Below are positions 1 through 64,000 of a stretch of DNA of 64,000 nucleotides, one piece after another. Under the pieces are notes generated by a model. That model did no database searches. It was given only the letters and a program-made list of their open reading frames with translations, and had not been told where the DNA came from. The stretch spans positions 220,991 to 284,990 of the forward strand of contig SUVR01000001.1 of NCBI GenBank assembly GCA_015061915.1. The letters run 5' to 3'. Made by a program: the position numbers and the translations under genes. Source of the stretch: Lentisphaerota bacterium (GTDB lineage Bacteria > Verrucomicrobiota > Lentisphaeria > Victivallales > UBA1829). Within the stretch, counting starts at the first letter, position 1. The number at the start of each line of letters is the position of its first letter.

Positions 1-757
1 TGTAGGGATGGGCAGGCGATGAGATGAGATCCTGCGCCGGAGCCTCTTCTACGATCCGCCCCGCATACATCACTTCCACCCGGTCCGCCAGTTCCGCCAC
101 GATCCCCAGATTGTGTGTCACAAGGATAACAGACATATTCCGCTCCTTCCGGAGTTTGCCCAGCAGATCCAGGATCTGCGCCTGAATCGTCACATCCAAC
201 GCAGTTGTCGGTTCGTCCGCCACAAGAATGGAAGGTCTGCTCGCCAGCGCCATTGCGATCATAACCCGCTGCTGCATACCGCCGGACATCTCATGGGGAT
301 ATTGGCGGGCACGGGTCTCCGGTTCCGGAATTCCCGCCTGACGCAGCAGATCCACCGCCTCCGCCGCCGGATCCGTGATGTCCGGACAATGCAGTTCAAT
401 GGCTTCTACGATCTGGTCGCCGACCCGCATAACCGGATTCAGGCACATTGCCGGCTCCTGAAAGATGTAAGCGATCTCACCGCCCCGGATCTTCCGCATT
501 TCCGCTTTGGAAAGTTTGAGCAGATCCACCGGACCGTTTTTTGTTTGAAGGAGAATTTCACCGGATGTAATCCGCGCCGCCGGTGGAAGAAGCCTGGTCA
601 GCGCCAGACAACTGATGCTCTTACCGCAACCACTTTCCCCAACCAGCGCAAGCAGCTCCCCCTGTTCCAGATGAAAGGAAACACCAGTGACCGTGGAAAG
701 ATATTTTCCTTCCGATAAAAATTCGATCGTCAGATCTTTAACTTCCAGCAATGCCAT
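1..757 (-). CDS. Oligopeptide/dipeptide ABC transporter ATP-binding protein (3' part outside window)
   Basis: Reading the minus strand from ATG at 757 gives about 252 residues of an ABC ATPase before the window edge. Visible motifs in order are Walker A GESGCGKS (residues about 40-47), a Q-loop in YIFQEP, the signature SGGMQQR, Walker B ILVADEPTTALD and the H-loop THN, ending near SSPAHPY, which is typical of the DppD/OppD/GsiA subfamily. It would be the cytoplasmic energising subunit of a peptide or related solute importer; the permease genes must lie outside the window. The ATG follows a purine-rich GGAACCGGAG. A promoter is recognisable upstream (804-832). The gene is truncated only by the window edge. 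Confidence 0.93.
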   Translation of the reverse strand, partial: MALLEVKDLTIEFLSEGKYLSTVTGVSFHLEQGELLALVGESGCGKSISCLALTRLLPPAARITSGEILLQTKNGPVDLLKLSKAEMRKIRGGEIAYIFQEPAMCLNPVMRVGDQIVEAIELHCPDITDPAAEAVDLLRQAGIPEPETRARQYPHEMSGGMQQRVMIAMALASRPSILVADEPTTALDVTIQAQILDLLGKLRKERNMSVILVTHNLGIVAELADRVEVMYAGRIVEEAPAQDLISSPAHPY

Positions 758-803
758 GGCTCCGGTTCCGTCTGTTTGCAGTTGAAATGATAACTATGAC
801 TTA

Positions 804-832
804 AATATACAACGCGTGCGCGCAATGTTCAA
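804..832 (-). promoter_or_regulatory. Sigma-70-type promoter for the ABC transporter gene
   Basis: On the minus strand TTGAAC (827-832), a 17-nt spacer and TATATT (804-809) preceded by TTG. The expected transcription start is about 40 nt upstream of the ATG at 757. Confidence 0.6.
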
Positions 833-870
833 GTCCCCGGAAGAAAAAAAACAGCGCGATCCTTTTTCAC

Positions 871-1022
871 TCCGCAAAGACCCCGGGGCGGCGGAGGCGC
901 AGCTGCGCTGCGCACGCCGTTTTTTGCGCACGCAAAAAAACGGCGGCACAAAAAAACGCTCCGGGGAAATTTTTTCCGGAGCGTTTTTTGTGTGCGATCC
1001 GCCGCCCCGGCGTCCTTGCGGA
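871..1022. repeat. Multi-arm intergenic inverted-repeat element, copy A
   Basis: A 25-nt outer stem pairs 871-895 with 998-1022, with two mismatches. It encloses three hairpins: GCGCAGCTGCGC (about 897-908), a CCGTTTTTTG/CAAAAAAACGG hairpin (about 917-943), and a long hairpin 947-964/976-993. The last hairpin looks like a bidirectional terminator. The element fills the gap between nifU (ends 1056) and the ABC gene promoter. Five further elements of the same design occur in the window. Confidence 0.75.
947..994. terminator. Bidirectional terminator hairpin inside element A
   Basis: A CACAAAAAAACGCTCCGG stem pairs with CCGGAGCGTTTTTTGTG around a short T-rich loop. U-runs exist on both strands. 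It lies about 60 nt downstream of the minus-strand nifU stop, so it probably ends the gnd-to-nifU transcript. Confidence 0.7.
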
Positions 1023-1055
1023 GTGGGGGGATCGGATGCTGAGGGTGTATCCTGT

Positions 1056-1277
1056 TCAGATTGCCCGTTCCACGGTGATTTCGGGATCGATTTCTTCCCG
1101 GAGGATCCGTTCGATACCGTCCTTGAGTGTCATCTGTGCGTGGGGGCAGCTGCCGCAGGCGCCGCGCAGTTTCAGGGTAACGACTTTGCCTTCGATGGAG
1201 ATGATTTCCATATCGCCGCCATCAGCCTGGAGAAAGCCGCGGAGTTCTTCGAGTCTTGCTCTGATCTGTTCTTCCAT
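1056..1277 (-). CDS. NifU C-terminal domain iron-sulfur scaffold protein
   Basis: A 73-residue stand-alone NifU C-terminal-type domain (Nfu family). The motif GACGSCPHAQMTLKDGIE supplies the CxxC pair that binds a labile Fe-S cluster in a homodimer. I chose the ATG at 1277 because AAAGGAA lies 7-8 nt upstream and the family begins here; a longer frame to 1358 adds 27 residues with no family similarity. It follows a cysteine desulfurase-like gene (1368-2468) on the same strand with a 90-nt gap, fitting a sulfur donor plus scaffold pair for Fe-S assembly in the cytoplasm. Confidence 0.9.
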   Translation of the reverse strand: MEEQIRARLEELRGFLQADGGDMEIISIEGKVVTLKLRGACGSCPHAQMTLKDGIERILREEIDPEITVERAI

Positions 1278-1367
1278 GATCGGATTCCTTTCGTTGAGTT
1301 TTTTGTATCTGTTTTGTTCTTTTGTTCTGTAATCTATCACAAACCGGATTTTTTGCAAGTGCCGCTT

Positions 1368-2468
1368 TTAATATTGCGCCAGAAATTCTGCCAGTTTTTC
1401 TGTCAGAAACCGGATCCCGTCCTCATCATTCAGGGGAGAGAATGAGATCCGCAATGCGCTCCAGAGTTCCTGTTTCGGTACTTTCATCCATTGCAGGGCG
1501 GCGCTTGGTTCTTTTGTTTCGGCGTCGCAGGCGCTGCCGGGGGCGGTAATGATCCCGTATGCGCTCAAGGCGCGGCTGACGATCGCACCCTGCACACCGT
1601 TCTGTAACAAAATATGAGTGATGAACGGACTTGTTTCCGTCGTTTCCGGTACGGTCTTCCGGTACTTGCTGCCGATTTTTTCATCCAGCAGACGGAACAG
1701 CAGATCTTTCAATTTTTGAGCGTAAGCCCGGCGTTCTTCCTGCTTTGCTGTCCAGTCTGCAACCGTATCTGCCAGCATTGTGATGAAGGGTGGCGGAACT
1801 CTGCCTGCCCGGTGATCCTCAAGACGCAGTTCCCGGAAGGCTTTTGCATACTTTTTCCTGCAGATTACAGCAGCTCCGGAGGGGATCCCCAGTTTCTGAC
1901 CGGAGATCGTGAAAAAATCCGGCTTGACGGCAGAAAAATCGAAAGGTACTTTCCCGATACCTTGAATCCCATCCACCAGCAATGCGGTATTGGGGGGCAG
2001 TGCGGCACGCAGTCCGGCGAGATCCTGTACCACGCCCGTTTCCGGCTGGACAAGATGGATGGCAGTCAGGACGGTCTCTGCCGTTACGCAATTTTTCAGG
2101 TCATCAGGAGTGACAGTTCCATCCTGTCGGCAGGGAATGATCTTCTGCTTCAAACCGGTCCGTTTGACTGCAGCACGGAGACAGGAATGTTCACCGCCGG
2201 TGAGGGCAATATTACATTCCGTTTTTTTCCATTCTTTCTGCAGAATATCGAAAACGGCACAGATGGCATCGGTTCCGGTATTGGTGAAAAAAACGCTGTA
2301 CTGACCGGCAACAGCAGGCGCCAGTACATTCAGCAGTTTCAGTTCTGCCGCGGCTACTGTTTGTGCCATACCGGAAACGGGGGATTCCTGATTCCCCACC
2401 AGGTCCGGAATTGTATGGGATCCGGGCAGGAGCCGCATAGAGGCGGCGTTATCAAAATAGAGGTCCAT
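1368..2468 (-). CDS. Cysteine desulfurase-like (NifS/IscS) PLP aminotransferase class V
   Basis: A 366-residue fold-type I PLP enzyme. YFDNAAS at the N-terminus, TGGEHS (the active-site His region), DGIQGIGKVPFD and FFTISGQKLGIPSG (Schiff-base Lys) follow the NifS/IscS order, and GSAC near the C-terminus supplies the persulfide-forming Cys, followed by ALRISF. The expected role is releasing sulfur from cysteine to the adjacent NifU scaffold. It diverges from typical NifS: the usual SxHK before the PLP lysine is SGQK. The ATG at 2468 overlaps the TGA of the upstream lipoprotein gene, indicating translational coupling; a GTG one codon earlier is possible. Cysteine desulfurase is most likely, selenocysteine lyase or a related activity less so. 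Confidence 0.8.
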   Translation of the reverse strand: MDLYFDNAASMRLLPGSHTIPDLVGNQESPVSGMAQTVAAAELKLLNVLAPAVAGQYSVFFTNTGTDAICAVFDILQKEWKKTECNIALTGGEHSCLRAAVKRTGLKQKIIPCRQDGTVTPDDLKNCVTAETVLTAIHLVQPETGVVQDLAGLRAALPPNTALLVDGIQGIGKVPFDFSAVKPDFFTISGQKLGIPSGAAVICRKKYAKAFRELRLEDHRAGRVPPPFITMLADTVADWTAKQEERRAYAQKLKDLLFRLLDEKIGSKYRKTVPETTETSPFITHILLQNGVQGAIVSRALSAYGIITAPGSACDAETKEPSAALQWMKVPKQELWSALRISFSPLNDEDGIRFLTEKLAEFLAQY

Positions 2469-3292
2469 CACTTTGTCCGGAGCATATCGATCTTTGTGCC
2501 TTCGTTCACCTGAAAATCCAGTTCGGAGAGGTTGGGATTGATCATAAACTCGGTTGTTTCATACTCTTCCGTTTTGTTTTCGCCCACGGTCACAAGGGTC
2601 ACGGTAGGGATCAGCACATTGCTTGCCCAACGATAATCCTGCGGTTCTGCCGTATAGCGCAACTGTCTGCCGTCAGCGGTATACTGGATTGTTTCCAGCC
2701 GTACCGGCAGAAATGTTTTTGCATCAATATATTCCACATACGGCGGAAGGTTCGGATCACTTGTCCGGCAGATCATACGGTATGTCCGGATCCCGTCCAG
2801 ATAAACAACGCCCAGCTCCACGGTGGAGAAAAGGGTCTGTTCTGTTGCTTTCGGATCGGAGAAGCCAATGTAATTTTTGAACAGTTCCATCCCCTGACCG
2901 TTGTATTCTTCCGCCTTTCCGTTTTTATCAATGATCCATGCTTTGTTGTCCTTGAAAAGCAGTGTCTGGACCGGAATCCCGTTCTGATAGGTCGTCTGGC
3001 GCATCTGACCGGGCTGGCGGAATTTCTTTTCAGTGACCGTGTAATGATCGACAACGGTTTTACCCCGTTTTTCCTTACTGATGGCAGTCTGCCGCAGGAT
3101 ATACCCGTTGCAGTTCAGGTAAACACCTTTGGGGTCGGTAGCTTCCCGCACCCGTTCAATGAGCTGGGAAACGGAAAGATCCGATTCTTCATCCGGCGGG
3201 TTCAGTTCCAGAAGCATATCGTGTGGGATCGCTTCACAGGCGGCGATGAACAGCGTCAGAAGCACAACGGGTGTGAGAAGCAAATATTTCAT
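2468..3292 (-). CDS. LolA/LppX-like outer-membrane lipoprotein
   Basis: A 274-residue predicted lipoprotein. It begins MKYLLLTPVVLLTLFIAAC, with a lipobox cysteine at residue 19, so this ATG is preferred over a longer frame to 3385 that would bury the signal. The mature part has repeated beta-strand segments (for example RQTTYQNGIPVQTLLFKD and YVEYIDAKTFLPVRLETIQY) resembling the LolA/LolB/LppX unclosed-barrel fold of outer membrane lipoprotein-sorting-like proteins. No function can be assigned; binding of a hydrophobic ligand is the family expectation. It lies 13 nt after gnd and overlaps the cysteine desulfurase gene, so it is inside an operon whose other members are cytoplasmic enzymes. 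Confidence 0.75.
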   Translation of the reverse strand: MKYLLLTPVVLLTLFIAACEAIPHDMLLELNPPDEESDLSVSQLIERVREATDPKGVYLNCNGYILRQTAISKEKRGKTVVDHYTVTEKKFRQPGQMRQTTYQNGIPVQTLLFKDNKAWIIDKNGKAEEYNGQGMELFKNYIGFSDPKATEQTLFSTVELGVVYLDGIRTYRMICRTSDPNLPPYVEYIDAKTFLPVRLETIQYTADGRQLRYTAEPQDYRWASNVLIPTVTLVTVGENKTEEYETTEFMINPNLSELDFQVNEGTKIDMLRTK

Positions 3293-3305
3293 GAAAGGAC
3301 CTGTG

Positions 3306-4769
3306 TTATACGTTGTAGTCAGTGGACGTGATCTTTGTGGCGGAATCGAACCATTCGGCGTGGAACATTTTTCCCCGTGGAGCATCGATCCGCTCGAACA
3401 TATGAGAACCGAAGTAGTCCCGCAGAGCCTGGATCATATTTGCGGGCAGCTTTGCTGTACGGAAGGAATCGTAGTACGCAATGGTGCTGGAAAGCGCAGG
3501 GATCGCAATATTGCTGCGGATGCAGTAAGAAGCAATGTTGCGCCAGTCGGAGTTGACCGTTGCCAGCGTGTTGCGGAAGACGGGAGAAAGGAGCAGGTTT
3601 TCCAGTTTCGGGTCTTTCCGGTAGGCTTTTGCAATATCCGTGAGCATTGCGGCACGGATGATGCACCCGCCCTGCCAGATGTCTGCCACTTCGGCGGGAT
3701 CGATTTCCCATTTGAATGCTTTTGCCGCAGTGGTGATGAGAGAGAAGCCCTGGGCAAAAACACACAGCTTTGCAGCCGTGAGGGCGTGTTTCAGCTTTTC
3801 CAGTTCCTGTGTACGGCTGACTCTGCCCAGCTCTTTGACTTCGCATCCGGGCAGAAGCTCATACGCCTCCATGCGTTCCTCCTTGAGGGAGGAAACGATC
3901 CGGGCAAACACGGATTCCGCAATCGTGGGCGTGGAAACGCTCAGGTCGAACGCCGCTTCACTGGTCCACTTACCGGTACCTTTCTGTCCGGCGGTATCCA
4001 GGATCATATCCACCAGATAGTTTCCGGTATCCGCATCTTTTTTCTTGAGAATGTTTGCGGTGATGCCGATAAGATAACTGCCAAGTTCGGGCGTAGTATT
4101 CCAGCGTTCAAAGGCGCGGCTCATCTCATCCGGCGTCATTTTCAAGCCGTCCCGCATATAAGCGTATGCTTCGGCAATGAGCTGCATATCGGCATATTCG
4201 ATCCCGTTATGGATCATCTTTACAAAGTGACCGGCGCCATCCGTACCCACTCTTGCGCAGCAGGTCTTTCCTTCGGCTTTGGCGGCGATGGCATTGAGAG
4301 GACCTTCCAGTTCCTTCCATGCTTTTTCGCTGCAGCCTGCCATAAGAGAAGGACCGTAAAATGCGCCTTCCTCCCCGCCGGAAATGCCGAGTCCGACATA
4401 TTCCACACCCCGTTTTTTCAGGTGTTCGGCGCGACGCTGGGTGTCACGGTAAAAACTGTTGCCTGCATCAATGATGATATCGCCGGGGACAAGATGGGGT
4501 TCCATATTGCGGATAAAATCATCCACCGGCTTGCCGGAGCGGATCAACAGAATGATCTTGCGTGGATGTTCGAGCATTCCGAGGAATTCCGGAATACTGG
4601 AGGTCGCCTGAAAGTTTTTGCCTTTTCCGGCAGAGTTCATAAAATATTCCAGTTTGTCCTCGCTCCGGTTGTAGAGGGCAACCCGATTTCCTTTTGATTC
4701 AAAATTCAATGCCAGATTTGCACCCATTACTGCAAGTCCGGCGATCCCGATATCTGCTTTGACACCCAT
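3306..4769 (-). CDS. gnd: 6-phosphogluconate dehydrogenase (decarboxylating)
   Basis: A 487-residue protein, a full-length match for NADP-dependent 6-phosphogluconate dehydrogenase, which converts 6-phosphogluconate to ribulose 5-phosphate, CO2 and NADPH in the oxidative pentose phosphate pathway. Seen are the N-terminal Rossmann motif GIAGLAVMGANLALN, the substrate motif SGGEEGAFYGPSLMAG, MIHNGIEYADMQLIAEAY, GQKGTGKWT and IWQGGCIIRAAML. The start has GGAGGAACTGG upstream. It is the first gene of a minus-strand run (gnd, lipoprotein, desulfurase, nifU) and has its own promoter at 4824-4852. Confidence 0.97.
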   Translation of the reverse strand: MGVKADIGIAGLAVMGANLALNFESKGNRVALYNRSEDKLEYFMNSAGKGKNFQATSSIPEFLGMLEHPRKIILLIRSGKPVDDFIRNMEPHLVPGDIIIDAGNSFYRDTQRRAEHLKKRGVEYVGLGISGGEEGAFYGPSLMAGCSEKAWKELEGPLNAIAAKAEGKTCCARVGTDGAGHFVKMIHNGIEYADMQLIAEAYAYMRDGLKMTPDEMSRAFERWNTTPELGSYLIGITANILKKKDADTGNYLVDMILDTAGQKGTGKWTSEAAFDLSVSTPTIAESVFARIVSSLKEERMEAYELLPGCEVKELGRVSRTQELEKLKHALTAAKLCVFAQGFSLITTAAKAFKWEIDPAEVADIWQGGCIIRAAMLTDIAKAYRKDPKLENLLLSPVFRNTLATVNSDWRNIASYCIRSNIAIPALSSTIAYYDSFRTAKLPANMIQALRDYFGSHMFERIDAPRGKMFHAEWFDSATKITSTDYNV

Positions 4770-4823
4770 CGTTCCAGTTCCTCCGGTTATGGTTTTTGTC
4801 TTTATTTTATGATAATACCCTGC

Positions 4824-4852
4824 AATATAGCACGACCACCCCGAAAATGCAA
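4824..4852 (-). promoter_or_regulatory. Promoter for gnd operon
   Basis: Minus strand TTGCAT (4847-4852), 17-nt spacer, TATATT (4824-4829) preceded by TGC. The leader to the gnd ATG is about 50 nt. Confidence 0.65.
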
Positions 4853-4871
4853 CCGGAAAGATGGATTTTTT

Positions 4872-5087
4872 TCAGAACCGTTCAAAACGCCGGCAGCTTT
4901 TTTCGTGATGTCCGCCGTTTTTCCGGAATTCGTGATCTCTGCAGGCTGCGGTCCGGACCCGTTCATTGCGGTGGACACGGGAAACGTGTTTCAGCAGAGA
5001 GGCGGTCCGCAGATCCGGAAAAACATCTTCCTGATCTTCAAAGCCCGTGTAAATACAGATCCGGTTGGTTTTAGAGCGTTTTGACAT
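4872..5087 (-). CDS. Hypothetical small basic protein (71 aa)
   Basis: Small open frame beginning MSKRSKTNRICIYTGF, in the 400-nt gap between gnd and the pseudouridine synthase gene. The main support is a strong Shine-Dalgarno tract (AAAGGGGG) about 6 nt before the ATG at 5087, a spacing typical of real genes here. The product is Arg/Lys/His-rich with four Cys (CIY, AACR, KSC) but no recognised domain. It ends shortly upstream of the gnd promoter. It could be a decayed gene or a genuine small protein; I do not recognise it. Confidence 0.4.
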   Translation of the reverse strand: MSKRSKTNRICIYTGFEDQEDVFPDLRTASLLKHVSRVHRNERVRTAACRDHEFRKNGGHHEKSCRRFERF

Positions 5088-5166
5088 CTTTTTCCCCCTT
5101 TCTTGATTTGGAATGGTGTTGTGCAGATTGACACTATTTCCGGAATTCAAGTTTTTTGAAAAACGC

Positions 5167-6153
5167 TCACAAAAGAAAAAAATCTCCGGGAACCGGGGAA
5201 ATGATCTCCGTTGCCTGTCCGTCAAAAGGCGAGTTGAAACGCAGGGAAAAAGCATGAAGCGCCTGCCGGTCCATACGCAGAAGTGTGCGGTCCTGTTCGG
5301 TCATCTTATCTTCGATAAAACGCAGGAAAATGGTGTCATCCGGTCCGTACATCTTATCGCCGGCGAGGGGGTAGCCCAGACTGCATAATGTAGCCCGGAT
5401 CTGGTGCAGACGCCCCGTTACCGGTTCGCACTGGATCAGACTGAATCCCTGTTCCCGTTTGAGACAGCGGAAAAATGTGCTGCATTGCTCCGCATCCGGC
5501 GTGGTGGGCGTGATGACATAACGGCGTTTTTTCTCAATGGGAGATGCCGGATCAGACTCCAGATAGCCGGTCGCTTCCAATTCGTCCGGAAAATCGCCGA
5601 ACACGATCGAACAGTAGGACTTATGGATTTCGTTCCGGTCGAACAACTCTGCCAGTTTCCGGGCGTCCTGACCCGTCTTCGCAAAAAGGACGATCCCCGA
5701 AGTCTCCCGGTCGATCCGGTTGACCGGATGAACGATTCCGTGATCCGGGATCAGCAGCCGCTGCAAGGTATGGTTGAAGTATCCGCCGGAGGGGTGTACC
5801 GGCAGGTTTCCGGGCTTATCCACTGCAAGAAAATTCGGCGTTTCCAACAGGATCCGGTAATCGGTGCGGACCGGCGGTTCCTCCAGTTCCTCCCCTTTGA
5901 GAACGAGGGAAATGGTTTCTCCTGCATGAAGCAGACGGGAGGCGCTGGTCTTGCGTCCGTTCAGCAGAATCGAGCCGGATTTGATACTTTTCTGCCATGC
6001 TGTCCGGCTGCGGTAGGTGAAACGACCGGTCAGATACTGGTCCAGACGGATCCCTTCTGCCTCTCCCGGCACTGTGGTTGTTACGATCCGTTCTTCCGTT
6101 TCACTCATACGCTGTATTCCTGTGCTTTTTTGCACTTTTTTCCGTTGTTTCAT
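5167..6153 (-). CDS. RluA-family RNA pseudouridine synthase
   Basis: A 328-residue RluA/RluD-type enzyme that isomerises uridine to pseudouridine in rRNA or tRNA. An N-terminal S4 RNA-binding domain (EGIRLDQYLTG to SRLLHAGETI) is followed by the catalytic domain: HPVNRIDRETSGIVLFAKT carries the catalytic Asp, then SYCSIVFGDFP and GRLHQIRATLCSLGYPLAGDKMYG. The usual HRLDR motif is NRIDR here. The start used has GGAAA upstream and is about 25 nt from an extended -10; an internal ATG at about 6108 is an alternative. It is divergent from ffh, with promoters overlapping at 6176-6187. The exact target uridine cannot be told. Confidence 0.88.
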   Translation of the reverse strand: MKQRKKVQKSTGIQRMSETEERIVTTTVPGEAEGIRLDQYLTGRFTYRSRTAWQKSIKSGSILLNGRKTSASRLLHAGETISLVLKGEELEEPPVRTDYRILLETPNFLAVDKPGNLPVHPSGGYFNHTLQRLLIPDHGIVHPVNRIDRETSGIVLFAKTGQDARKLAELFDRNEIHKSYCSIVFGDFPDELEATGYLESDPASPIEKKRRYVITPTTPDAEQCSTFFRCLKREQGFSLIQCEPVTGRLHQIRATLCSLGYPLAGDKMYGPDDTIFLRFIEDKMTEQDRTLLRMDRQALHAFSLRFNSPFDGQATEIISPVPGDFFLL

Positions 6154-6175
6154 TTGTATTTCCGGCTTTTTACTG

Positions 6176-6187
6176 TATAATATAGCA
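6176..6187. promoter_or_regulatory. Overlapping divergent -10 elements (pseudouridine synthase / ffh)
   Basis: The sequence TATAATATAGCA reads as TATAAT (6176-6181) towards ffh and as TGCTATATT (TATATT at 6179-6184) towards the pseudouridine synthase gene. The two -10 hexamers share three bases, so RNA polymerase could hardly occupy both at once. A weak TTGTAT lies at 6154-6159 for the plus-strand promoter; the minus strand lacks a good -35 and relies on the extended TGC. Confidence 0.55.
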
Positions 6188-6227
6188 CGAATGTTTTGAT
6201 TTTAAATACACAAAGACAGGATTTCTT

Positions 6228-7712
6228 ATGTTTCATTCTTTGACCGACCGGCTGCAGGGTGCCTTGAAACGCCTGCGTGGACAGTCCACACTCTCTGAGT
6301 CCAATATTGCAGAAGCTATGAACGACATCCGCGAGGCGTTGCTGGAAGCGGATGTGAATATTGCCGTTGCGGAAGATTTTGTGAACGAAGTGCGGGAAGG
6401 CTGTCTGGGGGCGGAAGTCCTCAAGAGTGTGACGCCCGGTCAGCAGGCTGTGAAGATCGTTTACGATAAACTGGTCGAGTTCATGGGCGGCGGTGAAGCG
6501 GAACTGGTCAGCGGGGCAAAACCGAATGTGATCATGATGGTCGGTCTCCACGGCAGCGGGAAGACCACCACCACCGGCAAGCTGGCTCTCCACTTGAAGA
6601 AAAAAGGAAAAAAAGTCCTCCTTGCCGCAGCAGACGTATACCGTCCCGCCGCTATCGATCAGTTGGAAGTACTGGCGGAAACGGTTGGCGTACCTGTCTT
6701 TACCGATCGCACCACACAGAATGTTCCTGTGCTTGCTGTGAATGCCCTGCAGGAAGCCCGCAATACCGGCGCGGATTATCTTATCATCGACACCGCCGGG
6801 CGGTTGGAGATCGATGAAACGATGGTCCGGGAGCTGATTCAGGTCAAACAGATGACCAATGCCGGTGAAATCCTGCTGGTGGCGGATGCCGCCCTCGGTC
6901 AGCAGGCTGTTTCTGTGGCGAAACACTTTAATGATGCTCTCGCTCTTACCGGTATCGTTCTCACCAAGCTGGACGGCGATGCCCGGGGCGGTGCGGCACT
7001 CTCTATCCGGAAAGTCACCGGCTGTCCGGTCAAATTTACCGGACGCGGCGAAAATCTGGAAGATCTGGATACATTCTATCCTGATCGTATGGCATCCCGG
7101 ATCCTGGGGATGGGCGATATTGTGTCGCTCGTGGAAAAGGCGGCGGAAGAGATCGATCAGGAGGAAGCGGCGAAACTGGAGCAGAAACTCCGGAAAAATT
7201 CCTTTGATTTTGATGACTTCCTCGGTCAGCTCCGGCAGATGCAGCGTATGGGCGGGCTGGAATCGATCCTGAAATTCCTGCCCGGCGGCGATCAGATCGC
7301 CAATATGCCCGGATTCGATCCCAAAAAATTCAAGTATACCGAAGCGATCATCTGTTCCATGAACAAGAAAGAGCGGCAGAATGCGGATATGATCGATATG
7401 CCCCGCCGCAAACGTATCGCCAAAGGTTCCGGCAGACCGCTGGATGAAGTCTCCCAGCTCATCAAGCAATTCAATATGATGAAAAAGATGATGGGCAATC
7501 AGGGAATGATGTCCAAATTGATGAACGGCCTCGGCGGCTTGTTCGGTGGCGGCGGCATGGGCGGTCTCGGCGGTTTGGGTGGTCTCGGTGGTATGGGAGG
7601 CGGCATGGGCGGTCTCGGTGGTATGGGCGGAGGTTTGCGCGGCGGGTTCGGTGGATTCGGCGGCGGACGCGGCAGCAACTACACGCCTCCGAAAAAGAAA
7701 CGCAAAAAATAA
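6228..7712 (+). CDS. ffh: Signal recognition particle protein Ffh
   Basis: A 494-residue SRP54/Ffh GTPase that binds signal sequences and SRP RNA and delivers ribosome-nascent chains to the membrane. The N domain (residues 1-100) precedes the G domain with GLHGSGKTTTTG (about 110), DTAGR (about 187) and TKLDGDARGG (about 245). The M domain spans about 325-430 (DFLGQLRQMQRMGG, GSGRPLDEVSQLIKQFNMMKKMM). After it comes an unusually long Gly/Met-rich low-complexity tail (about 430-482) ending in a basic PPKKKRKK. It is followed 24 nt later by lpxB, probably cotranscribed. Confidence 0.97.
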   Translation: MFHSLTDRLQGALKRLRGQSTLSESNIAEAMNDIREALLEADVNIAVAEDFVNEVREGCLGAEVLKSVTPGQQAVKIVYDKLVEFMGGGEAELVSGAKPNVIMMVGLHGSGKTTTTGKLALHLKKKGKKVLLAAADVYRPAAIDQLEVLAETVGVPVFTDRTTQNVPVLAVNALQEARNTGADYLIIDTAGRLEIDETMVRELIQVKQMTNAGEILLVADAALGQQAVSVAKHFNDALALTGIVLTKLDGDARGGAALSIRKVTGCPVKFTGRGENLEDLDTFYPDRMASRILGMGDIVSLVEKAAEEIDQEEAAKLEQKLRKNSFDFDDFLGQLRQMQRMGGLESILKFLPGGDQIANMPGFDPKKFKYTEAIICSMNKKERQNADMIDMPRRKRIAKGSGRPLDEVSQLIKQFNMMKKMMGNQGMMSKLMNGLGGLFGGGGMGGLGGLGGLGGMGGGMGGLGGMGGGLRGGFGGFGGGRGSNYTPPKKKRKK

Positions 7713-7736
7713 TCATTCCGTCAGGAGTTGAAAAGT

Positions 7737-8912
7737 ATGGCTGAAACAACACAGAAACGTCCTTTGATCTGGATCATGGCTGGGGAATCCAGCGGCGATC
7801 TTTACGGCGCAAGAATTGCAAAAGAATTGAAAAAACTCAACCCTGATTGCGACATCAAGGGGATGGGCGGCGCAAAGATGAAAGCCGCCGGCGTGGATAT
7901 TCTGGTCGATTCCACGGAACTCGGCGTTGTGGGGATCGTGGAAGTCCTCGGTATTATTTTTACCTTCATCCGCATTATGCTGTTCCTCACGAAAGAAGCC
8001 GCGAAACAGCGCCCGGACGTGGTGCTGATGGTGGATTATCCCGGTTTCAACATCCGTTTTGCCAAACGCTGCTGGAAAATGGGGATCCCCGTGGTGTGGT
8101 ACATCAGCCCGCAGGTGTGGGTCTGGCGCAAGTCCAATATTCCCAAGTACGCAAAATATTGTAAAAAAATGCTGGTGATCTTCCCCTTCGAGACGGAAGT
8201 CTGGGAGGGCACGGGTCTGGAAGCACAGTTTACCGGTCACCCCCTGATCGAAGTGATCCGGGAGCGGAAAGATCCTGCGATCCAACGGGATCCCAACCGG
8301 GTCCTGCTGCTGCCGGGCAGCCGCAAGAGCGAAACGAGCCGTCTGGTGGAACCCTTCCTGGCAGCGGCGAAACTGCTTTCTGCGAAGAATCCCGACCTGA
8401 AATTTATGATCGCTGCACCCCGGGAAAAGACGTACCGGGACATCCAGCGTCAGATGGAACTTTTCAAACAGAAAAACGGAGCGGATGGACTGGAGAAGAT
8501 CGAGATTTCCTGCGGCGAAACTGCCCGCTGGATGCAGGAAGCCTCCACCGGTCTGGCGGCGTCCGGAACGGTGACCGTGGAATCTGCCATTTCCGATCTG
8601 CCGCTGGTGGTGGCGTATAAACTCAATCCGGTCACATTCTTTATGGCTCGCTGGTTCCTGGTGGGCAAGCTCTTCCGGGGCTTCTTTACCATGCCGAATA
8701 TCATTATGGATAAATGCGTGTTCGAGGAATTTCTGCAGGATCAGGTGACGCCTGAAACACTGGCGGATGCCATGAAAAAGATCCTTCCCGGCGGCGAACG
8801 CCGTGACGCCGTTATGGCGGATATGCAGGCAATGCGCGATGCCCTTTCCTGCGGTGCGGAAAACGCCACCGCCAATGCCGCCGCCGCTGTGATGGAAGTC
8901 GCAATGAGATAA
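7737..8912 (+). CDS. lpxB: Lipid-A-disaccharide synthase
   Basis: A 391-residue GT19 glycosyltransferase condensing UDP-2,3-diacylglucosamine with lipid X to make the lipid A disaccharide at the inner membrane. Seen are WIMAGESSGDLYGA at the N-terminus, DSTELGVVGIVEVL, MVDYPGFNIRFAKRCW, VWYISPQVWVWRKSN, FPFETEVW, FTGHPLIEV and LLPGSRKSE. ATG at 7737 is chosen because AGGAG lies 9 nt upstream; a TTG at 7728 would sit on the Shine-Dalgarno. Its TAA stop (8910-8912) overlaps the first heptamer of the repeat array that follows. Confidence 0.96.
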   Translation: MAETTQKRPLIWIMAGESSGDLYGARIAKELKKLNPDCDIKGMGGAKMKAAGVDILVDSTELGVVGIVEVLGIIFTFIRIMLFLTKEAAKQRPDVVLMVDYPGFNIRFAKRCWKMGIPVVWYISPQVWVWRKSNIPKYAKYCKKMLVIFPFETEVWEGTGLEAQFTGHPLIEVIRERKDPAIQRDPNRVLLLPGSRKSETSRLVEPFLAAAKLLSAKNPDLKFMIAAPREKTYRDIQRQMELFKQKNGADGLEKIEISCGETARWMQEASTGLAASGTVTVESAISDLPLVVAYKLNPVTFFMARWFLVGKLFRGFFTMPNIIMDKCVFEEFLQDQVTPETLADAMKKILPGGERRDAVMADMQAMRDALSCGAENATANAAAAVMEVAMR

Positions 8913-8977
8913 TGCGGAATGCGGAATGCGGAATGCGAAATGCGAAATGCGAAATGCGGAATGCGGAATGCGGAATG
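8911..8977 (+). repeat. Left heptamer array of the four-helix-bundle cassette
   Basis: Nine perfect tandem 7-bp units plus a 4-bp partial, starting inside the lpxB stop codon. The order is three AATGCGG, three AATGCGA, three AATGCGG, then AATG. The array stops 9 bp before the Shine-Dalgarno of the next gene. It is roughly inverted relative to the right array at 9353-9485. Confidence 0.97.
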
Positions 8978-8996
8978 AAAAATTCAGGAGGCTGTT

Positions 8997-9347
8997 GTGA
9001 AAAAAGACAATGTTATCTTAAATAAAACAAAGTCCTTTGCTTTACGGATAATCAAACTTTATAGCTATCTGAAAAATGAGCAGAATGAATTTGTTTTGAG
9101 TAAGCAGATATTGCGAAGCGGAACCAGTATCGGAGCAAATGTACGGGAAGGAAACCGGGGACAGACCAAACCGGATTTTTACTCAAAATTGAATATAGCT
9201 CTCAAGGAAGCAGCAGAAACAGAATACTGGCTTGAACTGTTGCACGAAAGCGGTTATCTGACAACAGATCAATTTGAAAGTATTAACAAGGATTGCTCTG
9301 AAATTATTGCGTTACTTGTCGCAATCACCAAAACACAGAAATCATAG
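8997..9347 (+). CDS. Four-helix-bundle protein (23S rRNA intervening-sequence protein family)
   Basis: A 116-residue protein starting at GTG 8997 behind AGGAGG. It carries the family hallmarks QILRSGTSIGANVREGNRG, FYSKLNIALKEAAETEYWL and a C-terminal IIALLVAITKTQK, consistent with the S23/IVP family (TIGR02436, Pfam 23S_rRNA_IVP). These proteins form pentameric four-helix bundles and are related to the Avd accessory protein of diversity-generating retroelements. Family members were first found inside 23S rRNA insertions; their function is unresolved. Here it is not in rRNA but between lpxB and an oxidoreductase gene, flanked by heptamer arrays. Its base composition is much lower in GC than its neighbours. 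No reverse transcriptase or variable repeat is nearby. Confidence 0.93.
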   Translation: MKKDNVILNKTKSFALRIIKLYSYLKNEQNEFVLSKQILRSGTSIGANVREGNRGQTKPDFYSKLNIALKEAAETEYWLELLHESGYLTTDQFESINKDCSEIIALLVAITKTQKS

Positions 9348-9352
9348 TTAAA

Positions 9353-9485
9353 CGCTCTGCGTCATTCCGCCTTCCGCATTCCGCCTTTATGACCGCTCTG
9401 CGTCATTCCGCATTTCGCCTTCCGCCTTCCGCCTTTATGACCGCTCTGCGTCATTCCGCCTTTCGCATTCCGCCTTCCGCATTAC
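9353..9485 (+). repeat. Right two-level repeat array of the four-helix-bundle cassette
   Basis: Three tandem higher-order units: 9353-9393 (41 bp), 9394-9441 (48 bp) and 9442-9485. Each begins CGCTCTGCGTCATTCCGC, continues with 7-bp units of type YTTYCGC (CTTCCGC, ATTCCGC, ATTTCGC, CTTTCGC), and the first two end CTTTATGAC. The 7-bp length difference between copies 1 and 2 is exactly one heptamer. ATTCCGC is the complement of the left-array unit. The array ends in the TAA stop (read on minus) of the FAD oxidoreductase gene. Confidence 0.95.
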
Positions 9486-12304
9486 TTCCCGTAGACGCGG
9501 AGGCGTACCCGTTCGGCGGCACGGCGGACATAGCCCCGTTCGTCGTCGAAATAGGGTTCGAGGAATTCCCGTTTTTCCAGCCCGAGCTTATACATCGCCT
9601 CAAATCCGGCGAGTTCGATCTTCCACGTGGTGTCGTCCGTGATGGTCTTATCGTTACTCCAGTAGAAAAATTCCTGCGTATGGGCAAGATCGCCCCGTCG
9701 CAGGAGCTGATCGATCATCTTTGCGGAATAACTGTTCCCGATCTCCCCGAGGGCACGGATCGCCAGGATCAGCGCCTGCTGGTCGCCGAGACTGTTCTCA
9801 TCTGCCAGGATGTCCTCAATGACTTTCCGGGCGTCTCCGTACTTGTTGGCGCCGCAGATGGCAACGGCGATCTTCCACAGGGGGACTTTGCAGCGACGGT
9901 CTGCCGGGGAATCGGCGCAGCGGCTGCGGATACATTCCACGAGTTGTTCTTCCGCTCGCATCGTCTTGGCACCGGCGGCGAGTTTGATTGCTGCGTAGTA
10001 CCGGATGGCGGGATCGGCATCTTTCAGATCCGCTTCCAGTTGATTGAAGGCGGAGACGGATGCCGGCAACAGATTGCGTGAAGGGGCAAAACCTTTCTCC
10101 GTCAGTTCAAAGATCCGGCGGTCCGGATAGAAGTTTTTGGGCTGCCAGCGGTCGCAATGGTAGTTGCTTTCCGGCTCCATCAGGGCGTTTGTTCCGGCGA
10201 GATCGCGCTGGACTTTACGGATGTTGATGTAGCGGGGCATCACGTTATCTTCCACTGCCACAGCGGCGGCGAGACCGGCGGCTTCCCCGAGTCGCTGCAT
10301 ATCCCGCTGCATCCGGAACTGCTGACTTGCATCGAAGTCGGTGGATATGGCGCGGCAGGCAACGATGAGGTTTTCGATCCCGTAGGGCAGCATGACCCGG
10401 TAGGGGATCTCGCAGCCGATGGGTTCACTGTGGCTGTCCAGTGCCCATGACCAGATCAGGGCGTTGAGCGATTCGTTTTCAAAGTCCTGTGCGTGGTTGT
10501 CGTAATGAGATGCGGAGTATGCGATCACGTCCGGAAATTCCGAAGCGCGGATCTGGTCACCCAGCCCGATTTCGTAGTCGCCCCGGATCCGTCGGCTGGC
10601 GCGGGCGCCCACCACGGCGGAGATGTAAACGAGGTGGAAATCCTCCACATATTTCGGTCTGTCGAAGCCCAGGATCCCCCGGCGGCGTGCGCGGCTGATA
10701 TCCCAGTTGTCGTTGGCATCCACATAACCGGCATCGATATTGAATGGGAAGATCCGGAAATAGGAGCGGATCTCGTTGCCTTTTTCATCTTTATCCGATT
10801 CCGGGTTCAGCATGAGGGAAGGAATGGAGAAAATGTGCTGAACGGCATCCGGTTCCCGTCCGGCGGAGAACACGGCACCGGCAAAGACCGCCACATCGCC
10901 GTCACCGGTGCAGTCGATAAAGGTTTTTGCACGGCAGCGGACAAGTCCGGTGGAGGAAGCTGCTTCCACGGCATTGAGTTTGTTCATTACCATGGGCTGT
11001 GCGGTGCCACGGAGAACGGGGAACAGGGATTGTTTTACACGGGCGGTTTCCACGCTGCAGATCGTTCTTCCGAATTCCACTTTGACACCGGCATCTGCGA
11101 GCATTTCTTCCAGAACCACCATTTTTGCCAGCGGGTGGAAGTAATGATTGTACCGTTCGGAAAGCTGATGCCGTCCGAAAAATACCGCAGAAAGCTCCTT
11201 GACTTTCCGGTCGATCTCATCCTGCAGACCTCCGGGCAGACCGTAATAATAGGCAGGGATCGCCCCGCCGGTCCCGATGCCGCCCAGGTAGTCCATATTT
11301 TCCCAGACCACCACATCTTTTCCCTTGCGTGCGGCGGCGATGGCAGCGACAGCACCGGCAGTTCCGCCGCCGCAGACCAGAATATCGCATTTGATCTCAT
11401 TCATTTCGGATGCCAGCACCTTTTCCTGAGGCAGCAGCACCAGTGGGGGGAAGTCGGCGAGGGCGGCTTCTGCCTGTCCGGCAAGGAGTTCGCCTTCTTT
11501 CATCCGTTCCGCCAGCAGATCTTCATGATTTTCAAAGGTGAAGGATTTCCGGTCGGACAGCGCGAAAAGGTTTCCGTATTTCGGGGTACCGTTGAAGGTT
11601 GTGACCGCCAACGGCAGGGGCGAATTGGATGCCCGGAAAAGCAGTGCGGACGCAAGATCCGGGTACGCCGAACGCAATGCGGGGATGAGATCCCGCAAAT
11701 CGGTACGTTTTCCGTTGTGCAGGGAGAAGGTCCGTTCGTTGGTCCAGACGGAACGGGAGATCCGGAGATCGCTGTTGACTTTTTCCGGCAGTTCCGCATC
11801 ATCATCCAGCATCATGGAGAAAAGGAATACGGAATCGGGATTTTCGGGAGTGACGCAGTGTTCGGGATGTGCGTAACGCATCAGTTCCAGATCATCGGAG
11901 GCGTCGATAAAACAGGAGGCGCGGATATTGGAGATCCCATCTTTTGCAGCGACATGGATCCCAAGGAAGCGGCTGCCGCCGCTGATGATCCCCGCAGGGC
12001 GCGTGTAGAACAGAATGTCGATGTCTTTCAGCAGGTCCAGGATCCGGATCTGGAGGATGCAGGGATCGGCGTATGGAGCATTGTATCCGTCTCCGGCATT
12101 TTTCAAGTCGGCAATGAGTTCATCTGCAACGGAAGAAACACCGCTTTTGAGCGTGGTGAGGAAAGAATTTCCACTTTCCCCGCAAAGATAGCCGTTGGGC
12201 GAGATGAGCAGGACTTTTTTCTTTCTGCTGCGGAGTTTGTATGCAGCGGCAAAAGCGGCGGCAGTTCCGCCGTAGATACAGAAATCGTATTCCGAGTTAT
12301 ACAT
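9482..12304 (-). CDS. FAD-dependent oxidoreductase with two Rossmann regions and a C-terminal HEAT-like tail
   Basis: A 940-residue protein of the FAD_oxidored class (Pfam 12831-like). Two dinucleotide-binding N-termini are visible: a degenerate one at residues 5-45 (CIYGGTAAAFAAAYKL) and a canonical one near 305-340 (DILVCGGGTAGAVAAIAAARKG, then NMDYLGGIGTGG). FIDCTGDGDVAVFAGA is the later FAD-contact motif typical of this class. The last 170 residues read as helical HEAT-like repeats (DADPAIRYYAAIKLA, AILAIRALGEIGNSYSA). No signal peptide is seen. GGAGGATGAAAG precedes the ATG, 22 nt after the methyltransferase gene. The substrate is unknown; such enzymes are frequent in polysaccharide-degrading PVC bacteria. 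Confidence 0.83.
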   Translation of the reverse strand: MYNSEYDFCIYGGTAAAFAAAYKLRSRKKKVLLISPNGYLCGESGNSFLTTLKSGVSSVADELIADLKNAGDGYNAPYADPCILQIRILDLLKDIDILFYTRPAGIISGGSRFLGIHVAAKDGISNIRASCFIDASDDLELMRYAHPEHCVTPENPDSVFLFSMMLDDDAELPEKVNSDLRISRSVWTNERTFSLHNGKRTDLRDLIPALRSAYPDLASALLFRASNSPLPLAVTTFNGTPKYGNLFALSDRKSFTFENHEDLLAERMKEGELLAGQAEAALADFPPLVLLPQEKVLASEMNEIKCDILVCGGGTAGAVAAIAAARKGKDVVVWENMDYLGGIGTGGAIPAYYYGLPGGLQDEIDRKVKELSAVFFGRHQLSERYNHYFHPLAKMVVLEEMLADAGVKVEFGRTICSVETARVKQSLFPVLRGTAQPMVMNKLNAVEAASSTGLVRCRAKTFIDCTGDGDVAVFAGAVFSAGREPDAVQHIFSIPSLMLNPESDKDEKGNEIRSYFRIFPFNIDAGYVDANDNWDISRARRRGILGFDRPKYVEDFHLVYISAVVGARASRRIRGDYEIGLGDQIRASEFPDVIAYSASHYDNHAQDFENESLNALIWSWALDSHSEPIGCEIPYRVMLPYGIENLIVACRAISTDFDASQQFRMQRDMQRLGEAAGLAAAVAVEDNVMPRYINIRKVQRDLAGTNALMEPESNYHCDRWQPKNFYPDRRIFELTEKGFAPSRNLLPASVSAFNQLEADLKDADPAIRYYAAIKLAAGAKTMRAEEQLVECIRSRCADSPADRRCKVPLWKIAVAICGANKYGDARKVIEDILADENSLGDQQALILAIRALGEIGNSYSAKMIDQLLRRGDLAHTQEFFYWSNDKTITDDTTWKIELAGFEAMYKLGLEKREFLEPYFDDERGYVRRAAERVRLRVYGK

Positions 12305-12326
12305 CTTTCATCCTCCGGCATTGAGT

Positions 12327-13133
12327 TCAGTTACTGGGTTTCCAGTCACGCTGTCTGGCTGCTTCATAGAGCAGGATCGTGGCGGCGGTCGCCACGTTGA
12401 GAGAGTCCATTTTTCCCAGCATAGGGATGAGGACCTGCAGATCGGCGGAGTTCATCCAGTAATCGGAAAGTCCGTACTGTTCAGCGCCGACCACAATAGC
12501 AACGCCCTGTTTCATATCCACATCGGTATGATAGAGGTGTGTATGCGGGGTGGCGGCAAGGGTCTTGATCCCCAGATTGCGAAGCCATGCCAGAGCTTCT
12601 TCGCTGGTGGTTTCTGCCAGAGGCATGGAGAAGATGGCACCGGTGCTGGCGCGGATCACATTCGGATTGAAAATATCCGTCTGCTTGTTGCAGACAATGA
12701 CTGCCGTGGCGCCGACGGCATCGGCACTGCGGAGGATCGAACCCAGATTACCCGGTTTTTCGATCGTTTCCGCCACAAGGTAAAGTCCGTCCGGCTTGGC
12801 AGGGATCTCATCCAGCCCCTTCCGTTTCATTTCGGCGATGGCGATCAATCCTTCCGGCCGTTCCCGGTATGCGATTTTGCGCAAGACATTGGCGCTGCAC
12901 TCATAAATGGCGGAACCGGCATCCCGGAGGGTATCCAGCAGAGCGTCGTTGTTTTCCCCCACGAACATTTCACGGCAGAAGAAGGTTTCACGGATGGGGA
13001 TCCCCGCTGCGTGGGCGCGGGTCAGCTCCCGGTATCCTTCCAGAATCGTTACACCCTCCCGGTCCCGTTCCCGGCGGTCACGCAGGGCAAAAGCGCGTTT
13101 GACTTTCGGATTTTGCAGACTTGTCAGTTCCAT
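12327..13133 (-). CDS. SpoU/TrmH-family RNA 2'-O-methyltransferase
   Basis: A 268-residue SPOUT enzyme using S-adenosylmethionine to 2'-O-methylate rRNA or tRNA ribose. The N-terminal substrate-binding part (SLQNPKVKRAFALRDRRER) is like RlmB/TrmH. The SPOUT knot motifs are EKPGNLGSILRSADAVGA, NPNVIRASTGAIFSMPL, IVVGAEQYGLS and LNVATAATILLYEAARQR. AGGAGAGAAAGA precedes the ATG. The FAD oxidoreductase gene follows 22 nt later and is probably cotranscribed. The precise target nucleotide cannot be read from the sequence. Confidence 0.9.
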   Translation of the reverse strand: MELTSLQNPKVKRAFALRDRRERDREGVTILEGYRELTRAHAAGIPIRETFFCREMFVGENNDALLDTLRDAGSAIYECSANVLRKIAYRERPEGLIAIAEMKRKGLDEIPAKPDGLYLVAETIEKPGNLGSILRSADAVGATAVIVCNKQTDIFNPNVIRASTGAIFSMPLAETTSEEALAWLRNLGIKTLAATPHTHLYHTDVDMKQGVAIVVGAEQYGLSDYWMNSADLQVLIPMLGKMDSLNVATAATILLYEAARQRDWKPSN

Positions 13134-13249
13134 TCTTTCTCTCCTGAAGTTACAAATTTTTCGTCATTCGGAGGATAATATAACATACTATCGTCAAGAT
13201 TAAAGGTGTGTGTATGGAAAATTGAGAGATTTTTCCGGAAAAGCTGCGT

Positions 13250-13278
13250 TTGACAAATGCTTCAAGTGGTGCTATACT
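13250..13278 (+). promoter_or_regulatory. Promoter for the secreted esterase gene
   Basis: TTGACA (13250-13255), 17-nt spacer, TATACT (13273-13278) preceded by TGC: a near-consensus sigma-70 promoter about 45 nt before the esterase ATG. Confidence 0.75.
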
Positions 13279-13324
13279 ACTCTGTAAATCCAAAACAGGA
13301 ACAATTTTCAATGGAGAAAAACGT

Positions 13325-14146
13325 ATGAAAAAACTTTTGTTTTTTGTGTTGGCGTTTTGCCTGGTGCTGCCTCTTGCCGCTCAGAGAGGAAAAAAGAAAG
13401 TGAGCCGTCATGCTGCAAAAATGGGCTTCCAGCAGGTGGAAGCATTCGGAATGAAGTATTGTAAGAAAAAAGTCGGAAACTGGAACGATCCACTGGAGAA
13501 AGCCGCTGTGATTTTCTTCCTGCACGGAGCCGGTGAACGGGGCAGCGATAATTCCCGCCAGTTGGTTCACGGCGCGGCTCAGATCCTCCGCTACTGCAAG
13601 GAAACAAAGATGAAAGCCCTGATCCTCTTCCCACAGTGCCCGGAAGGTCAGCAATGGGTCGATGTGCCGTGGGCGGAAACTGAACATACGATGAAGCCGA
13701 AACCTGCTGCCGCACTCTCTCTTGCCTTGACCGTGCTGGATCAGGAGTGTGCGGACCGGGCGGTCGATAAGGACCGGATCTATATCGTGGGACTTTCTAT
13801 GGGCGGTTACGGTGTATGGGATGTGCTCAGCCGTTATCCCAATAAGTTTGCCGGGGCGATCGCTGTCTGTGGCGGTGCCGACATCAAGAAGGCGGACTAT
13901 ATCAAGTTTACGCCCGTTCTGTTTTATCACGGAGCAAAGGACAACGTGGTGCCGGTGGAGCGCGGCCGCAAGATCAACGAAGCACTGAAAGAACAGGGCG
14001 CCACCAACTTCCGTTATGTGGAGTTGCCGAATGTGGGGCATATCTCCTGGAATGAGGCATTCCGTACCCGCGAAAACTGGGATTGGCTGTTCAAACAGGT
14101 CAAGGGCGAGCGGGATGTGCCGAAAAAACATTGGGGCACCCGTTGA
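13325..14146 (+). CDS. Secreted alpha/beta-hydrolase esterase
   Basis: A 273-residue alpha/beta hydrolase with an N-terminal signal peptide (MKKLLFFVLAFCLVLPLAAQ), probably exported to the periplasm. The oxyanion region is FLHGAGERGSDN, the nucleophile elbow is GLSMGGYG, a late Asp is in AKDNVVPV and the His in VGHISWNEAF. The arrangement resembles the feruloyl/acetyl esterase (CE1-like) and carboxylesterase families acting on plant polysaccharide esters; the substrate is inferred, not seen. A longer frame from 13250 is rejected because the promoter lies there. It is followed 114 nt later by a sugar isomerase/oxidoreductase pair with its own weak promoter. Confidence 0.82.
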   Translation: MKKLLFFVLAFCLVLPLAAQRGKKKVSRHAAKMGFQQVEAFGMKYCKKKVGNWNDPLEKAAVIFFLHGAGERGSDNSRQLVHGAAQILRYCKETKMKALILFPQCPEGQQWVDVPWAETEHTMKPKPAAALSLALTVLDQECADRAVDKDRIYIVGLSMGGYGVWDVLSRYPNKFAGAIAVCGGADIKKADYIKFTPVLFYHGAKDNVVPVERGRKINEALKEQGATNFRYVELPNVGHISWNEAFRTRENWDWLFKQVKGERDVPKKHWGTR

Positions 14147-14182
14147 AAGCAGAAAAACTCCGGCTTTTGTTGTCAATTTGAC

Positions 14183-14210
14183 TTGATTTTCCTCCATGGC
14201 GGTTTACATT
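14183..14210 (+). promoter_or_regulatory. Possible promoter for the sugar isomerase/oxidoreductase pair
   Basis: TTGATT (14183-14188), 16-nt spacer, TACATT (14205-14210), about 50 nt before the ATG at 14260. The match is weaker than at other promoters here. Confidence 0.4.
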
Positions 14211-14259
14211 AAAAGACCGCAATTTCAACAACATAATATAAAATCATGGAGAAAAACTC

Positions 14260-15138
14260 ATGAAAGTCGGCGTCATTGTGGAACTGCTGCGGCAGAAAAC
14301 ACTGAAAGAAGATCTGGAGTATGCAAAAAAGATCGGTGTGCAGGGTGTTCAGCTCCTGCCGTGGGCTCACGGAGAAGGCGAGATCAACCTGTTGGATTGT
14401 ACCGATGATGAACTGACCGCCCTGAAGGCGCAGGTAGATGAACTCGGGCTTGAGATCACGGCGATCTGCGGTGATTGCGGCGGATCTTTTCAGGTGGAAC
14501 ACGAAGCCAAAGGCAGAGTCAGCACTTTCAAAAAGATTGTGGACAGTGCATCCAAGTTGGGCGTGAAAGTCATCACTACCCACATCGGTCACGTGCCGGA
14601 ATGGACAGGCGACCCGGTGTATATGACTATGGTGAAATCGGTTCGTGAAGCCGCTGAATATGCTTACGGAAAGGGCTGCATTTTCGCTATTGAAACCGGT
14701 CCCGAACTGGCAGATGTGCTGCTGAACTTTATCCATCACGTGGACAGCAAAGGTCTGGGGATCAATCTGGACCCCGCCAACCTGCGCGGCGTTGCCTGCG
14801 AAGACCCCGTGTATGCCGTCAAGACCCTCGCTCCGTACATCGTTCATACCCACGCAAAAGATTCTCTCAACCTCCATGTGGGTTCCGCTGCCGCATTCTA
14901 CGGTCTGCGCAATCCGGACGGCTCCCGCAGAAATATCACGGCACGCCCCGCCGGCTTCAAGGAAGTTCCGCTGGGAACCGGCATGGTTCCCTGGGATGAA
15001 TATCTGGCAGCCCTGAAAGAAATCGGCTTTGAAGGCTATCTTACCATCGAACGGGAAGTCGGGGAAGATCCGGTGAGCGATATTACAATGGCTGTCGGTT
15101 TCCTGAATGAAAAACTGGAAAAACTGAACCTGAAATAA
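14260..15138 (+). CDS. Sugar phosphate isomerase/epimerase (xylose isomerase-like TIM barrel)
   Basis: A 292-residue member of the AP endonuclease-2/xylose isomerase-like TIM-barrel family. Conserved barrel-strand motifs include ITAICGDCGG, VITTHIGHVP, FAIETGPELAD (metal-ligand Glu), GINLDPANL (Asp), IVHTHAKDS (His) and YLTIEREVGEDP (Glu). Such enzymes isomerise or epimerise sugars or inositols using a divalent metal. It sits 13 nt before a Gfo/Idh/MocA oxidoreductase, a common pairing in catabolism of inositols or modified sugars. The substrate is unknown. Confidence 0.88.
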   Translation: MKVGVIVELLRQKTLKEDLEYAKKIGVQGVQLLPWAHGEGEINLLDCTDDELTALKAQVDELGLEITAICGDCGGSFQVEHEAKGRVSTFKKIVDSASKLGVKVITTHIGHVPEWTGDPVYMTMVKSVREAAEYAYGKGCIFAIETGPELADVLLNFIHHVDSKGLGINLDPANLRGVACEDPVYAVKTLAPYIVHTHAKDSLNLHVGSAAAFYGLRNPDGSRRNITARPAGFKEVPLGTGMVPWDEYLAALKEIGFEGYLTIEREVGEDPVSDITMAVGFLNEKLEKLNLK

Positions 15139-15151
15139 GGAGAAACTGAAT

Positions 15152-16150
15152 ATGGCAAAGAAAATGTTGAAGGCTGCGATCCTGGGCTTCGGCGGTATGG
15201 GGCATTGTCATGCCTCCCAGTACGGCGAACAGAAGGATGTGAAACTGGTCGCCGTGTGCGATATCGATCCCACCAAGTTCAAAATGGATAACGTGGAGAT
15301 CAATTTCGGCAACAGCGGTAAGGCAGATGTGAACGCCTTGCGCTGCTATGAATGTTACGAAGATCTGATCAAGGGCGAGCCGGATCTGGATTATATCGAT
15401 ATCTGTCTGCCCTCCGATCTGCACTGCGAATACTCCTGCCGTGCTATGAAGGACGGCTTCAACGTCCTGTGCGAAAAGCCTATGGCGCTGAACGTAAAAG
15501 ACTGCGACAAGATGATCAAAACCTCTTACGATACCGGTAAACTGCTCATGATCGCTCAGTGCCTCCGTTTCGATGAAGGTTTCAATGCCATCCGCAAAGC
15601 ATACGAAAGCGGAAAGTATGGAAAACTCCTGCGCTTCAGCCTGAAACGTATGGGCGGTTTCCCCGGCGGATGGTTCCGGGATGTGAAACGCTCCGGCGGC
15701 GCTCTCATGGACCTGCATATCCATGACGTGGACTTCATCCTTTCCATGCTCGGTACGCCGGACAGTCTCACCGCACGCGGCGTGGTCGTCAAGAGCGGCG
15801 GCGTGGACGATCTGGGCGCAAACTTTATCTACAAAGACGGTCCGGTGGTCGCGGCAGAAAGCTCCTGGTTCCGCGCCTCCTGGCAGTGCGGTATGTCCGC
15901 CATCTTTGAAGAAGCGACCGTGGAAGTGATGGGCGGCAATATCACCGTGTATCAGGTCGATAAGAAGAAGAAAGAGACCAAGATCAAAGGTAAAAACTGC
16001 TACTTCAACGAAATCGCATACTTCGCAAAGTGCGTGAAATCCGGCAAACGCCCGGAAATCGCCGCCATCGAAAGCACCCGCGATACCATCCGCGTGCTGG
16101 AACTGGAAACCAAGTCCGCTCTGGCAGACGGCAAGATCATTAAACTCTGA
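15152..16150 (+). CDS. Gfo/Idh/MocA family oxidoreductase
   Basis: A 332-residue NAD(P)-dependent sugar dehydrogenase-type protein. The N-terminal Rossmann motif AAILGFGGMGHCHAS, the DIDPTKF region, ICLPSDLHCEYSC and the signature CEKPMALNVKDCD are present, and the C-terminal domain contains GGALMDLHIHDVDFILSMLG with the conserved acid/base His region. AAGGAGAAACTGAAT precedes the ATG, 13 nt after the isomerase, indicating an operon. The likely role is oxidation or reduction of a sugar or inositol derivative handled by the upstream isomerase. It is followed by multi-arm element B. Confidence 0.92.
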   Translation: MAKKMLKAAILGFGGMGHCHASQYGEQKDVKLVAVCDIDPTKFKMDNVEINFGNSGKADVNALRCYECYEDLIKGEPDLDYIDICLPSDLHCEYSCRAMKDGFNVLCEKPMALNVKDCDKMIKTSYDTGKLLMIAQCLRFDEGFNAIRKAYESGKYGKLLRFSLKRMGGFPGGWFRDVKRSGGALMDLHIHDVDFILSMLGTPDSLTARGVVVKSGGVDDLGANFIYKDGPVVAAESSWFRASWQCGMSAIFEEATVEVMGGNITVYQVDKKKKETKIKGKNCYFNEIAYFAKCVKSGKRPEIAAIESTRDTIRVLELETKSALADGKIIKL

Positions 16151-16190
16151 TTTGATGACCTGATCAAATGATGCCGGGCAGGTGATGCAC

Positions 16191-16338
16191 CGGCAGAACG
16201 CGCAGGGCGCGGCGTAAGCCTGTCCCGTCGGAAACCGACGGACAGGCTTGCTTTTTTTGTGCGCAGCGGAAGCTGCTTGCTGCGCACAAAAAAAGCGCAC
16301 AGCGCAGCTGTGCCGCCGCGCCCTGCGCTGTTCTGCCG
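16191..16338. repeat. Multi-arm intergenic inverted-repeat element, copy B
   Basis: The outer stem pairs 16191-16214 with 16314-16338, near perfect with one bulge. Three arms lie inside: AAGCCTGTCC...GGACAGGCTT followed by a T-run (16216-16258), a TTTTTTTGTGCGCAGC hairpin closing with GCTGCGCACAAAAAAA (about 16252-16294), and GCACAGC-GCA-GCTGTGC (about 16297-16313). It lies between convergent genes (oxidoreductase and chagasin-like inhibitor) and includes a plausible rho-independent terminator. A roughly 38-nt stretch (16285-16322) is also found inverted in copy C. Confidence 0.78.
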
Positions 16339-16352
16339 TTCTGTATCTGTTT

Positions 16353-16748
16353 TTATTCGGCAGCGTCTACCAGAACCTCGAATCTGCCGGAGGGGGCTTT
16401 ATTTTCCCAGGAGCGGCTGTAGATGAGGCTGATCCCTTCTTTGCCGGGTCCGGTGACGGTATAGTAAAAGCTGTATGTTCCGGGGATCCCGACCATTTTC
16501 CGGCTGCCGGCTTTTGCGGTTTCGTTGAATGCAGACCGGGTCAGGACCAGATGTTCGCTGGAGGGTGGACGATATGTCTGCCAGGTGAAGCCGGTGGATG
16601 GGTTTGCGGGCAGGGTAACGACAAGCTGGTCGCCTTTGCGACAGGCGATGGTTTTGCCGTTATCCACTTCACTCAACTGGATCACATCCGGTCCGCAACT
16701 GCACAGAAGCAGGGCGAGAACGGATGCCAATGCAATGTGCCGCAACAT
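16353..16748 (-). CDS. Chagasin-like (I42 family) protease inhibitor lipoprotein
   Basis: A 131-residue protein. The N-terminus MLRHIALASVLALLLCSC is a lipoprotein signal with the lipid-bearing Cys at residue 18. The mature domain shows the three inhibitor loops of the I42 chagasin family: NPSTGFTW, a GIPGTYSFYY segment and SRSWE (the RPW-like loop). Family members inhibit papain-like cysteine proteases. An envelope-anchored location would protect against host, self or competitor proteases. It starts 2 nt after the lpxD stop, so it is probably cotranscribed with lpxD. Inhibitory activity is inferred from the loops. Confidence 0.85.
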   Translation of the reverse strand: MLRHIALASVLALLLCSCGPDVIQLSEVDNGKTIACRKGDQLVVTLPANPSTGFTWQTYRPPSSEHLVLTRSAFNETAKAGSRKMVGIPGTYSFYYTVTGPGKEGISLIYSRSWENKAPSGRFEVLVDAAE

Positions 16749-16750
16749 AT

Positions 16751-17818
16751 TCAGCCTTCCTTGCTGTTGAGCTGTTCCTGCAGTTTCTTCACCAGTTCTT
16801 CCAGTTCCTTGACCTTATCGGTCAGGCGGCGGACTTTACGGGGGATCATATGGCGTTCCAGAAATTCCCGTTCTCCCTCTGCGGGGAAGCCGAGGAGGGA
16901 TTCGCCGGGCTTGGTATTTTTCTGAACGGCGGAAGGACCGATGACCTGAGTGCCGTCTGCCAGTTCGATATGACCGTTGATCCCTGCCTGACCGCCGATG
17001 GAGCATCCGCGTCCGATCACAGCACTGCCGGCGATCCCGCACTGACCGATCAGAGCGGAGGATTCGCCCACGATCACGTTATGCCCCACCTGCACCAGGT
17101 TGTCGATCTTCACGCCTTTTTTGACCCATGTTTTGGAGAACCGGGCGCGGTCCACGGCGCTGTTTGCACCGATTTCCACATCGTCATCGATCTGCACGAT
17201 CCCGTTCTGGGGGACTTTCAGCAGACCTTTGAAGGAGGGCGTGTAGCCGAATCCGTCTGCCCCGATGGTTGTCCCTGCGTGAATGATACAGCGTTTGCCG
17301 ATGATACAGGCGTGCATGATGGACACATTGGGATGGATCACGGTCTTTTCCCCGATCTTGCAGTCCTGACCGATGTATGCACAGGCACGGATGATGGCGC
17401 CTTCGCCGATCTCTGCCCGTTCATCCACCACGGCGTTGGCGCCGATGTGAACATTGGGCGCGATCTTTGCGGTCGGATGTACATATGCGGTGGGATGGAT
17501 CGTCATTTCATAAGTCAGTGTGGCAGGGGCAAAAAGTCCGCACAGTTTTCCGAACGCCTTGTCCGGATGAGCGCAGACGATCAGGGTTTTTCCTTCTGCC
17601 GGTTCCTGATCTGCCATATCTTCCGGGATCAGGATCACGCCAGCCTTGCTGTTCTGCAGCTGACTCAAATATTTCACACTGCCGAGAAAGGAGACATTGT
17701 TTTCCTTTGCCAGGCGCAGGGAATCGACCCCGCTCACTTCCGCTTCCGGGTTCCCTTTGACTGCACTTGCACCCACGATCTCCGCCAACTGTGCTGCTGT
17801 ATAGACCTTTGCTTCCAT
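16751..17818 (-). CDS. lpxD: UDP-3-O-(3-hydroxyacyl)glucosamine N-acyltransferase
   Basis: A 355-residue left-handed beta-helix acyltransferase that adds the N-linked hydroxyacyl chain in lipid A synthesis. An N-terminal uridine-binding domain (residues 1-105) precedes hexapeptide repeats (PTAKIAPNVHIGANAVVDE, IGEKTVIHPNVSI). GADGFGYTPS and VQVGHNVIVGE carry the catalytic His region. The C-terminus from about residue 325 is a heptad-rich helix (DKVKELEELVKKLQEQL), as in trimeric LpxD. The ATG at 17818 has AAGGAG 7 nt upstream. The -35 of its promoter overlaps the stop codon of the upstream SGNH hydrolase gene. Confidence 0.96.
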   Translation of the reverse strand: MEAKVYTAAQLAEIVGASAVKGNPEAEVSGVDSLRLAKENNVSFLGSVKYLSQLQNSKAGVILIPEDMADQEPAEGKTLIVCAHPDKAFGKLCGLFAPATLTYEMTIHPTAYVHPTAKIAPNVHIGANAVVDERAEIGEGAIIRACAYIGQDCKIGEKTVIHPNVSIMHACIIGKRCIIHAGTTIGADGFGYTPSFKGLLKVPQNGIVQIDDDVEIGANSAVDRARFSKTWVKKGVKIDNLVQVGHNVIVGESSALIGQCGIAGSAVIGRGCSIGGQAGINGHIELADGTQVIGPSAVQKNTKPGESLLGFPAEGEREFLERHMIPRKVRRLTDKVKELEELVKKLQEQLNSKEG

Positions 17819-17866
17819 TATTTGCTCCTTATCTGTAAAATTTTGTATCATATCGGATTATCGGTA

Positions 17867-17894
17867 CTGATAGCACACTTTTTCCGTTTGTCAA
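17867..17894 (-). promoter_or_regulatory. Promoter for lpxD
   Basis: Minus strand TTGACA (17889-17894), 16-nt spacer, TATCAG (17867-17872) preceded by TGTGC. The TTGACA contains the TGA stop of the SGNH hydrolase gene. Confidence 0.55.
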
Positions 17895-18592
17895 GGCATG
17901 ATCTTACGGATTTCCACTTCCAGCGCTTCTGCCCAGATCCGGTAGCCGGCACTGTTGGGGTGGCAGCGCTGATCTATGTAAAGATCCGGATTGAACGAGC
18001 CATCCAGATGCCGCATCTGCTTTGTGATGTCCAGAAACAGAATGTTATCGCCCGCCTTCTGCTGTTCTTCCACATAAATTTTCAACAGAGCGTTGAGCCC
18101 GTCGATCCGTTTCTGTGTCGTTTCTTCGGGCAGTCTGGGAAAGACCGCCATGACCACGATTCGTGCGGCAGGGCAGAGTTTGCGCATTTCTTCGATGAGC
18201 AGTTTCACGCCCTCGAAAGCGATTTCGGAGCTGTCGCCATCATACTTCTGCGTAATGGAAAACTGATTTGTTCCGGCGTTGATCACGATCATTTCCGGCG
18301 TCTGATTTTCCATCTCGCCGTTGTGGATCCGCCACAGCATATTCTGAGTCCGGTCGAACCCGTATCCCAGATTCAGGACAGACCGTTTTCCGTAGAATTC
18401 TTCCCATACATCCAGACCGTTTCCATCGCCGTCCTCGTTATTCCAGAAATGGGTGATGGAGTCACCGATAAAAACAATATCCGCCTGTTTGGTCTTGACT
18501 TCCTCCAGTTTCCGGCGATGCCGGTCATACCAGTCGTAGCCGTCTTCTTCGATTTTTTCGCAGGGCACACAGGAGCGGGGCAGGGTGGTCAT
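17891..18592 (-). CDS. SGNH/GDSL-family hydrolase
   Basis: A 233-residue SGNH hydrolase. Block I is VFIGDSITHFW with the catalytic Ser, block III is INAGTNQF in place of the usual GxND, and block V is DQRCHPNSAGY with the Asp-His pair. It lacks a signal peptide, so it appears cytoplasmic. Members act as lipases, acetyl-xylan esterases or lysophospholipases. ATG 18592 is chosen because AAAGGA lies at the end of the upstream gene, 5-6 nt before its stop region; a longer frame to 18736 is only overlap. Coupling to the acyltransferase fusion gene may hint at a lipid-related substrate, but this is inference. Confidence 0.85.
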   Translation of the reverse strand: MTTLPRSCVPCEKIEEDGYDWYDRHRRKLEEVKTKQADIVFIGDSITHFWNNEDGDGNGLDVWEEFYGKRSVLNLGYGFDRTQNMLWRIHNGEMENQTPEMIVINAGTNQFSITQKYDGDSSEIAFEGVKLLIEEMRKLCPAARIVVMAVFPRLPEETTQKRIDGLNALLKIYVEEQQKAGDNILFLDITKQMRHLDGSFNPDLYIDQRCHPNSAGYRIWAEALEVEIRKIMP

Positions 18593-18597
18593 ATTTT

Positions 18598-21500
18598 TTA
18601 TCCTTTCTTCGGGTTGAGATTCCGTTCTTCCGCCACTTGATCGGCGATTTTCCGGAGCAGGGAGAGATCCAGTTTTCCGGAGCCGAGCAGCGGCAGTTTT
18701 TCCACCGGATGGAAGTTGACCGCTTTCGGGATCCACAGGTTGGAGATACTCCGTTCCCGCAGTTCCGCCACGATCTCATCCGGCGTATAAGGTGTTTCGG
18801 GGGTATAAAGCACCAGCAGCGCTTCGCCCTTTTTCGGGTCGGGGATGCTGCCGACAGCCACAACACGTGTTTCTTTTCCACACAGTTCGTTGATGATACA
18901 TTCCACCATTTCGTGTGGCACCATTTCGCCTGCGATCTTGCTGAAACGGGAAAGTCTGCCGCAGATGTACACATGACCGGAGCGGTCCATGGTCACGATG
19001 TCGCCCGTGTTGTAGTAACCGTCTGTCATTACTGCTTTTGTCCGTTCCGGTGCGTTCAGATACCCCTGCATGACCATAGGACCTTTGATGAAGAGCAGCC
19101 CTTCCGATTCCGGCGGCAGTTCCTCGTATGTGAGGGGATCCACCACTTTCGCTGCCGTATCTTCCAACGCGGGTCCGATGGAGTTGTTTTTACCCGATTC
19201 TCTGCCCAGATCGGCGATGTCTTCCGGCACATTCACATTGACCACCGGTGAGAGTTCGGTACAGCCGTATCCCTCCGTGATGGTGAGGCGTCCGCCGGTG
19301 AATTCCCGGAACCGTTCGGTAATATCGGCACGCAGTTTTTCTGCGCCGGTCATCATAAAACGCAGATGGGCAAACTGTTCCGGCTTGCACTTGCGCAGAT
19401 ACGCCTGCAGGAACGAGGGCGTGGCGTAGAGGATCGTTACTTTATCCCGCTCCATGATTTCTCCGGCGAGCGCGGCATCCAGCGGGTTGGAAAGATAAGT
19501 CACACTGCACCCGGTTGCGACCGGGATCCAGAAGCAGGTGTTCATACCGAAGGAGTGGAACAGCGGCAGATTGCCCAGGATCACATCACTCGCCGGATTG
19601 AACGCCAGAATGTCGATCATAGAGTGCATATCCGTATTGACATTGTGATGACTCAGCATAACTCCCTTCGGGTTTCCGGTGGAACCGCTGGAGAACAACA
19701 CCAGCGCAGTGCGGTTCACATCTTCCCGGGAGACGGGGCTGATCAGGTTCATCAGTTCTCTGGTGGGAAGAAGGGCGGCACCCAGCGCAAAGATCGCCCG
19801 TTTCCATGCAGGAGCCGCCGCTTTCAGATCTTCCAGATACAGGATCTCTGCACCTTCCGGCAGTTCATGTTTTTCTGCAAAAGTGTGTGTGGTGATGACC
19901 TTGCGGATCTTTCCGGTCCGGAGGGTGGCAGCCAGAACATCCCGTGGTGTGGTATAGTTCAGGGGACACGGCACCCGGTCGGCGTAAAGGGTGGCGAGAA
20001 TGGCAAGGACGCAATCGGTGCTGTTGGGCAGAAAGATGCCGGTGTATTCATCGTCGGCAGTCAGTTTTTTCCGGAGAGACCGGCTCAGGAGCAGGGCGTT
20101 CAGGAAGGCGGAAAAGGTGGTGTACGCTGTGCCGTCGCTGTCCCGCATCAGAACTTTGTGTCCCCGTCGTTTTGCGTTGAATGCAAGGCGGATATGCAGG
20201 GGATATTCGGAAGGACGGGTATTTTCTGTTGCCGTATCCGCCGCCAGTTCCGCGATTTTCTGGCGGACAGCAAACGCCGTTGTGCCGTGTGGCATGGGCT
20301 TGCCGATGGTGACCGTTGCCCGGTTGCTGGTCCGCAGGGGCAGCATATGCCGTTTCGTACTGCGGTAGTAGGAAAGATTGCTGCCCCACATATCGCCGAT
20401 GTAGACCGGGATCACCGGCAGATCCGGCAGATCCGGCGGCAGCATTTTCAGAAATCCGCTGCGGAATTCACCCAGCAGACTGTTCCGGGTTGGCGCTCCC
20501 TCCGGATAGACGCAGATGATGTCCCCAGCCCGCAGTGCAGCATGGATCTTCTCAAACATCTTCACAAAACCAGCCCGGTCTGAAGGCAGCGGGATGAAGT
20601 GGGTCAGCCGTCCCACCACCCGCAGCAGACGGCTTTTTTTCGCCAGCCGTTCGTTCAGCAGAAAACGGATCCGCCGGGAGGTGCAGGCGCTGATGAAAAT
20701 GTGGTCCGCATAGGAAACGTGATTGGAGACCAGCAGTGCCGGTCCCTTTGCCGGAATATTCTCTGCTCCGGTGACCTTCAATTTATAGATGGTGCTGCCC
20801 AGTGTGATGATGAGGAAACGCAGCGCAAAATCCGGCAGTGCCCACATGGAAAACAATGTGACCAGAAATGTTACAAGTCCCAACAGCAGAAGCAGAGAAT
20901 GTGCGGTGACCGGATCCGGTATTTCCGGCTGATTGGTGATCGTTCCCTGAAGCGATTGGAACAGGATCCAGCAGAGCAATGCCGCAAAAGCGAAGGACAG
21001 CGCCTGATGGATCGCCAGTGTCATACCCCGTGTTTCCGGTTTCAGGCGCTGTTGGAGATAGGTTCGCAGGGGGATCACAAAAAGTCCGCCGCTGATCCCG
21101 GCAAGGATCAGGAAAAGAGTCCCACCCAGCGGAAAGACCCCGTGCAGTTCCGGAAAAGGCTCAAGATGCAGGGTGAAAGGCAGCATTGGACCGGAGAACT
21201 GGATCCCGAGGAACAGGGAAAGCGCCACGCCCAGTGCCCCGAAGGGTACCAGACCCGGTTCGATCTTTTTTGCCGAAAATCTGCCGGCAAGCAGGCACCC
21301 TGCCGCAAATCCGATCACCGGCGCCGTCTGGAGCAGACCGGAGGCAAAGAGATTGCAGTTGCCGTTTGTCCGTTCGTTCTGAAGCAGAAGCAGCAGAAGG
21401 GGCAGGATTGTTCCGATGGCAAGGAAGAAATTTTCTCCCAGCGATGCCAAAAGTTTGGAAGGTCGGTTCCACAGATCCCGCAATCCGGAAAGGATTTCCC

Positions 21501-22098
21501 GGACAACGCTTTGTTTGAGCGGAACGGGGATGGTGAAACGCACCTTGATCGCTGCATAAAGCCCCAGCAGGGACAGGATCGAGCAGGTGAGCAGAGCGGA
21601 AAACGGGTTCTGTATCAACCACGCAGTCCCGATCCCGGCAAGCAGAGCGATATAAGTCCAGATCCCGACTGTTCCATTGGCACGGGAGAGATCTTCTTCC
21701 GGGAATGTTTCCGGAAGAATACCGTAAAATGCCGGAACGGACAGCGCCCGGATCGAGATCAGAATGGCAAGGACGGGAAAGAGTTGTGCCTTCCCTGTGC
21801 CGGACCACAGCGCAAACAGCATCAAAAGCAGCTCCAGCGCCGCCGCAAGGATGAGCGTGTAGCGTTTCGGGATCCGGTCTGCCAGCAGCCCGGCAGGGAT
21901 GCAGAAGATCATCTGGGGAAGCAGGACGGTCAGGGTCATCATCAGAAGAAGTTTGGAAAGGTCTGTGAAAGACGAACCGGATCCGTCAGCGCAGAAAAGA
22001 ATGAAAAAAGTACAGAAAAGGGTATTGCGGAAGATGCTCAGGAACTGCAGGGCAGTCAGCGGACGCAAGGCACCGGTGTATTGATCGTGTCTCAGCAT
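18598..22098 (-). CDS. aas: MFS transporter / 2-acyl-glycerophospholipid acyltransferase / acyl-ACP synthetase fusion
   Basis: A 1166-residue three-part protein. Residues 1 to about 420 form a 12-helix MFS transporter like LplT, the lysophospholipid flippase. About 430-630 is a PlsC-type acyltransferase with NHVSYADH (HX4D, about residue 453) and YPEGAPTRN (about 529). About 640-1160 is an AMP-binding acyl-ACP synthetase with LFSSGSTGNPKGVMLSHHN (about 800) and NTGDIVTMDRSGHVYICGR. In E. coli LplT and Aas are separate proteins that re-acylate lysophosphatidylethanolamine; here transport, fatty acid activation and acyl transfer are one inner-membrane polypeptide. Such fusions are known in other bacteria. 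It has its own promoter and is coupled to the SGNH hydrolase gene. Confidence 0.92.
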   Translation of the reverse strand: MLRHDQYTGALRPLTALQFLSIFRNTLFCTFFILFCADGSGSSFTDLSKLLLMMTLTVLLPQMIFCIPAGLLADRIPKRYTLILAAALELLLMLFALWSGTGKAQLFPVLAILISIRALSVPAFYGILPETFPEEDLSRANGTVGIWTYIALLAGIGTAWLIQNPFSALLTCSILSLLGLYAAIKVRFTIPVPLKQSVVREILSGLRDLWNRPSKLLASLGENFFLAIGTILPLLLLLLQNERTNGNCNLFASGLLQTAPVIGFAAGCLLAGRFSAKKIEPGLVPFGALGVALSLFLGIQFSGPMLPFTLHLEPFPELHGVFPLGGTLFLILAGISGGLFVIPLRTYLQQRLKPETRGMTLAIHQALSFAFAALLCWILFQSLQGTITNQPEIPDPVTAHSLLLLLGLVTFLVTLFSMWALPDFALRFLIITLGSTIYKLKVTGAENIPAKGPALLVSNHVSYADHIFISACTSRRIRFLLNERLAKKSRLLRVVGRLTHFIPLPSDRAGFVKMFEKIHAALRAGDIICVYPEGAPTRNSLLGEFRSGFLKMLPPDLPDLPVIPVYIGDMWGSNLSYYRSTKRHMLPLRTSNRATVTIGKPMPHGTTAFAVRQKIAELAADTATENTRPSEYPLHIRLAFNAKRRGHKVLMRDSDGTAYTTFSAFLNALLLSRSLRKKLTADDEYTGIFLPNSTDCVLAILATLYADRVPCPLNYTTPRDVLAATLRTGKIRKVITTHTFAEKHELPEGAEILYLEDLKAAAPAWKRAIFALGAALLPTRELMNLISPVSREDVNRTALVLFSSGSTGNPKGVMLSHHNVNTDMHSMIDILAFNPASDVILGNLPLFHSFGMNTCFWIPVATGCSVTYLSNPLDAALAGEIMERDKVTILYATPSFLQAYLRKCKPEQFAHLRFMMTGAEKLRADITERFREFTGGRLTITEGYGCTELSPVVNVNVPEDIADLGRESGKNNSIGPALEDTAAKVVDPLTYEELPPESEGLLFIKGPMVMQGYLNAPERTKAVMTDGYYNTGDIVTMDRSGHVYICGRLSRFSKIAGEMVPHEMVECIINELCGKETRVVAVGSIPDPKKGEALLVLYTPETPYTPDEIVAELRERSISNLWIPKAVNFHPVEKLPLLGSGKLDLSLLRKIADQVAEERNLNPKKG

Positions 22099-22137
22099 AG
22101 TTTTTCTCCAGCAGGTTAAAACCAGTTTGCTGCCTTT

Positions 22138-22165
22138 AATATAGCATAAAAATGGAAAAAATCAA
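22138..22165 (-). promoter_or_regulatory. Promoter for the aas fusion gene
   Basis: Minus strand TTGATT (22160-22165), 16-nt spacer, TATATT (22138-22143) preceded by TGC, about 40 nt before the ATG at 22098. Confidence 0.6.
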
Positions 22166-22186
22166 GGGAGAGCTGTGGTGTCACTG

Positions 22187-22216
22187 CCGCTCTGCGTTCT
22201 TCCGCAGCCCGCATTA
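22187..22216. repeat. Degenerate single-unit remnant of the heptamer repeat cassette
   Basis: CCGCTCTGCGTTCTTCCGC followed by AGCCCGCATTAC closely matches the last unit of the right array at 9441-9485 (CCGCTCTGCGTCATTCCGC ... TTCCGCATTAC), with internal heptamers missing. As there, its end is the TAA stop of a minus-strand gene (22214-22216). No four-helix-bundle gene is adjacent. Confidence 0.65.
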
Positions 22217-23047
22217 CTCATCGTAACTGAACGGGTTGGGCATCATCCATCTTGCCTTGTAGAACCACATATTTTTCCGGGTGCGATAGGGGATGATCTC
22301 ATCGTTTTTCAGGAGACTCACGGTATCGGTCCACCAGGCTTCGTTGGGAACGGTAACCAGCACATCCCCTTCCTGATTCCGGGAGATGCTTTTCAGTTTC
22401 AGGATCGGATTCAACGATTCAATGGCGCCACGTTCCGGATCGAAGACCGCCATGTTTTCTCCGGTCAGATAGAGTTTATCCTCTCCGTAAACGGGAAAGA
22501 GGTCGTGACCGTAGAATTTTTTGTCGTTGGGGAAGGGGTTGCAGTTTTCGCACCGTTTCAGCGTTCTGCCGTCATACTCCCACCGGGTGATCCCGTACAA
22601 TCCGCTGGTCCAGAGACAGTTCCGTTTCCGGTCCCACACGGCGCCGTGACCGTATTCCAGTTCAAAGTCTTCGTACCGGTTCTCACGGACATGGAACAGG
22701 CGCAGATTGTTTCCACTGCTGGAAATGCTTACAATGTTGCCATCCGGCAGCAGTTCGGCGGAGTGGGGATTGTTGCCGCCGTGACCGAAAAAGACCACTT
22801 TCTTATCTTCGATCCGCACCAGACAGACCGCACCACCGCTGGCGGTGATCAGCAGGTGGGTCATGTTCCCCACCGGTTTCACTTCGCTGAATGCGCAAAA
22901 GAGGCGCAGCTGTTCCGGTTTGATGTCCTTGTGGTAGAGCGGGTCAAACGTCCAAAGCATGGTATCCGGACCGTTCCAATCCTCTCTTTCTGCGTCAAAG
23001 AGAATGACTCTGGTGGAAAACTGTTCGGTGCAAACGATTTGTTTCAT
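22214..23047 (-). CDS. Beta-propeller protein of unknown function (DUF6528-like)
   Basis: A 277-residue protein whose repeated beta-strand blocks (SGGAVCLVRIEDKKVVFFG, NPHSAELLPDGNIVSISS, HGAVWDRKRNCLWTSGLYG, GHDLFPVYGEDKLYLTGE) read as a six- or seven-bladed propeller. The NPHSAELLPDGN segment resembles the family I recall as DUF6528; this assignment is from memory. There is no signal peptide, so it is probably cytoplasmic. ATG 23047 is used because AAGGAT lies 8 nt upstream; the longer frame overlaps the promoter. It is divergent from the GH95 gene and may serve the same carbohydrate pathway. Its stop codon lies in a remnant of the heptamer repeat. Confidence 0.65.
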   Translation of the reverse strand: MKQIVCTEQFSTRVILFDAEREDWNGPDTMLWTFDPLYHKDIKPEQLRLFCAFSEVKPVGNMTHLLITASGGAVCLVRIEDKKVVFFGHGGNNPHSAELLPDGNIVSISSSGNNLRLFHVRENRYEDFELEYGHGAVWDRKRNCLWTSGLYGITRWEYDGRTLKRCENCNPFPNDKKFYGHDLFPVYGEDKLYLTGENMAVFDPERGAIESLNPILKLKSISRNQEGDVLVTVPNEAWWTDTVSLLKNDEIIPYRTRKNMWFYKARWMMPNPFSYDE

Positions 23048-23075
23048 AGTTAAAATCCTTCTTGAATCCCGCTTT

Positions 23076-23104
23076 AAAATACACACATTCCGGGTACTTT
23101 TCAA
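23076..23104 (-). promoter_or_regulatory. Promoter for the beta-propeller gene
   Basis: Minus strand TTGAAA (23099-23104), 17-nt spacer, TATTTT (23076-23081), about 30 nt before the ATG at 23047. Confidence 0.55.
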
Positions 23105-23144
23105 TCCCGAAAATTTTTTTCTGCTTTAATTTTCCGGCTTTGAC

Positions 23145-23172
23145 TTGAAAAAGCATAACACCGGACTATATT
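23145..23172 (+). promoter_or_regulatory. Promoter for the GH95 gene
   Basis: TTGAAA (23145-23150), 16-nt spacer, TATATT (23167-23172), about 35 nt before the ATG. It is back to back with the beta-propeller promoter. Confidence 0.6.
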
Positions 23173-23205
23173 TTTTCTCAACAACTGAAAGAGAAAGGAT
23201 CATTT

Positions 23206-25380
23206 ATGGCAAATATAAACAGCATAATCAAACGGGACTTTCCTGCGTCCAGTTGGATTCAATGTTTCCCCATCGGTACCGGCAGACTCGCCGGTTCCAT
23301 TACGACGGATGATACCGCAACGGATAATCTCCACCTGAACCACGAACGGCTCTGGACGCACCAGCTCTACGATAAAATCTGCCCGGATGCTGCTCAGCAT
23401 CTGCCGGAACTGCGCCGTCTGCTCGCCACCGGTCAGCCCAACGAAGCGATGGAATATCTGATGGAGAATTTCCGGACCGCTCAGACGCGAACCAGCGTTT
23501 CCGGCGATAAAGTGGACTCCTACCAGCCTGCGGGTTGCCTGACCTTCAAATTTTCTTCCGTTGACCCTGCCGCTCCTTACGAACGGGCGCTGGATCTGGA
23601 GCAGGGGATCGTCTCCATTTCCTCCGGCGACATCCGCAGAGAGTATCTCGGCGACCCGGTGACCGATCTACTTGCCGGCAGGATCGTTGCCGGTCAGCCC
23701 CGCACGGTAACGGCAACGCTTCCCGGCGCAAAGGTGGACCACAGCCACGATTCACTGGTCCTGCAGTCCATGCTGCCCGGCTGTGTCTATCTCTGTGTGA
23801 TCGTACGTTTTTCACAATCCGGTCTGCCGGAAGGGGATTCTCTCATCTTTGAAAAGGTGAAAGATCTGACCTTTGAGTTGAATATCGGCTGCGGTTTCTC
23901 GGAAGACGATGCTCTTTCCGAAGCTCAGTTCCAGGCATCCGGGGATTATGAGCTGCTGAAAGAAAACCGTACCGTTGCCTATCAGGCGATGCTGAAAGAT
24001 GCCGCTTCCATCGAGGTCAACGGCGATGAACAGGATAATGCCATCCTCGCTCTGAACTACGCACGGCATCTCTACTTCGCAGGCGCCAGCACAGGGAATT
24101 ATCCGCTGAACCTGCAGGGCAAGTGGAATGCAAATCCCGCACCCCCGTGGGCATCAGACCTGCATCTGAATATCAACTTGCAGATGAATTACTGGCCGGC
24201 TCTGCCGCTGGGATTCTCCAACGCCCACGAGGCTATGCTCCGGTTCTTCCTGGATCATGCTATGGAAAGCGGACGCGATGCCGCAAAACGGATGTTTGGC
24301 TGCCGCGGGATCTGGTGGACCTGGGCGTTTGACCCGGAATGCCGTCCCGCATACAGCGGAACCCCGTGGGGGATCTGGTGCGGTGTGGTCCTCTGGATGG
24401 CACAGCACTATTACGCCCAGTATGAATACACGCAGGATCTGGAATATCTCCGCAACGCAGGGTATCCCTTCCTCAAGGAATGTGCGCAGTTCCTGGAAGA
24501 CTTCATCTTCTTCCGGGAAGATGGCACTGCGGTCTTCTCGCCCTCCCAGTCGCCGGAAAATCAGTACAAGGGCGCCGAAAAATATTGCATTTCCCTCTGC
24601 GAAAACTCCACGATCGACGTGGAACTGTGCAACGAACTGCTTTCCAACGTGATCGCCGCCTCCGAAAAATTGGGCGTGGATGAGGAAGACCGGAAAGTCT
24701 GGGCGGACCTGAAGGCAAAACTGCCGCCCCTCAAGATCGGGGAAGACGGCAGACTGCTGGAATGGGAACAGCCCTTTGAAGAAGTCGCTCCCGATCACCG
24801 CCACGTGTCTCATCTTTATGCCGTTTATCCCGGACACGACATCGATCCGGACAAGACTCCGGAACTCTTTGCCGCCGCCCGGAAATCGCTGGATTTCCGT
24901 CTCTCTCACGGGGGCGGCCATACCGGTTGGAGCCGTGCGTGGTGCGCCTGTTTCAAGGCGGCGTTCCGGGATGGCAACGGTGCGCTGGAAGAGATCAATA
25001 CCCTTGTCGAAAAACAGTGTTCCGATACCCTGCTGGACCTGCACCCCATGTATAAATTGGTCGAAGGCACGTTTGTGCCTGTTGAAAGCGTGTTCCAGAT
25101 CGACGGCAATTTCGGTGCTGCCGCTGCGGTAGTCGCCATGCTGCTGCGCAGTGAAAACGGTGTGATCGAACTGCTGCCCGCTCTGCCGGATCATTGGAAA
25201 AAATCCGGCTCTGTGAAGCGTCTCCGGGCAAAGGGCGCGTACACGCTGGACTATGCGTGGAACGATGGCGTGGTCAACCGCCTGACGATCCGCGCCGCTC
25301 AGGATGGTCCCTGCACCATCAAGATCAACGGCGAATGGAAAACGCTCACGCTCAAGACGGGCGATAACGTGATCCTGTAA
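23206..25380 (+). CDS. Glycoside hydrolase family 95 (alpha-L-fucosidase/galactosidase type)
   Basis: A 724-residue GH95-like enzyme. N-terminal FPIGTGRLAGSI and NLHLNHERLW match the family beta-domain. The (alpha/alpha)6 catalytic domain has LHLNINLQMNYWPA, SPSQSPENQ (general-acid Glu region), HRHVSHLYAVYPG, HTGWSRAWCACF, FQIDGNFGAAAAV and LLPALPDHW. GH95 members hydrolyse alpha-1,2-L-fucosyl or alpha-L-galactosyl linkages by inversion, as in mucin or xyloglucan glycans. No signal peptide is present, so it would act on imported oligosaccharides. It is convergent with a Gfo/Idh/MocA gene across a terminator. Confidence 0.92.
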   Translation: MANINSIIKRDFPASSWIQCFPIGTGRLAGSITTDDTATDNLHLNHERLWTHQLYDKICPDAAQHLPELRRLLATGQPNEAMEYLMENFRTAQTRTSVSGDKVDSYQPAGCLTFKFSSVDPAAPYERALDLEQGIVSISSGDIRREYLGDPVTDLLAGRIVAGQPRTVTATLPGAKVDHSHDSLVLQSMLPGCVYLCVIVRFSQSGLPEGDSLIFEKVKDLTFELNIGCGFSEDDALSEAQFQASGDYELLKENRTVAYQAMLKDAASIEVNGDEQDNAILALNYARHLYFAGASTGNYPLNLQGKWNANPAPPWASDLHLNINLQMNYWPALPLGFSNAHEAMLRFFLDHAMESGRDAAKRMFGCRGIWWTWAFDPECRPAYSGTPWGIWCGVVLWMAQHYYAQYEYTQDLEYLRNAGYPFLKECAQFLEDFIFFREDGTAVFSPSQSPENQYKGAEKYCISLCENSTIDVELCNELLSNVIAASEKLGVDEEDRKVWADLKAKLPPLKIGEDGRLLEWEQPFEEVAPDHRHVSHLYAVYPGHDIDPDKTPELFAAARKSLDFRLSHGGGHTGWSRAWCACFKAAFRDGNGALEEINTLVEKQCSDTLLDLHPMYKLVEGTFVPVESVFQIDGNFGAAAAVVAMLLRSENGVIELLPALPDHWKKSGSVKRLRAKGAYTLDYAWNDGVVNRLTIRAAQDGPCTIKINGEWKTLTLKTGDNVIL

Positions 25381-25401
25381 GCGATCTGTCTCAGAAAAAA
25401 C

Positions 25402-25448
25402 AACGGGCTGTTGCGCCTTGCTCAAGGTTTGCAGCAGCCCGCTTTTGT
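25402..25448. terminator. Bidirectional terminator between GH95 and Gfo/Idh/MocA genes
   Basis: AACGGGCTGTTGC pairs with GCAGCAGCCCG, with an inner CCTTG/CAAGG stem. It is followed by CTTTTGTT on plus and by TTGTTTTTT on minus, serving both convergent genes. Confidence 0.75.
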
Positions 25449-25468
25449 TATCGGAAAAAACAGATCTC

Positions 25469-26545
25469 TTATTCTTTGATCTTTGCCTTGCAGAACTTGG
25501 GATTCTGTTTCTTGATCTTTTCGGTCCAGCGGACGATCTCAAAGGCTTCCTCCGGCTTCACGGGGAACGGGATCCCTTCCCGGATCTCGTTGTAAATGTG
25601 AACGTAAATATCGTTCATGGATGCCTTGTTTGCCGGAGCGACCGGGATCGTTTCCTCCACCCATTCCGGTTTGTTCAGGGCACCCCAGGGATCCGTGCGG
25701 CTGGGCGTGGTGTCCCGTGCCGGCGTGGTGGGCCACTTGAATTCCGGTTTCAGATATTTCAGCTTGATCTCTTTTTCCGTTTCGCAGATCAATGCACCGC
25801 GGGTGCCGTAGACTGCGTAGACCGGGGATGCCAGCGCCACACCGCCGGAGATCTCCACATCGATCACCCGCCCGTTTCTGCCGCGGAAAACCAGTTTGAG
25901 ATGATCTTCGCAATTCCCGCGGGCGGCGATCTGTTTCAGGTCGCTCCAGACTTCTTTCACCGGCGACTCCATCAGCTGCAGTGCGTGGTCGATCAGGTGC
26001 GGACCCCAGTTGTTGAGCTGTCCGCCGCCGTTCTTCTGCAAGGTCTGCCAGTCGTCCCGGAAGCTGTATCCGTGACGGCACAGTTTGATCTCATAGATCT
26101 CTCCGAGGATCCCCGTCGCCATGATCTCCCGCACATGGTTGAACGCCGGTTCAAAACGGCGGTTCTGACGGCAGAACAGTTTGCCCGGATATTTTTTGAC
26201 TGCCGCCTGAAGTTTTTTCAGTCCCGCCGCCGTGACTGCCACCGGCTTTTCCGCAAACACATATTTTCCCGCTTCCAGCGCCCGGATGTCGTAATCCACA
26301 TGGAACAGCGAGGGCGTGGCAACGGCGATCAGATCGATCTTTTTATCTGCCAGAAATTCCTCCGCATCGCTGTACACTTTGGCTTTCGGGTAACGTTTTT
26401 TCAGTTCTTCCAGCCGTTCCGGAAGTATGTCGCACCCGGCAACGACCTCAAACTTGTCCGTATGGCTGTCCAGTTCCGCACAGTGCATATCCAGCCCCGC
26501 ACGACCCAGACCCCAGACCCCGACTCTGATTTTTTTGTTCGCCAT
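25469..26545 (-). CDS. Gfo/Idh/MocA family oxidoreductase
   Basis: A 358-residue NAD(P)-dependent oxidoreductase. The Rossmann motif is VGVWGLGRAGLDMH, followed by GCDILPERLEELK, IAVATPSLFHVDYDI and the signature FAEKPVAVTAAG. The C-terminal domain includes GGGQLNNWGPHLIDHALQL with the conserved His. It lies 30 nt downstream of an MFS transporter gene on the same strand, suggesting uptake plus oxidation of a sugar or sugar derivative. Substrate unknown. It is only distantly similar to the paralogue at 15152-16150. Confidence 0.92.
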   Translation of the reverse strand: MANKKIRVGVWGLGRAGLDMHCAELDSHTDKFEVVAGCDILPERLEELKKRYPKAKVYSDAEEFLADKKIDLIAVATPSLFHVDYDIRALEAGKYVFAEKPVAVTAAGLKKLQAAVKKYPGKLFCRQNRRFEPAFNHVREIMATGILGEIYEIKLCRHGYSFRDDWQTLQKNGGGQLNNWGPHLIDHALQLMESPVKEVWSDLKQIAARGNCEDHLKLVFRGRNGRVIDVEISGGVALASPVYAVYGTRGALICETEKEIKLKYLKPEFKWPTTPARDTTPSRTDPWGALNKPEWVEETIPVAPANKASMNDIYVHIYNEIREGIPFPVKPEEAFEIVRWTEKIKKQNPKFCKAKIKE

Positions 26546-26575
26546 CTTCAGATTTCCTTTTGTTTGTTGAATATG

Positions 26576-27748
26576 TTATGAAATTTTGATTTTTACCATC
26601 CGTTTCAGATAAAGCAGGGCGATCACTGCAGACAGAATCGAAAGTGCAAGGTATGGCATACCGTTCCAGCCTGTGATCCAGACAAGCCCACCGCCGATGA
26701 GCAGGGGCGAGAGCGTATTGGTCGCCCCCACGGTGATCTCGTTGACCGCCACATATTTTCCCGCTTTTTCCGGATGCGCCAGCGAGTAGAACACCAGGCA
26801 GAACCCCACCACGCCGGAGAAGATCCCGATCAGGATCGAACCTGCATACAGACAGCATACATTCCCGAATCCGAACACAAAAAGCAGCAGCCCGGCAAGC
26901 CCGCAGAGCGTACTCAGAACCACGCCGGTCGCCCTGTACATCCAATCTCTGGACCGGACCAGACAAAAAGAAGTGAAACTGTGGCTGAAGTAGATCAGAG
27001 ACACCATCAGGCTGACTTGTGTTTCGCTGTAACCCGCATCCGGTCCCTGTTCCGGCAGAAGGCTTTTGGTGGTGGCGACAGCAGCAAAGGCGGCAACGGT
27101 CAGCAGCCAGCCCCACAGTGCCAGATCCGGTTTGTTGGAAAAATCATCCTCCGGTGCAGGAGATTCTGTTGTTCCGGTGCGGTTGGAGTGTGCCGTCAGT
27201 TTTTCCGCCAGAACCGGCAGAAAAAAGACGGGGATCATCAGCACTGCATTGATGCCATATGCCAACTGCCACGCCATGCCGTTTTCTCCGGCGGAGAGCA
27301 TGGAAAAGAGAAACGGCCCCACTGCCATTCCGAAGCTCCAGGAGGCGGAATAGAGAGCGGAGGCACGCACCAGACCCGCCTGTTTCCCGTTCTCCAGCGT
27401 TTTCAGAAAGACCTGAAAGGGCGCACAGTAAACGGCGGTTGCGATCCCCAGCAGAAGCAGCCAGAAATATTGCATCTGCACGCCCGGCACCAGCAGAAGA
27501 CCGAGAAAACAGAGAAAGTACAGCGCGGTCCCGGTCTGGACAAGACGCCGTGCGTTCCGTTCGGTCAGGATCCGTCCCACAAGCCACGCACAGACGGCGC
27601 AGACCACTGCCCACACGGAAAGAGTCCCCGTGATGGCAAAAATCCCGGCTCCAGCCTCTTTCAGCCGCAGGGGTACGATGATCAATGTGGAGCCGATCAC
27701 CAGATTGAAGCAGACTGTCAGAAAGGATGTAATAACCGGGATGAACAT
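26576..27748 (-). CDS. Major facilitator superfamily transporter
   Basis: A 390-residue inner-membrane protein with about 12 hydrophobic segments in two bundles, split by a hydrophilic loop near residues 190-215 (KLTAHSNRTGTTESPAPEDDF). ATG 27748 behind AGAAG is chosen over a longer hydrophilic N-terminal extension. It resembles sugar/drug-type MFS permeases; no substrate can be assigned. It lies between a Na/Ca antiporter gene (20 nt upstream) and a Gfo/Idh/MocA gene (30 nt downstream) and may import the substrate of the latter. Confidence 0.85.
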   Translation of the reverse strand: MFIPVITSFLTVCFNLVIGSTLIIVPLRLKEAGAGIFAITGTLSVWAVVCAVCAWLVGRILTERNARRLVQTGTALYFLCFLGLLLVPGVQMQYFWLLLLGIATAVYCAPFQVFLKTLENGKQAGLVRASALYSASWSFGMAVGPFLFSMLSAGENGMAWQLAYGINAVLMIPVFFLPVLAEKLTAHSNRTGTTESPAPEDDFSNKPDLALWGWLLTVAAFAAVATTKSLLPEQGPDAGYSETQVSLMVSLIYFSHSFTSFCLVRSRDWMYRATGVVLSTLCGLAGLLLFVFGFGNVCCLYAGSILIGIFSGVVGFCLVFYSLAHPEKAGKYVAVNEITVGATNTLSPLLIGGGLVWITGWNGMPYLALSILSAVIALLYLKRMVKIKIS

Positions 27749-27767
27749 ATCTTCTTGTATTTTCAAC

Positions 27768-28730
27768 TTATGCGCAGGAGATGAGCCATGCCGTGTACGC
27801 ACCGTACATCGCCAGCAGAATCACGCCTTCCGCCCGGTTCAGACGGAAACCTGTGATCATAAAGGGGATCAGAATGAAGGTCGTTGCCAGCAGTGCCACC
27901 AGATCCCAGAACTGAATGTTTGCCCCGGTCAGCGGCGCGATCAGCGGAGCCACACCCATGATGAGCAGAATGTTGAAGATATTGCTGCCCACTACGTTCC
28001 CGATGGCAATATCCCGTTCACCCTTGATCGCTGCAACCACGCTGGTCGCCAGTTCGGGAAGACTTGTTCCAACTGCCACAATGGTCAGACCGATCACCGT
28101 GTTGGAAAGTCCGGTCAGTTGGGCAATTCCGATCGCGCCCTTGAGGAAGGCTTTGGAACCGAGAACCAGCACCACCAGCCCCAGTGCCGCCAGAAGCAGG
28201 TAGAGATACAGGGGCTTTTCCGCCTTTTCTCCATCTTCTTCCGCCGGTTCATTAAGGCTGTTTGCGGCAGCTTCTTTTTTTGCACCGACGATGACTTTGA
28301 TATTATAAAGGATAAATCCGGCAAGCAGGATCAGACCGCCGCTCCTGCCAACGCCGTCCTGCCACCAGTAGATCAGACAGAACGCAACTGCGGTCACCGC
28401 CATTACCGGCACATCAGACTTCAGCATGTCACGGTTGACCGTGAGGGGCGTAATGACTGCACACAGACCCAGGATCAACGCGATGTTGCAGATGTTGCTG
28501 CCCACCACGTTGCCGATACTGATCCCGCCTTCACCGGCGATAGCAGCATCCACAGAAACCACCAGTTCCGGCGCACTGGTCCCGTATGCCACCAGCGTCA
28601 ACCCGATGATCAACGGGCTGATCCCCAGTTTTTTCGCCGTTTTCGATCCTCCGCCGACCAGCCATTCCGCACCATAGTACAGCGCTGCCGAACCGATCGC
28701 GAGCCAGAGAAGACTGATGAATACACTCAT
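27768..28730 (-). CDS. Calcium/sodium antiporter (CaCA family, YrbG-like)
   Basis: A 320-residue integral membrane protein with the two inverted alpha-repeats of cation/Ca2+ exchangers: GTSAPELVVSVDAA with GNVVGSNICNIALILG, and GTSLPELATSVVAA with GNVVGSNIFNILLIMG. About ten hydrophobic segments are present with an acidic cytoplasmic loop (residues about 148-165). It would exchange Ca2+ for Na+ or H+ at the inner membrane. AAAGGTAAG precedes the ATG. It follows hisF by 53 nt on the same strand. Confidence 0.93.
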   Translation of the reverse strand: MSVFISLLWLAIGSAALYYGAEWLVGGGSKTAKKLGISPLIIGLTLVAYGTSAPELVVSVDAAIAGEGGISIGNVVGSNICNIALILGLCAVITPLTVNRDMLKSDVPVMAVTAVAFCLIYWWQDGVGRSGGLILLAGFILYNIKVIVGAKKEAAANSLNEPAEEDGEKAEKPLYLYLLLAALGLVVLVLGSKAFLKGAIGIAQLTGLSNTVIGLTIVAVGTSLPELATSVVAAIKGERDIAIGNVVGSNIFNILLIMGVAPLIAPLTGANIQFWDLVALLATTFILIPFMITGFRLNRAEGVILLAMYGAYTAWLISCA

Positions 28731-28783
28731 TGCTACTTACCTTTCTTCTTGCTTCTGTTCCCCTTTTTATTGATGACGCTGCT

Positions 28784-29545
28784 TTACCGGACAGCGATCC
28801 CGTTTTCTTTCAGATACGCTTTCAGTTCCGGGATGTCGATCATGTGGAAGTGGAACACACTTGCCGCCAGAAGGACGGTCGCGCCGGACTTCGCTGCATC
28901 CAGAAAGTGTTCCAGTTTACCTGCGCCGCCGGATGCCACGATCTTGGCTTTGCACACCTTTGCCATGGCTTCGATCACGGGCAGATCGTAACCGGTCTTG
29001 GCGCCGTCACCCGCCTTGCTGGTGGGAAGGATCGTCTTCACGCCGAAGCCATCGACTTTTTTCGCCCATTCCACTGCATCGTATCCCGTGGCAGTTCTGC
29101 CGCCGTCGATATAGACTTCATAGCCGGATGGCATATCCTTGTTTACATCCACATCGATCGCCACGGTAACTGCATCCGGACCGAACTCTTTGATCATGGC
29201 AGGGATCAGATCCGGATTCCGGAACGCCGCACTGCTGACAGAGACTTTGTTGGCGCCCGCTTTCAGAACTGCCGCCGCCGAGGCAACATCGCTGATGCCC
29301 CCGCCCACCGTGAAGGGTACCGTGCAGACTTCCGCCACACGCTTGACCACATCCAGAAGGGTCCCGCGGTTTTCGATCGTTGCCGTAATATCCAGCAGCG
29401 CCAGTTCATCGGCTCCCGCTGCGCAATAGGCTTTCGCACATTCCACCGGATCGCCCGCATCCGCAATATCAACAAAGTGGACTCCCTTGACGACCCGCCC
29501 GTTCTGCATATCCAGGCACGGCATGATTACGACTGTTTCAGACAT
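28784..29545 (-). CDS. hisF: Imidazole glycerol phosphate synthase cyclase subunit HisF-like
   Basis: A 253-residue (beta/alpha)8 barrel of the HisF family, which with glutaminase HisH converts PRFAR to imidazole glycerol phosphate and AICAR in histidine synthesis. The catalytic Asp pair is visible in IMPCLDMQNGRVVKGV and VAIDVDVN, and phosphate-binding motifs are TVGGGISD and VASGGAGKLEHF. The loop usually reading TSxDRDGT is TSKAGDGA here, retaining only the second Asp. No hisH or other his gene is adjacent; the next genes are transporters. A specialised paralogue cannot be excluded. Confidence 0.87.
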   Translation of the reverse strand: MSETVVIMPCLDMQNGRVVKGVHFVDIADAGDPVECAKAYCAAGADELALLDITATIENRGTLLDVVKRVAEVCTVPFTVGGGISDVASAAAVLKAGANKVSVSSAAFRNPDLIPAMIKEFGPDAVTVAIDVDVNKDMPSGYEVYIDGGRTATGYDAVEWAKKVDGFGVKTILPTSKAGDGAKTGYDLPVIEAMAKVCKAKIVASGGAGKLEHFLDAAKSGATVLLAASVFHFHMIDIPELKAYLKENGIAVR

Positions 29546-29699
29546 CTTTCATCTATCCTTTCTGTCTTGGTTTTTCCTTCCGGAAATATTTTTCCTGAAA
29601 TAAAACACTTTTTTTAAATTTTTCAAGTGGCAAAATCGTAAAAAATGCGTATATTACAGATGTGTAATCAAATTTTTCTAACGGAAAGGATCAGAACCT

Positions 29700-31130
29700 A
29701 TGAGATTTTTCAATACACTGGGACACCGCGTCGAAGAGTTCAAGCCCATCGAAGAAGGCAAAGTGGGTATGTACACCTGCGGACCGACGGTCTATAATTT
29801 CGCACACATCGGCAATTTCCGCGCATACCTCTTTGAAGACATCCTGCGCCGTACCCTCGAATACCACGGCTGCAAAGTCACTCAGGTCATGAACCTGACG
29901 GACGTGGACGATAAGACGATCCGGGATTCCCGCGCCGCCAATCTCCCCCTGACCGTCTTCACCCGCAAGTACAAAGATGCCTTTTTTGAAGACCTGAAGA
30001 CTCTGCGGATCGAACCGGCAGAGCATTATCCCGAAGCGACCACACATATCCCCGAAATGATCCAACTCATTCAGAATCTGATGGATAAAGGAATCGCCTA
30101 TCAGAGCGGTGACGGCTCCATTTACTTCTCCATTGCCAAGTTCCCTGCATACGGTCAGCTCGCCAAGATCGATATGACCCAGCAGCGGATCGGTGAACGC
30201 ATCAACAGCGACGAATACGCCAAAGATTCCGTGGCAGACTTTGCCCTGTGGAAGGCGTGGGATGAAAAGGATGGCGATGTGAAGTGGGATTCCCCCTGGG
30301 GACCCGGCCGCCCCGGCTGGCATATCGAATGTTCCGCTATGAGTCAGAAATATCTGGGTAAAACCTTTGACATCCATACCGGCGGGATCGACAATATGTT
30401 CCCCCATCACGAAGACGAGATCGCTCAGAGCGAAGCCGCCAACGGCTGTAAATTTGTCAATTACTGGCTCCATTGCGAACACCTGACGGTCAACCGCCAG
30501 AAGATGTCCAAATCCCTCGGAAACTTCTACACGATGCGCGACCTGCTGGAAAAAGGCTGGTCCGGCGCCGAGATCCGCTGGGTACTCATCGGTACTCATT
30601 ACCGTTCCAAACTGAATTTTGACATTGCATCTCTTGATCAGAGCCGTTCTGCGCTCAAGAAATTTGCCGATCTTTTCCGCCGTCTTGATGCGGTTGCGGA
30701 AGGGGATGGCGGTCTGGCGGAAGCGCAGGAACGCGCCGCTCAGGCAAAAGCGAAGTTCGGCGCCGCTTTCGGCGAAGACCTGAACGTGGCTGAAGCGCTG
30801 GCGGAACTGTTCAAGTTCACGAAGGATGTGAAGTCTGCGCTGGCGAAGAATCTCTATCAGAAGAAAGCTGCTGCTGTGATCCTGGATCAGTACCGTGATT
30901 TCGACCGCATCCTCGCTGCTCTGGATGTGGATGCCGCTCTCGCTCAGAAACAGGATCAGCAGGCGGAACAGAGCGATGTCCCCGCCGATGTGCTGGCGCT
31001 CGTTCAGAAACGGGTCGGAGCCAAGATAGCAAAGGATTTTGCCACGGCTGATGCGATCCGGGATGAACTCAAGGCGCAGGGCTGGATCATCGAAGATTCC
31101 CCTGCCGGTCCCCGTGTGATCAAAGCGTAA
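29700..31130 (+). CDS. cysS: Cysteine--tRNA ligase
   Basis: A 476-residue class I aminoacyl-tRNA synthetase charging tRNA-Cys. Seen are TCGPTVYNFAHIGNFRAYL with the HIGN motif and the first Zn-ligand Cys, GRPGWHIECSAMS and THHHEDEIAQSE-type Zn ligands (FPHHEDEIAQSE), and QKMSKSLGNF (KMSKS). The C-terminal helical anticodon region contains an extended Gln-rich QKQDQQAEQ insertion. AACGGAAAGGA precedes the ATG. A weak TATATT at 29650-29655 may be the -10. It is followed by the SAH-related genes with gaps of only 12 nt each. Confidence 0.97.
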   Translation: MRFFNTLGHRVEEFKPIEEGKVGMYTCGPTVYNFAHIGNFRAYLFEDILRRTLEYHGCKVTQVMNLTDVDDKTIRDSRAANLPLTVFTRKYKDAFFEDLKTLRIEPAEHYPEATTHIPEMIQLIQNLMDKGIAYQSGDGSIYFSIAKFPAYGQLAKIDMTQQRIGERINSDEYAKDSVADFALWKAWDEKDGDVKWDSPWGPGRPGWHIECSAMSQKYLGKTFDIHTGGIDNMFPHHEDEIAQSEAANGCKFVNYWLHCEHLTVNRQKMSKSLGNFYTMRDLLEKGWSGAEIRWVLIGTHYRSKLNFDIASLDQSRSALKKFADLFRRLDAVAEGDGGLAEAQERAAQAKAKFGAAFGEDLNVAEALAELFKFTKDVKSALAKNLYQKKAAAVILDQYRDFDRILAALDVDAALAQKQDQQAEQSDVPADVLALVQKRVGAKIAKDFATADAIRDELKAQGWIIEDSPAGPRVIKA

Positions 31131-31142
31131 GGAAAACGGATC

Positions 31143-32198
31143 ATGACACCCCGCCCGGAGGATCAGTTGCTTTCTGCCGTCTCCGGGCTTTTTTCTGCCC
31201 CGATGATTCCAGCTCTGACCGATCAGCTCACCCGCTGGCGGGAGACGAGACCCCTTGATGGCGTCCGGGTGCTGGATGCCACGCCGCTTTTTTTCAATAC
31301 CTGTCTCAAGTATGCCGCTCTGCTTGCCGCCGGAGCGGATCTCACCGTGGCATACTCGGATCGTCTTCCGTACAGCGATCAGGCACTCGCACTGCTGAAA
31401 AAGTCCGGGATCCCCACCCTTTTCAATGCTTTTGAAAATGCCCCCGCAGAGATTTTTGATGTGGTGGTGGATTGCGGCGCATTACACAAAGAGATGAACT
31501 CAAAATACGGTGCGGCGGAACTGACCCGCACCGGCGTGGATCCCTATATCGCCACCGGAAAAAATGTGTTCCTTACCGATTCCGGCAGAGTCAAGATGAT
31601 CGAGACTTGCCTCGGTACCGGCGAGAGCTGCCTGCGGGCGCTGAAACACTGCGGTTATCCGGTGTTTGACGGCAGAAAAGTCCTGCTTTTCGGCGGTGGA
31701 AAAGTGGGACGCGGGATCAGAATGTACTTCCAGCGTGCCGGAGCCCTTGTCGATCTGGTGGATGGCAATGTGCCGGGTGCCGTGGATCACCGGGATACTG
31801 CAACGGTTGTGGCGCTGGCGGCAGAGGCGGATTTTATCGTTTCTGCCACCGGGATCCGCCACGCACACCACGTGTATGCGCCGGAGCTTGCCCGTACGGA
31901 CGCAGTCATCGTCAATATGGGTGTGGAGGATGAGTACGGACCTGCTATGCCGGAGAACCGGGTTCTCAACCGGAAGCGAACCCTGAATTTTCTGTTGGAT
32001 GAACCCACAAAAACCTGTTATATCGATCCTACCATGGCGCTGCATAATGAGGCTGTGCTTGCTTTGTTGGATACCCCTGCCGGAACCGGTGCGATCCTGC
32101 CCGGAGAGGCGTTGGAAAATACCATCCTTGATCTTGTGCGCAACGCCGGTTTGATCGGGGGTGAAGTGGATGAAATGCTGCAAACAATCTGTTCATAA
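31143..32198 (+). CDS. Divergent adenosylhomocysteinase-like NAD-binding protein
   Basis: A 351-residue protein with the NAD-binding domain of S-adenosylhomocysteine hydrolase: RVKMIETCLGTGESCLRAL precedes a Rossmann GRKVLLFGGGKVGRGI, followed by EADFIVSATG and DAVIVNMGVEDEYGP. The N-terminal part (ATPLFFNTCLKYAALLAAGADL, SDQALALLKKSGI) follows the SAHH layout but is shorter and divergent; full-length SAHH is usually over 400 residues. It is 12 nt after cysS and 12 nt before an SAH/MTA deaminase gene. That pairing suggests hydrolysis of SAH or of its deaminated form, S-inosylhomocysteine. Activity is inference. Confidence 0.7.
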   Translation: MTPRPEDQLLSAVSGLFSAPMIPALTDQLTRWRETRPLDGVRVLDATPLFFNTCLKYAALLAAGADLTVAYSDRLPYSDQALALLKKSGIPTLFNAFENAPAEIFDVVVDCGALHKEMNSKYGAAELTRTGVDPYIATGKNVFLTDSGRVKMIETCLGTGESCLRALKHCGYPVFDGRKVLLFGGGKVGRGIRMYFQRAGALVDLVDGNVPGAVDHRDTATVVALAAEADFIVSATGIRHAHHVYAPELARTDAVIVNMGVEDEYGPAMPENRVLNRKRTLNFLLDEPTKTCYIDPTMALHNEAVLALLDTPAGTGAILPGEALENTILDLVRNAGLIGGEVDEMLQTICS

Positions 32199-32210
32199 GG
32201 AGAATGTAAT

Positions 32211-33461
32211 ATGAGCCGGATCTTACTGAAAAACGCCATTCTGCCCGATGGTATCACCTGCGCCGATCTGCTGATCGAAGGTAACCGCTTTGCAAAGATC
32301 GGGACCGGACTTGCCGCCGATGACGCAGAAGTTATTGAATGTGCCCGCCGTTACGCTGTACTGCCTCCGTTCTATAATGGACATACCCACGCCGCTATGG
32401 CGATTCTCCGGGGCTATGCGGATGACTACGATCTTTTCGATTGGCTTTCCAACTACATCTGGCCAATGGAAGAAAAAATGACCGAGCAGGATGTTTATAT
32501 CGGCACCAAGCTCGCCATTCTGGAAATGATCAAGTCCGGAACGGTCTTCTTCAATGATATGTACTGGTTCCAGCCGGGGACCATTCGTGCCGCCGACGAA
32601 ATGGGCGTCCGTGCCAATGTGGGGATCATGGTCCTCTCTATGGGCGGTGCCGATGCCCGGACCGCAAATCAGGACCTCGCCGAAGGGAAGATCCCCCACT
32701 CCGACCGGGTGCAGATCAGTATGGCGCCTCATGCCATCTATACGGTCAGCGGCGAAAAACTCAGGGAATGTGCCGACTTCGCCAAAGCGAACGGGCTGCC
32801 CATCCAGACTCATCTCTCTGAAACGAAGAAAGAGTTTGACGACTGCATGGCGGAACACGGCATGACCCCCACCGCCTATCTGGACAGCCTCGGACTTCTG
32901 ACGGAAAACACCACCCTCGCTCACGCCGTCTGGATGACGGATGACGACCTGAAGATCATCGCCGACCGGGGGTCTGTCCTCGTTCACAATCCTGTTTCCA
33001 ACTGCCGTCTCGGATCCGGCACCTTCCGGTTCGCCGAAGCGGAAAAAGCCGGCTGCCGCATCATCATCGGTACGGACGGCAACAGCTCCAACAACAATCT
33101 TTCCATGTTCGAGGAGATGAAAGTTGCGACTCTCCTCGCCAAGAACCGTACCGGCGACCCGAAAGTCATGCCTGCGGTCACTGCGTGGGAAATGGCGACC
33201 ACCCGTGCCGCAGCTGCGTTCGGTATCGACTGCGGCATTGCGGAAGGAAAGATCGCAGACTGTATGCTGGTGGATCTGGATCATCATGCCATGCTCCCCA
33301 ATTATCATCTCGTTTCCAACCTGGTGTACTCTGCCGATCCCTCCTGCATTGATACGGTCATCTGCAACGGAAAGATCCTTATGCGCAACCGGTACGTCCC
33401 CGGCGAAGAAGCGATCATTGCGGAGGCAAAAGCCACGGCGGCAGATCTGCTGAAACGGTAA
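32211..33461 (+). CDS. S-adenosylhomocysteine / 5'-methylthioadenosine deaminase family amidohydrolase
   Basis: A 416-residue metal-dependent amidohydrolase of the MtaD/DadD/TrzN type. Metal-binding motifs in order are NGHTHAAM (HxH), THLSETKKE, HAVWM and GTDGNSSNNNLSMFEEMK; SMAPHAIYT is typical for the family. Characterised relatives deaminate SAH, MTA or 5'-deoxyadenosine to the inosine forms. AAGGAGAATG precedes the ATG. It immediately follows the adenosylhomocysteinase-like gene, so both probably deal with the by-product of methyl transfer in the cytoplasm. Confidence 0.9.
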   Translation: MSRILLKNAILPDGITCADLLIEGNRFAKIGTGLAADDAEVIECARRYAVLPPFYNGHTHAAMAILRGYADDYDLFDWLSNYIWPMEEKMTEQDVYIGTKLAILEMIKSGTVFFNDMYWFQPGTIRAADEMGVRANVGIMVLSMGGADARTANQDLAEGKIPHSDRVQISMAPHAIYTVSGEKLRECADFAKANGLPIQTHLSETKKEFDDCMAEHGMTPTAYLDSLGLLTENTTLAHAVWMTDDDLKIIADRGSVLVHNPVSNCRLGSGTFRFAEAEKAGCRIIIGTDGNSSNNNLSMFEEMKVATLLAKNRTGDPKVMPAVTAWEMATTRAAAAFGIDCGIAEGKIADCMLVDLDHHAMLPNYHLVSNLVYSADPSCIDTVICNGKILMRNRYVPGEEAIIAEAKATAADLLKR

Positions 33462-33496
33462 GGAAAGACTTTTTTCCCTTTTTGCCTGCCGGAGAC

Positions 33497-33525
33497 TTGC
33501 AAGAAAGCGCTTGCCGTGCTATATT
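33497..33525 (+). promoter_or_regulatory. Promoter for purM
   Basis: TTGCAA (33497-33502), 17-nt spacer, TATATT (33520-33525) preceded by TGC, about 50 nt before the GTG start. Confidence 0.7.
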
Positions 33526-33576
33526 AAAAATAAGAATCGCAAAACAAGTGAACAAACTAAATTTGGAGAACGAACC

Positions 33577-34626
33577 GTGACGAAATCTCAGTCCGCCCTT
33601 TACAAAGAAGCCGGTGTCGATATCGACCTCGCAGGTGAACTTCTGAACCGTGTCAAACCGAAAATCGCAGCTGCCCGCCGCCCGGAAATGCTGGCGCCCA
33701 TCGGCGGTTTCGGCGGTCTTTTCCAGATGGATCTTTCCAAGTACAAAGAACCGGTCCTGGTTTCCAGTATCGACGGCGTCGGCACCAAGCTGATGGTCGC
33801 CGCTATGATGGGAAAGTACGACACGGTCGGTTATGACATTGTCAACCACTGTATCAACGATATCGGCGTGCAGGGTGCAGAACCGATCTACTTCCTGGAC
33901 TACATCGGGATCGGAAAACTCCGCAGCCCTCTGTATGAAGATGTCCTCAGCGGTATCGCTGATGCCTGTAAAGCTGCAGGCTGCGCCGTCCTCGGCGGCG
34001 AAACTGCCGAAATGCCCGGTATGTACGGCAATGACTTCGACCTGGTTGGCGTGATCACCGGCGTGGTGGAAAAATCCAAACTGATCACCGGCGAAAAGAT
34101 CCGCCCCGGTCATGTCGCCATCGGTCTCGCTTCCAATGGTCCCCATACCAACGGCTTCAGCCTCGCCCGCCGGGTCCTGTTCCAGCAGCGCGGCTACACC
34201 GTGGATACGGAACTCAAGGAACTGAATGGCGAATCCATCGGTGAAGCTCTCCTCAAGCCCCATACCTGCTACTGGCCCGCCATCCGCGAAGCTATGAAGG
34301 GCGACCGGGTCCAGCTGGATGGTATCGCACATATCACCGGCGGCGGTCTGTATGATAACGTGCCGCGGATCCTCCCGAAAGATGTCAATGCCGTCTTCCA
34401 CAAGGATCTGATCCAGGATATGCCTCCCATCTTCCGTCTCATTGTGGAAGAAGGAAAGATCGACGATGCCGAAGCGTACCGCGTGTTCAACATGGGCGTC
34501 GGTATGGTCTGGTTCGTCCGTCCGGAATTTGAACAGGAAGCGATCAAGATTTGCGCCGAACAGGGCTTCAAGGCGTTCCGTTGCGGCGAAATCGTGGAAG
34601 GCGAACGTAAATCTCTCGTGGTGTAA
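33577..34626 (+). CDS. purM: Phosphoribosylformylglycinamidine cyclo-ligase (AIR synthetase)
   Basis: A 349-residue PurM that closes the imidazole ring using ATP (FGAM to AIR) in purine synthesis. Seen are YKEAGVDIDLAGELLNRVKP, IGGFGGLFQMD, SSIDGVGTKLMVA, HCINDIGVQGAEPIYFLDYIG, GGETAEMPGMY, GLASNGPHTNGFSLAR and HITGGGLYDNVPR. The start is GTG 33577, with GGAG 8 nt upstream and the canonical N-terminus; an open frame from 33511 would begin upstream of the promoter's -10. It precedes a PerM-like permease gene by 5 nt. Confidence 0.96.
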   Translation: MTKSQSALYKEAGVDIDLAGELLNRVKPKIAAARRPEMLAPIGGFGGLFQMDLSKYKEPVLVSSIDGVGTKLMVAAMMGKYDTVGYDIVNHCINDIGVQGAEPIYFLDYIGIGKLRSPLYEDVLSGIADACKAAGCAVLGGETAEMPGMYGNDFDLVGVITGVVEKSKLITGEKIRPGHVAIGLASNGPHTNGFSLARRVLFQQRGYTVDTELKELNGESIGEALLKPHTCYWPAIREAMKGDRVQLDGIAHITGGGLYDNVPRILPKDVNAVFHKDLIQDMPPIFRLIVEEGKIDDAEAYRVFNMGVGMVWFVRPEFEQEAIKICAEQGFKAFRCGEIVEGERKSLVV

Positions 34627-34631
34627 AAACC

Positions 34632-36041
34632 ATGCGGATCTTCAGCGGGATCATGGATCTGTTCCGCAGAAAAACAAGAACTGCGGAACAGAAAACCTGT
34701 GAAACCGGAAAAACGGAATTGACCGCATCCGGTGCAGGTGTCATATTGGTCCTGCTGATCCTCCTGATCTTTATCCTTGCCGCAACCTGGTTGAAAGCAG
34801 TCTTTGCAGGACTGCTTTTTGCGTATCTGTGTCTCCCTCTGGAGCGGTTGATCGAAAAGATCCTCCGGTTCCGGATTCTTCATTATCTGGCACTGCCGTT
34901 TCTGCCGCTGTTCAAGTTCAAAGAGCTGCTGATGCGCGGACGGAAAAAGAAACAGTACACAACCGAACAGCTCCTGCGTAAAAAAGTCGATTCCCTGACA
35001 ACAAAATCTGCCGGTTTGACGGTGTTTTTTGTGTTGGCATTTGCTTTGATTTTTCTCGGTGTAACGGCAGGTCTGCTTTTCCCGTATGCGATGGAAAAAG
35101 GCGCCCGGATCTCCCGTTGGGTGCAGGAAAATCCCACTGCAAAAGAGTTGATCAACCGGTTGGATCAGAAACTTTCCCCGGTTACGGATCAGGAAGAAAA
35201 TACGGCGGAAAACGGAACTGAAAACGAGTTGAGCCTCCTTTCCCGTGCCCGCGCGCTCCTGCTCCAGTGGTTCGACCGGGCAGATACGGAATCATTTAGT
35301 CAGGGCGCAAGCCTTGCCTCCCGGATGACAGCGTTGATTTCCGATCTGGGCGGCTTTGCGTTTGATTTGCTGCTTTTTGTTTTCTTCTTTTTCTTCTTCC
35401 TGCAGAAAATGGCATCCTACCGGCTGCGGGTGTGCGAAGAACACGGCAGGTCTGCCGATGACATCGGCGCATGGACCGTCCGCAGCGTCTTGAATTCCGG
35501 CTGGCTGCCGGTGTTTTCCGCAGAAGCGCAGGCGTTGGCGGAACGTGTGTTGAAACGGGTGTTTCAGATGTTTGACGCCTGGATCGGCGGATATATCGCA
35601 ATCATTCTGCTGGAATCCGTGCTGTATTGCGTGGTCTTCCTTCTCTTTCAGGTACCATACGCCATCCCGCTGGGGCTGATCGCCGGTATGACCATCCTGC
35701 TCCCGTTCCTCGGTCCGGTGGCAAGTTTCATCCTGACTCTGGTTGTGACGCTGATCTTCTCCCCCACTGTGACTCTTCCGCTCATCGGAATCTGTTTGGC
35801 TTACCTGCTGATCAACGGACTGCTGGAACAGTTCTTCCTTTACCCCACTCTTGTGGGTGAGGCGATCGGACTGACAACACTGGAAACGATCATTTCCGTC
35901 CTCGCAGGGGCAGCCATCGCCGGAATTTCCGGTATGATCTTTGCCGTCCCCGCAGCCGCCCTGCTGAAACTGCTGATCCCTCTGGTTTATCGCGCATACC
36001 TGCGCAGGAAAGCAGAACTGCCGGAGCAAAATATATCGTAA
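34632..36041 (+). CDS. AI-2E family transporter (PerM-like permease)
   Basis: A 469-residue membrane protein of the AI-2E transporter family (PF01594). Hydrophobic segments lie at the N-terminus (ILVLLILLIFILAA), at about residues 130-155, at about 245-265 (a very Phe-rich FDLLLFVFFFFFFLQK), and in a C-terminal cluster (IAIILLESVLYCVVFLLF, PLGLIAGMTILLPFLGPVAS). GLTTLETIISVLAGAAIAGISGMIFAVP is the conserved C-terminal block. A basic/acidic insertion separates the first helices. It is 5 nt downstream of purM. Families include autoinducer-2 exporters and Na+/H+ antiporters; substrate unknown. It is followed by multi-arm element C. Confidence 0.85.
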   Translation: MRIFSGIMDLFRRKTRTAEQKTCETGKTELTASGAGVILVLLILLIFILAATWLKAVFAGLLFAYLCLPLERLIEKILRFRILHYLALPFLPLFKFKELLMRGRKKKQYTTEQLLRKKVDSLTTKSAGLTVFFVLAFALIFLGVTAGLLFPYAMEKGARISRWVQENPTAKELINRLDQKLSPVTDQEENTAENGTENELSLLSRARALLLQWFDRADTESFSQGASLASRMTALISDLGGFAFDLLLFVFFFFFFLQKMASYRLRVCEEHGRSADDIGAWTVRSVLNSGWLPVFSAEAQALAERVLKRVFQMFDAWIGGYIAIILLESVLYCVVFLLFQVPYAIPLGLIAGMTILLPFLGPVASFILTLVVTLIFSPTVTLPLIGICLAYLLINGLLEQFFLYPTLVGEAIGLTTLETIISVLAGAAIAGISGMIFAVPAAALLKLLIPLVYRAYLRRKAELPEQNIS

Positions 36042-36059
36042 CAACATGGCGCAGAAGAT

Positions 36060-36202
36060 CCCGCATACAACGGTCAGGCGCGCGGCGGCACAGCTCCGCT
36101 GTGCGCTTTTTTGTGTGCGGCTTTCTGCCGCCGCACACAAAAAAGCAGGTCTGCCCGGTGATACCGGGCGGACCTGCGCCGCGCGCTGACCGTTGTTGCG
36201 GG
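36060..36202. repeat. Multi-arm intergenic inverted-repeat element, copy C
   Basis: The outer stem pairs 36060-36087 with 36177-36202 with few bulges. The arms are GCACAGC-TCC-GCTGTGC (about 36087-36104), GCTTTTTTGTGTGCGGC closing with GCCGCCGCACACAAAAAAGC (about 36105-36146), and GCAGGTCTGCCCGGT-GAT-ACCGGGCGGACCTGC (about 36145-36177). It fills the gap between convergent permease and phosphoesterase genes. About 37 nt (36079-36115), reverse complemented, match copy B at 16285-16322. Confidence 0.8.
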
Positions 36203-36204
36203 AT

Positions 36205-37149
36205 TTACTTGTACCTGTCCGGGATATCGGAACTTTTGGCATCGTGGGTGGAGATATTGCACAGTTCCCACCGCCGGTTGGTATGATCCCGGAAGAACAC
36301 GCCGTACTGACCATCTCCGTAGTAATCGAAGAATGCGCTCCGTACTGCGGTTCCGCGCATATGATCGAGGGAAGAAATATCGAACTGCATCTGGGGATGA
36401 TTGTCGATGCAAGCCACCTGCCGGTACAGATCTTTCCCGCCCCACGCACCGTCGCCGATATGGGAATGTCCGTGAAAATGTGCCCGGAAATTATCCGGCA
36501 GCGGCAGGAGTTGTTCCAGATATTGGGAAGGTCTGTTGCCGCCGGGGAATGCGCAATGAGCGAAGGTGAAAACGGGTTTGCCGCAGTCGGCGAACCTGTC
36601 CCGCACTGCCTGCCAGACTTCTTTCGTATGGGGGTAGGGCTGTTCCGGCGGGGGCAGAAACTGGTGTGCGGCGCACCAGGAGCCGTCTTTTGCGGCATGA
36701 TCGGAGAAAAAGAGAAAAATAAAATCTTCGGTTTCGTGCGTGAACCAGAATGTTTCCTGATCCGGAACCACGTGCCACAGTTTCCGTCCTTTCACTGCTT
36801 CATAGAACGGGATCACGGGCTGTTTTTTCTCGCCGTTGAGCAGATGATAATAGTCAAACTCATGATTCCCCATTACATAATAGATCGGCACATTGAGGCT
36901 TTCCAGTTTTTCGATCTGCATATCCAGCATAATTTTGATCAGCTCCGGATCCCGACCTTCGGCGGCGTCGCCCAGATAACAGATCCCGCTCAACTTTTCC
37001 GCCTGCATTTCATTCATATCATCCATGGCGGTGGTCATATATGCTTCGGCCCAGCGGGGATTGCCCTGCTGCAGGTCCGAGATCATCCAGAAACGGTACT
37101 TTGTCCGTTCGGTGGACTTTGCAAAAATGTCATCCAAAAAATTATCCAT
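36205..37149 (-). CDS. Calcineurin-like metallophosphoesterase
   Basis: A 314-residue phosphoesterase with the metal-binding series FWMISDLQQG (DxQ in place of DxH), LSGICYLGDAAEG (GD), VMGNHEFDYYH (GNHE), FAHCAFPGG and FHGHSHIGDG (GHxH). There is no signal peptide. Start ATG 37149 is preferred because GGAG lies 8 nt upstream; an ATG nine codons earlier lacks a ribosome-binding site. The substrate could be a nucleotide, phosphodiester or phosphoprotein. It is divergent from cinA. Confidence 0.85.
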   Translation of the reverse strand: MDNFLDDIFAKSTERTKYRFWMISDLQQGNPRWAEAYMTTAMDDMNEMQAEKLSGICYLGDAAEGRDPELIKIMLDMQIEKLESLNVPIYYVMGNHEFDYYHLLNGEKKQPVIPFYEAVKGRKLWHVVPDQETFWFTHETEDFIFLFFSDHAAKDGSWCAAHQFLPPPEQPYPHTKEVWQAVRDRFADCGKPVFTFAHCAFPGGNRPSQYLEQLLPLPDNFRAHFHGHSHIGDGAWGGKDLYRQVACIDNHPQMQFDISSLDHMRGTAVRSAFFDYYGDGQYGVFFRDHTNRRWELCNISTHDAKSSDIPDRYK

Positions 37150-37217
37150 TGATCCATTCTCCGTATTGGTATTCATTGATCTTTTACAGTAACACAGTTT
37201 TGATTTTTTTTCAAGCC

Positions 37218-37245
37218 TTGCAATCACAAAATCACGTGTTATATT
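37218..37245 (+). promoter_or_regulatory. Promoter for cinA operon
   Basis: TTGCAA (37218-37223), 16-nt spacer, TATATT (37240-37245) preceded by TGT, about 30 nt before the cinA ATG. Confidence 0.65.
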
Positions 37246-37280
37246 ATGTTTGAAAATTATAAAATGAACGGAGAATACGG

Positions 37281-38513
37281 ATGAAAACGGCTTTACTTTG
37301 TATCGGGGATGAACTGCTCAAAGGGGCAACGGTCAACACCAATCTTTCTTTTATCGGCAGCAAATTGCTGGAACAGGGGCTGACGCTGGATCATGCAGCA
37401 GAGATCCGGGACAACGGCGCTGCCATCGCTGACGCCGTAAAAACTGCCCTGACGACCTGTGATATCGTCATCACTTCCGGCGGGCTCGGACCCACTGCCG
37501 ACGATATGACCAAAGAATATATCGCCCGCCTTTTCTCTCTGCCGCTGGAACAGGATGGAAGCGTGGTCTTTTCGATCCGCCGTTATTGGAAACAGCGTCA
37601 CGCCGGAGAACCGGAGGGGCGCATCCTGAACCAGTCTCTTGTTCCGAAGGGCTGCAAAGTGATCCTCAACCAGTTCGGCACGGCGCCGGGGCTGGTGATC
37701 CGTCCGCCGGAAGCTCCGGAAAAAATGGTCATTCTGCTGCCCGGACCGCCCGCCGAATTGCAGCCTATGTTTGAGAAAGATGTGCTGCCGCTGATCGTGG
37801 AACGGGCGGAAAAGCGCTGTTACACCAAATTATTTTACATCTGCGGTGTGGGTGAATCGGAAGTGGAGGAACGGATCCTGCCTCTGCTGGCGAAGACCCA
37901 TCCTCTGACCGCTGCCTACTGCGCCACTCATGAATATGTCAAATTGTTCCTCAACTCCCCGGATATGGACATCCTGGCAGACGCCACGCTGGAAGTCCGT
38001 GCGGAGTTCGGAAACGATGTGCTGGAAGGATCGGATGGCATCGCCGGCGATGTGGTCCGTCTGCTCAAACGCCGGGGCTTGACCATCGCTACGGCGGAAT
38101 CCTGTACCGGCGGACTGGTCGCAAAGATGATCACGGATATTTCCGGCGCCTCCGATGTCTTTCCCGGCAGTGTGGTTTCTTATGCCAACCGGATCAAAGA
38201 AGCGGCGTTGGGCGTGCGCGCAGAAACGCTGGAATCTGTCGGTGCAGTCAGCCGGGAAACGGTGCGGGAGATGGCAGAAGGTATTGCGGAACGGTTTGGG
38301 ACGGACTGCGCCATTGCCCTTTCCGGCATTGCCGGTCCGGGCGGCGGAACGCCGGAAAAACCGGTCGGATTGGTCTACTGCGGGATCGTTTGTGAGGGCG
38401 TTACAGAAGTCTTTGAATTCCGTCTCGGACGCAGCCGGGAACAGATCCGTGAACGCGCCGCCGCCAAAGCGTTGGATATGCTTCGCAGAATGTTGCTCAA
38501 GGGGGCAGAATGA
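37281..38513 (+). CDS. cinA: CinA family protein (ADP-ribose pyrophosphatase / NMN deamidase)
   Basis: A 410-residue CinA. The N-terminal COG1058/MoCF-like domain shows CIGDELLKGATVNTN and TSGGLGPTADDMTKE; the C-terminal PncC deamidase domain shows TAESCTGGLVAKMITD, GSVVSYANRIKEAALGV and ALSGIAGPGGGTPEKPVGLVY. CinA recycles NAD by-products: the pyrophosphatase acts on ADP-ribose and the deamidase converts NMN to NaMN. GGAGAATACGG precedes the ATG. Its stop overlaps the uvrC start (ATGA), so the two are translationally coupled. Confidence 0.95.
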   Translation: MKTALLCIGDELLKGATVNTNLSFIGSKLLEQGLTLDHAAEIRDNGAAIADAVKTALTTCDIVITSGGLGPTADDMTKEYIARLFSLPLEQDGSVVFSIRRYWKQRHAGEPEGRILNQSLVPKGCKVILNQFGTAPGLVIRPPEAPEKMVILLPGPPAELQPMFEKDVLPLIVERAEKRCYTKLFYICGVGESEVEERILPLLAKTHPLTAAYCATHEYVKLFLNSPDMDILADATLEVRAEFGNDVLEGSDGIAGDVVRLLKRRGLTIATAESCTGGLVAKMITDISGASDVFPGSVVSYANRIKEAALGVRAETLESVGAVSRETVREMAEGIAERFGTDCAIALSGIAGPGGGTPEKPVGLVYCGIVCEGVTEVFEFRLGRSREQIRERAAAKALDMLRRMLLKGAE

Positions 38514-40009
38514 GCCTGAAACGGCACAATTTTTATCCCGGTGACATCCCCACGAAGCCGGGCTGTTACATTTACCGTGACATCTTCGGCAAGGTGATCT
38601 ATGTGGGTAAGGCGACGAACCTGCGCCGCCGTATGAGCCAGTATTTCCAGCCGTCCCGGGAACATCGCGCCGACCCCAAACTGCGCTCCCTCATCAATAC
38701 CATTGAGACCTGGGAATTCATCACGGTCCGGAACGAGGACGAAGCACTGGTGCTGGAGACTCATCTTATCAAGGAGTATGCTCCCCACTTCAATATTCTG
38801 ATGCGGGATGATAAACGCCATCTGATGCTCAAGATCGACCCCGCAGAAAAGTTCCCCCGCCTCAAAATGGCACGCCTCAAGAAGGACGATTCCTGTCTCT
38901 ACTTCGGACCGTTCCCCAAGGGCGGCGCTCTGAAAATGACGGCGGAATTTCTGGTCCATTACCTGAAACTGCGCACCTGCAAAGTGGCGGAACCGGGCTT
39001 GCAGGACCGGAAACATTGTCTTGCCGGGGCGATCCGGGATTGCTGCCGTCCCTGCGAGGGAAAAGTCACGGAGGAAGAGTATCAGGCGCGGATTGATAAG
39101 CTGATCGCCATTTTGAACGGCGATATTAAAGAAGTGCGGGATGTTCTGAAGCTGAAGATGAAAGAAGTCGCTGAAAAACAGCAGTTTGAGAAAGCTGCAC
39201 TCTACCGGGATGTCTCTGCCAATATCGAATCCCTTTACGCCCGGAAGATCCGTACCTTTGAAAACGCGGAATTGCCGGACTCCGCACCGGGACCCGCTTC
39301 GGTTGCCGATCTGCAGAAGGCTTTGAAACTGAAGGATCTTCCGAATACGATCGAGTGCTTTGACATTTCCAATATCTCCGGTACGCTGGCGGTCGCCAGT
39401 CTGGTCCACTTTACCAATGGCGCTCCGGACAAAGCCAAGTACCGCCGTTTCCGTATCCGGACGGTCACCGGGTCCAACGACTTCGCCATGATGAAGGAGG
39501 CGGTCTCCCGCCATTTCACCAATCTGTTGGAAAAGAAACTGCCTCTGCCGGATTTGCTGATGGTGGACGGCGGCAAGGGACAGATCAGCAGCGCCATTGA
39601 AGCGCTGATCGAAGTGAAATGTCCGCCGCTGCCGCTGATCGGGCTGGCGGAACGGAACGAAGAAATCTATGTGCCGGGCAGATCCACGCCCTATGTTCTG
39701 CCCCGTTCCAGCCGTGCCCTGAAGTTGCTGCAGGCGGTCCGGGACGAAGCCCACCGGTTTGCCATCACCTACCACCGCAATCTGCGTCTGGATGCGATCC
39801 GCAACTCCATTCTGGATGAGATCCCCGGTATCGGTGAAGCACGGAAAACAGCCATTCTCAAGGAGTTCGGTTCGGTCCGGAGTTTGCGCCGCGCGCCTTC
39901 GCCGAAGGCCATTGCGGACCGGGTGCCGGGGATCGGGATCGAGTTCGCAACCATTATTTTTGACTATCTGAAAAAACACCAGCCGGATGGCAAAGTCAAT
40001 CCGCTGTAA
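38510..40009 (+). CDS. uvrC: Excinuclease ABC subunit C
   Basis: A 499-residue UvrC, the dual-incision nuclease of nucleotide excision repair. The GIY-YIG domain is at the N-terminus (GCYIYRDIFGKVIYVGKATNLRRRMSQYF, 3' incision). Cys residues CRPC follow at about residue 183. A UVR motif (KMKEVAEKQQFEKAALYRD) lies near 217-235. The RNase H-like 5'-incision domain has ECFDISNISG and MVDGGKGQ, and the C-terminus carries helix-hairpin-helix repeats (IPGIGEARKTAILKEFGS, VPGIGIEFA). It is about 100 residues shorter than E. coli UvrC but keeps all domains. Coupled to cinA. Confidence 0.95.
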   Translation: MSLKRHNFYPGDIPTKPGCYIYRDIFGKVIYVGKATNLRRRMSQYFQPSREHRADPKLRSLINTIETWEFITVRNEDEALVLETHLIKEYAPHFNILMRDDKRHLMLKIDPAEKFPRLKMARLKKDDSCLYFGPFPKGGALKMTAEFLVHYLKLRTCKVAEPGLQDRKHCLAGAIRDCCRPCEGKVTEEEYQARIDKLIAILNGDIKEVRDVLKLKMKEVAEKQQFEKAALYRDVSANIESLYARKIRTFENAELPDSAPGPASVADLQKALKLKDLPNTIECFDISNISGTLAVASLVHFTNGAPDKAKYRRFRIRTVTGSNDFAMMKEAVSRHFTNLLEKKLPLPDLLMVDGGKGQISSAIEALIEVKCPPLPLIGLAERNEEIYVPGRSTPYVLPRSSRALKLLQAVRDEAHRFAITYHRNLRLDAIRNSILDEIPGIGEARKTAILKEFGSVRSLRRAPSPKAIADRVPGIGIEFATIIFDYLKKHQPDGKVNPL

Positions 40010-40022
40010 CAGGAGATTTTCT

Positions 40023-42215
40023 ATGAGCATTACGATCAATGCGGCGGGAACCCGCTTCAAACTGGATACCCGACACACTTCCTACGCATTCGGTGTAGGT
40101 CCATCCGGCTATCTGAATCACTATTATTACGGCGCAAAACTTCCCGATGTTCCTGAAACATTTGACGCGCTGGACCGGGATTTTCTCGGACTTTCCTTCT
40201 CCCCGTACCGTCAGTTGAAACACATTGAAGACAGCCGGAACATTGCTTTGCAGGAATGTGCCACCCACGCAGCCGGTGACTACCGGATCAGTTCGGTCAT
40301 CGTTTGCGACAGCCTCGGCTGCAACAGTACAGATCCGCAGTTTGTCTCTGCAAAAGTCTTTCCCGGTCGTCCGGCGATCGAAGGGCTGCCCCATGCACGG
40401 GTCAATGATGATCCGACCGTGGAAACATTGGAAGTGACCCTGCGCGACCCCGCCACCGGCGTGGAATATCTGTTAGATTACACGGTCTTTCCGGAACAGG
40501 ATTGCATTGTCCGGTCCATGCTGATCCGCAATGCCTCTGCGGGCAGGGTGGTCATTGAGCGAGCCATGAGTTTCTGTCTGGACCTGAACAATATGGACTA
40601 TGATCTGGTGCAGGTCCACGGCTCTTACGGCAGAGAACGGTTCGGCTTCTCCCGCACGCCGCTGCACACCGGTTTGCAGACGATCTTCAGCTCCCGGAAC
40701 AGCTCCGGTCACGACCACAATCCCGCGTTCGCTCTCATGGAAAAAGGCGCTACGGAAGATCATGGCGGCGTGTTGGGCGGGATGCTCGTTTACAGTGCCA
40801 ATTTCTCCATTGAGATCGAAGGCGATCCCTTCTTCCGCACCCGGATCGTCGGTGGTATCGGCAACGATTTCTCCTGGACTTTGGAATCGGGTGAAACGTT
40901 CCGCACGCCGGAAGCGATCCTTACATGGTCGTCCGATGGACTCGGCGGTATGAGCCGGAATTTTCATGATATGCTCCGGGATCACCTGATCCGTCCCCGG
41001 TGGGCGCATCAGGAACGCCCCATTCTCGTGAATAACTGGGAAGGCACTTACATGAACTTCAACCGGGAAAAACTGCTGGCAATCGCAGACAGCGCAGCAG
41101 AATGCGGCGTGGAGATGTTCGTGCTGGATGACGGCTGGTTCGGACACCGGGATGATGACCACAGTTCGCTGGGCGATTGGTTCGTTTATGAGAAGAAAGT
41201 CGGCTCCCTCAAAACGCTGGCAGAGGAGATCAACCGGAAGGGGCTGGTCTTCGGACTTTGGTTTGAACCGGAAATGATCTCGGAGGACAGCGAACTTTAC
41301 AAAGCTCATCCGGACTGGGTCTTCACTGCCCCCGGCAGAGAACGGACCTACGGCAGACACCAGCTCGTCCTCAATATGGGCATCCCCGCAGTGGTGGATT
41401 ATCTGTTTGATACCATCTCTGCGGTTCTGCGTTCGGCTCCCATTGCATATATGAAGTGGGACTTCAACCGTCAGCCGGCAGAGATCAGCAATCCGCTGCT
41501 GCCGCCGGAGCGTCAGAAAGAGGCAGCCCACCGGTTTATGCTGGGAACGTACGAACTGCACCGCAGACTGCTGGAGGAATTCCCGGATCTGCTCATCGAA
41601 GGCTGCAGCGGTGGCGGCGGACGATTCGATGCCGGGATCCTTTTCTATACACCCCAGATCTGGACCAGCGACAACACCGATGCCATCGACCGTCTTTTCA
41701 TCCAGTCCTGCACTTCTCTGTTTTATCCCTGTTCCGCCCAGGGCGCACACGTTTCTGTCTGCCCCAACCACGGAACGGCACGGACAACGCCGCTGGAGAC
41801 ACGGGGGCTGGTCGCTCTCGCCGGAACATTCGGCTATGAACTGGATATGACGAAAATGACAGCGGAGGAAAAGGAGACTGTCCGGCAGCAATGCGCCATG
41901 TATCATCAGTATCACCACCTGGTGCTGAATGGAGATCAGTACCGCCTTGCCGATCCCTGGGACGGCAGATGCTGTCAGTGGGAGTTCGCCGCAAAGGATG
42001 GCTCGGAAGCGATCGTGATCGACGTCCTGTTCCGGCAGATCATTCATCCCGGTACCCGGTTTGTGCGGCTGCGGGGATTGAACCCGGATGCCATGTATCG
42101 GGAAATCGGCACCGGCAGAGTGTTCAGCGGTGCGTTCCTGATGAATGCCGGGATCACACTCAAGCCGGACGGCAGAGATTATATTGCGCAGCTGCTCCAC
42201 TTCAAGGCTGTTTGA
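40023..42215 (+). CDS. Alpha-galactosidase, glycoside hydrolase family 36
   Basis: A 730-residue GH36 enzyme hydrolysing terminal alpha-galactosyl residues of raffinose-type sugars or galactomannans. The N-terminal beta-supersandwich (residues 1-310) precedes the barrel. Key motifs are NNWEGTYMNF, LDDGWFGHRDDD, GLWFEPEMIS, LVLNMG, MKWDFNRQ (nucleophile Asp) and EGCSGGGGRFDAG followed by QIWTSDNTDAIDR (acid/base Asp). ATG 40023 follows AGGAGATTTTCT; an upstream frame from 39987 only overlaps uvrC. No signal peptide, so it is cytoplasmic. It lies 13 nt after uvrC, an unexpected operon neighbour. Confidence 0.96.
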   Translation: MSITINAAGTRFKLDTRHTSYAFGVGPSGYLNHYYYGAKLPDVPETFDALDRDFLGLSFSPYRQLKHIEDSRNIALQECATHAAGDYRISSVIVCDSLGCNSTDPQFVSAKVFPGRPAIEGLPHARVNDDPTVETLEVTLRDPATGVEYLLDYTVFPEQDCIVRSMLIRNASAGRVVIERAMSFCLDLNNMDYDLVQVHGSYGRERFGFSRTPLHTGLQTIFSSRNSSGHDHNPAFALMEKGATEDHGGVLGGMLVYSANFSIEIEGDPFFRTRIVGGIGNDFSWTLESGETFRTPEAILTWSSDGLGGMSRNFHDMLRDHLIRPRWAHQERPILVNNWEGTYMNFNREKLLAIADSAAECGVEMFVLDDGWFGHRDDDHSSLGDWFVYEKKVGSLKTLAEEINRKGLVFGLWFEPEMISEDSELYKAHPDWVFTAPGRERTYGRHQLVLNMGIPAVVDYLFDTISAVLRSAPIAYMKWDFNRQPAEISNPLLPPERQKEAAHRFMLGTYELHRRLLEEFPDLLIEGCSGGGGRFDAGILFYTPQIWTSDNTDAIDRLFIQSCTSLFYPCSAQGAHVSVCPNHGTARTTPLETRGLVALAGTFGYELDMTKMTAEEKETVRQQCAMYHQYHHLVLNGDQYRLADPWDGRCCQWEFAAKDGSEAIVIDVLFRQIIHPGTRFVRLRGLNPDAMYREIGTGRVFSGAFLMNAGITLKPDGRDYIAQLLHFKAV

Positions 42216-42239
42216 AATGTCGTAAATTTATGCTATATT
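42212..42239 (+). promoter_or_regulatory. Promoter for the coiled-coil membrane protein gene
   Basis: TTGAAA (42212-42217), 16-nt spacer, TATATT (42234-42239) preceded by TGC. The -35 overlaps the GH36 stop codon, and the -10 runs into the palindrome at 42238-42260. Confidence 0.7.
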
Positions 42240-42260
42240 AAGATGAACGGTTCATCTTAA
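42238..42260. promoter_or_regulatory. Palindromic operator over the transcription start
   Basis: Perfect 11-bp arms (TTAAGATGAAC and GTTCATCTTAA) around a single central base. It begins in the last bases of the -10 and covers the expected +1. A bound dimeric repressor would block initiation. The regulator is not identifiable in the window. Confidence 0.7.
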
Positions 42261-42273
42261 CAGGGAGATAAAT

Positions 42274-43467
42274 ATGGCAAAAACATCACCGCGTTTGAAT
42301 TTCTTTGATCTCTGGCAGGATTTGCGTGACATCCGCCGCAATATTCTGCTCGAAGAACAACTCAAGTCGTCGCTGGAGCAGGAAGAGCTCGCAAAACAGG
42401 AACAGCAGGCAAACGAGGCTTTCCGTGCGCAGCAGATTACGTTGGAACAGCAACGGATTTCCTACGAAAAACAACGCTTGGAGCTGCTGGCGAAGGAACA
42501 ACAGCAGCAGGACCTTTCCCGCGATTATTGCAATCGGATCTACGATGCCGGAATGAAACTGAAATATTACTCCGGAGCAAAAACTCCGGTAGAACAGTTT
42601 TTACTTCTGCAGGAAGTGGAGGATCTTCTGGGGTCGATTGACCGTAACGGTGTGCTGGATTTGAATTACCGGGACCGTATGGTGGCGACCGAAGAGGAAC
42701 TTTGGGCGAAGGAAGAAGAATTTGCACAGAAAAATGAAGCGCTGATGCCCAGTTTTCAGCAGTACGAACGGCTGCAGCTGGAAACTGCAAGACTGAAGAA
42801 GATAGACCGCATCCGGAATTTTGAGCAGGTTCGCAAAATGAAACAGATTTGCGCCGACGCTGCCGAAGTCCGCAGCGCATTGGAGGGAATCTATATCGAT
42901 ACATCCTGGGCAGAGTGCAGAATACAATGTTTTTACCAATGGACCGGAAAGTTTCTGGCGTTCAGGAAATCTCTGATCGCCTGTAAAGTCCCTGCCCATA
43001 TGTTTACGCCGCTTTCCGATTATATCATGAACAGCTTTTCCCTTGAAAAAAGTGTGCTGGAAGATGCGGAAATACAAACGGTGAAAGTGCCGAAACTCCG
43101 GAAAGAGGATTGGAACGATATCTATGATGTATATCACAAACGGCTGATCTATTATGTGCGGGAGCAGTTGTTGGATCAGAAAGATGCCCAGCGTATGGTC
43201 AATTTCCTTGCGAAGAAGTCCGGGAAACGCCCGGTATCCATCCGGATGATACTGGAAAAGGAAAATCCTGAAATCAGTGTTGAATCAGTGGAAAAAGAGA
43301 ATAGAATTTACCTGTTTTTCGGCTGTCTGGGGTGTATCGTTATCGCCGTGGTGATCGGCTGGGTGATCTGGTTCTGCATTATGCACTTTACTGCTTTTAT
43401 AAACATAATCGTTCTGCTCTTCCTCCTTTTTTTGGGCGTATGTTTCTGGAAAGCATTTTTCCGATAA
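42274..43467 (+). CDS. Hypothetical coiled-coil protein with C-terminal membrane anchor
   Basis: A 397-residue protein of unknown function. Residues about 18-80 are Gln/Glu-rich and predicted coiled coil (EEQLKSSLEQEELAKQEQQA). A second helical region lies near 120-200. The C-terminus has two adjacent hydrophobic segments (FFGCLGCIVIAVVIGWVIWF and INIIVLLFLLFLGVCFW), placing the bulk in the cytoplasm on a tail-anchored hairpin. No enzymatic motif is seen. It has a dedicated promoter with an unusual palindromic operator, suggesting specific repression. RBS is AGGGAGATAAAT. It shares a hairpin terminator with the convergent HAD gene. Confidence 0.7.
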   Translation: MAKTSPRLNFFDLWQDLRDIRRNILLEEQLKSSLEQEELAKQEQQANEAFRAQQITLEQQRISYEKQRLELLAKEQQQQDLSRDYCNRIYDAGMKLKYYSGAKTPVEQFLLLQEVEDLLGSIDRNGVLDLNYRDRMVATEEELWAKEEEFAQKNEALMPSFQQYERLQLETARLKKIDRIRNFEQVRKMKQICADAAEVRSALEGIYIDTSWAECRIQCFYQWTGKFLAFRKSLIACKVPAHMFTPLSDYIMNSFSLEKSVLEDAEIQTVKVPKLRKEDWNDIYDVYHKRLIYYVREQLLDQKDAQRMVNFLAKKSGKRPVSIRMILEKENPEISVESVEKENRIYLFFGCLGCIVIAVVIGWVIWFCIMHFTAFINIIVLLFLLFLGVCFWKAFFR

Positions 43468-43469
43468 AA

Positions 43470-43510
43470 AAAAGGGATCGCAACCACCGTTACAGCGATG
43501 CGATCCCTTC
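43470..43510. terminator. Terminator between the coiled-coil gene and HAD hydrolase gene
   Basis: AAGGGATCGCA (43472-43482) pairs with TGCGATCCCTT (43499-43509). Read on the minus strand it is followed by a T-run, so it terminates the ligase/HAD transcript. On plus it is a hairpin without a U-tract. Confidence 0.75.
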
Positions 43511-43542
43511 AGCAGTCAGACGGGATTTTTCCGGGTCTGTTT

Positions 43543-44382
43543 TTATGCCAGACGCGAGAATACAAGTTTCGGTTTCTTTTCCCCTTCAGCGGCTTCTGCC
43601 ATTTCGGCAGAGGTCAGACCGGTGAGGACAAGAGCGGAGGTCAAGCCGTTCCGGTTTGCACCAAGAATGTCGCTGGTGAGCAGGTCCCCCACGCCCACGA
43701 TCTCATCGGGTCTTGTGCCTTCCGGCATCCCCAGATGCTTCAGAGCAAAATCATAGATCGGCTTGTAGGGTTTGCCGAAAAGGACCGGTTCTTTTTCGAT
43801 CCCCCGTTCCCGCAGCAGGATCCGCACCAGCTGGATCTGACCGTTGGGACAGACGGAGAAGGTGCCGCCGGGGAGCGGGTTGAGCATATCCGGATTGGAG
43901 ATCAGCATGGGTTTTTCGGGGTAACGGACAAAAAAGTTGATGAACGCAGTCAGAGTTACACGCCAGTCGAAGAGCCCGCCGGTATGCAGCACGCCGTCGC
44001 ACTCCATGATCTTTGCCGGATCTTCTTCAAAGCGGACCACGCCCGGAATGTCCTCCATCCGTCCCTGCTTGAAAAACACCAGTTCCTTGCCGGTGGTGTT
44101 CATCTGCCGGAGATAACCGGGCACGGCATCGCCGCAGGAGACCACTTCATTTTCATACGCTTCGATCTCCATGCCGCTCAAGCGGGTGGCGATCTGTTCG
44201 TGGGTGTTGGAGGAGTTGTTGGTCAGAAAACGGAACGGTACGCCATCCTTGCGGAACTGCTGAATGATCTCGGCAGCGCCGGGGATCGGGGTGTTGCCCA
44301 GAAGCAGGGTACCGTCAATATCGAAAAACCAGCCTTTGTACCGGGTCGGATTTTCCTTGTAACATTCGAGAAGAGTCTGCAT
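43543..44382 (-). CDS. HAD-IIA family phosphatase (NagD/PGP-like)
   Basis: A 279-residue haloacid dehalogenase-type phosphatase. Motif I FFDIDGTLLLGN, motif II FLTNNSSNT, motif III FGKPYKPIYDFAL and motif IV GVGDLLTSDILGANRNG are all visible, and the C2-type cap lies between motifs II and III. Such enzymes dephosphorylate nucleotides, 2-phosphoglycolate or p-nitrophenyl phosphate analogues. Its ATG overlaps the stop of the upstream acyl-CoA ligase (TAATG), so the two are translationally coupled, though no biochemical link is evident. Confidence 0.9.
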   Translation of the reverse strand: MQTLLECYKENPTRYKGWFFDIDGTLLLGNTPIPGAAEIIQQFRKDGVPFRFLTNNSSNTHEQIATRLSGMEIEAYENEVVSCGDAVPGYLRQMNTTGKELVFFKQGRMEDIPGVVRFEEDPAKIMECDGVLHTGGLFDWRVTLTAFINFFVRYPEKPMLISNPDMLNPLPGGTFSVCPNGQIQLVRILLRERGIEKEPVLFGKPYKPIYDFALKHLGMPEGTRPDEIVGVGDLLTSDILGANRNGLTSALVLTGLTSAEMAEAAEGEKKPKLVFSRLA

Positions 44383-46034
44383 TATTCGGCATCCTTGTGA
44401 ATTTCGTTCTGCATGGCGACCAGCCCTTCCGCTCCGTAAGTACGGCGGAGCAGAGGCTTTTCGATCTTGCCCGTGGGGTTCCGCGGAACCGTGGCAAAAA
44501 TGATCTTCCGCGGACGCTGATAACGGGGCAGGGCAAGGCAGAACTCCTGCACTTCCTCTTCCGTCAGGGAGAAGCCTTCCTTGACTTCGATGATCGCCGC
44601 TGCGATTTCGCCCAGACGGGCATCCGGAAGACCGATCACGGCAACGTCCTTGATCGCATTGTGTTTCCGCAGGAAGTCTTCGATCTGGACCGGATACAGG
44701 TTTTCACCACCGGTGATGATCACATCTTTTTTCCGGTCAACGAGATAGATGAAGCCTTCTTCATCCTGTTTCGCCATATCGCCGGTGTAAAGCCAGCCTT
44801 CGGAGTCCAGCACTTCTGCGGTCGCTTTTTCGTCTTTGTAATAACAGCGCATCACGCCATCGCCCCGGACCGCCAGTTCACCCACATCGCCTTGCGCAAC
44901 AGGATTGTGCTTTTCGTCCACGATCTTCGTTTCCCAGCCGTAACCGGCAACACCGATGGCACCGACGTGGTCGATATTTTCCATGCCGAGATGGACCGCA
45001 CCGGGTCCGATGGATTCGCTCAAGCCGTAGTTTGTATCGTAATCGTGATTGGGGAAGACCGCTTTCCAGCGTTTGATCAGGCTGGGCGGGACCGGCTGGG
45101 CGCCAATGTGCATCAGACGCCACTGGGAAAGCTCAAAGTCTTCCAGCTTGATGTCGCCGCGATCAATGGCATCCAGAATATCCTGCGCCCACGGAACCAG
45201 CAGCCAGACAACGGTACAATGTTCCTGCGAGACTGCATTGATGATCCATTCCGGCTTGATCCCTTTCAACAGCACCGCTTTGCCGCCCACCAGAAAACTG
45301 CCGAACCAGTGCATCTTGGCTCCCGTGTGGTACAACGGCGGAATACAGAGGAACGTATCTTCCCGCGTCTGCTTGTGGTGATTCTGTTCCACTGCGCAGG
45401 AGTGAACAAGGCTCCGGTGACGGTGTACGATCGCTTTCGGGAAGCCCGTTGTGCCGGAGGAGAAGTAAATCGCCGCATCATCGTCGTCGGAAAGCGCAAT
45501 GGCGGGAGATTTGCTGGAACAGTAGGAGACCAGACTGGCATAGGGTTCCGCAAAGGACGGGCAGTCTTCTCCCACATACAACAGCGCTTTGACCCGGGGC
45601 AGCCGGTCGCAGATGGATTCCACACGCCCGGTAAATTCCGGACCGAAAATCAGCACTTCCACATCCGCCAGATCCAGACAGTATTTGATCTCTTCCGCCG
45701 TATAACGGAAATTCAGCGGCACTGCCATAGCCCCGCTTTTGAGAATACCGAAGTAGATGGGCAGCCATTCCAGACAGTTCATCAGGAGGATCCCCACTTT
45801 TGTGCCGCGCTTGATGTGGCGGGTCAGGAGAAAGTTCGCCATCCGGTTCGCTTTCCGGTCAAATTCTCCCCAGGTGATCTGAGAGCGGAAGCTGTCCGTG
45901 GAACTGGGTTCGATCAGAGAATATTCACGCCAGGTCGTATGACGTTTTTCCAGTTCCTGCGGGTTGATCTCGATCAGCGCAATGTCCTTGCCGAACTCCT
46001 GCGCGTTCCGTTCCAGAATTTCTGTGATTGGCAT
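44382..46034 (-). CDS. AMP-dependent acyl-CoA ligase (ANL superfamily)
   Basis: A 550-residue ANL adenylating enzyme. Seen are the P-loop-like IYFSSGTTGFPKAIVHRH, the A4/A5 region YDTNYGLSESIG, GWLYTGDMAKQDEEGFIYLVDRKKD (A7/A8) and PRNPTGKIEKPLLR with the catalytic C-terminal Lys (A10). It would activate a fatty or aromatic acid to an acyl-AMP and then acyl-CoA. ATG 46034 is preceded by GAGGTAACGGAT; the longer frame to 46097 runs over the promoter. It is coupled to the HAD phosphatase. Substrate unknown. Confidence 0.9.
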   Translation of the reverse strand: MPITEILERNAQEFGKDIALIEINPQELEKRHTTWREYSLIEPSSTDSFRSQITWGEFDRKANRMANFLLTRHIKRGTKVGILLMNCLEWLPIYFGILKSGAMAVPLNFRYTAEEIKYCLDLADVEVLIFGPEFTGRVESICDRLPRVKALLYVGEDCPSFAEPYASLVSYCSSKSPAIALSDDDDAAIYFSSGTTGFPKAIVHRHRSLVHSCAVEQNHHKQTREDTFLCIPPLYHTGAKMHWFGSFLVGGKAVLLKGIKPEWIINAVSQEHCTVVWLLVPWAQDILDAIDRGDIKLEDFELSQWRLMHIGAQPVPPSLIKRWKAVFPNHDYDTNYGLSESIGPGAVHLGMENIDHVGAIGVAGYGWETKIVDEKHNPVAQGDVGELAVRGDGVMRCYYKDEKATAEVLDSEGWLYTGDMAKQDEEGFIYLVDRKKDVIITGGENLYPVQIEDFLRKHNAIKDVAVIGLPDARLGEIAAAIIEVKEGFSLTEEEVQEFCLALPRYQRPRKIIFATVPRNPTGKIEKPLLRRTYGAEGLVAMQNEIHKDAE

Positions 46035-46088
46035 ATCCGTTACCTCAAAAGTCTTTCTGTACTTTATAATATTTTCAGCAGTCCGTTT

Positions 46089-46116
46089 AATATACAACGG
46101 CAGAACAGGATTTCAA
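46089..46116 (-). promoter_or_regulatory. Promoter for the acyl-CoA ligase/HAD pair
   Basis: Minus strand TTGAAA (46111-46116), 16-nt spacer, TATATT (46089-46094) preceded by TTG, about 50 nt before the ligase ATG. Confidence 0.7.
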
Positions 46117-46147
46117 GTAAAGTGAAGAAAAAATACGATGGTTCTGT

Positions 46148-46269
46148 CGGACGGGGACGCAGCAGTGCCGCCGGAGGCGGCTCGCTCCCGCAGAGCAGGC
46201 GCACTGCCTGCACTGCGGGGGCTGCGCAGCGAAAAAACATTTTCGCTGCGCCTGCTGCGTCCCCGTCCG
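46148..46269. repeat. Multi-arm intergenic inverted-repeat element, copy D (between divergent genes)
   Basis: A perfect 18-bp outer stem pairs 46148-46165 with 46252-46269. The arms are GCCGCC-GGA-GGCGGC, CCCGCAG..CAGGC / GCCTG..CTGCGGG, and GCGCAGCGAAAA-AACA-TTTTCGCTGCGC. It lies between two outward-facing promoters (46089-46116 minus, 46281-46308 plus), so it is upstream of both genes and is not a conventional terminator for either. Confidence 0.78.
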
Positions 46270-46280
46270 CTCTCATCGCC

Positions 46281-46308
46281 TTGTATTTTGCTTTTTGCGT
46301 GATATATT
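46281..46308 (+). promoter_or_regulatory. Promoter for the YgiQ-family gene
   Basis: TTGTAT (46281-46286), 16-nt spacer, TATATT (46303-46308), about 35 nt before the ATG at 46344. Confidence 0.6.
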
Positions 46309-46343
46309 ATTGCCGTAACAATCAACGAGCCGAGGAGACTTTT

Positions 46344-48155
46344 ATGCCCGAACATGATCTGACCGCTTTTATCCCGCTGACCCGGGAAGAGATGAAAGCC
46401 CGCAAATGGGATGCGATCGACATCCTTCTTGTTTCAGGCGATGCCTATGTGGACCATCCTTCTTTCTGTGCAGCACTGATCGGGCGTCTGCTGATGAATG
46501 CGGGATATCGTGTCGGTATGATTGCTCAGCCGGACTGGAAAGATCCCAATTCCCTCAAGACGTTCGGAACGCCCACCATCGGCTGCGCTATCACCAGTGG
46601 AAATATGGATTCCATGATCTGCATCTACACGGCGGGACGCCGTATGCGTCATGAAGATATGTTTTCTCCCGGCGGCAAGACCGGTTTGAAGCCGCCCCAT
46701 GCGTCGGTGGTCTATACCCAGCTCTGCAAGGCGGCGTTTCCCGGAAAACCAACGGTCCTTGGCGGGGTGGAAGCGAGTCTCCGGCGGGTCGCTCACTACG
46801 ATTACTGGCAGGACAAGATGCGCCCATCTTTCCTTGTTGACAGCAAAGCGGATATTCTGATCTACGGCATGGGGGAACGAGCCACGCTGGAGATCTTCAA
46901 GCGTTTGAAGAACGGCGAATCTCTTGCCGGTATCCCCGGAACTGCCCGCTTCCCCGGTGCGAAGGAATCGGCGGAGATCGTGCCGGATGAACATACGGTC
47001 CTGCTGCCGGATTATGAAACATTCTGCAAGGATCCGGACGCCATCATGACCCAGACGATACAAGTGGAACGGGAGATGAACCCGTGGAGCGGAAAGCGTC
47101 TGCTCCAGCAGTACGGCAACCGCTATCTGGTGGTGGAACCGCCCCAGCCCCCGCTGAAGCCGGAAGAATTTGATGCTGTCTGCGAGTTCCCCTATGTGGG
47201 CAGACCCCACTGGATCTACACGGAACGGATCCCTGCCTTTGAGACGATCAAAGATTCCATCCCGGTCGTGCGGGGCTGTCCCGGTGGATGCGCCTTCTGC
47301 GGACTTGTCTCCCACCAGAACCATTTTCTCGTCTCCCGCACGGAAGATTCCATTCTCCGCAGCGTGGAAAAACTGAAAAAGCAGAAGTTCTTCCACGGAA
47401 CGATCAGTGACATCGGCGGCGCTGCCGGAAATATCTACGGACACGGTCCTTTTGATCCGGAAAAATGCAAACGCTGCTGCCGTCCCACCTGCCTGTTCCC
47501 GTCGCCCTGTCCCAACTACCACGCTGATCAGAGCCGTCTGATTTCTCTGCTGCGACGGATCACCTGCACCGAGGGTGTGAAAAATCTTTTCATCAACTCC
47601 GGGATCCGTCTGGATCTGGCGCTGATGCAGCCGGAACTGACCGAACAGATCATCCGCAAACACGTTTCCGGCCATGTGAAAGTCGCGCCGGAACACCTGC
47701 ACCCCAGGGTCCTGCACCTGATGCGGAAAGGAAAAGCAGATGAATTTCCGAAGTTCAAAAAGATCTTTGACCGCGTGAACAAAGAGACCGGCAAGGAACA
47801 GTATCTCATCCCCCTCTTTATCTCCAACTTTCCCGGCTGTACCGAGGCGGAAATGAAGGTGGTCGACGACTTCCTGTCCCAGTATAACTGGAGTCCCCAG
47901 CAGGTGCAGGATTATATCCCGCTCCCCATGACCATGGGCGCCGCCATGTACTGCTCCGGAAAAGCCCCGGACGGTACCCCGATCCAGGTCAATCGCGGTC
48001 TGGCGGAACGCCGCCCGCAGCGCAATATGCTCCGCCGGAAACGGGATGGCGAAGGCGAGACCCTCGCCGAACAGCGCGGCGGCAGAAAAAACAACAATCA
48101 CCGGTTCCGCCCCAGAGGCAAAAGCGACGGCAACCGCAAAAAAGGCAGACGCTGA
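46344..48155 (+). CDS. YgiQ-family radical SAM protein
   Basis: A 603-residue YgiQ-type radical SAM enzyme with an N-terminal domain (residues 1-270) and a radical SAM core. VRGCPGGCAFCGL supplies the CxxxCxxC motif for the SAM-binding 4Fe-4S cluster. Downstream are the family block CKRCCRPTCLFPSPCPNYH (extra Cys cluster) and APEHLHPRVLHLM. The C-terminus is strongly basic and low complexity (RRKRDGEGETLAEQRGG to KGRR). The reaction is unknown for the whole family. GAGGAGACTTTT precedes the ATG at 46344. The open frame extends upstream antisense to the ligase gene, but that part has no start signal. Confidence 0.93.
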   Translation: MPEHDLTAFIPLTREEMKARKWDAIDILLVSGDAYVDHPSFCAALIGRLLMNAGYRVGMIAQPDWKDPNSLKTFGTPTIGCAITSGNMDSMICIYTAGRRMRHEDMFSPGGKTGLKPPHASVVYTQLCKAAFPGKPTVLGGVEASLRRVAHYDYWQDKMRPSFLVDSKADILIYGMGERATLEIFKRLKNGESLAGIPGTARFPGAKESAEIVPDEHTVLLPDYETFCKDPDAIMTQTIQVEREMNPWSGKRLLQQYGNRYLVVEPPQPPLKPEEFDAVCEFPYVGRPHWIYTERIPAFETIKDSIPVVRGCPGGCAFCGLVSHQNHFLVSRTEDSILRSVEKLKKQKFFHGTISDIGGAAGNIYGHGPFDPEKCKRCCRPTCLFPSPCPNYHADQSRLISLLRRITCTEGVKNLFINSGIRLDLALMQPELTEQIIRKHVSGHVKVAPEHLHPRVLHLMRKGKADEFPKFKKIFDRVNKETGKEQYLIPLFISNFPGCTEAEMKVVDDFLSQYNWSPQQVQDYIPLPMTMGAAMYCSGKAPDGTPIQVNRGLAERRPQRNMLRRKRDGEGETLAEQRGGRKNNNHRFRPRGKSDGNRKKGRR

Positions 48156-48167
48156 ACGAACCGCCCG

Positions 48168-48308
48168 GCGCGGGACGCCGCAGACTGCCCGCAGGGCAGG
48201 CAGAAAACAGGACGCAAAAAAGCGGCTGACGGATTTTTCCGTCAGCCGCTTTTCTTTTTTGCGGTCGTTTTCTGCGACCGGATTTCCGGTCCTGCGGCGT
48301 CCGCGCCG
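48168..48308. repeat. Multi-arm intergenic inverted-repeat element, copy E
   Basis: The outer stem pairs 48168-48184 with 48293-48308 with one bulge. The arms are CTGCCC-GCA-GGGCAG, a long GCAAAAAAGCGGCTGACGGA / TCCGTCAGCCGCTTTTCTTTTTTGC hairpin, and GGTCG/CGACC with ACCGG/CCGGT at the 3' side. It lies between convergent genes (YgiQ and the 938-aa secreted protein) and includes a good terminator with U-runs on both strands. Confidence 0.75.
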
Positions 48309-48317
48309 TCTCTGCTG

Positions 48318-51134
48318 TTACTTCGTAAACATCTGTTTTTTCAGATATTCATTGCGTTTTTCGCTGACCATGTAGCTGATCTCGTTCCACTGGGGAACGT
48401 ATTTGTCATAGATCGCATCCATTTCGGCATCGGTGGCTTTGCCGCTCATAAGTTTTGCGCCGGCGTCGTCCAGTTCTTTCAGGTAGTCCACCAGACATTC
48501 CTTATAGAATTCGGGATCGCCCAGCAGATAATCGTTCCAGTTCTGGATGAAACCGCCGGAGTTGGAGCGGATCCGTTTGTACTTGTTGTATGCCTGGATC
48601 GCAATGCTGCGTTTGATGGCTTTCAGCTGTTCCGGCGTGATCTGGAAGTCCAGTTTCACGCAGCGGGAAAGTTCATGCACCAGACCGTTGAGGGTACGGG
48701 TGCCTCTGCCCCACATACACACGCCCAGTTCCCAGTATTTGCCGTCCAGGGGCAGGGTCTGGTACATTTCGCTCCACGGGAGAACAAAGTGTGCGGCAAA
48801 ACCGTTCTTTGTGATGGTGGCATCCTTCTTGATCACGTCATAGGTCAGCTTGTAGTTCTTGGTTGCGCCCGCCCAGTTGACGTAATGGGGGTCATCGCTG
48901 CCGGGCAGACCGGTGAAGAAGAAGGTACGGTATGCGTGTCCGGGACCGGGACGGAAGGTCCATTCCAGCTGGGGACCGTTGAGCTGACCGAGCAGGACTT
49001 TTTCGATTTCGGGATCGTCCGTACGGAGATAAACGTGTACGGCGTATTCATCGAACACGACCTGGATCCCGGTCTTGTAAGCGTCCTTGAGTTCGGGCAG
49101 TTTGGTGTCTTTGAGCAGGAGTTTATCGTTATGGACATCATACCCGTAGTAGGGCATGAAGCGTGTTTCCATACCGTTCCAGTCTTCATAGCCTTTGGTC
49201 ATTGCCCATGCTTCCGCCGTTTTCGGGGCGTTGGCGAGATACTTGACCGTGTAGCGCCGGTTGGTTTCGGCAGGACGGAACATATGCTTCATAACATCAT
49301 CGTTCATCTGCCGTGCCTTTTCAAAGCGCTTTGCCTGGAAGAAGGTTGCGCCGGCTCTGCGGATCTCGTTCATCTTCTGTTCGCTGGTGAACTTTCTTTC
49401 TGCGAATACTTTATCGAATCCGGCAAAATCGCCGCCTTCCAGATAATATTTCAGGACTGCGATTTCGGCGCTTTTCGGATTGAACTTTGCCGCATCTGCG
49501 AGGATCTTGACCGCTTCTGCGTCTTTGTTCTGCAGCATGAGATCGAGGACCATAAATTTCCAGCGTTTGGTATAGCCGAGCCGTGCGATGGCGGCATCGC
49601 CTTCCAGTTTGCCGACCGACTTGATCATCTTGGCGATGGTCTCTTTATCTTTTTCGGCATTTTGGGCGAAGACAGCCTTGCGTTCGGCGATCTTCTTTTC
49701 TGCGTCTGCCTTGATCTTTGCTGCATCAGCCGGAGTTTTTGCTGCTTTTGCTTTGCGATCGGCATCGGCAGCGATCCGATTCAGTTCGGCAGTTTCATTT
49801 TTGATCCGGTTGGCGATCTGGTCTTCGGTGCGTTTGCGGTCATTGGCGGCGCGACTGAGAATATTTGCCGCCTGCTTGTCTGCTGCAGCTTTGTCGATCG
49901 CCACCAGTTCAGTGAGGAGCTGACGGAACCAGGTATAGTCACCGAATGCGAATGCCATTTCCAGCGACTTGTTCCGGATCCAGCCATCCAGATGCTTTTC
50001 CAGCTTATTTTCCTTGGCGATGAGGGTCGCCTGCAGGATCAGGGCTTTGGTGCGTTCGTAGGAACCGGGATTGTAGAATCCGTAGTTCCAGTAGCCCTGC
50101 ATATCGATTTTGTAAATGATCGCCAGCAGTTTCTGTTCCACGGTGATGTCCGGTTCTGCCAGAAAATCGTTCAGGATCTTATGGCGCAGGTCACCGCTGA
50201 CTTTACTGACTGCACCTGCGGCACCGCGGAGCAGCTCCGCCCGCTTGTCACCTTTGGGCATAGCCTTGATGTTGGCGAGCATCTTATCGAACAACGCGCG
50301 ATCTTTATCTTCCACTGCAGTCTTGCAGAAGGAAAGATAAATATTGCCCATCTGGTTGACGCTGAACTTGTTTTTGTAGGTCGCCAGCACTTTTTCGCCG
50401 TATTCCGGCTTGTACTCCACGGTGCGGCAGACCCCGCTGTTCAGGGAGCCGATCCGCTGACCTTCAAACTTATCGTAATTGGCTTTCTGTTTCGGATTAT
50501 TCGGATCATGAGGATTCTTTACCGCCATGATCTCTTTCAGGAAATATTCCGTTTTCTTCAGGTCTCCGTAGAACCGCAGATGCTGGTTCAGAATGGAGGG
50601 CAGGATCCGGATACGCTGGTTCTGATCCATTTTTGCTTTTTCCCGTTCGTAGAACTCCACCACATAATCCAGATGGACCTGTCCCTGGTAGGGACCGAGC
50701 TGACCGCCGATAAAGTTGCGGAGATTGTTCTTGGTATGGGATTCTTCCATGTTATCGAACAGGGCAAGAGCCTTGTCGAAATACTGCCGGTCCTTGATGG
50801 AAACGGCGATTCCGAGCATACGCCCGAGGCAGGAGCCGCGCATCCAGTTGACTTCATTTTCGGGTGCGGTGGTATCAATGAGCAGGTAATATTTCACCAG
50901 TTCATCCACGGCATCGCCGTTTTTCTTGACCTTGAGCATATCCGTAATGGCTTTGTTCATTGCCTGATTGGTCTTGAACACTTCATTGCGGGCTTTGAGC
51001 TGCGCTTTCTTTTCTTCCAGTTTTGTGATCTGTGTCAGGTCGGAAACAGAGGGGGTGGAATCCAGCTCCTGAGCAGTGACACAGGGGAGGGCAACCGTTG
51101 CCGCCAACAGAGTATAAATATATTTCTTCATCAT
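48318..51134 (-). CDS. Large secreted protein with helical repeats and C-terminal CBM9/DOMON-like domain
   Basis: A 938-residue protein with a signal peptide (MMKKYIYTLLAATVALPCVTAQ). The middle is helical and TPR-like, with a charged coiled-coil stretch rich in Lys/Ala/Glu around residues 415-500 (KAAKTPADAAKIKADAEKK). The last 200 residues include GFAAHFVLPWSEMY, reminiscent of carbohydrate-binding family 9-like domains. No catalytic motif is recognised. It begins 2 nt after the stop of the upstream DUF4091 glycosidase-like gene, so both are one operon, probably for glycan or glycoprotein handling at the cell surface. The RBS AAAGGAAACTGATC overlaps that stop. Confidence 0.65.
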   Translation of the reverse strand: MMKKYIYTLLAATVALPCVTAQELDSTPSVSDLTQITKLEEKKAQLKARNEVFKTNQAMNKAITDMLKVKKNGDAVDELVKYYLLIDTTAPENEVNWMRGSCLGRMLGIAVSIKDRQYFDKALALFDNMEESHTKNNLRNFIGGQLGPYQGQVHLDYVVEFYEREKAKMDQNQRIRILPSILNQHLRFYGDLKKTEYFLKEIMAVKNPHDPNNPKQKANYDKFEGQRIGSLNSGVCRTVEYKPEYGEKVLATYKNKFSVNQMGNIYLSFCKTAVEDKDRALFDKMLANIKAMPKGDKRAELLRGAAGAVSKVSGDLRHKILNDFLAEPDITVEQKLLAIIYKIDMQGYWNYGFYNPGSYERTKALILQATLIAKENKLEKHLDGWIRNKSLEMAFAFGDYTWFRQLLTELVAIDKAAADKQAANILSRAANDRKRTEDQIANRIKNETAELNRIAADADRKAKAAKTPADAAKIKADAEKKIAERKAVFAQNAEKDKETIAKMIKSVGKLEGDAAIARLGYTKRWKFMVLDLMLQNKDAEAVKILADAAKFNPKSAEIAVLKYYLEGGDFAGFDKVFAERKFTSEQKMNEIRRAGATFFQAKRFEKARQMNDDVMKHMFRPAETNRRYTVKYLANAPKTAEAWAMTKGYEDWNGMETRFMPYYGYDVHNDKLLLKDTKLPELKDAYKTGIQVVFDEYAVHVYLRTDDPEIEKVLLGQLNGPQLEWTFRPGPGHAYRTFFFTGLPGSDDPHYVNWAGATKNYKLTYDVIKKDATITKNGFAAHFVLPWSEMYQTLPLDGKYWELGVCMWGRGTRTLNGLVHELSRCVKLDFQITPEQLKAIKRSIAIQAYNKYKRIRSNSGGFIQNWNDYLLGDPEFYKECLVDYLKELDDAGAKLMSGKATDAEMDAIYDKYVPQWNEISYMVSEKRNEYLKKQMFTK

Positions 51135-51136
51135 GA

Positions 51137-52987
51137 TCAGTTTCCTTTGTTGAGGGCTTTTCTGAGTTTGAGGATGTTATTGATACATTCCAGACGGAAG
51201 GTATCAAGGTCGCAGCGTTCTTCATCGTTGTATGCGAGCCACGCAAGAATACGGCGTCCCATATCCAGCACGGCGCCGTCCTTGCTGGCAGCGGCTTCCA
51301 GAGCAAGACCTTTCAGATAGGAGGCGTATTTTACGTCATCCATGCCTTCCCGGATGCCTTCCCACGTGATGGTGTCTATGACTTTCTCACGGGCGGAGTA
51401 GACCAGCACCAGACCGCGCAGGAATTCTTCGTACGGGGTCGCCATATCGTTCCAGTTGTTCCGCCACCACACATAGTTTGCGGCGACGTCATAATTGGAT
51501 TTCCAGGACTGATAGCCGTGGACACGGCGGAAGTAATCCGGGTTTTCCGGACCGGTATGGGGGTTGGCGTACCAGCCGCAGAGACCATCCGGATTGGCTT
51601 CGTGGAACTCATTGACATTTTTGATGCGGGTGGGTGCAGGTGCGCCCGGCTGGACCATGTAGTCCAGAGCAAAGATCAGTTCCCCGTGGGGATGGGTGGA
51701 GACCATGATCTTGCCGCCGTTGGCGTGTGCTTCTTTCCATGCGATCCGTTCCGCGCGGATCGTACCGGGACCGCCTTCATCCACGCCGTAGCTGTAATAA
51801 TTGGTATGTCCCAGTTCTTTCAGGGCGATTTCACGGGTCATTTTCAATGCGTTGCGCAGACGTTCGATCTTCCGCAGGTTCGCACCTTTAAGATCTTCCT
51901 CTTTCTGCCAGACAGTCACGCCGACGCGGGTCGCACCGGAAAGCAGCGGAGCGGTGTTGATCCCGCAGTCCTTTGCAAGCTGAATATCTTTACGGGTCCG
52001 TTCCGCATCGAAAGGATTGATGGAGGGGAAGCCCATGGGATTGGTGCAGTTATGTGCGGCAAGGTTCTTCAGGTTTGCCGGGTTGCGGGTACCGGTCCCG
52101 TACATACTCAGGTAGAAACCTTTGTTCTGGTTGTAATTTGTTTTCGGCGCAGGCAGCTGGAAGGGCAGGACTTTGACGGCGATCGGGGCTTTGCCGATCA
52201 CTTTGCCGTCCGCGATCAGATCCACACTGCCGGTGTAGAGCCCGCCGGGCGCTTTTTCCGGAACTTTGACCGTGATGAAATACTGTTTGAACTCATTTTT
52301 GTTCAGAACCACCGGCTGCAGCGTGGGGGCATCGGCGATCAACGCATGGTTCGCCTGATTCACAAAGCTGTATCCGGTGACCATGAAGTTGGCGCTCATC
52401 CACTGGTAATTGACGGAGCCGTCCTGATTGTTGTATCGCACATAATTATCTTTGGTTGCCGGATTCACCCGCACCATATTTTCATCATTGAGCAGCATTT
52501 CCGGGATCAGCGTTCTGCCGAGAGCATCGGCAAAATAGCCATACCAGCCGGAGCCTGCCTGATACCACACCTTGACCATCTTGATGTCAATATCGGCAGC
52601 AGGGATATTGCCGCCGTTGGGACCGCGCAGATTGGAGGCTTTCAGGGTAAATGAATCCACATTTTTCATCGGGGCGATCACAATGGAGCCCGGTTCATAT
52701 TCGCCGCAGCTGGCAACGATCTGAATGGTTCCGCCCGGAACACCGTCCGCAGGGAAGGTGTCCGGCAGACGCGGCACATCGGAGAGGGGAGAAACTGCAT
52801 AGTAGAATGCGGGTGCGTTCTTCCAGTCGGCGAGTTTTGCCTGATCAGCGGCAAGGGTTTTGGAATAGGCTTTGACTTTTGCCGGATCCAGATCATAGAC
52901 CTGGCGGAATGTCTTTGCCAGCGGATCCGCTCCGCACAATGTGCTGCAGAGAGCGGCAAGGGATAAGATTACGGAAACTTTTTTCAT
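51137..52987 (-). CDS. Secreted DUF4091/GH123-like glycosidase-related protein
   Basis: A 616-residue exported protein (signal peptide MKKVSVILSLAALCSTLCGA). An immunoglobulin-like region near residues 210-270 (APGGLYTGSVDLIADGKVIG) is followed by the DUF4091 (GH123 catalytic-like) region, recognisable by YGVDEGG in the barrel, HGYQSWKSNYDVAANYVWW and the C-terminal TWEGIREGMDDVKYASYLKGLALE. GH123 enzymes release GalNAc by substrate-assisted catalysis; whether this member is active is unknown. ATG 52987 follows GAGGAA, just downstream of an AGGAG. The gene has a near-consensus promoter (53064-53092) and is divergent from a GntR-family regulator gene. Confidence 0.82.
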   Translation of the reverse strand: MKKVSVILSLAALCSTLCGADPLAKTFRQVYDLDPAKVKAYSKTLAADQAKLADWKNAPAFYYAVSPLSDVPRLPDTFPADGVPGGTIQIVASCGEYEPGSIVIAPMKNVDSFTLKASNLRGPNGGNIPAADIDIKMVKVWYQAGSGWYGYFADALGRTLIPEMLLNDENMVRVNPATKDNYVRYNNQDGSVNYQWMSANFMVTGYSFVNQANHALIADAPTLQPVVLNKNEFKQYFITVKVPEKAPGGLYTGSVDLIADGKVIGKAPIAVKVLPFQLPAPKTNYNQNKGFYLSMYGTGTRNPANLKNLAAHNCTNPMGFPSINPFDAERTRKDIQLAKDCGINTAPLLSGATRVGVTVWQKEEDLKGANLRKIERLRNALKMTREIALKELGHTNYYSYGVDEGGPGTIRAERIAWKEAHANGGKIMVSTHPHGELIFALDYMVQPGAPAPTRIKNVNEFHEANPDGLCGWYANPHTGPENPDYFRRVHGYQSWKSNYDVAANYVWWRNNWNDMATPYEEFLRGLVLVYSAREKVIDTITWEGIREGMDDVKYASYLKGLALEAAASKDGAVLDMGRRILAWLAYNDEERCDLDTFRLECINNILKLRKALNKGN

Positions 52988-53063
52988 GTTCCTCAGCATC
53001 TCCTTGAAGTTTTTGTTATAGGAATCTGTAAATTTTGTGTTCAGAAGATCGGAATCTGGCATA

Positions 53064-53092
53064 ATAATAGCATATCTGACACGATTTGTCAA
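53064..53092 (-). promoter_or_regulatory. Strong promoter for the secreted glycosidase-like operon
   Basis: Minus strand TTGACA (53087-53092), 17-nt spacer, TATTAT (53064-53069) preceded by TGC. The leader to the ATG is about 70 nt. An inverted repeat TGACA-CGATT-TGTCA (53077-53091) overlies the spacer and -35 and could be an operator. Confidence 0.75.
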
Positions 53093-53123
53093 GAATAAAT
53101 TATGTCAATTTTTGAAAAAAAAC

Positions 53124-53151
53124 TTGAAATTTTACACCTTTGTGCTATATA
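53124..53151 (+). promoter_or_regulatory. Promoter for the GntR-family regulator gene
   Basis: TTGAAA (53124-53129), 16-nt spacer, TATATA (53146-53151) preceded by TGTGC, about 40 nt before the ATG. Confidence 0.65.
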
Positions 53152-53192
53152 TAATAATTGATGTGTAACAGCGTAAAGATCAGGATCCGTCA

Positions 53193-54209
53193 ATGAAAAA
53201 TCAGACAGCGCGAAAGCTGCCGAAAAAATCAAAATATTTGAATATCTGTCGTGAGATCAGGGAAAAGATCCGTAATGGAGAGTACAAACCGGGCGATCGT
53301 ATTGAATCGGTGCGGGTGATCTCGGAACGGTACGGTTTTCAGCGGGGGATCGGGCTTTACGCATTGGAACAGCTGGTGTCGGAAGGTATCCTTTATTCCA
53401 TCCCGAAAAGTGGTTTTTATGTGAACCCCGAACTGGATGTCCGCCGGTATTATGCGATTGCATACTTCCTCAATAATGCCAGCCCGATGAAATCCGGCGT
53501 CAGTATCAGCGGCGTTCAGAAAACGGCTCTCCGTCATGGGTACAGAGTTATTTTCGGAATGAACTATCATCAGGATTGTACCGTGACCAACTTCATACAG
53601 GAACATCCCGATATTGACGGGATCGTGCTGGATGGAGAACTGGATGAAAAGACGGTCCGCTCGGTACAGTGTTTTCATCTTCCCTATCTGGTACTGGGAA
53701 ATCATGACATTTCTCCGGAGCATCCTCAGAAACGGATCCCGGTTGCTGAGCGGTTTCGCAAAGCATTCGGTCCCGCTCTCAAAAAATTTGCCGGAAAACG
53801 TGCCGGTCTCCTCTACGGAACAAAACGTTTCAGCAGCAATCTGGATGCTGTGAAGGGGATTCAGAAAGCGTTTGCTGAAAATAAAATTATTTCCGAAAGC
53901 AGCTGGCAGATCGAATGCGGGTCTACAAGCGATTATACCAACTGTCTCCGCCTGATCCGGGAGGTCAAGCCGGACCTCCTTTGTATGTGGGGCGATTCAT
54001 CTGATGTCTATCGCCGTACTATGCAGATGGCAAAGGAAACGGAACGCCCCGTGGTGGTGTATGGCGCACACCCCTTCCGGCAGGGTGATGCAGAGCTTTT
54101 TGACATCCCGGTGTCGATCACGCTTCTGGATGAAACTGCCGTTTGCGATGGCGTGGAAGAACTTTTCGACGAGATCGAAAGACGTTTGGAGGAGATTTCC
54201 GGATTATGA
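53193..54209 (+). CDS. GntR/LacI-type hybrid transcriptional regulator
   Basis: A 338-residue regulator. The N-terminal winged helix-turn-helix is of the GntR type (IREKIRNGEYKPGDRIESVRVISERYGFQ, then ALEQLVSEGILYSIPKSGFYV). The remaining 260 residues look like a LacI/periplasmic-binding-type effector domain (GIVLDGELDEKTVRSVQCFHLPYLVLGNHDI, GIQKAFAENKI, PDLLCMWGDSSDVYRRTMQMA). Such hybrids sense sugars. It is divergent from the secreted glycosidase-like operon and is a candidate regulator of it through the repeat at 53077-53091. Its 3' end overlaps a methyltransferase gene (ATGA). Confidence 0.85.
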   Translation: MKNQTARKLPKKSKYLNICREIREKIRNGEYKPGDRIESVRVISERYGFQRGIGLYALEQLVSEGILYSIPKSGFYVNPELDVRRYYAIAYFLNNASPMKSGVSISGVQKTALRHGYRVIFGMNYHQDCTVTNFIQEHPDIDGIVLDGELDEKTVRSVQCFHLPYLVLGNHDISPEHPQKRIPVAERFRKAFGPALKKFAGKRAGLLYGTKRFSSNLDAVKGIQKAFAENKIISESSWQIECGSTSDYTNCLRLIREVKPDLLCMWGDSSDVYRRTMQMAKETERPVVVYGAHPFRQGDAELFDIPVSITLLDETAVCDGVEELFDEIERRLEEISGL

Positions 54210-54856
54210 AAGAAGATCTGAAAAAAACCGACTGGGGAGAATATTACCGGAAACCTTTTTTTCTGGCAAAATTCACCCGCTCCATCCTCCGCAAGCGCCT
54301 GTTCAATGCCATCCGCTGCCACCTGCCGGACCGTCATGCCTTTGATGTCGCAGAACTGGGTGGCGGTGCCAGCTGCTATATGAATATGATCCTTCACAAC
54401 TTTACCGTTCGCAAGTATCACATTTTTGATAATAATGCCGACTCGCTCCGGGTCACTGCCGGTCTTGCCGGAGCGGATTATGAATCTGCTGTCCGTGTGC
54501 ATGAAGTGGATCTGTTGAATGGCTCCGTTCCGGAGTTGGAATGCAATATCGTCTTCAGCGGCGGTCTGATCGAACATTTTGACGAACCCGGAACAGCAAA
54601 GATCATTCGGGAACACTTCAAGGCTGCATCCCGCGGCGGGCTGGTCATTCTGCTTTTCCCTGTTCCATCGTTTGTCTATCGAATGACCCGAAAGTTGGCG
54701 GAGATCTGCGGAAAATGGATCTTCCACGATGAACGCCCGCTGGATGAACAGGAAGTTATCCGGACCGCTGCGAAGTACGGCAAACTCCTGCATCGGGAAA
54801 CGATCCACTCCATTCTGCTCTCCCAGACGATGCTGGTGTTTTCCAAAAACTGTTGA
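54206..54856 (+). CDS. SAM-dependent methyltransferase
   Basis: A 216-residue class I methyltransferase-like protein. VAELGGGASCYMNMI is motif I (a variant of E/DxGxGxG), IFDNNADSLRV corresponds to motif II, NIVFSGGLIEHFDE to the motif IV region, and GGLVILLFPVPSF to the later strand. The ATG overlaps the stop of the regulator gene. queE and queC follow, so it may be cotranscribed with queuosine genes. The substrate is unknown; small-molecule or lipid methylation is as likely as nucleic acid. Confidence 0.82.
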   Translation: MKEDLKKTDWGEYYRKPFFLAKFTRSILRKRLFNAIRCHLPDRHAFDVAELGGGASCYMNMILHNFTVRKYHIFDNNADSLRVTAGLAGADYESAVRVHEVDLLNGSVPELECNIVFSGGLIEHFDEPGTAKIIREHFKAASRGGLVILLFPVPSFVYRMTRKLAEICGKWIFHDERPLDEQEVIRTAAKYGKLLHRETIHSILLSQTMLVFSKNC

Positions 54857-54871
54857 AAAGGAATCAGATAT

Positions 54872-55516
54872 ATGTTCCGTGTCTATGAAATGTTTTCCAG
54901 TATTCAGGGCGAATCCACCTTTGCCGGTGTACCCTGCTTTTTTATCCGTTTCGCCGGATGCAATCTGAACTGCCGGTATTGCGATACCCTCAAGGCTCGC
55001 CCCTTCGATGCCGGCAGGGATATGACCCTTGAACAGATCATCCGGGCCGCTGTCGAGTCCGGTTTGGATCTTGTTGAACTGACTGGTGGTGAACCGCTTA
55101 TGCAGAAAAATGTTTCCGCTCTTGCCGCCGAATTGATCCGCTTGGGCAAGACTGTTCTCATAGAGACCAACGGCTCCCGCGATTGCTCAGTGCTGCCGCC
55201 GGAAGTCCACCGGATCATCGACTACAAAACCCCCTGCAGCGGTGAAGAAGCTGCCATGCTGGAGCAGAATTTCCGCTCCCTCCGCCCCCACGATCAGGTC
55301 AAGTTTGTGATTGCGGATGATACCGACTACGATTGCGCAGTCCGTTGTCTGGAGCGTTTCAACCTGACCGCCCAGACTCCGCATATTCTGTTCAGCCCCG
55401 CCTGGGGCAGCGATCTGCGCCATCTGACGGAGCGGATCGTTCACGATAAACTGCCTGTCCGCCTGAACCTCCAGTTCCACAAGATCATCTGGGGCGCGGA
55501 TAGCGAAGGTGTTTGA
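54872..55516 (+). CDS. queE: 7-carboxy-7-deazaguanine synthase
   Basis: A 214-residue radical SAM enzyme converting 6-carboxy-5,6,7,8-tetrahydropterin to 7-carboxy-7-deazaguanine for queuosine/preQ0 synthesis. [32 protein letters not shown] contains the CxxxCxxC cluster motif, and [10 protein letters not shown] is the conserved substrate/SAM motif. Length is normal. It lies 15 nt after the methyltransferase gene and 23 nt before queC. queD and queF are not in the window. Confidence 0.95.
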
Positions 55517-55539
55517 AAAAAGTAACTTATGGTGATAAA

Positions 55540-56232
55540 ATGAAAAAACGAGCAGTTGTTCTTTTGAGTGGCGGTCTGGATTCCGCCACTTGTCTTGCCG
55601 TCGCAAAGGCGGAAGGTTTTGAAGTGTACGCTCTGACATTTGACTACGGTCAGCGTCATTCCGTTGAGTTGGAATGTGCGGAGAAGATCGCAAACTTTGT
55701 GGGCGTGGAAAAGCTATGCCGCATCAAGTTTGACCTCCGGCTCTGGGGCGGTTCTGCTCTTACGGATGATTCCATTGATGTCCCTGCCGCAGATCCTGAA
55801 AACGGCGAAAAACACGTCCCCATCACTTATGTCCCCGCGCGTAATACCATCTTCCTTTCTTTTGCCGCATCCTTCGCTGAGACTATCGGGGCACGGGATA
55901 TTTTTATCGGCGTCAACTCGCTGGATTACTCCGGCTACCCGGACTGCCGCCCCGACTTTATCGAGGCTTTCCGCAAGTGTGCCAATCTTGGGACAAAAGC
56001 GGTGGACGAGGGGTGGGAATTCCAGATCCGCGCTCCTCTCCAGAACTTGCGAAAGACGGAAATTATCCAGCTCGGCATGAAGCTGGGGTTCGATTATTCC
56101 CTCACACACAGCTGCTACAATCCCCTGCCGGACGGTACCCCCTGCGATGCCTGTGACAGCTGCCGGCTCCGGGCTGCAGCCTTCGCCGAACTGGGGATTC
56201 CCGATCCCGCCGGAAAAAAACGGAAAAAGTAA
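55540..56232 (+). CDS. queC: 7-cyano-7-deazaguanine synthase
   Basis: A 230-residue ATP-dependent enzyme turning 7-carboxy-7-deazaguanine and ammonia into preQ0. The PP-loop is [16 protein letters not shown], followed by [11 protein letters not shown] and [17 protein letters not shown]. The Zn site is at the C-terminus in [21 protein letters not shown] (four Cys). ATG 55540 with GGTGAT upstream gives the standard N-terminus; an in-frame start at 55513 adds nine non-conserved residues. It is the last gene of the regulator-methyltransferase-queE-queC run. Confidence 0.95.
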
Positions 56233-56241
56233 AAAAAGAAC

Positions 56242-56270
56242 TTGACAAAATGCGCGTTCGCGTGTATATT
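56242..56270 (+). promoter_or_regulatory. Promoter for the pyruvate:ferredoxin oxidoreductase gene
   Basis: TTGACA (56242-56247), 17-nt spacer, TATATT (56265-56270) preceded by TGTG: one of the strongest promoters in the window. The leader is about 80 nt. Confidence 0.8.
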
Positions 56271-56353
56271 AAATTCTGTTGTATTTCTGTCTGGAAAACG
56301 GACTTAAAACAATTCTCCAGTAAAACATATCAACACCAGCAAGGAGGAATTCT

Positions 56354-59300
56354 ATGCCGGGAAAAATCAACACACAGGACGGCAACTACGCCGCCGCTCA
56401 CGTTGCTTACGCACTGAGCGAAACCGCCGCGATCTACCCGATCACGCCCTCTTCCAACATGGGCGAATGGGTTGACCAGTGGGCAAGCGAACACAGAAAA
56501 AACATTTGGGGCAAGGAAGTTTCCGTCGCCGAAATGCAGTCTGAAGCAGGTGCCGCAGGTGCCGTGCATGGCTGTCTCGCCGCCGGTTCTCTCACCACCA
56601 CCTACACCGCCTCCCAGGGCCTGCTCCTCATGATCCCGAACATGTACAAGATCGCCGGCGAACTCCTCCCGACCGTCTTCCATGTCACGGCTCGTGCCCT
56701 TGCTTGCCAGTCCCTCGCTATCTTCGGTGACCACTCCGACGTTATGGCTTGCCGTAACACCGGTTTCGCTATGCTCTGCGCAAACAGCGTTCAGGAAGAA
56801 ATGGACCTGGCTCTCGTTGCACACCTCTCCACCTACAAATCCAAAGTCCCCTTCCTGCAGTTCTTCGACGGTTTCCGGACTTCTCACGAACTCCACAAGT
56901 TTGAAGAAATCTCCTACGAAGACATTGCAAAGCTGGTGGAACCCCAGTACATTGAAGAATTCCGCGCCCGCGCTCTCCGTCCCGAAGCCCCCATTACCAA
57001 GGTCGGCGCTCAGAACGGTGACGTTTACTTCCAGGGCCGCGAAACGGTCAACAAGTTCTACAACGCCGCTCCCGCCATCGTCCAGGAATACATGGATAAA
57101 GTCGCTGCTGTCACCGGCAGAAACTACAAGCTCTTCGACTATGTCGGCGCTGAAGATGCAACCGATGTGATCGTCTCCATGGGTTCCAGCTGCGAAACCA
57201 TCGAAGAAGCCATCGAATACCTGAACAGCACCCGCGGCACCAAGTACGGCTTGGTCAAAGTCCGCCTGTACCGTCCCTTCTGCACGGAAGCGTTCCTCGC
57301 TGCTCTGCCGAAGACCGTCAAGAGAATCGCTGTCCTCGACCGTACCAAAGAACCGGGCGCCATCGGCGAACCGCTGTACCTGGACGTCAAGGTCGCTGTC
57401 AACGATCCCGCCATCACCATCATCGGCGGCCGTTACGGTCTCTCCTCCAAGGAATTCTCCCCCTCCATGGTCCTCGCGGTCTACAAGCACCTCGCTTCCG
57501 AAAATCCGTTCCACGGCTTCACCGTCGGTATCACGGACGACGTCACCAACACCTCCATCCCGGTCGATGAAGAAATCTTCACCGAACCTGCCGGCACCAC
57601 GAACTGCATGTTCTACGGCCTCGGCGGTGATGGTACCGTCGGTGCGAACAAGACCACCATCAAGATTATCGGTATGTACACCAACAAGGATGCTCAGGCA
57701 TACTTCGCATACGACAGCAAGAAGTCCTTCGGTCTGACCTGCTCTCACCTGCGTTTCTCTGACTCCCCCATCAAGTCCACCTACCTGATCACCAGCCCGG
57801 ACTTCGTTTCCTGCTCCACTGCTGCCTACATCGGCCGCTATGACCTGCTCAAGGGCATCAAGGAAGGCGGTACTTTCCTGCTGAACAGCCATTACAGCAA
57901 CGATGAAGTGTTTGAACACCTCACCCGCGATATGCAGGAAACCATCATCAACAAGAAAGTCAAATTCTACAACATCAACGCTGAAGCCATCGTCAAGAAT
58001 ATGCCCGGTCTCCGCGGCAAGGGTGCAAACACCGTCATGATGGTCGCTTACTTCAAGCTCTCCGGCATCGTTCCCTACGAACAGGCTGAAGAAGGCATGA
58101 AGAGCCTCAACGCCAAGACCTTCGGCAAGAAGGGTCAGGATGTTGTCGATATGAACAACCAGCTGGTCGATATGGCTGCCAACGCCTGCCAGGAAGTCAA
58201 AGTTCCGGCTTCCCTCGATGGCGTTTCCTGCTACGTCCCCGGCAAGCTCATCCCGGATGATGCCATTGACTTCGCCAAGAAGATCATCGAACCCAGTATG
58301 CGCAACGAAGGCGATTCCATCCCCGTTTCCGCCATGTCTGTGGACGGCACTCTCCCCACCGGCACTGCCTGCCTCGAAAAGCGTGGTATTGCTCCCCGCG
58401 TTCCGAAGTGGAACATGGCAAACTGTATCCAGTGCGGCATCTGCGCATCTGCATGTCCCCACGCTGCCATCCGTACGAAACTGATCTCCAAGGCTTCTCT
58501 CGAAGGTGCTCCGGCTTCCTTCCAGGTCAAGCCCGCCGTCCCGGCTTGCGATGATCTCCAGTTCAAACTGCAGGTCTATATCGAAGACTGCACCGGTTGC
58601 GGTGTCTGTCTGGATCAGTGCCCCATGGCGAAGAAGGAAGGCAAGGAAGCTCTTACCTGGTCCACCCTCGAAGCAGAACGCGCTGCCGGCGAAAATGCAA
58701 ACGAAAAATTCTTCGATGCAACTCCGGACAATGTTATGGGCAAGAACACCGTTGCCACCCTCAAGGGCGCTATGCTCCGCAAGCCCCTCTTTGAATTCTC
58801 CGGCGCTTGCGCAGGCTGCGGTGAAACTCCGTATGTCAAACTGATGGCTCAGCTCTTCGGCGAAAACGCGATCATCGCCAACGCCACCGGCTGCTCCTCC
58901 ATCTACGGCGGTACCTTCCCGACCATCCCCTACACCAAGACCAAAGAAGGTCGTGGTCCGGCATGGGCAAACTCCCTGTTTGAAGACAACGCCGAATTCG
59001 GTTATGGTATGAGAATGGCTGTCGACTCCAACCGTCAGCAGCTCAAGCAGGAAGTCGAAAAGGTTCTCGCTTGCGATGGTGCTTGCGAAGATCTCAAGGC
59101 TGCCCTCTCCAATGCTATGAACTACTGGGATAACTCCAAGTGCGAAGAAGCCATCGCTGCTCAGTCCGCTGCCAAGGCTGCTGTTGCAAAGGCTCTCGCC
59201 GGCTGCGAATGCCCGGATGGCAAGGCGATCCTCTCCAAGATCAACGAACTCTCCGACTACTTCTGCGATAAGTCCGTCTGGATCATCGGTGGTGACGGCT

Positions 59301-59902
59301 GGGCAAACGACATCGGCTACGCCGGTATCGACCACGTTGTCGCTATGGGCAAGAACGTGAACATCCTCGTTCTTGACACGGAAGTTTACTCCAACACCGG
59401 CGGTCAGTCCTCCAAGGCCACCCCGACCGGCGCTGTCGCCAAGTTCGCTGCAGGCGGTAAGAAGACCTACAAGAAGAACATGGGCTTCATGTGCATGAGC
59501 TATGGTTATGTCTACGTCGCCAGCATCGCTCTCGGTGCCGACCGCAACCAGACCCTCAAGGCATTCCGCGAAGCAGAAGCCTACAACGGCCCCTCCATCA
59601 TCTTCGCTTACGCTCCCTGTATCGCTCACGGTATCGACATGAGCAAGACTCAGACCGAGCAGAAGCGTGCTGTGGAAGCCGGTTACTGGCCGCTCTACCG
59701 CTTCAACCCGGCTGCTGAAGTTCCCTTCAGCTGGGATGCCAAGGCTCCCACCGGCAGCTATCAGGACTTCATCCGCAGCGAAGGCCGTTACAAAGCCCTC
59801 GTCAAGGCGAACCCCGCCGATGCCGAAGCCCTCTATGCTCAGGCGGAAAAAGACGCTGCCAAGCGCATGGCGTTCTATCAGGAAGTCGGCAAGCTGATGT
59901 AA
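56354..59902 (+). CDS. nifJ: Pyruvate:ferredoxin (flavodoxin) oxidoreductase, single-chain
   Basis: A 1182-residue one-chain PFOR that oxidises pyruvate to acetyl-CoA and CO2 and reduces ferredoxin. The N-terminal pyrimidine domain (YPITPSSNMGEWVDQWASE) and CoA/transketolase-like domains are followed by an EKR-type linker and two 4Fe-4S motifs (CIQCGICASACPHAAIR near residue 690 and CTGCGVCLDQCP near 745). The third cluster is CAGCGETPYVKLM. The TPP/Mg site is GGDGWANDIGYAG (about 979) with NTGGQSSKATPTG. AAGGAGGAATTCT precedes the ATG. Codon use is strongly biased, consistent with high expression. A strong promoter and a strong terminator bracket it as a single-gene unit. Confidence 0.97.
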   Translation: MPGKINTQDGNYAAAHVAYALSETAAIYPITPSSNMGEWVDQWASEHRKNIWGKEVSVAEMQSEAGAAGAVHGCLAAGSLTTTYTASQGLLLMIPNMYKIAGELLPTVFHVTARALACQSLAIFGDHSDVMACRNTGFAMLCANSVQEEMDLALVAHLSTYKSKVPFLQFFDGFRTSHELHKFEEISYEDIAKLVEPQYIEEFRARALRPEAPITKVGAQNGDVYFQGRETVNKFYNAAPAIVQEYMDKVAAVTGRNYKLFDYVGAEDATDVIVSMGSSCETIEEAIEYLNSTRGTKYGLVKVRLYRPFCTEAFLAALPKTVKRIAVLDRTKEPGAIGEPLYLDVKVAVNDPAITIIGGRYGLSSKEFSPSMVLAVYKHLASENPFHGFTVGITDDVTNTSIPVDEEIFTEPAGTTNCMFYGLGGDGTVGANKTTIKIIGMYTNKDAQAYFAYDSKKSFGLTCSHLRFSDSPIKSTYLITSPDFVSCSTAAYIGRYDLLKGIKEGGTFLLNSHYSNDEVFEHLTRDMQETIINKKVKFYNINAEAIVKNMPGLRGKGANTVMMVAYFKLSGIVPYEQAEEGMKSLNAKTFGKKGQDVVDMNNQLVDMAANACQEVKVPASLDGVSCYVPGKLIPDDAIDFAKKIIEPSMRNEGDSIPVSAMSVDGTLPTGTACLEKRGIAPRVPKWNMANCIQCGICASACPHAAIRTKLISKASLEGAPASFQVKPAVPACDDLQFKLQVYIEDCTGCGVCLDQCPMAKKEGKEALTWSTLEAERAAGENANEKFFDATPDNVMGKNTVATLKGAMLRKPLFEFSGACAGCGETPYVKLMAQLFGENAIIANATGCSSIYGGTFPTIPYTKTKEGRGPAWANSLFEDNAEFGYGMRMAVDSNRQQLKQEVEKVLACDGACEDLKAALSNAMNYWDNSKCEEAIAAQSAAKAAVAKALAGCECPDGKAILSKINELSDYFCDKSVWIIGGDGWANDIGYAGIDHVVAMGKNVNILVLDTEVYSNTGGQSSKATPTGAVAKFAAGGKKTYKKNMGFMCMSYGYVYVASIALGADRNQTLKAFREAEAYNGPSIIFAYAPCIAHGIDMSKTQTEQKRAVEAGYWPLYRFNPAAEVPFSWDAKAPTGSYQDFIRSEGRYKALVKANPADAEALYAQAEKDAAKRMAFYQEVGKLM

Positions 59903-59931
59903 GCCGATCCCTGTTCAAAGAACAGAACCCG

Positions 59932-59968
59932 AAACGGGACCGATCTTATGGTCGGTCCCGTTTTTTTT
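59932..59968 (+). terminator. Rho-independent terminator after the PFOR gene
   Basis: ACGGGACCGA pairs with TCGGTCCCGT around TCTTATGG, followed by eight T. Confidence 0.9.
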
Positions 59969-59979
59969 GTACTCTTCCC

Positions 59980-60007
59980 TTGAAAAAGTCGTGTGCTGTG
60001 CTATATT
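59980..60007 (+). promoter_or_regulatory. Promoter for the glycerol-1-phosphate dehydrogenase gene
   Basis: TTGAAA (59980-59985), 16-nt spacer, TATATT (60002-60007) preceded by TGTGC, about 40 nt before the ATG. Confidence 0.7.
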
Positions 60008-60051
60008 TTACCTGGAAGTTTGCAAACATTTTTTGAGAAGGAGTGATTCTT

Positions 60052-61338
60052 ATGAGTATGCCTGAAATCCCCATCCCCGAAGGCTTGGATACCAAACGGT
60101 TTCTGCTGTCCGATAATGCCCTCACATACCTGCCGGAATTCCTGAAGGAAGTCTTCCCCGGAAAGTCCGTCTGGCTGGTCGCGGACGACAACACCTGGAA
60201 AGCCGCCGGCGCCCGCGCGAAGGAATATCTGACTGCCGCCGGAATGACGCTGGAAAAAGAATATATCTTCCCCGGTACGCCCAAACTCCATCCGGATCAC
60301 GATCACTCGGTCATGCTCGCCGGGATCATGCCGGAAAACTGCGTGCCGGTCTCCATCGGATCCGGTGTGGTCAATGACCTGGTCAAGTGTGCATCCGGCA
60401 TCAAAGAAGTGCCGTACTGTTGCGTGCCGACCGCCTGTTCTGTGGATGGTTACACGGCTTCCGGTGCCGCCCTCTCCAAAAACGGTACGAAACAGACCGT
60501 CAAATGTCCGCCTCCGTGGGCGGTCTGCGCAGACAGCAGCATCCTGATGACGGCGCCCCCCGAGATGCTCGCTTCCGGTTATGCCGACCTGCTTACCAAG
60601 ATCCCCGCCGGTGCCGACTGGATCATTGCCGATGAACTGGATGAAGACCCCATCCGCGAGGATGTCTGGACGCTGATTCAGGGGAATATCCGCAAGTGGG
60701 TGTCCGATGATAAAGATCTGCTGAACATCTTTGAAGGTCTTGCCGCCACCGGTTATGCCATGCAGATGTTCAAGGACAGCCGTCCCGCATCCGGCGCCGA
60801 ACACCTTTTCAGCCACATCTGGGAAATGGAAGGGCTGATGTATAACGGCGAAGACGTCTCCCACGGATTCAAAGTCGGCGTGGGCTTGCTCGCCTCCACT
60901 CTGCTGCATGAATACATTTTGGAAAACGATATTGATGAGCTCGAACTGCCGGAAGGTCTGACCCGCGCCGAACGGGAAGCCGAAATCGATGAACTGCTCA
61001 AGAAGGGCTGCTACGGTGCCGCACCCCGGGAAACCGCCCTCAAAAAGTTCAAGGAAGGCAGAGATCTGACCGTCCGCCGGAACGAGATCCGTGCCTGCTG
61101 GAAACGCCTGCAGGACCGCCTGAAAAAACAGTGCATCTCCTACAACGGACTGCGGGAAATGCTGAAGAATGCCGGCTGCCCCGTCACCGCCGCCGGGATC
61201 GGACTGGATCGGGAACAGTTCCTCCATGGCATCCGGACCGCACAGCTGATCCGGATCCGCTACACCGTATTGGATTTCCTGTACGAAGCCGGCCTTCTGG
61301 AAGACGCTATGAAGAAACTGGACGTTATGGTCAAGTAA
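60052..61338 (+). CDS. sn-glycerol-1-phosphate dehydrogenase (AraM/EgsA type)
   Basis: A 428-residue member of the G1P dehydrogenase family, iron-alcohol-dehydrogenase-like fold. The NAD site is SIGSGVVNDLVK; metal and substrate residues lie in PTACSVDGYTASGAALSKNG, SGYADLLTK, SGAEHLFSHIWEM and SHGFKVGVG. It reduces DHAP to sn-glycerol-1-phosphate, the archaeal lipid backbone stereoisomer. In bacteria AraM makes G1P for heptaprenylglyceryl or related lipids. ATG 60052 has AAGGAG 8 nt upstream; a GTG at 60043 sits on that site. It is a single-gene unit ending at element F. No GGGP synthase-like partner is in the window. Confidence 0.9.
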   Translation: MSMPEIPIPEGLDTKRFLLSDNALTYLPEFLKEVFPGKSVWLVADDNTWKAAGARAKEYLTAAGMTLEKEYIFPGTPKLHPDHDHSVMLAGIMPENCVPVSIGSGVVNDLVKCASGIKEVPYCCVPTACSVDGYTASGAALSKNGTKQTVKCPPPWAVCADSSILMTAPPEMLASGYADLLTKIPAGADWIIADELDEDPIREDVWTLIQGNIRKWVSDDKDLLNIFEGLAATGYAMQMFKDSRPASGAEHLFSHIWEMEGLMYNGEDVSHGFKVGVGLLASTLLHEYILENDIDELELPEGLTRAEREAEIDELLKKGCYGAAPRETALKKFKEGRDLTVRRNEIRACWKRLQDRLKKQCISYNGLREMLKNAGCPVTAAGIGLDREQFLHGIRTAQLIRIRYTVLDFLYEAGLLEDAMKKLDVMVK

Positions 61339-61359
61339 CAAACAATCCGGCGCAGAACA

Positions 61360-61511
61360 GCGCACGGCACAGCCCCGCCCCCGGTACCGCTTTGCGGTCC
61401 CGGGGGCTTCTGCTTTTTCCGGGGCAGGGAGGCAAGGTTCTGCTGCCGTCGGTTTCCGCCCCGGAAAAAGCAGGGCGCGGTGCGTTGCACCGCGCGGGCT
61501 GTGCCGTGCGC
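61360..61511. repeat. Multi-arm intergenic inverted-repeat element, copy F
   Basis: A perfect 16-bp outer stem pairs 61360-61375 with 61496-61511. The arms are GCCCCCGG..ACCGC / GCGGT..CCGGGGGC, a long CTGCTTTTTCCGGGGC / GCCCCGGAAAAAGCAG hairpin with a large internal loop region, and GCGCGGTGC-GTT-GCACCGCGC. It lies between convergent G1P dehydrogenase and rpsU genes and is separate from the rpsU terminator. Confidence 0.78.
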
Positions 61512-61539
61512 GTCATCCCTGCCTTTCTGTTCTGTGCAC

Positions 61540-61576
61540 AAAAAAACACCACCGGATCTCTCCGATGGTGTTTTTG
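61540..61576 (-). terminator. Rho-independent terminator after rpsU
   Basis: On the minus strand ACACCATCGGA (61571-61561) pairs with TCCGGTGGTGT (61556-61546) around GAGA, followed by a run of seven T. Confidence 0.88.
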
Positions 61577-61596
61577 ATTCGCATTGCGAAGGAGGC

Positions 61597-61764
61597 TCAG
61601 CCTCTGCGGCGCTGGACGCGACGCTTCTTTTCGCTCGGCTTTTCAAAGTGTCTCCGGTTGCGGAGTTCTTTGAGGGTACCTTCCTTGTCCAGTTTCTTTT
61701 TCAGACGGCGGAGGGCGCGTTCGATGGGTTCACCTTTTTTCAGACGCACTTCTGTTGCTTCCAT
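61597..61764 (-). CDS. rpsU: Small ribosomal subunit protein bS21
   Basis: A 55-residue protein found by reading the minus strand, starting [20 protein letters not shown] and ending in basic [27 protein letters not shown] and the following [19 protein letters not shown] are the bS21 signature. bS21 is a small 30S subunit protein involved in initiation. A strong AAGGGGGG lies about 10 nt before the ATG. It is 59 nt downstream of the sigma factor gene on the same strand, recalling the rpsU-dnaG-rpoD linkage of proteobacteria but in another order and without dnaG. Confidence 0.95.
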
Positions 61765-61823
61765 TGTGTTTCACCCCCCTTCGATGCAGTTGCAAAATTC
61801 ATATTCATTCTTCTTTTGTCTTC

Positions 61824-63818
61824 TTATTCGTTTGTGAAGCTGGCTTCATCGGCGAGCAGGGCGCGCAGTTTGGTCAGAGCCTGATTCTGGATCTGGCGCA
61901 CGCGTTCGCGGGTTCTGCCGATTTCCTGACTGACTTCTTCCAGTGTTTTCGGGCGTTTGCCGTCCAGACCAAAACGCATCTGCAGGATCATCCGTTCCCG
62001 GATATCCAGTTCGCCCAGCAGGGAGATCAGACGTTTTACGGATTCCACGTCGCCCAGAATACGGTCCGGCGTCATTGCGCCGCGGTCGGGAATGATGTCC
62101 TGAAACTCGCCGTCCTCACCCTGCTGAATGGGGTCGTGCAGAGAGAATGTACGCAGATCGGCGAGGCGCAGACCGGCAACGGTCCGTTCGCTGTATGCCA
62201 GATGTTCTGCAATTTCGGCGTCCGTCGGTTCACGACCCAGTTTTTCCGCCAGTTTCATGCGCACGGACTTGATCTTGTTGATCTTGCCGGCGGACTGCAC
62301 GGGAATACGGATCGTGCGGCTCTGGTTGGCAAGTGCGCGGCGCATGGACTGCTTGATCCACCAGGCAGCGTAGGAGCTGAACTTGGCACCTTTGGCGGGG
62401 TCGAATTTTTCTACTGCACGCATCAGACCGATGTTACCTTCGGAAATCAGGTCCAGCAGCGGAAGCCCCAACCCCTTGAAGTCGTGGGCGATCTTCACCA
62501 CCAGACGCAGGTTTGCCTTGATCAGAGTGGACCGGGCTTCATCGTGAGCGGAGTTGTCTTCGCCGTGGATCTTTTCCGCCAGGTCGACTTCCTGTTCTTT
62601 GGTTACCAGGGAGATCTGACCGATGTCGTGCATATACACTTTCATCGTATCATTTTTCGCCACAGAGCCGTGTTTTGCAGCAACTTTGGCGTTTTTCTTA
62701 TCCAGCTGCGGGTCTTTATCCGGCGTTTCCACCAGTGCAGCAAGGTCAATATCGTTCACATCTTCGATCTCGCCGATCTCTTCTGTTTCTGCATTGACCG
62801 ATGCCAGCTGCTTCTTTGCCAGTTCCATGGCAAGTGCTTTTTTATCAATCAGTTTTGCCTGTTCTTCGGAAGATATGGTGTCTTCAAGATCGACCGATTC
62901 CGTTTCCTGTGCAGGGGGCTCGGCTTTCTTGACCTCGACCTTCTTTTCCGGAGCAGGGGCAACTTTCTTTGCCGGTTCTTCGATTTTGACTTCCGCCTTC
63001 TTTGCCGGAGCGGGAGCCGCCTTTTTCACCGGTTCCGCTTTCTTGACTTCCGCCTTCTTTGCCGGAGCGGGAGCCGCCTTTTTCACCGGTTCCGCTTTCT
63101 TGACTTCTGCCTTCTTTGCCGGAGCGGGAGCCGCTTTCTTCGCCGGTTCCGCTTTCTTGACTTCCGCTTTCTTTGCAGGAGCGGGGGCCGCCTTTTTGAC
63201 GGGTTCAGCTTTCTTGACTTCTGCCTTCTTTGCAGGAGCGGGGGCCGCCTTTTTGACGGGTTCAGCTTTTTTGACTTCAGCCTTCTTTGCGGGAGCGGGA
63301 GCCGCCTTTTTCACAGGCTCGGCTTTCTTGACTTCTGCCTTCTTTGCCGGAGCGGGAGCCGCCTTTTTGACGGGTTCAGCTTTCTTGACTTCCGCCTTCT
63401 TCGCCGGAGCGGGAGCCGCCTTTTTCGCCGGTTCCGCTTTCTTGACTTCTGCCTTCTTTGCGGGAGCGGGAGCCGCTTTCTTCGCTGGTTCCGCTTTCTT
63501 GACTTCCGCTTTCTTTGCGGGAGCGGGAGCCGCTTTCTTCGCCGGTTCAGCTTTCTTGACTTCCGCTTTCTTCGCGGGAGCTTTTTTGACAGGTTCTGCA
63601 ACTTTTGCAGACGCCGCTTTCTTCACGGGTTCTGCTTTTTTTGCGGGAGCGGGTGTGATTTTCTTCACGGGAGCCGCCTTTTTTGCGGGGGCAGGGGCAG
63701 CCTTTTTGGAGGCTTCCGCTTTCTTTGCCGGTTCCGCTTTTTTCGCCGTTGCAGCCTTTTTGGACTGTTTTTCAACAGCGGCAACAGATGCTTTCATCGT
63801 TTTTGATGCAGATTTCAT
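61824..63818 (-). CDS. RpoD-like sigma-70 factor with Lys/Ala/Pro-repeat N-terminus
   Basis: A 664-residue sigma factor. Residues 1-296 are low complexity, made of Lys, Ala, Pro and Glu/Val, including ten near-identical 19-residue repeats plus one degenerate copy (88-296). An acidic linker follows (about 300-380). The sigma core begins near 391: region 1.2 ([20 protein letters not shown]), region 2 ([38 protein letters not shown]), region 3 ([19 protein letters not shown]) and region 4 with the -35-binding helix ([19 protein letters not shown]). It is probably the primary or a major sigma factor directing RNA polymerase to the TTGAAA/TATATT promoters seen here. AAGGAG lies about 12 nt before the ATG. 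rpsU follows. Confidence 0.92.
62931..63557 (-). repeat. Eleven 57-bp tandem repeats inside the sigma factor gene
   Basis: The region is 627 bp, exactly 11 x 57. Ten copies encode [19 protein letters not shown] with x = Ala or Val, and the last (gene 3') copy is diverged. Copies differ mostly at synonymous positions. Unit length is a multiple of three, so gain or loss of units keeps the frame. Confidence 0.95.
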
Positions 63819-63942
63819 CCGTTTCTTTTACTCCTTGCTCTTTACCTTGTCGAAAATTGTTGTATATTACTGATAGAGACTTTCACCGGTTTGGTGTCAA
63901 GCAAACTGGAAAGAGTCTTCTGTCGAAGATGTATATCCTATT

Positions 63943-63970
63943 ATTATAGCACAAAAACGGAAAAAGTCAA
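63943..63970 (-). promoter_or_regulatory. Promoter for the sigma factor-rpsU operon
   Basis: Minus strand TTGACT (63965-63970), 16-nt spacer, TATAAT (63943-63948) preceded by TGTGC. The leader to the ATG at 63818 is about 118 nt; nothing else was recognised in it. Confidence 0.75.
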
Positions 63971-64000
63971 TAGGGCAATATGGGAAAGACAGGAAAAAAA

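Follow-up and report, generated by a model that had tools for sequence, protein, structure and literature searches.

Known bidirectional terminators consist of one hairpin flanked by an A-tract and, on its opposite side, by a T-tract, and those found at tail-to-tail junctions include the paired uptake-signal hairpins of Neisseria (PMC1852404). Hairpin-cluster terminators place several hairpins close together past the stop codon; their frequency falls with hairpin number, and they are described without mention of a closing helix (PMC8355165). The REP, BIME and REPIN families with RAYT are extragenic palindromes of high copy number that are lineage-restricted and show compensatory changes in their hairpins; REPs measure 20–40 bp and have conserved ends (a terminal tetranucleotide or 16-mer) and an associated transposase (PMC3116915, PMC2817692, PMC3733652). 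Stem-loop repeat families, including ERIC, NEMIS and YPAL, have been catalogued in 40 bacterial genomes as intergenic folding repeats with a bias to 3' gene ends (PMC2267715, PMC1590033). At the level of mutation, template switching can create and repair perfect stems in one event and has been reported to leave a clustered compensatory pattern (PMC8794818), and quasipalindrome mutations have been described in E. coli (PMC7202029).

The elements considered here have two hairpins facing each other across a third, all inside a long closing stem. This would be a terminator arrangement of which we know no other occurrence; in the present genome it is found at about half (47/96) of the longer convergent junctions.

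Six three-armed elements of the window

The window, that is, the whole 64,000-nt stretch of DNA analysed (contig C25, 220991–284990, of a 2.49-Mb assembly), had been reported to hold six intergenic elements in which an outer stem closes three hairpin arms. On folding, every one of the six showed a closing stem with exactly three arms at the same coordinates, with minimum free energies of −102 to −122 kcal/mol and z-scores of −10.3 to −14.6; no shuffled sequence (0/200) was as stable as the native one, and our own gene calls likewise placed all six between genes. Elements 2, 3, 5 and 6 lie at convergent junctions, element 1 between two minus-strand genes and element 4 between divergent genes. 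Orientation and arm order are variable, elements 2 and 6 being reversed relative to element 3. The dimensions originally given (an outer stem of 16–28 bp and a total of 122–152 nt) proved too narrow for the genome at large, where stems run from about 12 to more than 30 bp and many copies are longer than 152 nt.

Element 3 (36060–36202; closing stem 36060–36087/36177–36202; z −14.6) separates convergent genes for an AI-2E transporter and a metallophosphoesterase, and sequence together with a rule-based test predicts an intrinsic terminator for each of them. For the plus-strand gene (36088–36112, plus strand), the hairpin of arm 1 (36088–36104) is followed by GC and then by T6 (36107–36112), which belongs to the 5' side of the middle arm. 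For the minus-strand gene (36139–36175, minus strand), the hairpin of arm 3 (36147–36175) is followed by T6, seen as A6 at 36139–36144 on the plus strand. The base of the middle arm (36105–36146) thus consists of two facing U-tracts, and since these are complementary by necessity, the T-tract/A-tract pairing at this position is not in itself structural evidence.

The other three convergent elements have the same plan. Element 2 (16191–16338; closing stem 16191–16214/16314–16338) has arms at 16216–16249, 16250–16296 (T7...A7) and 16297–16313 and is flanked by genes for a GFO/IDH oxidoreductase and a chagasin-type inhibitor. Element 5 (48168–48308), with arms at 48185–48199, 48200–48275 and 48276–48291, lies between a radical SAM gene and a gene of 938 aa. 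Element 6 (61360–61511; arms 61377–61407, 61409–61474 and 61475–61495) is bordered by an Fe-ADH_2 gene and a 55-aa gene (61597–61764) that adjoins a sigma-70 gene. Next to element 6, towards the 55-aa gene, there is also an ordinary A-tract/hairpin/T-tract terminator (61538–61575), so that this junction carries two kinds of terminator. By sigma-70 (RpoD-type) relatives, the nearest named records belong mostly to Lentisphaeria or Victivallales.

Element 1 (871–1022; closing stem 873–895/998–1020) lies about 33 nt from the stop codon of a NifU-like gene (1056–1277). Its arms occupy 897–913, 915–945 (a T-tract paired with an A-tract) and 946–995 (A-tract, hairpin, T-tract), and the covariance model described below matches it at 883–1010 (E 2.6e-6). 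Element 4 (46148–46269) has a closing stem of 46148–46165/46252–46269 and arms at 46167–46181, 46184–46222 and 46224–46251; by the rule-based test, this element of a divergent junction has no hairpin plus T-tract on either strand.

We considered known structured RNAs (Rfam families, tRNA, tmRNA) as candidates and rejected them. The curated covariance models of Rfam gave nothing at gathering scores, element 3 by itself giving sub-threshold matches at most, and a tRNA finder reported no tRNA.

A different repeat array was observed in the window at 8911–9484. There, a degenerate 7-nt repeat (AATGCGG / CCGCATT) forms inverted arrays on either side of a GTG-start ORF (8997–9347, plus strand) for a 23S rRNA-intervening-sequence protein (PF05635, E 1.7e-31). 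Arrays of a similar kind occur at C6:78408, at C25:179822 and on several contigs of the sister species.

Copies across the genome and among relatives

The survey read 2.335 of 2.490 Mb (94% of the genome) in tiles. Genes were called with our own simple dicodon model (1,807 genes, 88.7% coding), and the fold scan took in every intergenic region of 60 nt or more (893 in total). A cut below −0.58 kcal/nt and −55 kcal/mol, which selects size and stability and not arm number, left 71 intergenic domains, and these densest domains contained a three-arm junction in every case (71/71). Seventeen of them had first been scored as two- or four-branched; their printed structures revealed a three-arm element plus a stray flanking helix. 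A slightly looser cut gave 72 elements of 119–206 nt as folded, with median arm lengths of 29, 46 and 28 nt and few or no unpaired bases at the junction. None lies inside a gene, and a separate inverted-repeat scan recovered the same population. At least two further copies stand outside this list (C4:87791, in the unread part, and C25:158088). Copy density is uneven, ranging from 1.4 to 9.1 per 100 kb. A comparison scan of 1.21 Mb from 80 Lentisphaeria and related loci yielded 21 structures, nine with no arms, seven with two, two with three and three with four; the two with three arms are both unlike the present family.

A covariance model of the kind proposed in the preliminary description was built from elements 2 and 3, one contig-8 copy and the sister-species ortholog of element 2, four sequences with two-sided changes in 16 of 48 pairs; two MAFFT alignments that included many elements failed to match the arms correctly and were left out of the results. 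In a scan of 1.88 Mb of the genome's own sequence, the model returned 64 matches at E ≤ 0.01, often on both strands, which correspond to 38 distinct places. All 38 are in the independently found element list, and 35 are not among the model's own sequences; within the window, the model misses element 5. In a paralog alignment, standard pairs filled 95.9% of pair cells, compared with 52.6% after shuffling and 36–49% after sliding, and the covariation score was 0.955 versus 0.193 shuffled, values that lean towards the structure to which the alignment was fitted. The inner 11 positions of the closing stem show 92–100% Watson–Crick pairing in strict register, with a weak motif (counted from the junction, C at position 1 and G at positions 8, 10 and 11). 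We infer that all copies probably descend from one three-armed ancestor that spread to about 75 gene ends. A repeat family that is nearly invisible to sequence clustering is here obvious by shape, and similar families may have been missed elsewhere.

The covariance model found 39 matches in the present genome and 18 in a sister species, the one other genome of the genus that was covered (72% complete). Across nine further genera of the family, represented by 34 genomes, it found no match. A phylum-wide run over 289 genomes, with stricter filters and fewer candidates scored, matched the present genome only. Counts of the stem pattern against a reversed-pattern control were 24 versus 1 in the present genome and 11 versus 2 in the sister species, and about equal in nearly all other genomes. 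The relatives within the family were examined by covariance model, stem pattern and fold scans of selected loci; phage and plasmid collections, each queried with one element, contained no similar DNA. As far as these searches extend, the elements appear to be restricted to one genus.

Flank queries to the sister species gave 25 sites with both flanks on one contig, of which 23 are filled by an element of similar length, most of them folding with three arms. At the ortholog of element 6 (sister contig L124:2281–2454), the closing stem and arm 1 are left and arms 2 and 3 are gone, leaving a single long hairpin. This could be a real deletion or a fault of short-read assembly, the latter because many sister contigs end at elements. 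Contigs C192, C326, C54, C258, C191 and others of the sister species end at or near elements, and the elements probably fragment short-read assemblies of this genus. At the site of element 43 (C21:115080), the corresponding gene pair on sister contig L310 is separated by unrelated sequence of about 370 nt that contains several simple hairpins.

Across 1,423 base pairs of the orthologous elements, two-sided changes preserve pairing 39 times and break it 11 times, whereas shuffling gave a mean of 3.7 pairing-preserving changes (maximum 13 in 2000). Joint substitutions peak at the true register (50, against 15–22 at shifts of 1–6), and divergence reaches 7.8% of sites in stems and 30% in loops. 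The clearest case is element 2, in which the middle arm is rebuilt in the sister species and the outer stem GGGCGCGGCG/CGCCGCGCCC reads GGGCACAGCG/CGCTGTGCCC, a difference of two compensatory pair changes. The preliminary description had claimed that the architecture is retained while the sequence changes, and had looked to compensatory changes and to copies outside the window as its tests; the excess of such changes and the 72 elements found in 2.335 Mb bear this claim out.

Gene context and predicted termination

A bias towards convergent junctions, which the preliminary description had left to be counted, is pronounced: 47 of the 72 elements are convergent, 23 co-directional and 2 divergent (p < 1e-22). 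The enrichment has a Fisher p of 7e-23 when compared with junctions of 60 nt or more and 1e-24 when the comparison is limited to 120 nt or more, with an overall range of 1e-22 to 1e-27, and the 47 convergent copies compare with 96 convergent junctions of at least 120 nt. The median distance from stop codon to element is 13 nt.

We scored a terminator signature by rule, requiring that a T-rich stretch follow an arm or that the arm itself include a T-tract. It is present on both strands in 43 of the 47 convergent copies and in 10 of the 25 non-convergent ones (Fisher p 5e-6), in agreement with the earlier impression that the arms contain predicted terminators. Among the co-directional copies, 13 of 23 have the signature on the sense strand (10 on both strands, none on the antisense strand alone), and neither divergent copy has it (0/2). 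Under a stricter hairpin plus T rule, both-strand terminators occur at 34 of 46 convergent junctions with an element and 31 of 105 without one. Copies with no signature (10/23 co-directional, 2/2 divergent and 3/47 convergent) still have three arms. The features of an intrinsic terminator are therefore found in the convergent majority and not in the whole family, and bidirectional termination at convergent junctions appears to be the best-supported role.

In the arrangement exemplified by element 3, a polymerase arriving from the left would transcribe arm 1 and next the U-tract that is the middle arm's 5' side; one arriving from the right would transcribe arm 3, followed by the U-tract that the opposite side of the middle arm supplies. 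Each transcript would end on the side of the middle arm nearer to its own gene, so that neither would enter the opposing gene. Selection at convergent junctions would act on such arm-plus-T-tract modules. For the full cloverleaf with its closing stem to form, the DNA would have to be single-stranded or extruded, or the RNA a read-through transcript, and the closing stem is unnecessary for termination. Termination cannot account for the shape, given that copies without the signature keep their three arms.

Dispersal and upkeep, and likeness to known systems

From their computed shape, copy number, distribution, orthology, compensatory changes, strand symmetry and clustering, we infer that the elements are probably a genus-specific family of palindromic DNA that acts as bidirectional intrinsic terminators at convergent junctions and is kept up by hairpin templating. 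A more radical proposal is that they form a class defined by shape, a four-way junction with three arms that a genus-specific system recognises or propagates as single-stranded or extruded DNA, termination being secondary; we regard this as possible, albeit unlikely.

Slightly less probable is a non-autonomous mobile element (REPIN- or MITE-like), its hairpin mobilised by a structure-specific nuclease, for which gene ends would be tolerated sites and terminators a side effect. Dispersed copies without common flanks, as in MITEs and transposons, do exist: the whole element is common to paralogs with unrelated flanks (elements 36/62, 9/10 and 46/69), once in inverted orientation, and the family has many copies, is confined to one genus and differs between the species at the site of element 43. 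The pair at C2:243421–243619 and C2:246909–247068, 3.5 kb apart, is 87% identical over 158 nt with unrelated flanks and looks like the most recent copying event in the genome. Against mobility, the 25 testable sites of the sister species include no clean empty one, element ends have neither flanking direct repeats indicative of target-site duplication (3.96 vs 3.90) nor a conserved terminal sequence, and k-mer enrichment in the outer flanks is weak. The sole Y1_Tnp match is to an IS200-like fragment of 77 residues, which accounts for 59 of 121 profile positions, and no reverse transcriptase was found anywhere in the genome. Copying of a structured element, as first suggested, is thus supported in part, by the dispersed and even inverted paralogs, but target-site duplications are absent and 23 of the 25 testable sites hold an element in the sister species too. 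With the Y1 transposase only a fragment, mobility is past at best; dispersal probably happened before the split of the two species, and these searches brought up no agent of it.

How the stems are kept perfect can be approached through strand symmetry. G-U makes up 2.4% of element stem pairs. Co-directional elements have 2.2% G-U in the sense and 2.4% in the antisense orientation, with equal energy on both strands, so that G-U is not tolerated more on the functional strand; the ordinary co-directional terminators of the genome have 10.8% sense and 2.8% antisense, a bias partly built in, because selecting these terminators by their sense fold inflates G-U on that strand. One-sided transitions lead to G-U 25 times and to A-C 31 times, favouring neither. 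Compensatory Watson–Crick changes are clustered, 17 of 36 lying within 3 bp of another (null mean 4.6, maximum 14), and this strand-symmetric, clustered pattern is the one associated with template switching. The comparison covers two species, in which single events are undatable, and at convergent copies, which are transcribed on both strands, the symmetry could reflect selection on two RNAs. Together, symmetry and clustering suggest that pairing is probably kept at the DNA level and not by selection on one RNA. The near-perfect strand-symmetric complementarity favours hairpin-templated copying as the best explanation: as DNA is synthesised, one side of a stem would serve as the template for the other. 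Template switching preserves palindromes but alone does not yield three arms each time. Persistence of long palindromes for want of SbcCD was rejected, as SbcD is present in both species.

The same strand-symmetric Watson–Crick complementarity, together with the scarcity of unpaired junction bases, a G-rich motif at a fixed 8–11 bp from the junction and the retention of elements where the terminator signature is absent, would suit a DNA landmark, that is, a cruciform or junction to which an architectural or structure-specific protein binds, for example to organise the chromosome or to form a barrier where polymerases converge. We consider this quite unlikely, given that a binding protein is without a candidate, that copy density is uneven and that only two copies occupy divergent junctions, where negative supercoiling would favour extrusion. 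A cruciform serving as a sink for negative supercoiling is likewise disfavoured by this avoidance of divergent junctions (2 copies). For the nucleoid or replication landmarks first suggested, the uneven density provides no positive evidence.

Still less likely is a structured RNA, with the cloverleaf acting in read-through or 3'-UTR RNA as an RNase III signal or a block to 3' exonucleases. The extreme RNA stability, the position about 13 nt past stop codons and the compensatory changes would fit such a role, and co-directional copies without T-tracts need some function beyond intrinsic termination. Yet co-directional copies have equal G-U and no energy difference between strands, one-sided changes do not favour G-U over A-C, and a transcript that has terminated cannot form the closing stem; the absence of strand preference in co-directional copies leaves the earlier suggestion of a pure RNA 3'-end cap unsupported. 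The least probable account, that template switching perfects any quasi-palindrome and the elements are functionless, fits the clustered compensatory changes, the strand symmetry and loops that diverge about four times faster than stems, but predicts neither exactly three arms in 71 of 71 dense structures, nor the convergent bias and context-dependent T-tracts, nor the lack of such elements in relatives.

Comparing G-U between sense and antisense strands helps to tell whether palindromes are maintained at the DNA or the RNA level, a test that is transferable to other cases. With about 75 replicates per genome, the family would also be a natural test bed for the origin and upkeep of perfect stems.

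Among described systems, the elements are like bidirectional intrinsic (Rho-independent) terminators in having a hairpin and a T-tract on both strands at convergent gene ends, and differ from the single-hairpin form in their facing hairpins and closing stem. They are also like hairpin-cluster terminators, with the difference that three arms are here fixed inside a stem. With REP, BIME and REPIN sequences they have in common high copy number, compensatory hairpin changes and restriction to a lineage, but they are longer (119–206 nt), have no conserved ends and are accompanied by no intact RAYT that we could find. The catalogued stem-loop families resemble them as intergenic folding repeats biased to 3' gene ends; those families are defined by common sequence (HMMs), whereas the present one is defined mainly by shape, most copies being weakly similar. 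Finally, multi-base compensatory changes and near-perfect stems link the elements to template-switch hairpins (PMC8794818) and E. coli quasipalindromes (PMC7202029), although template switching is a mutational mechanism described in RNA genes and single palindromes, and not an element family.
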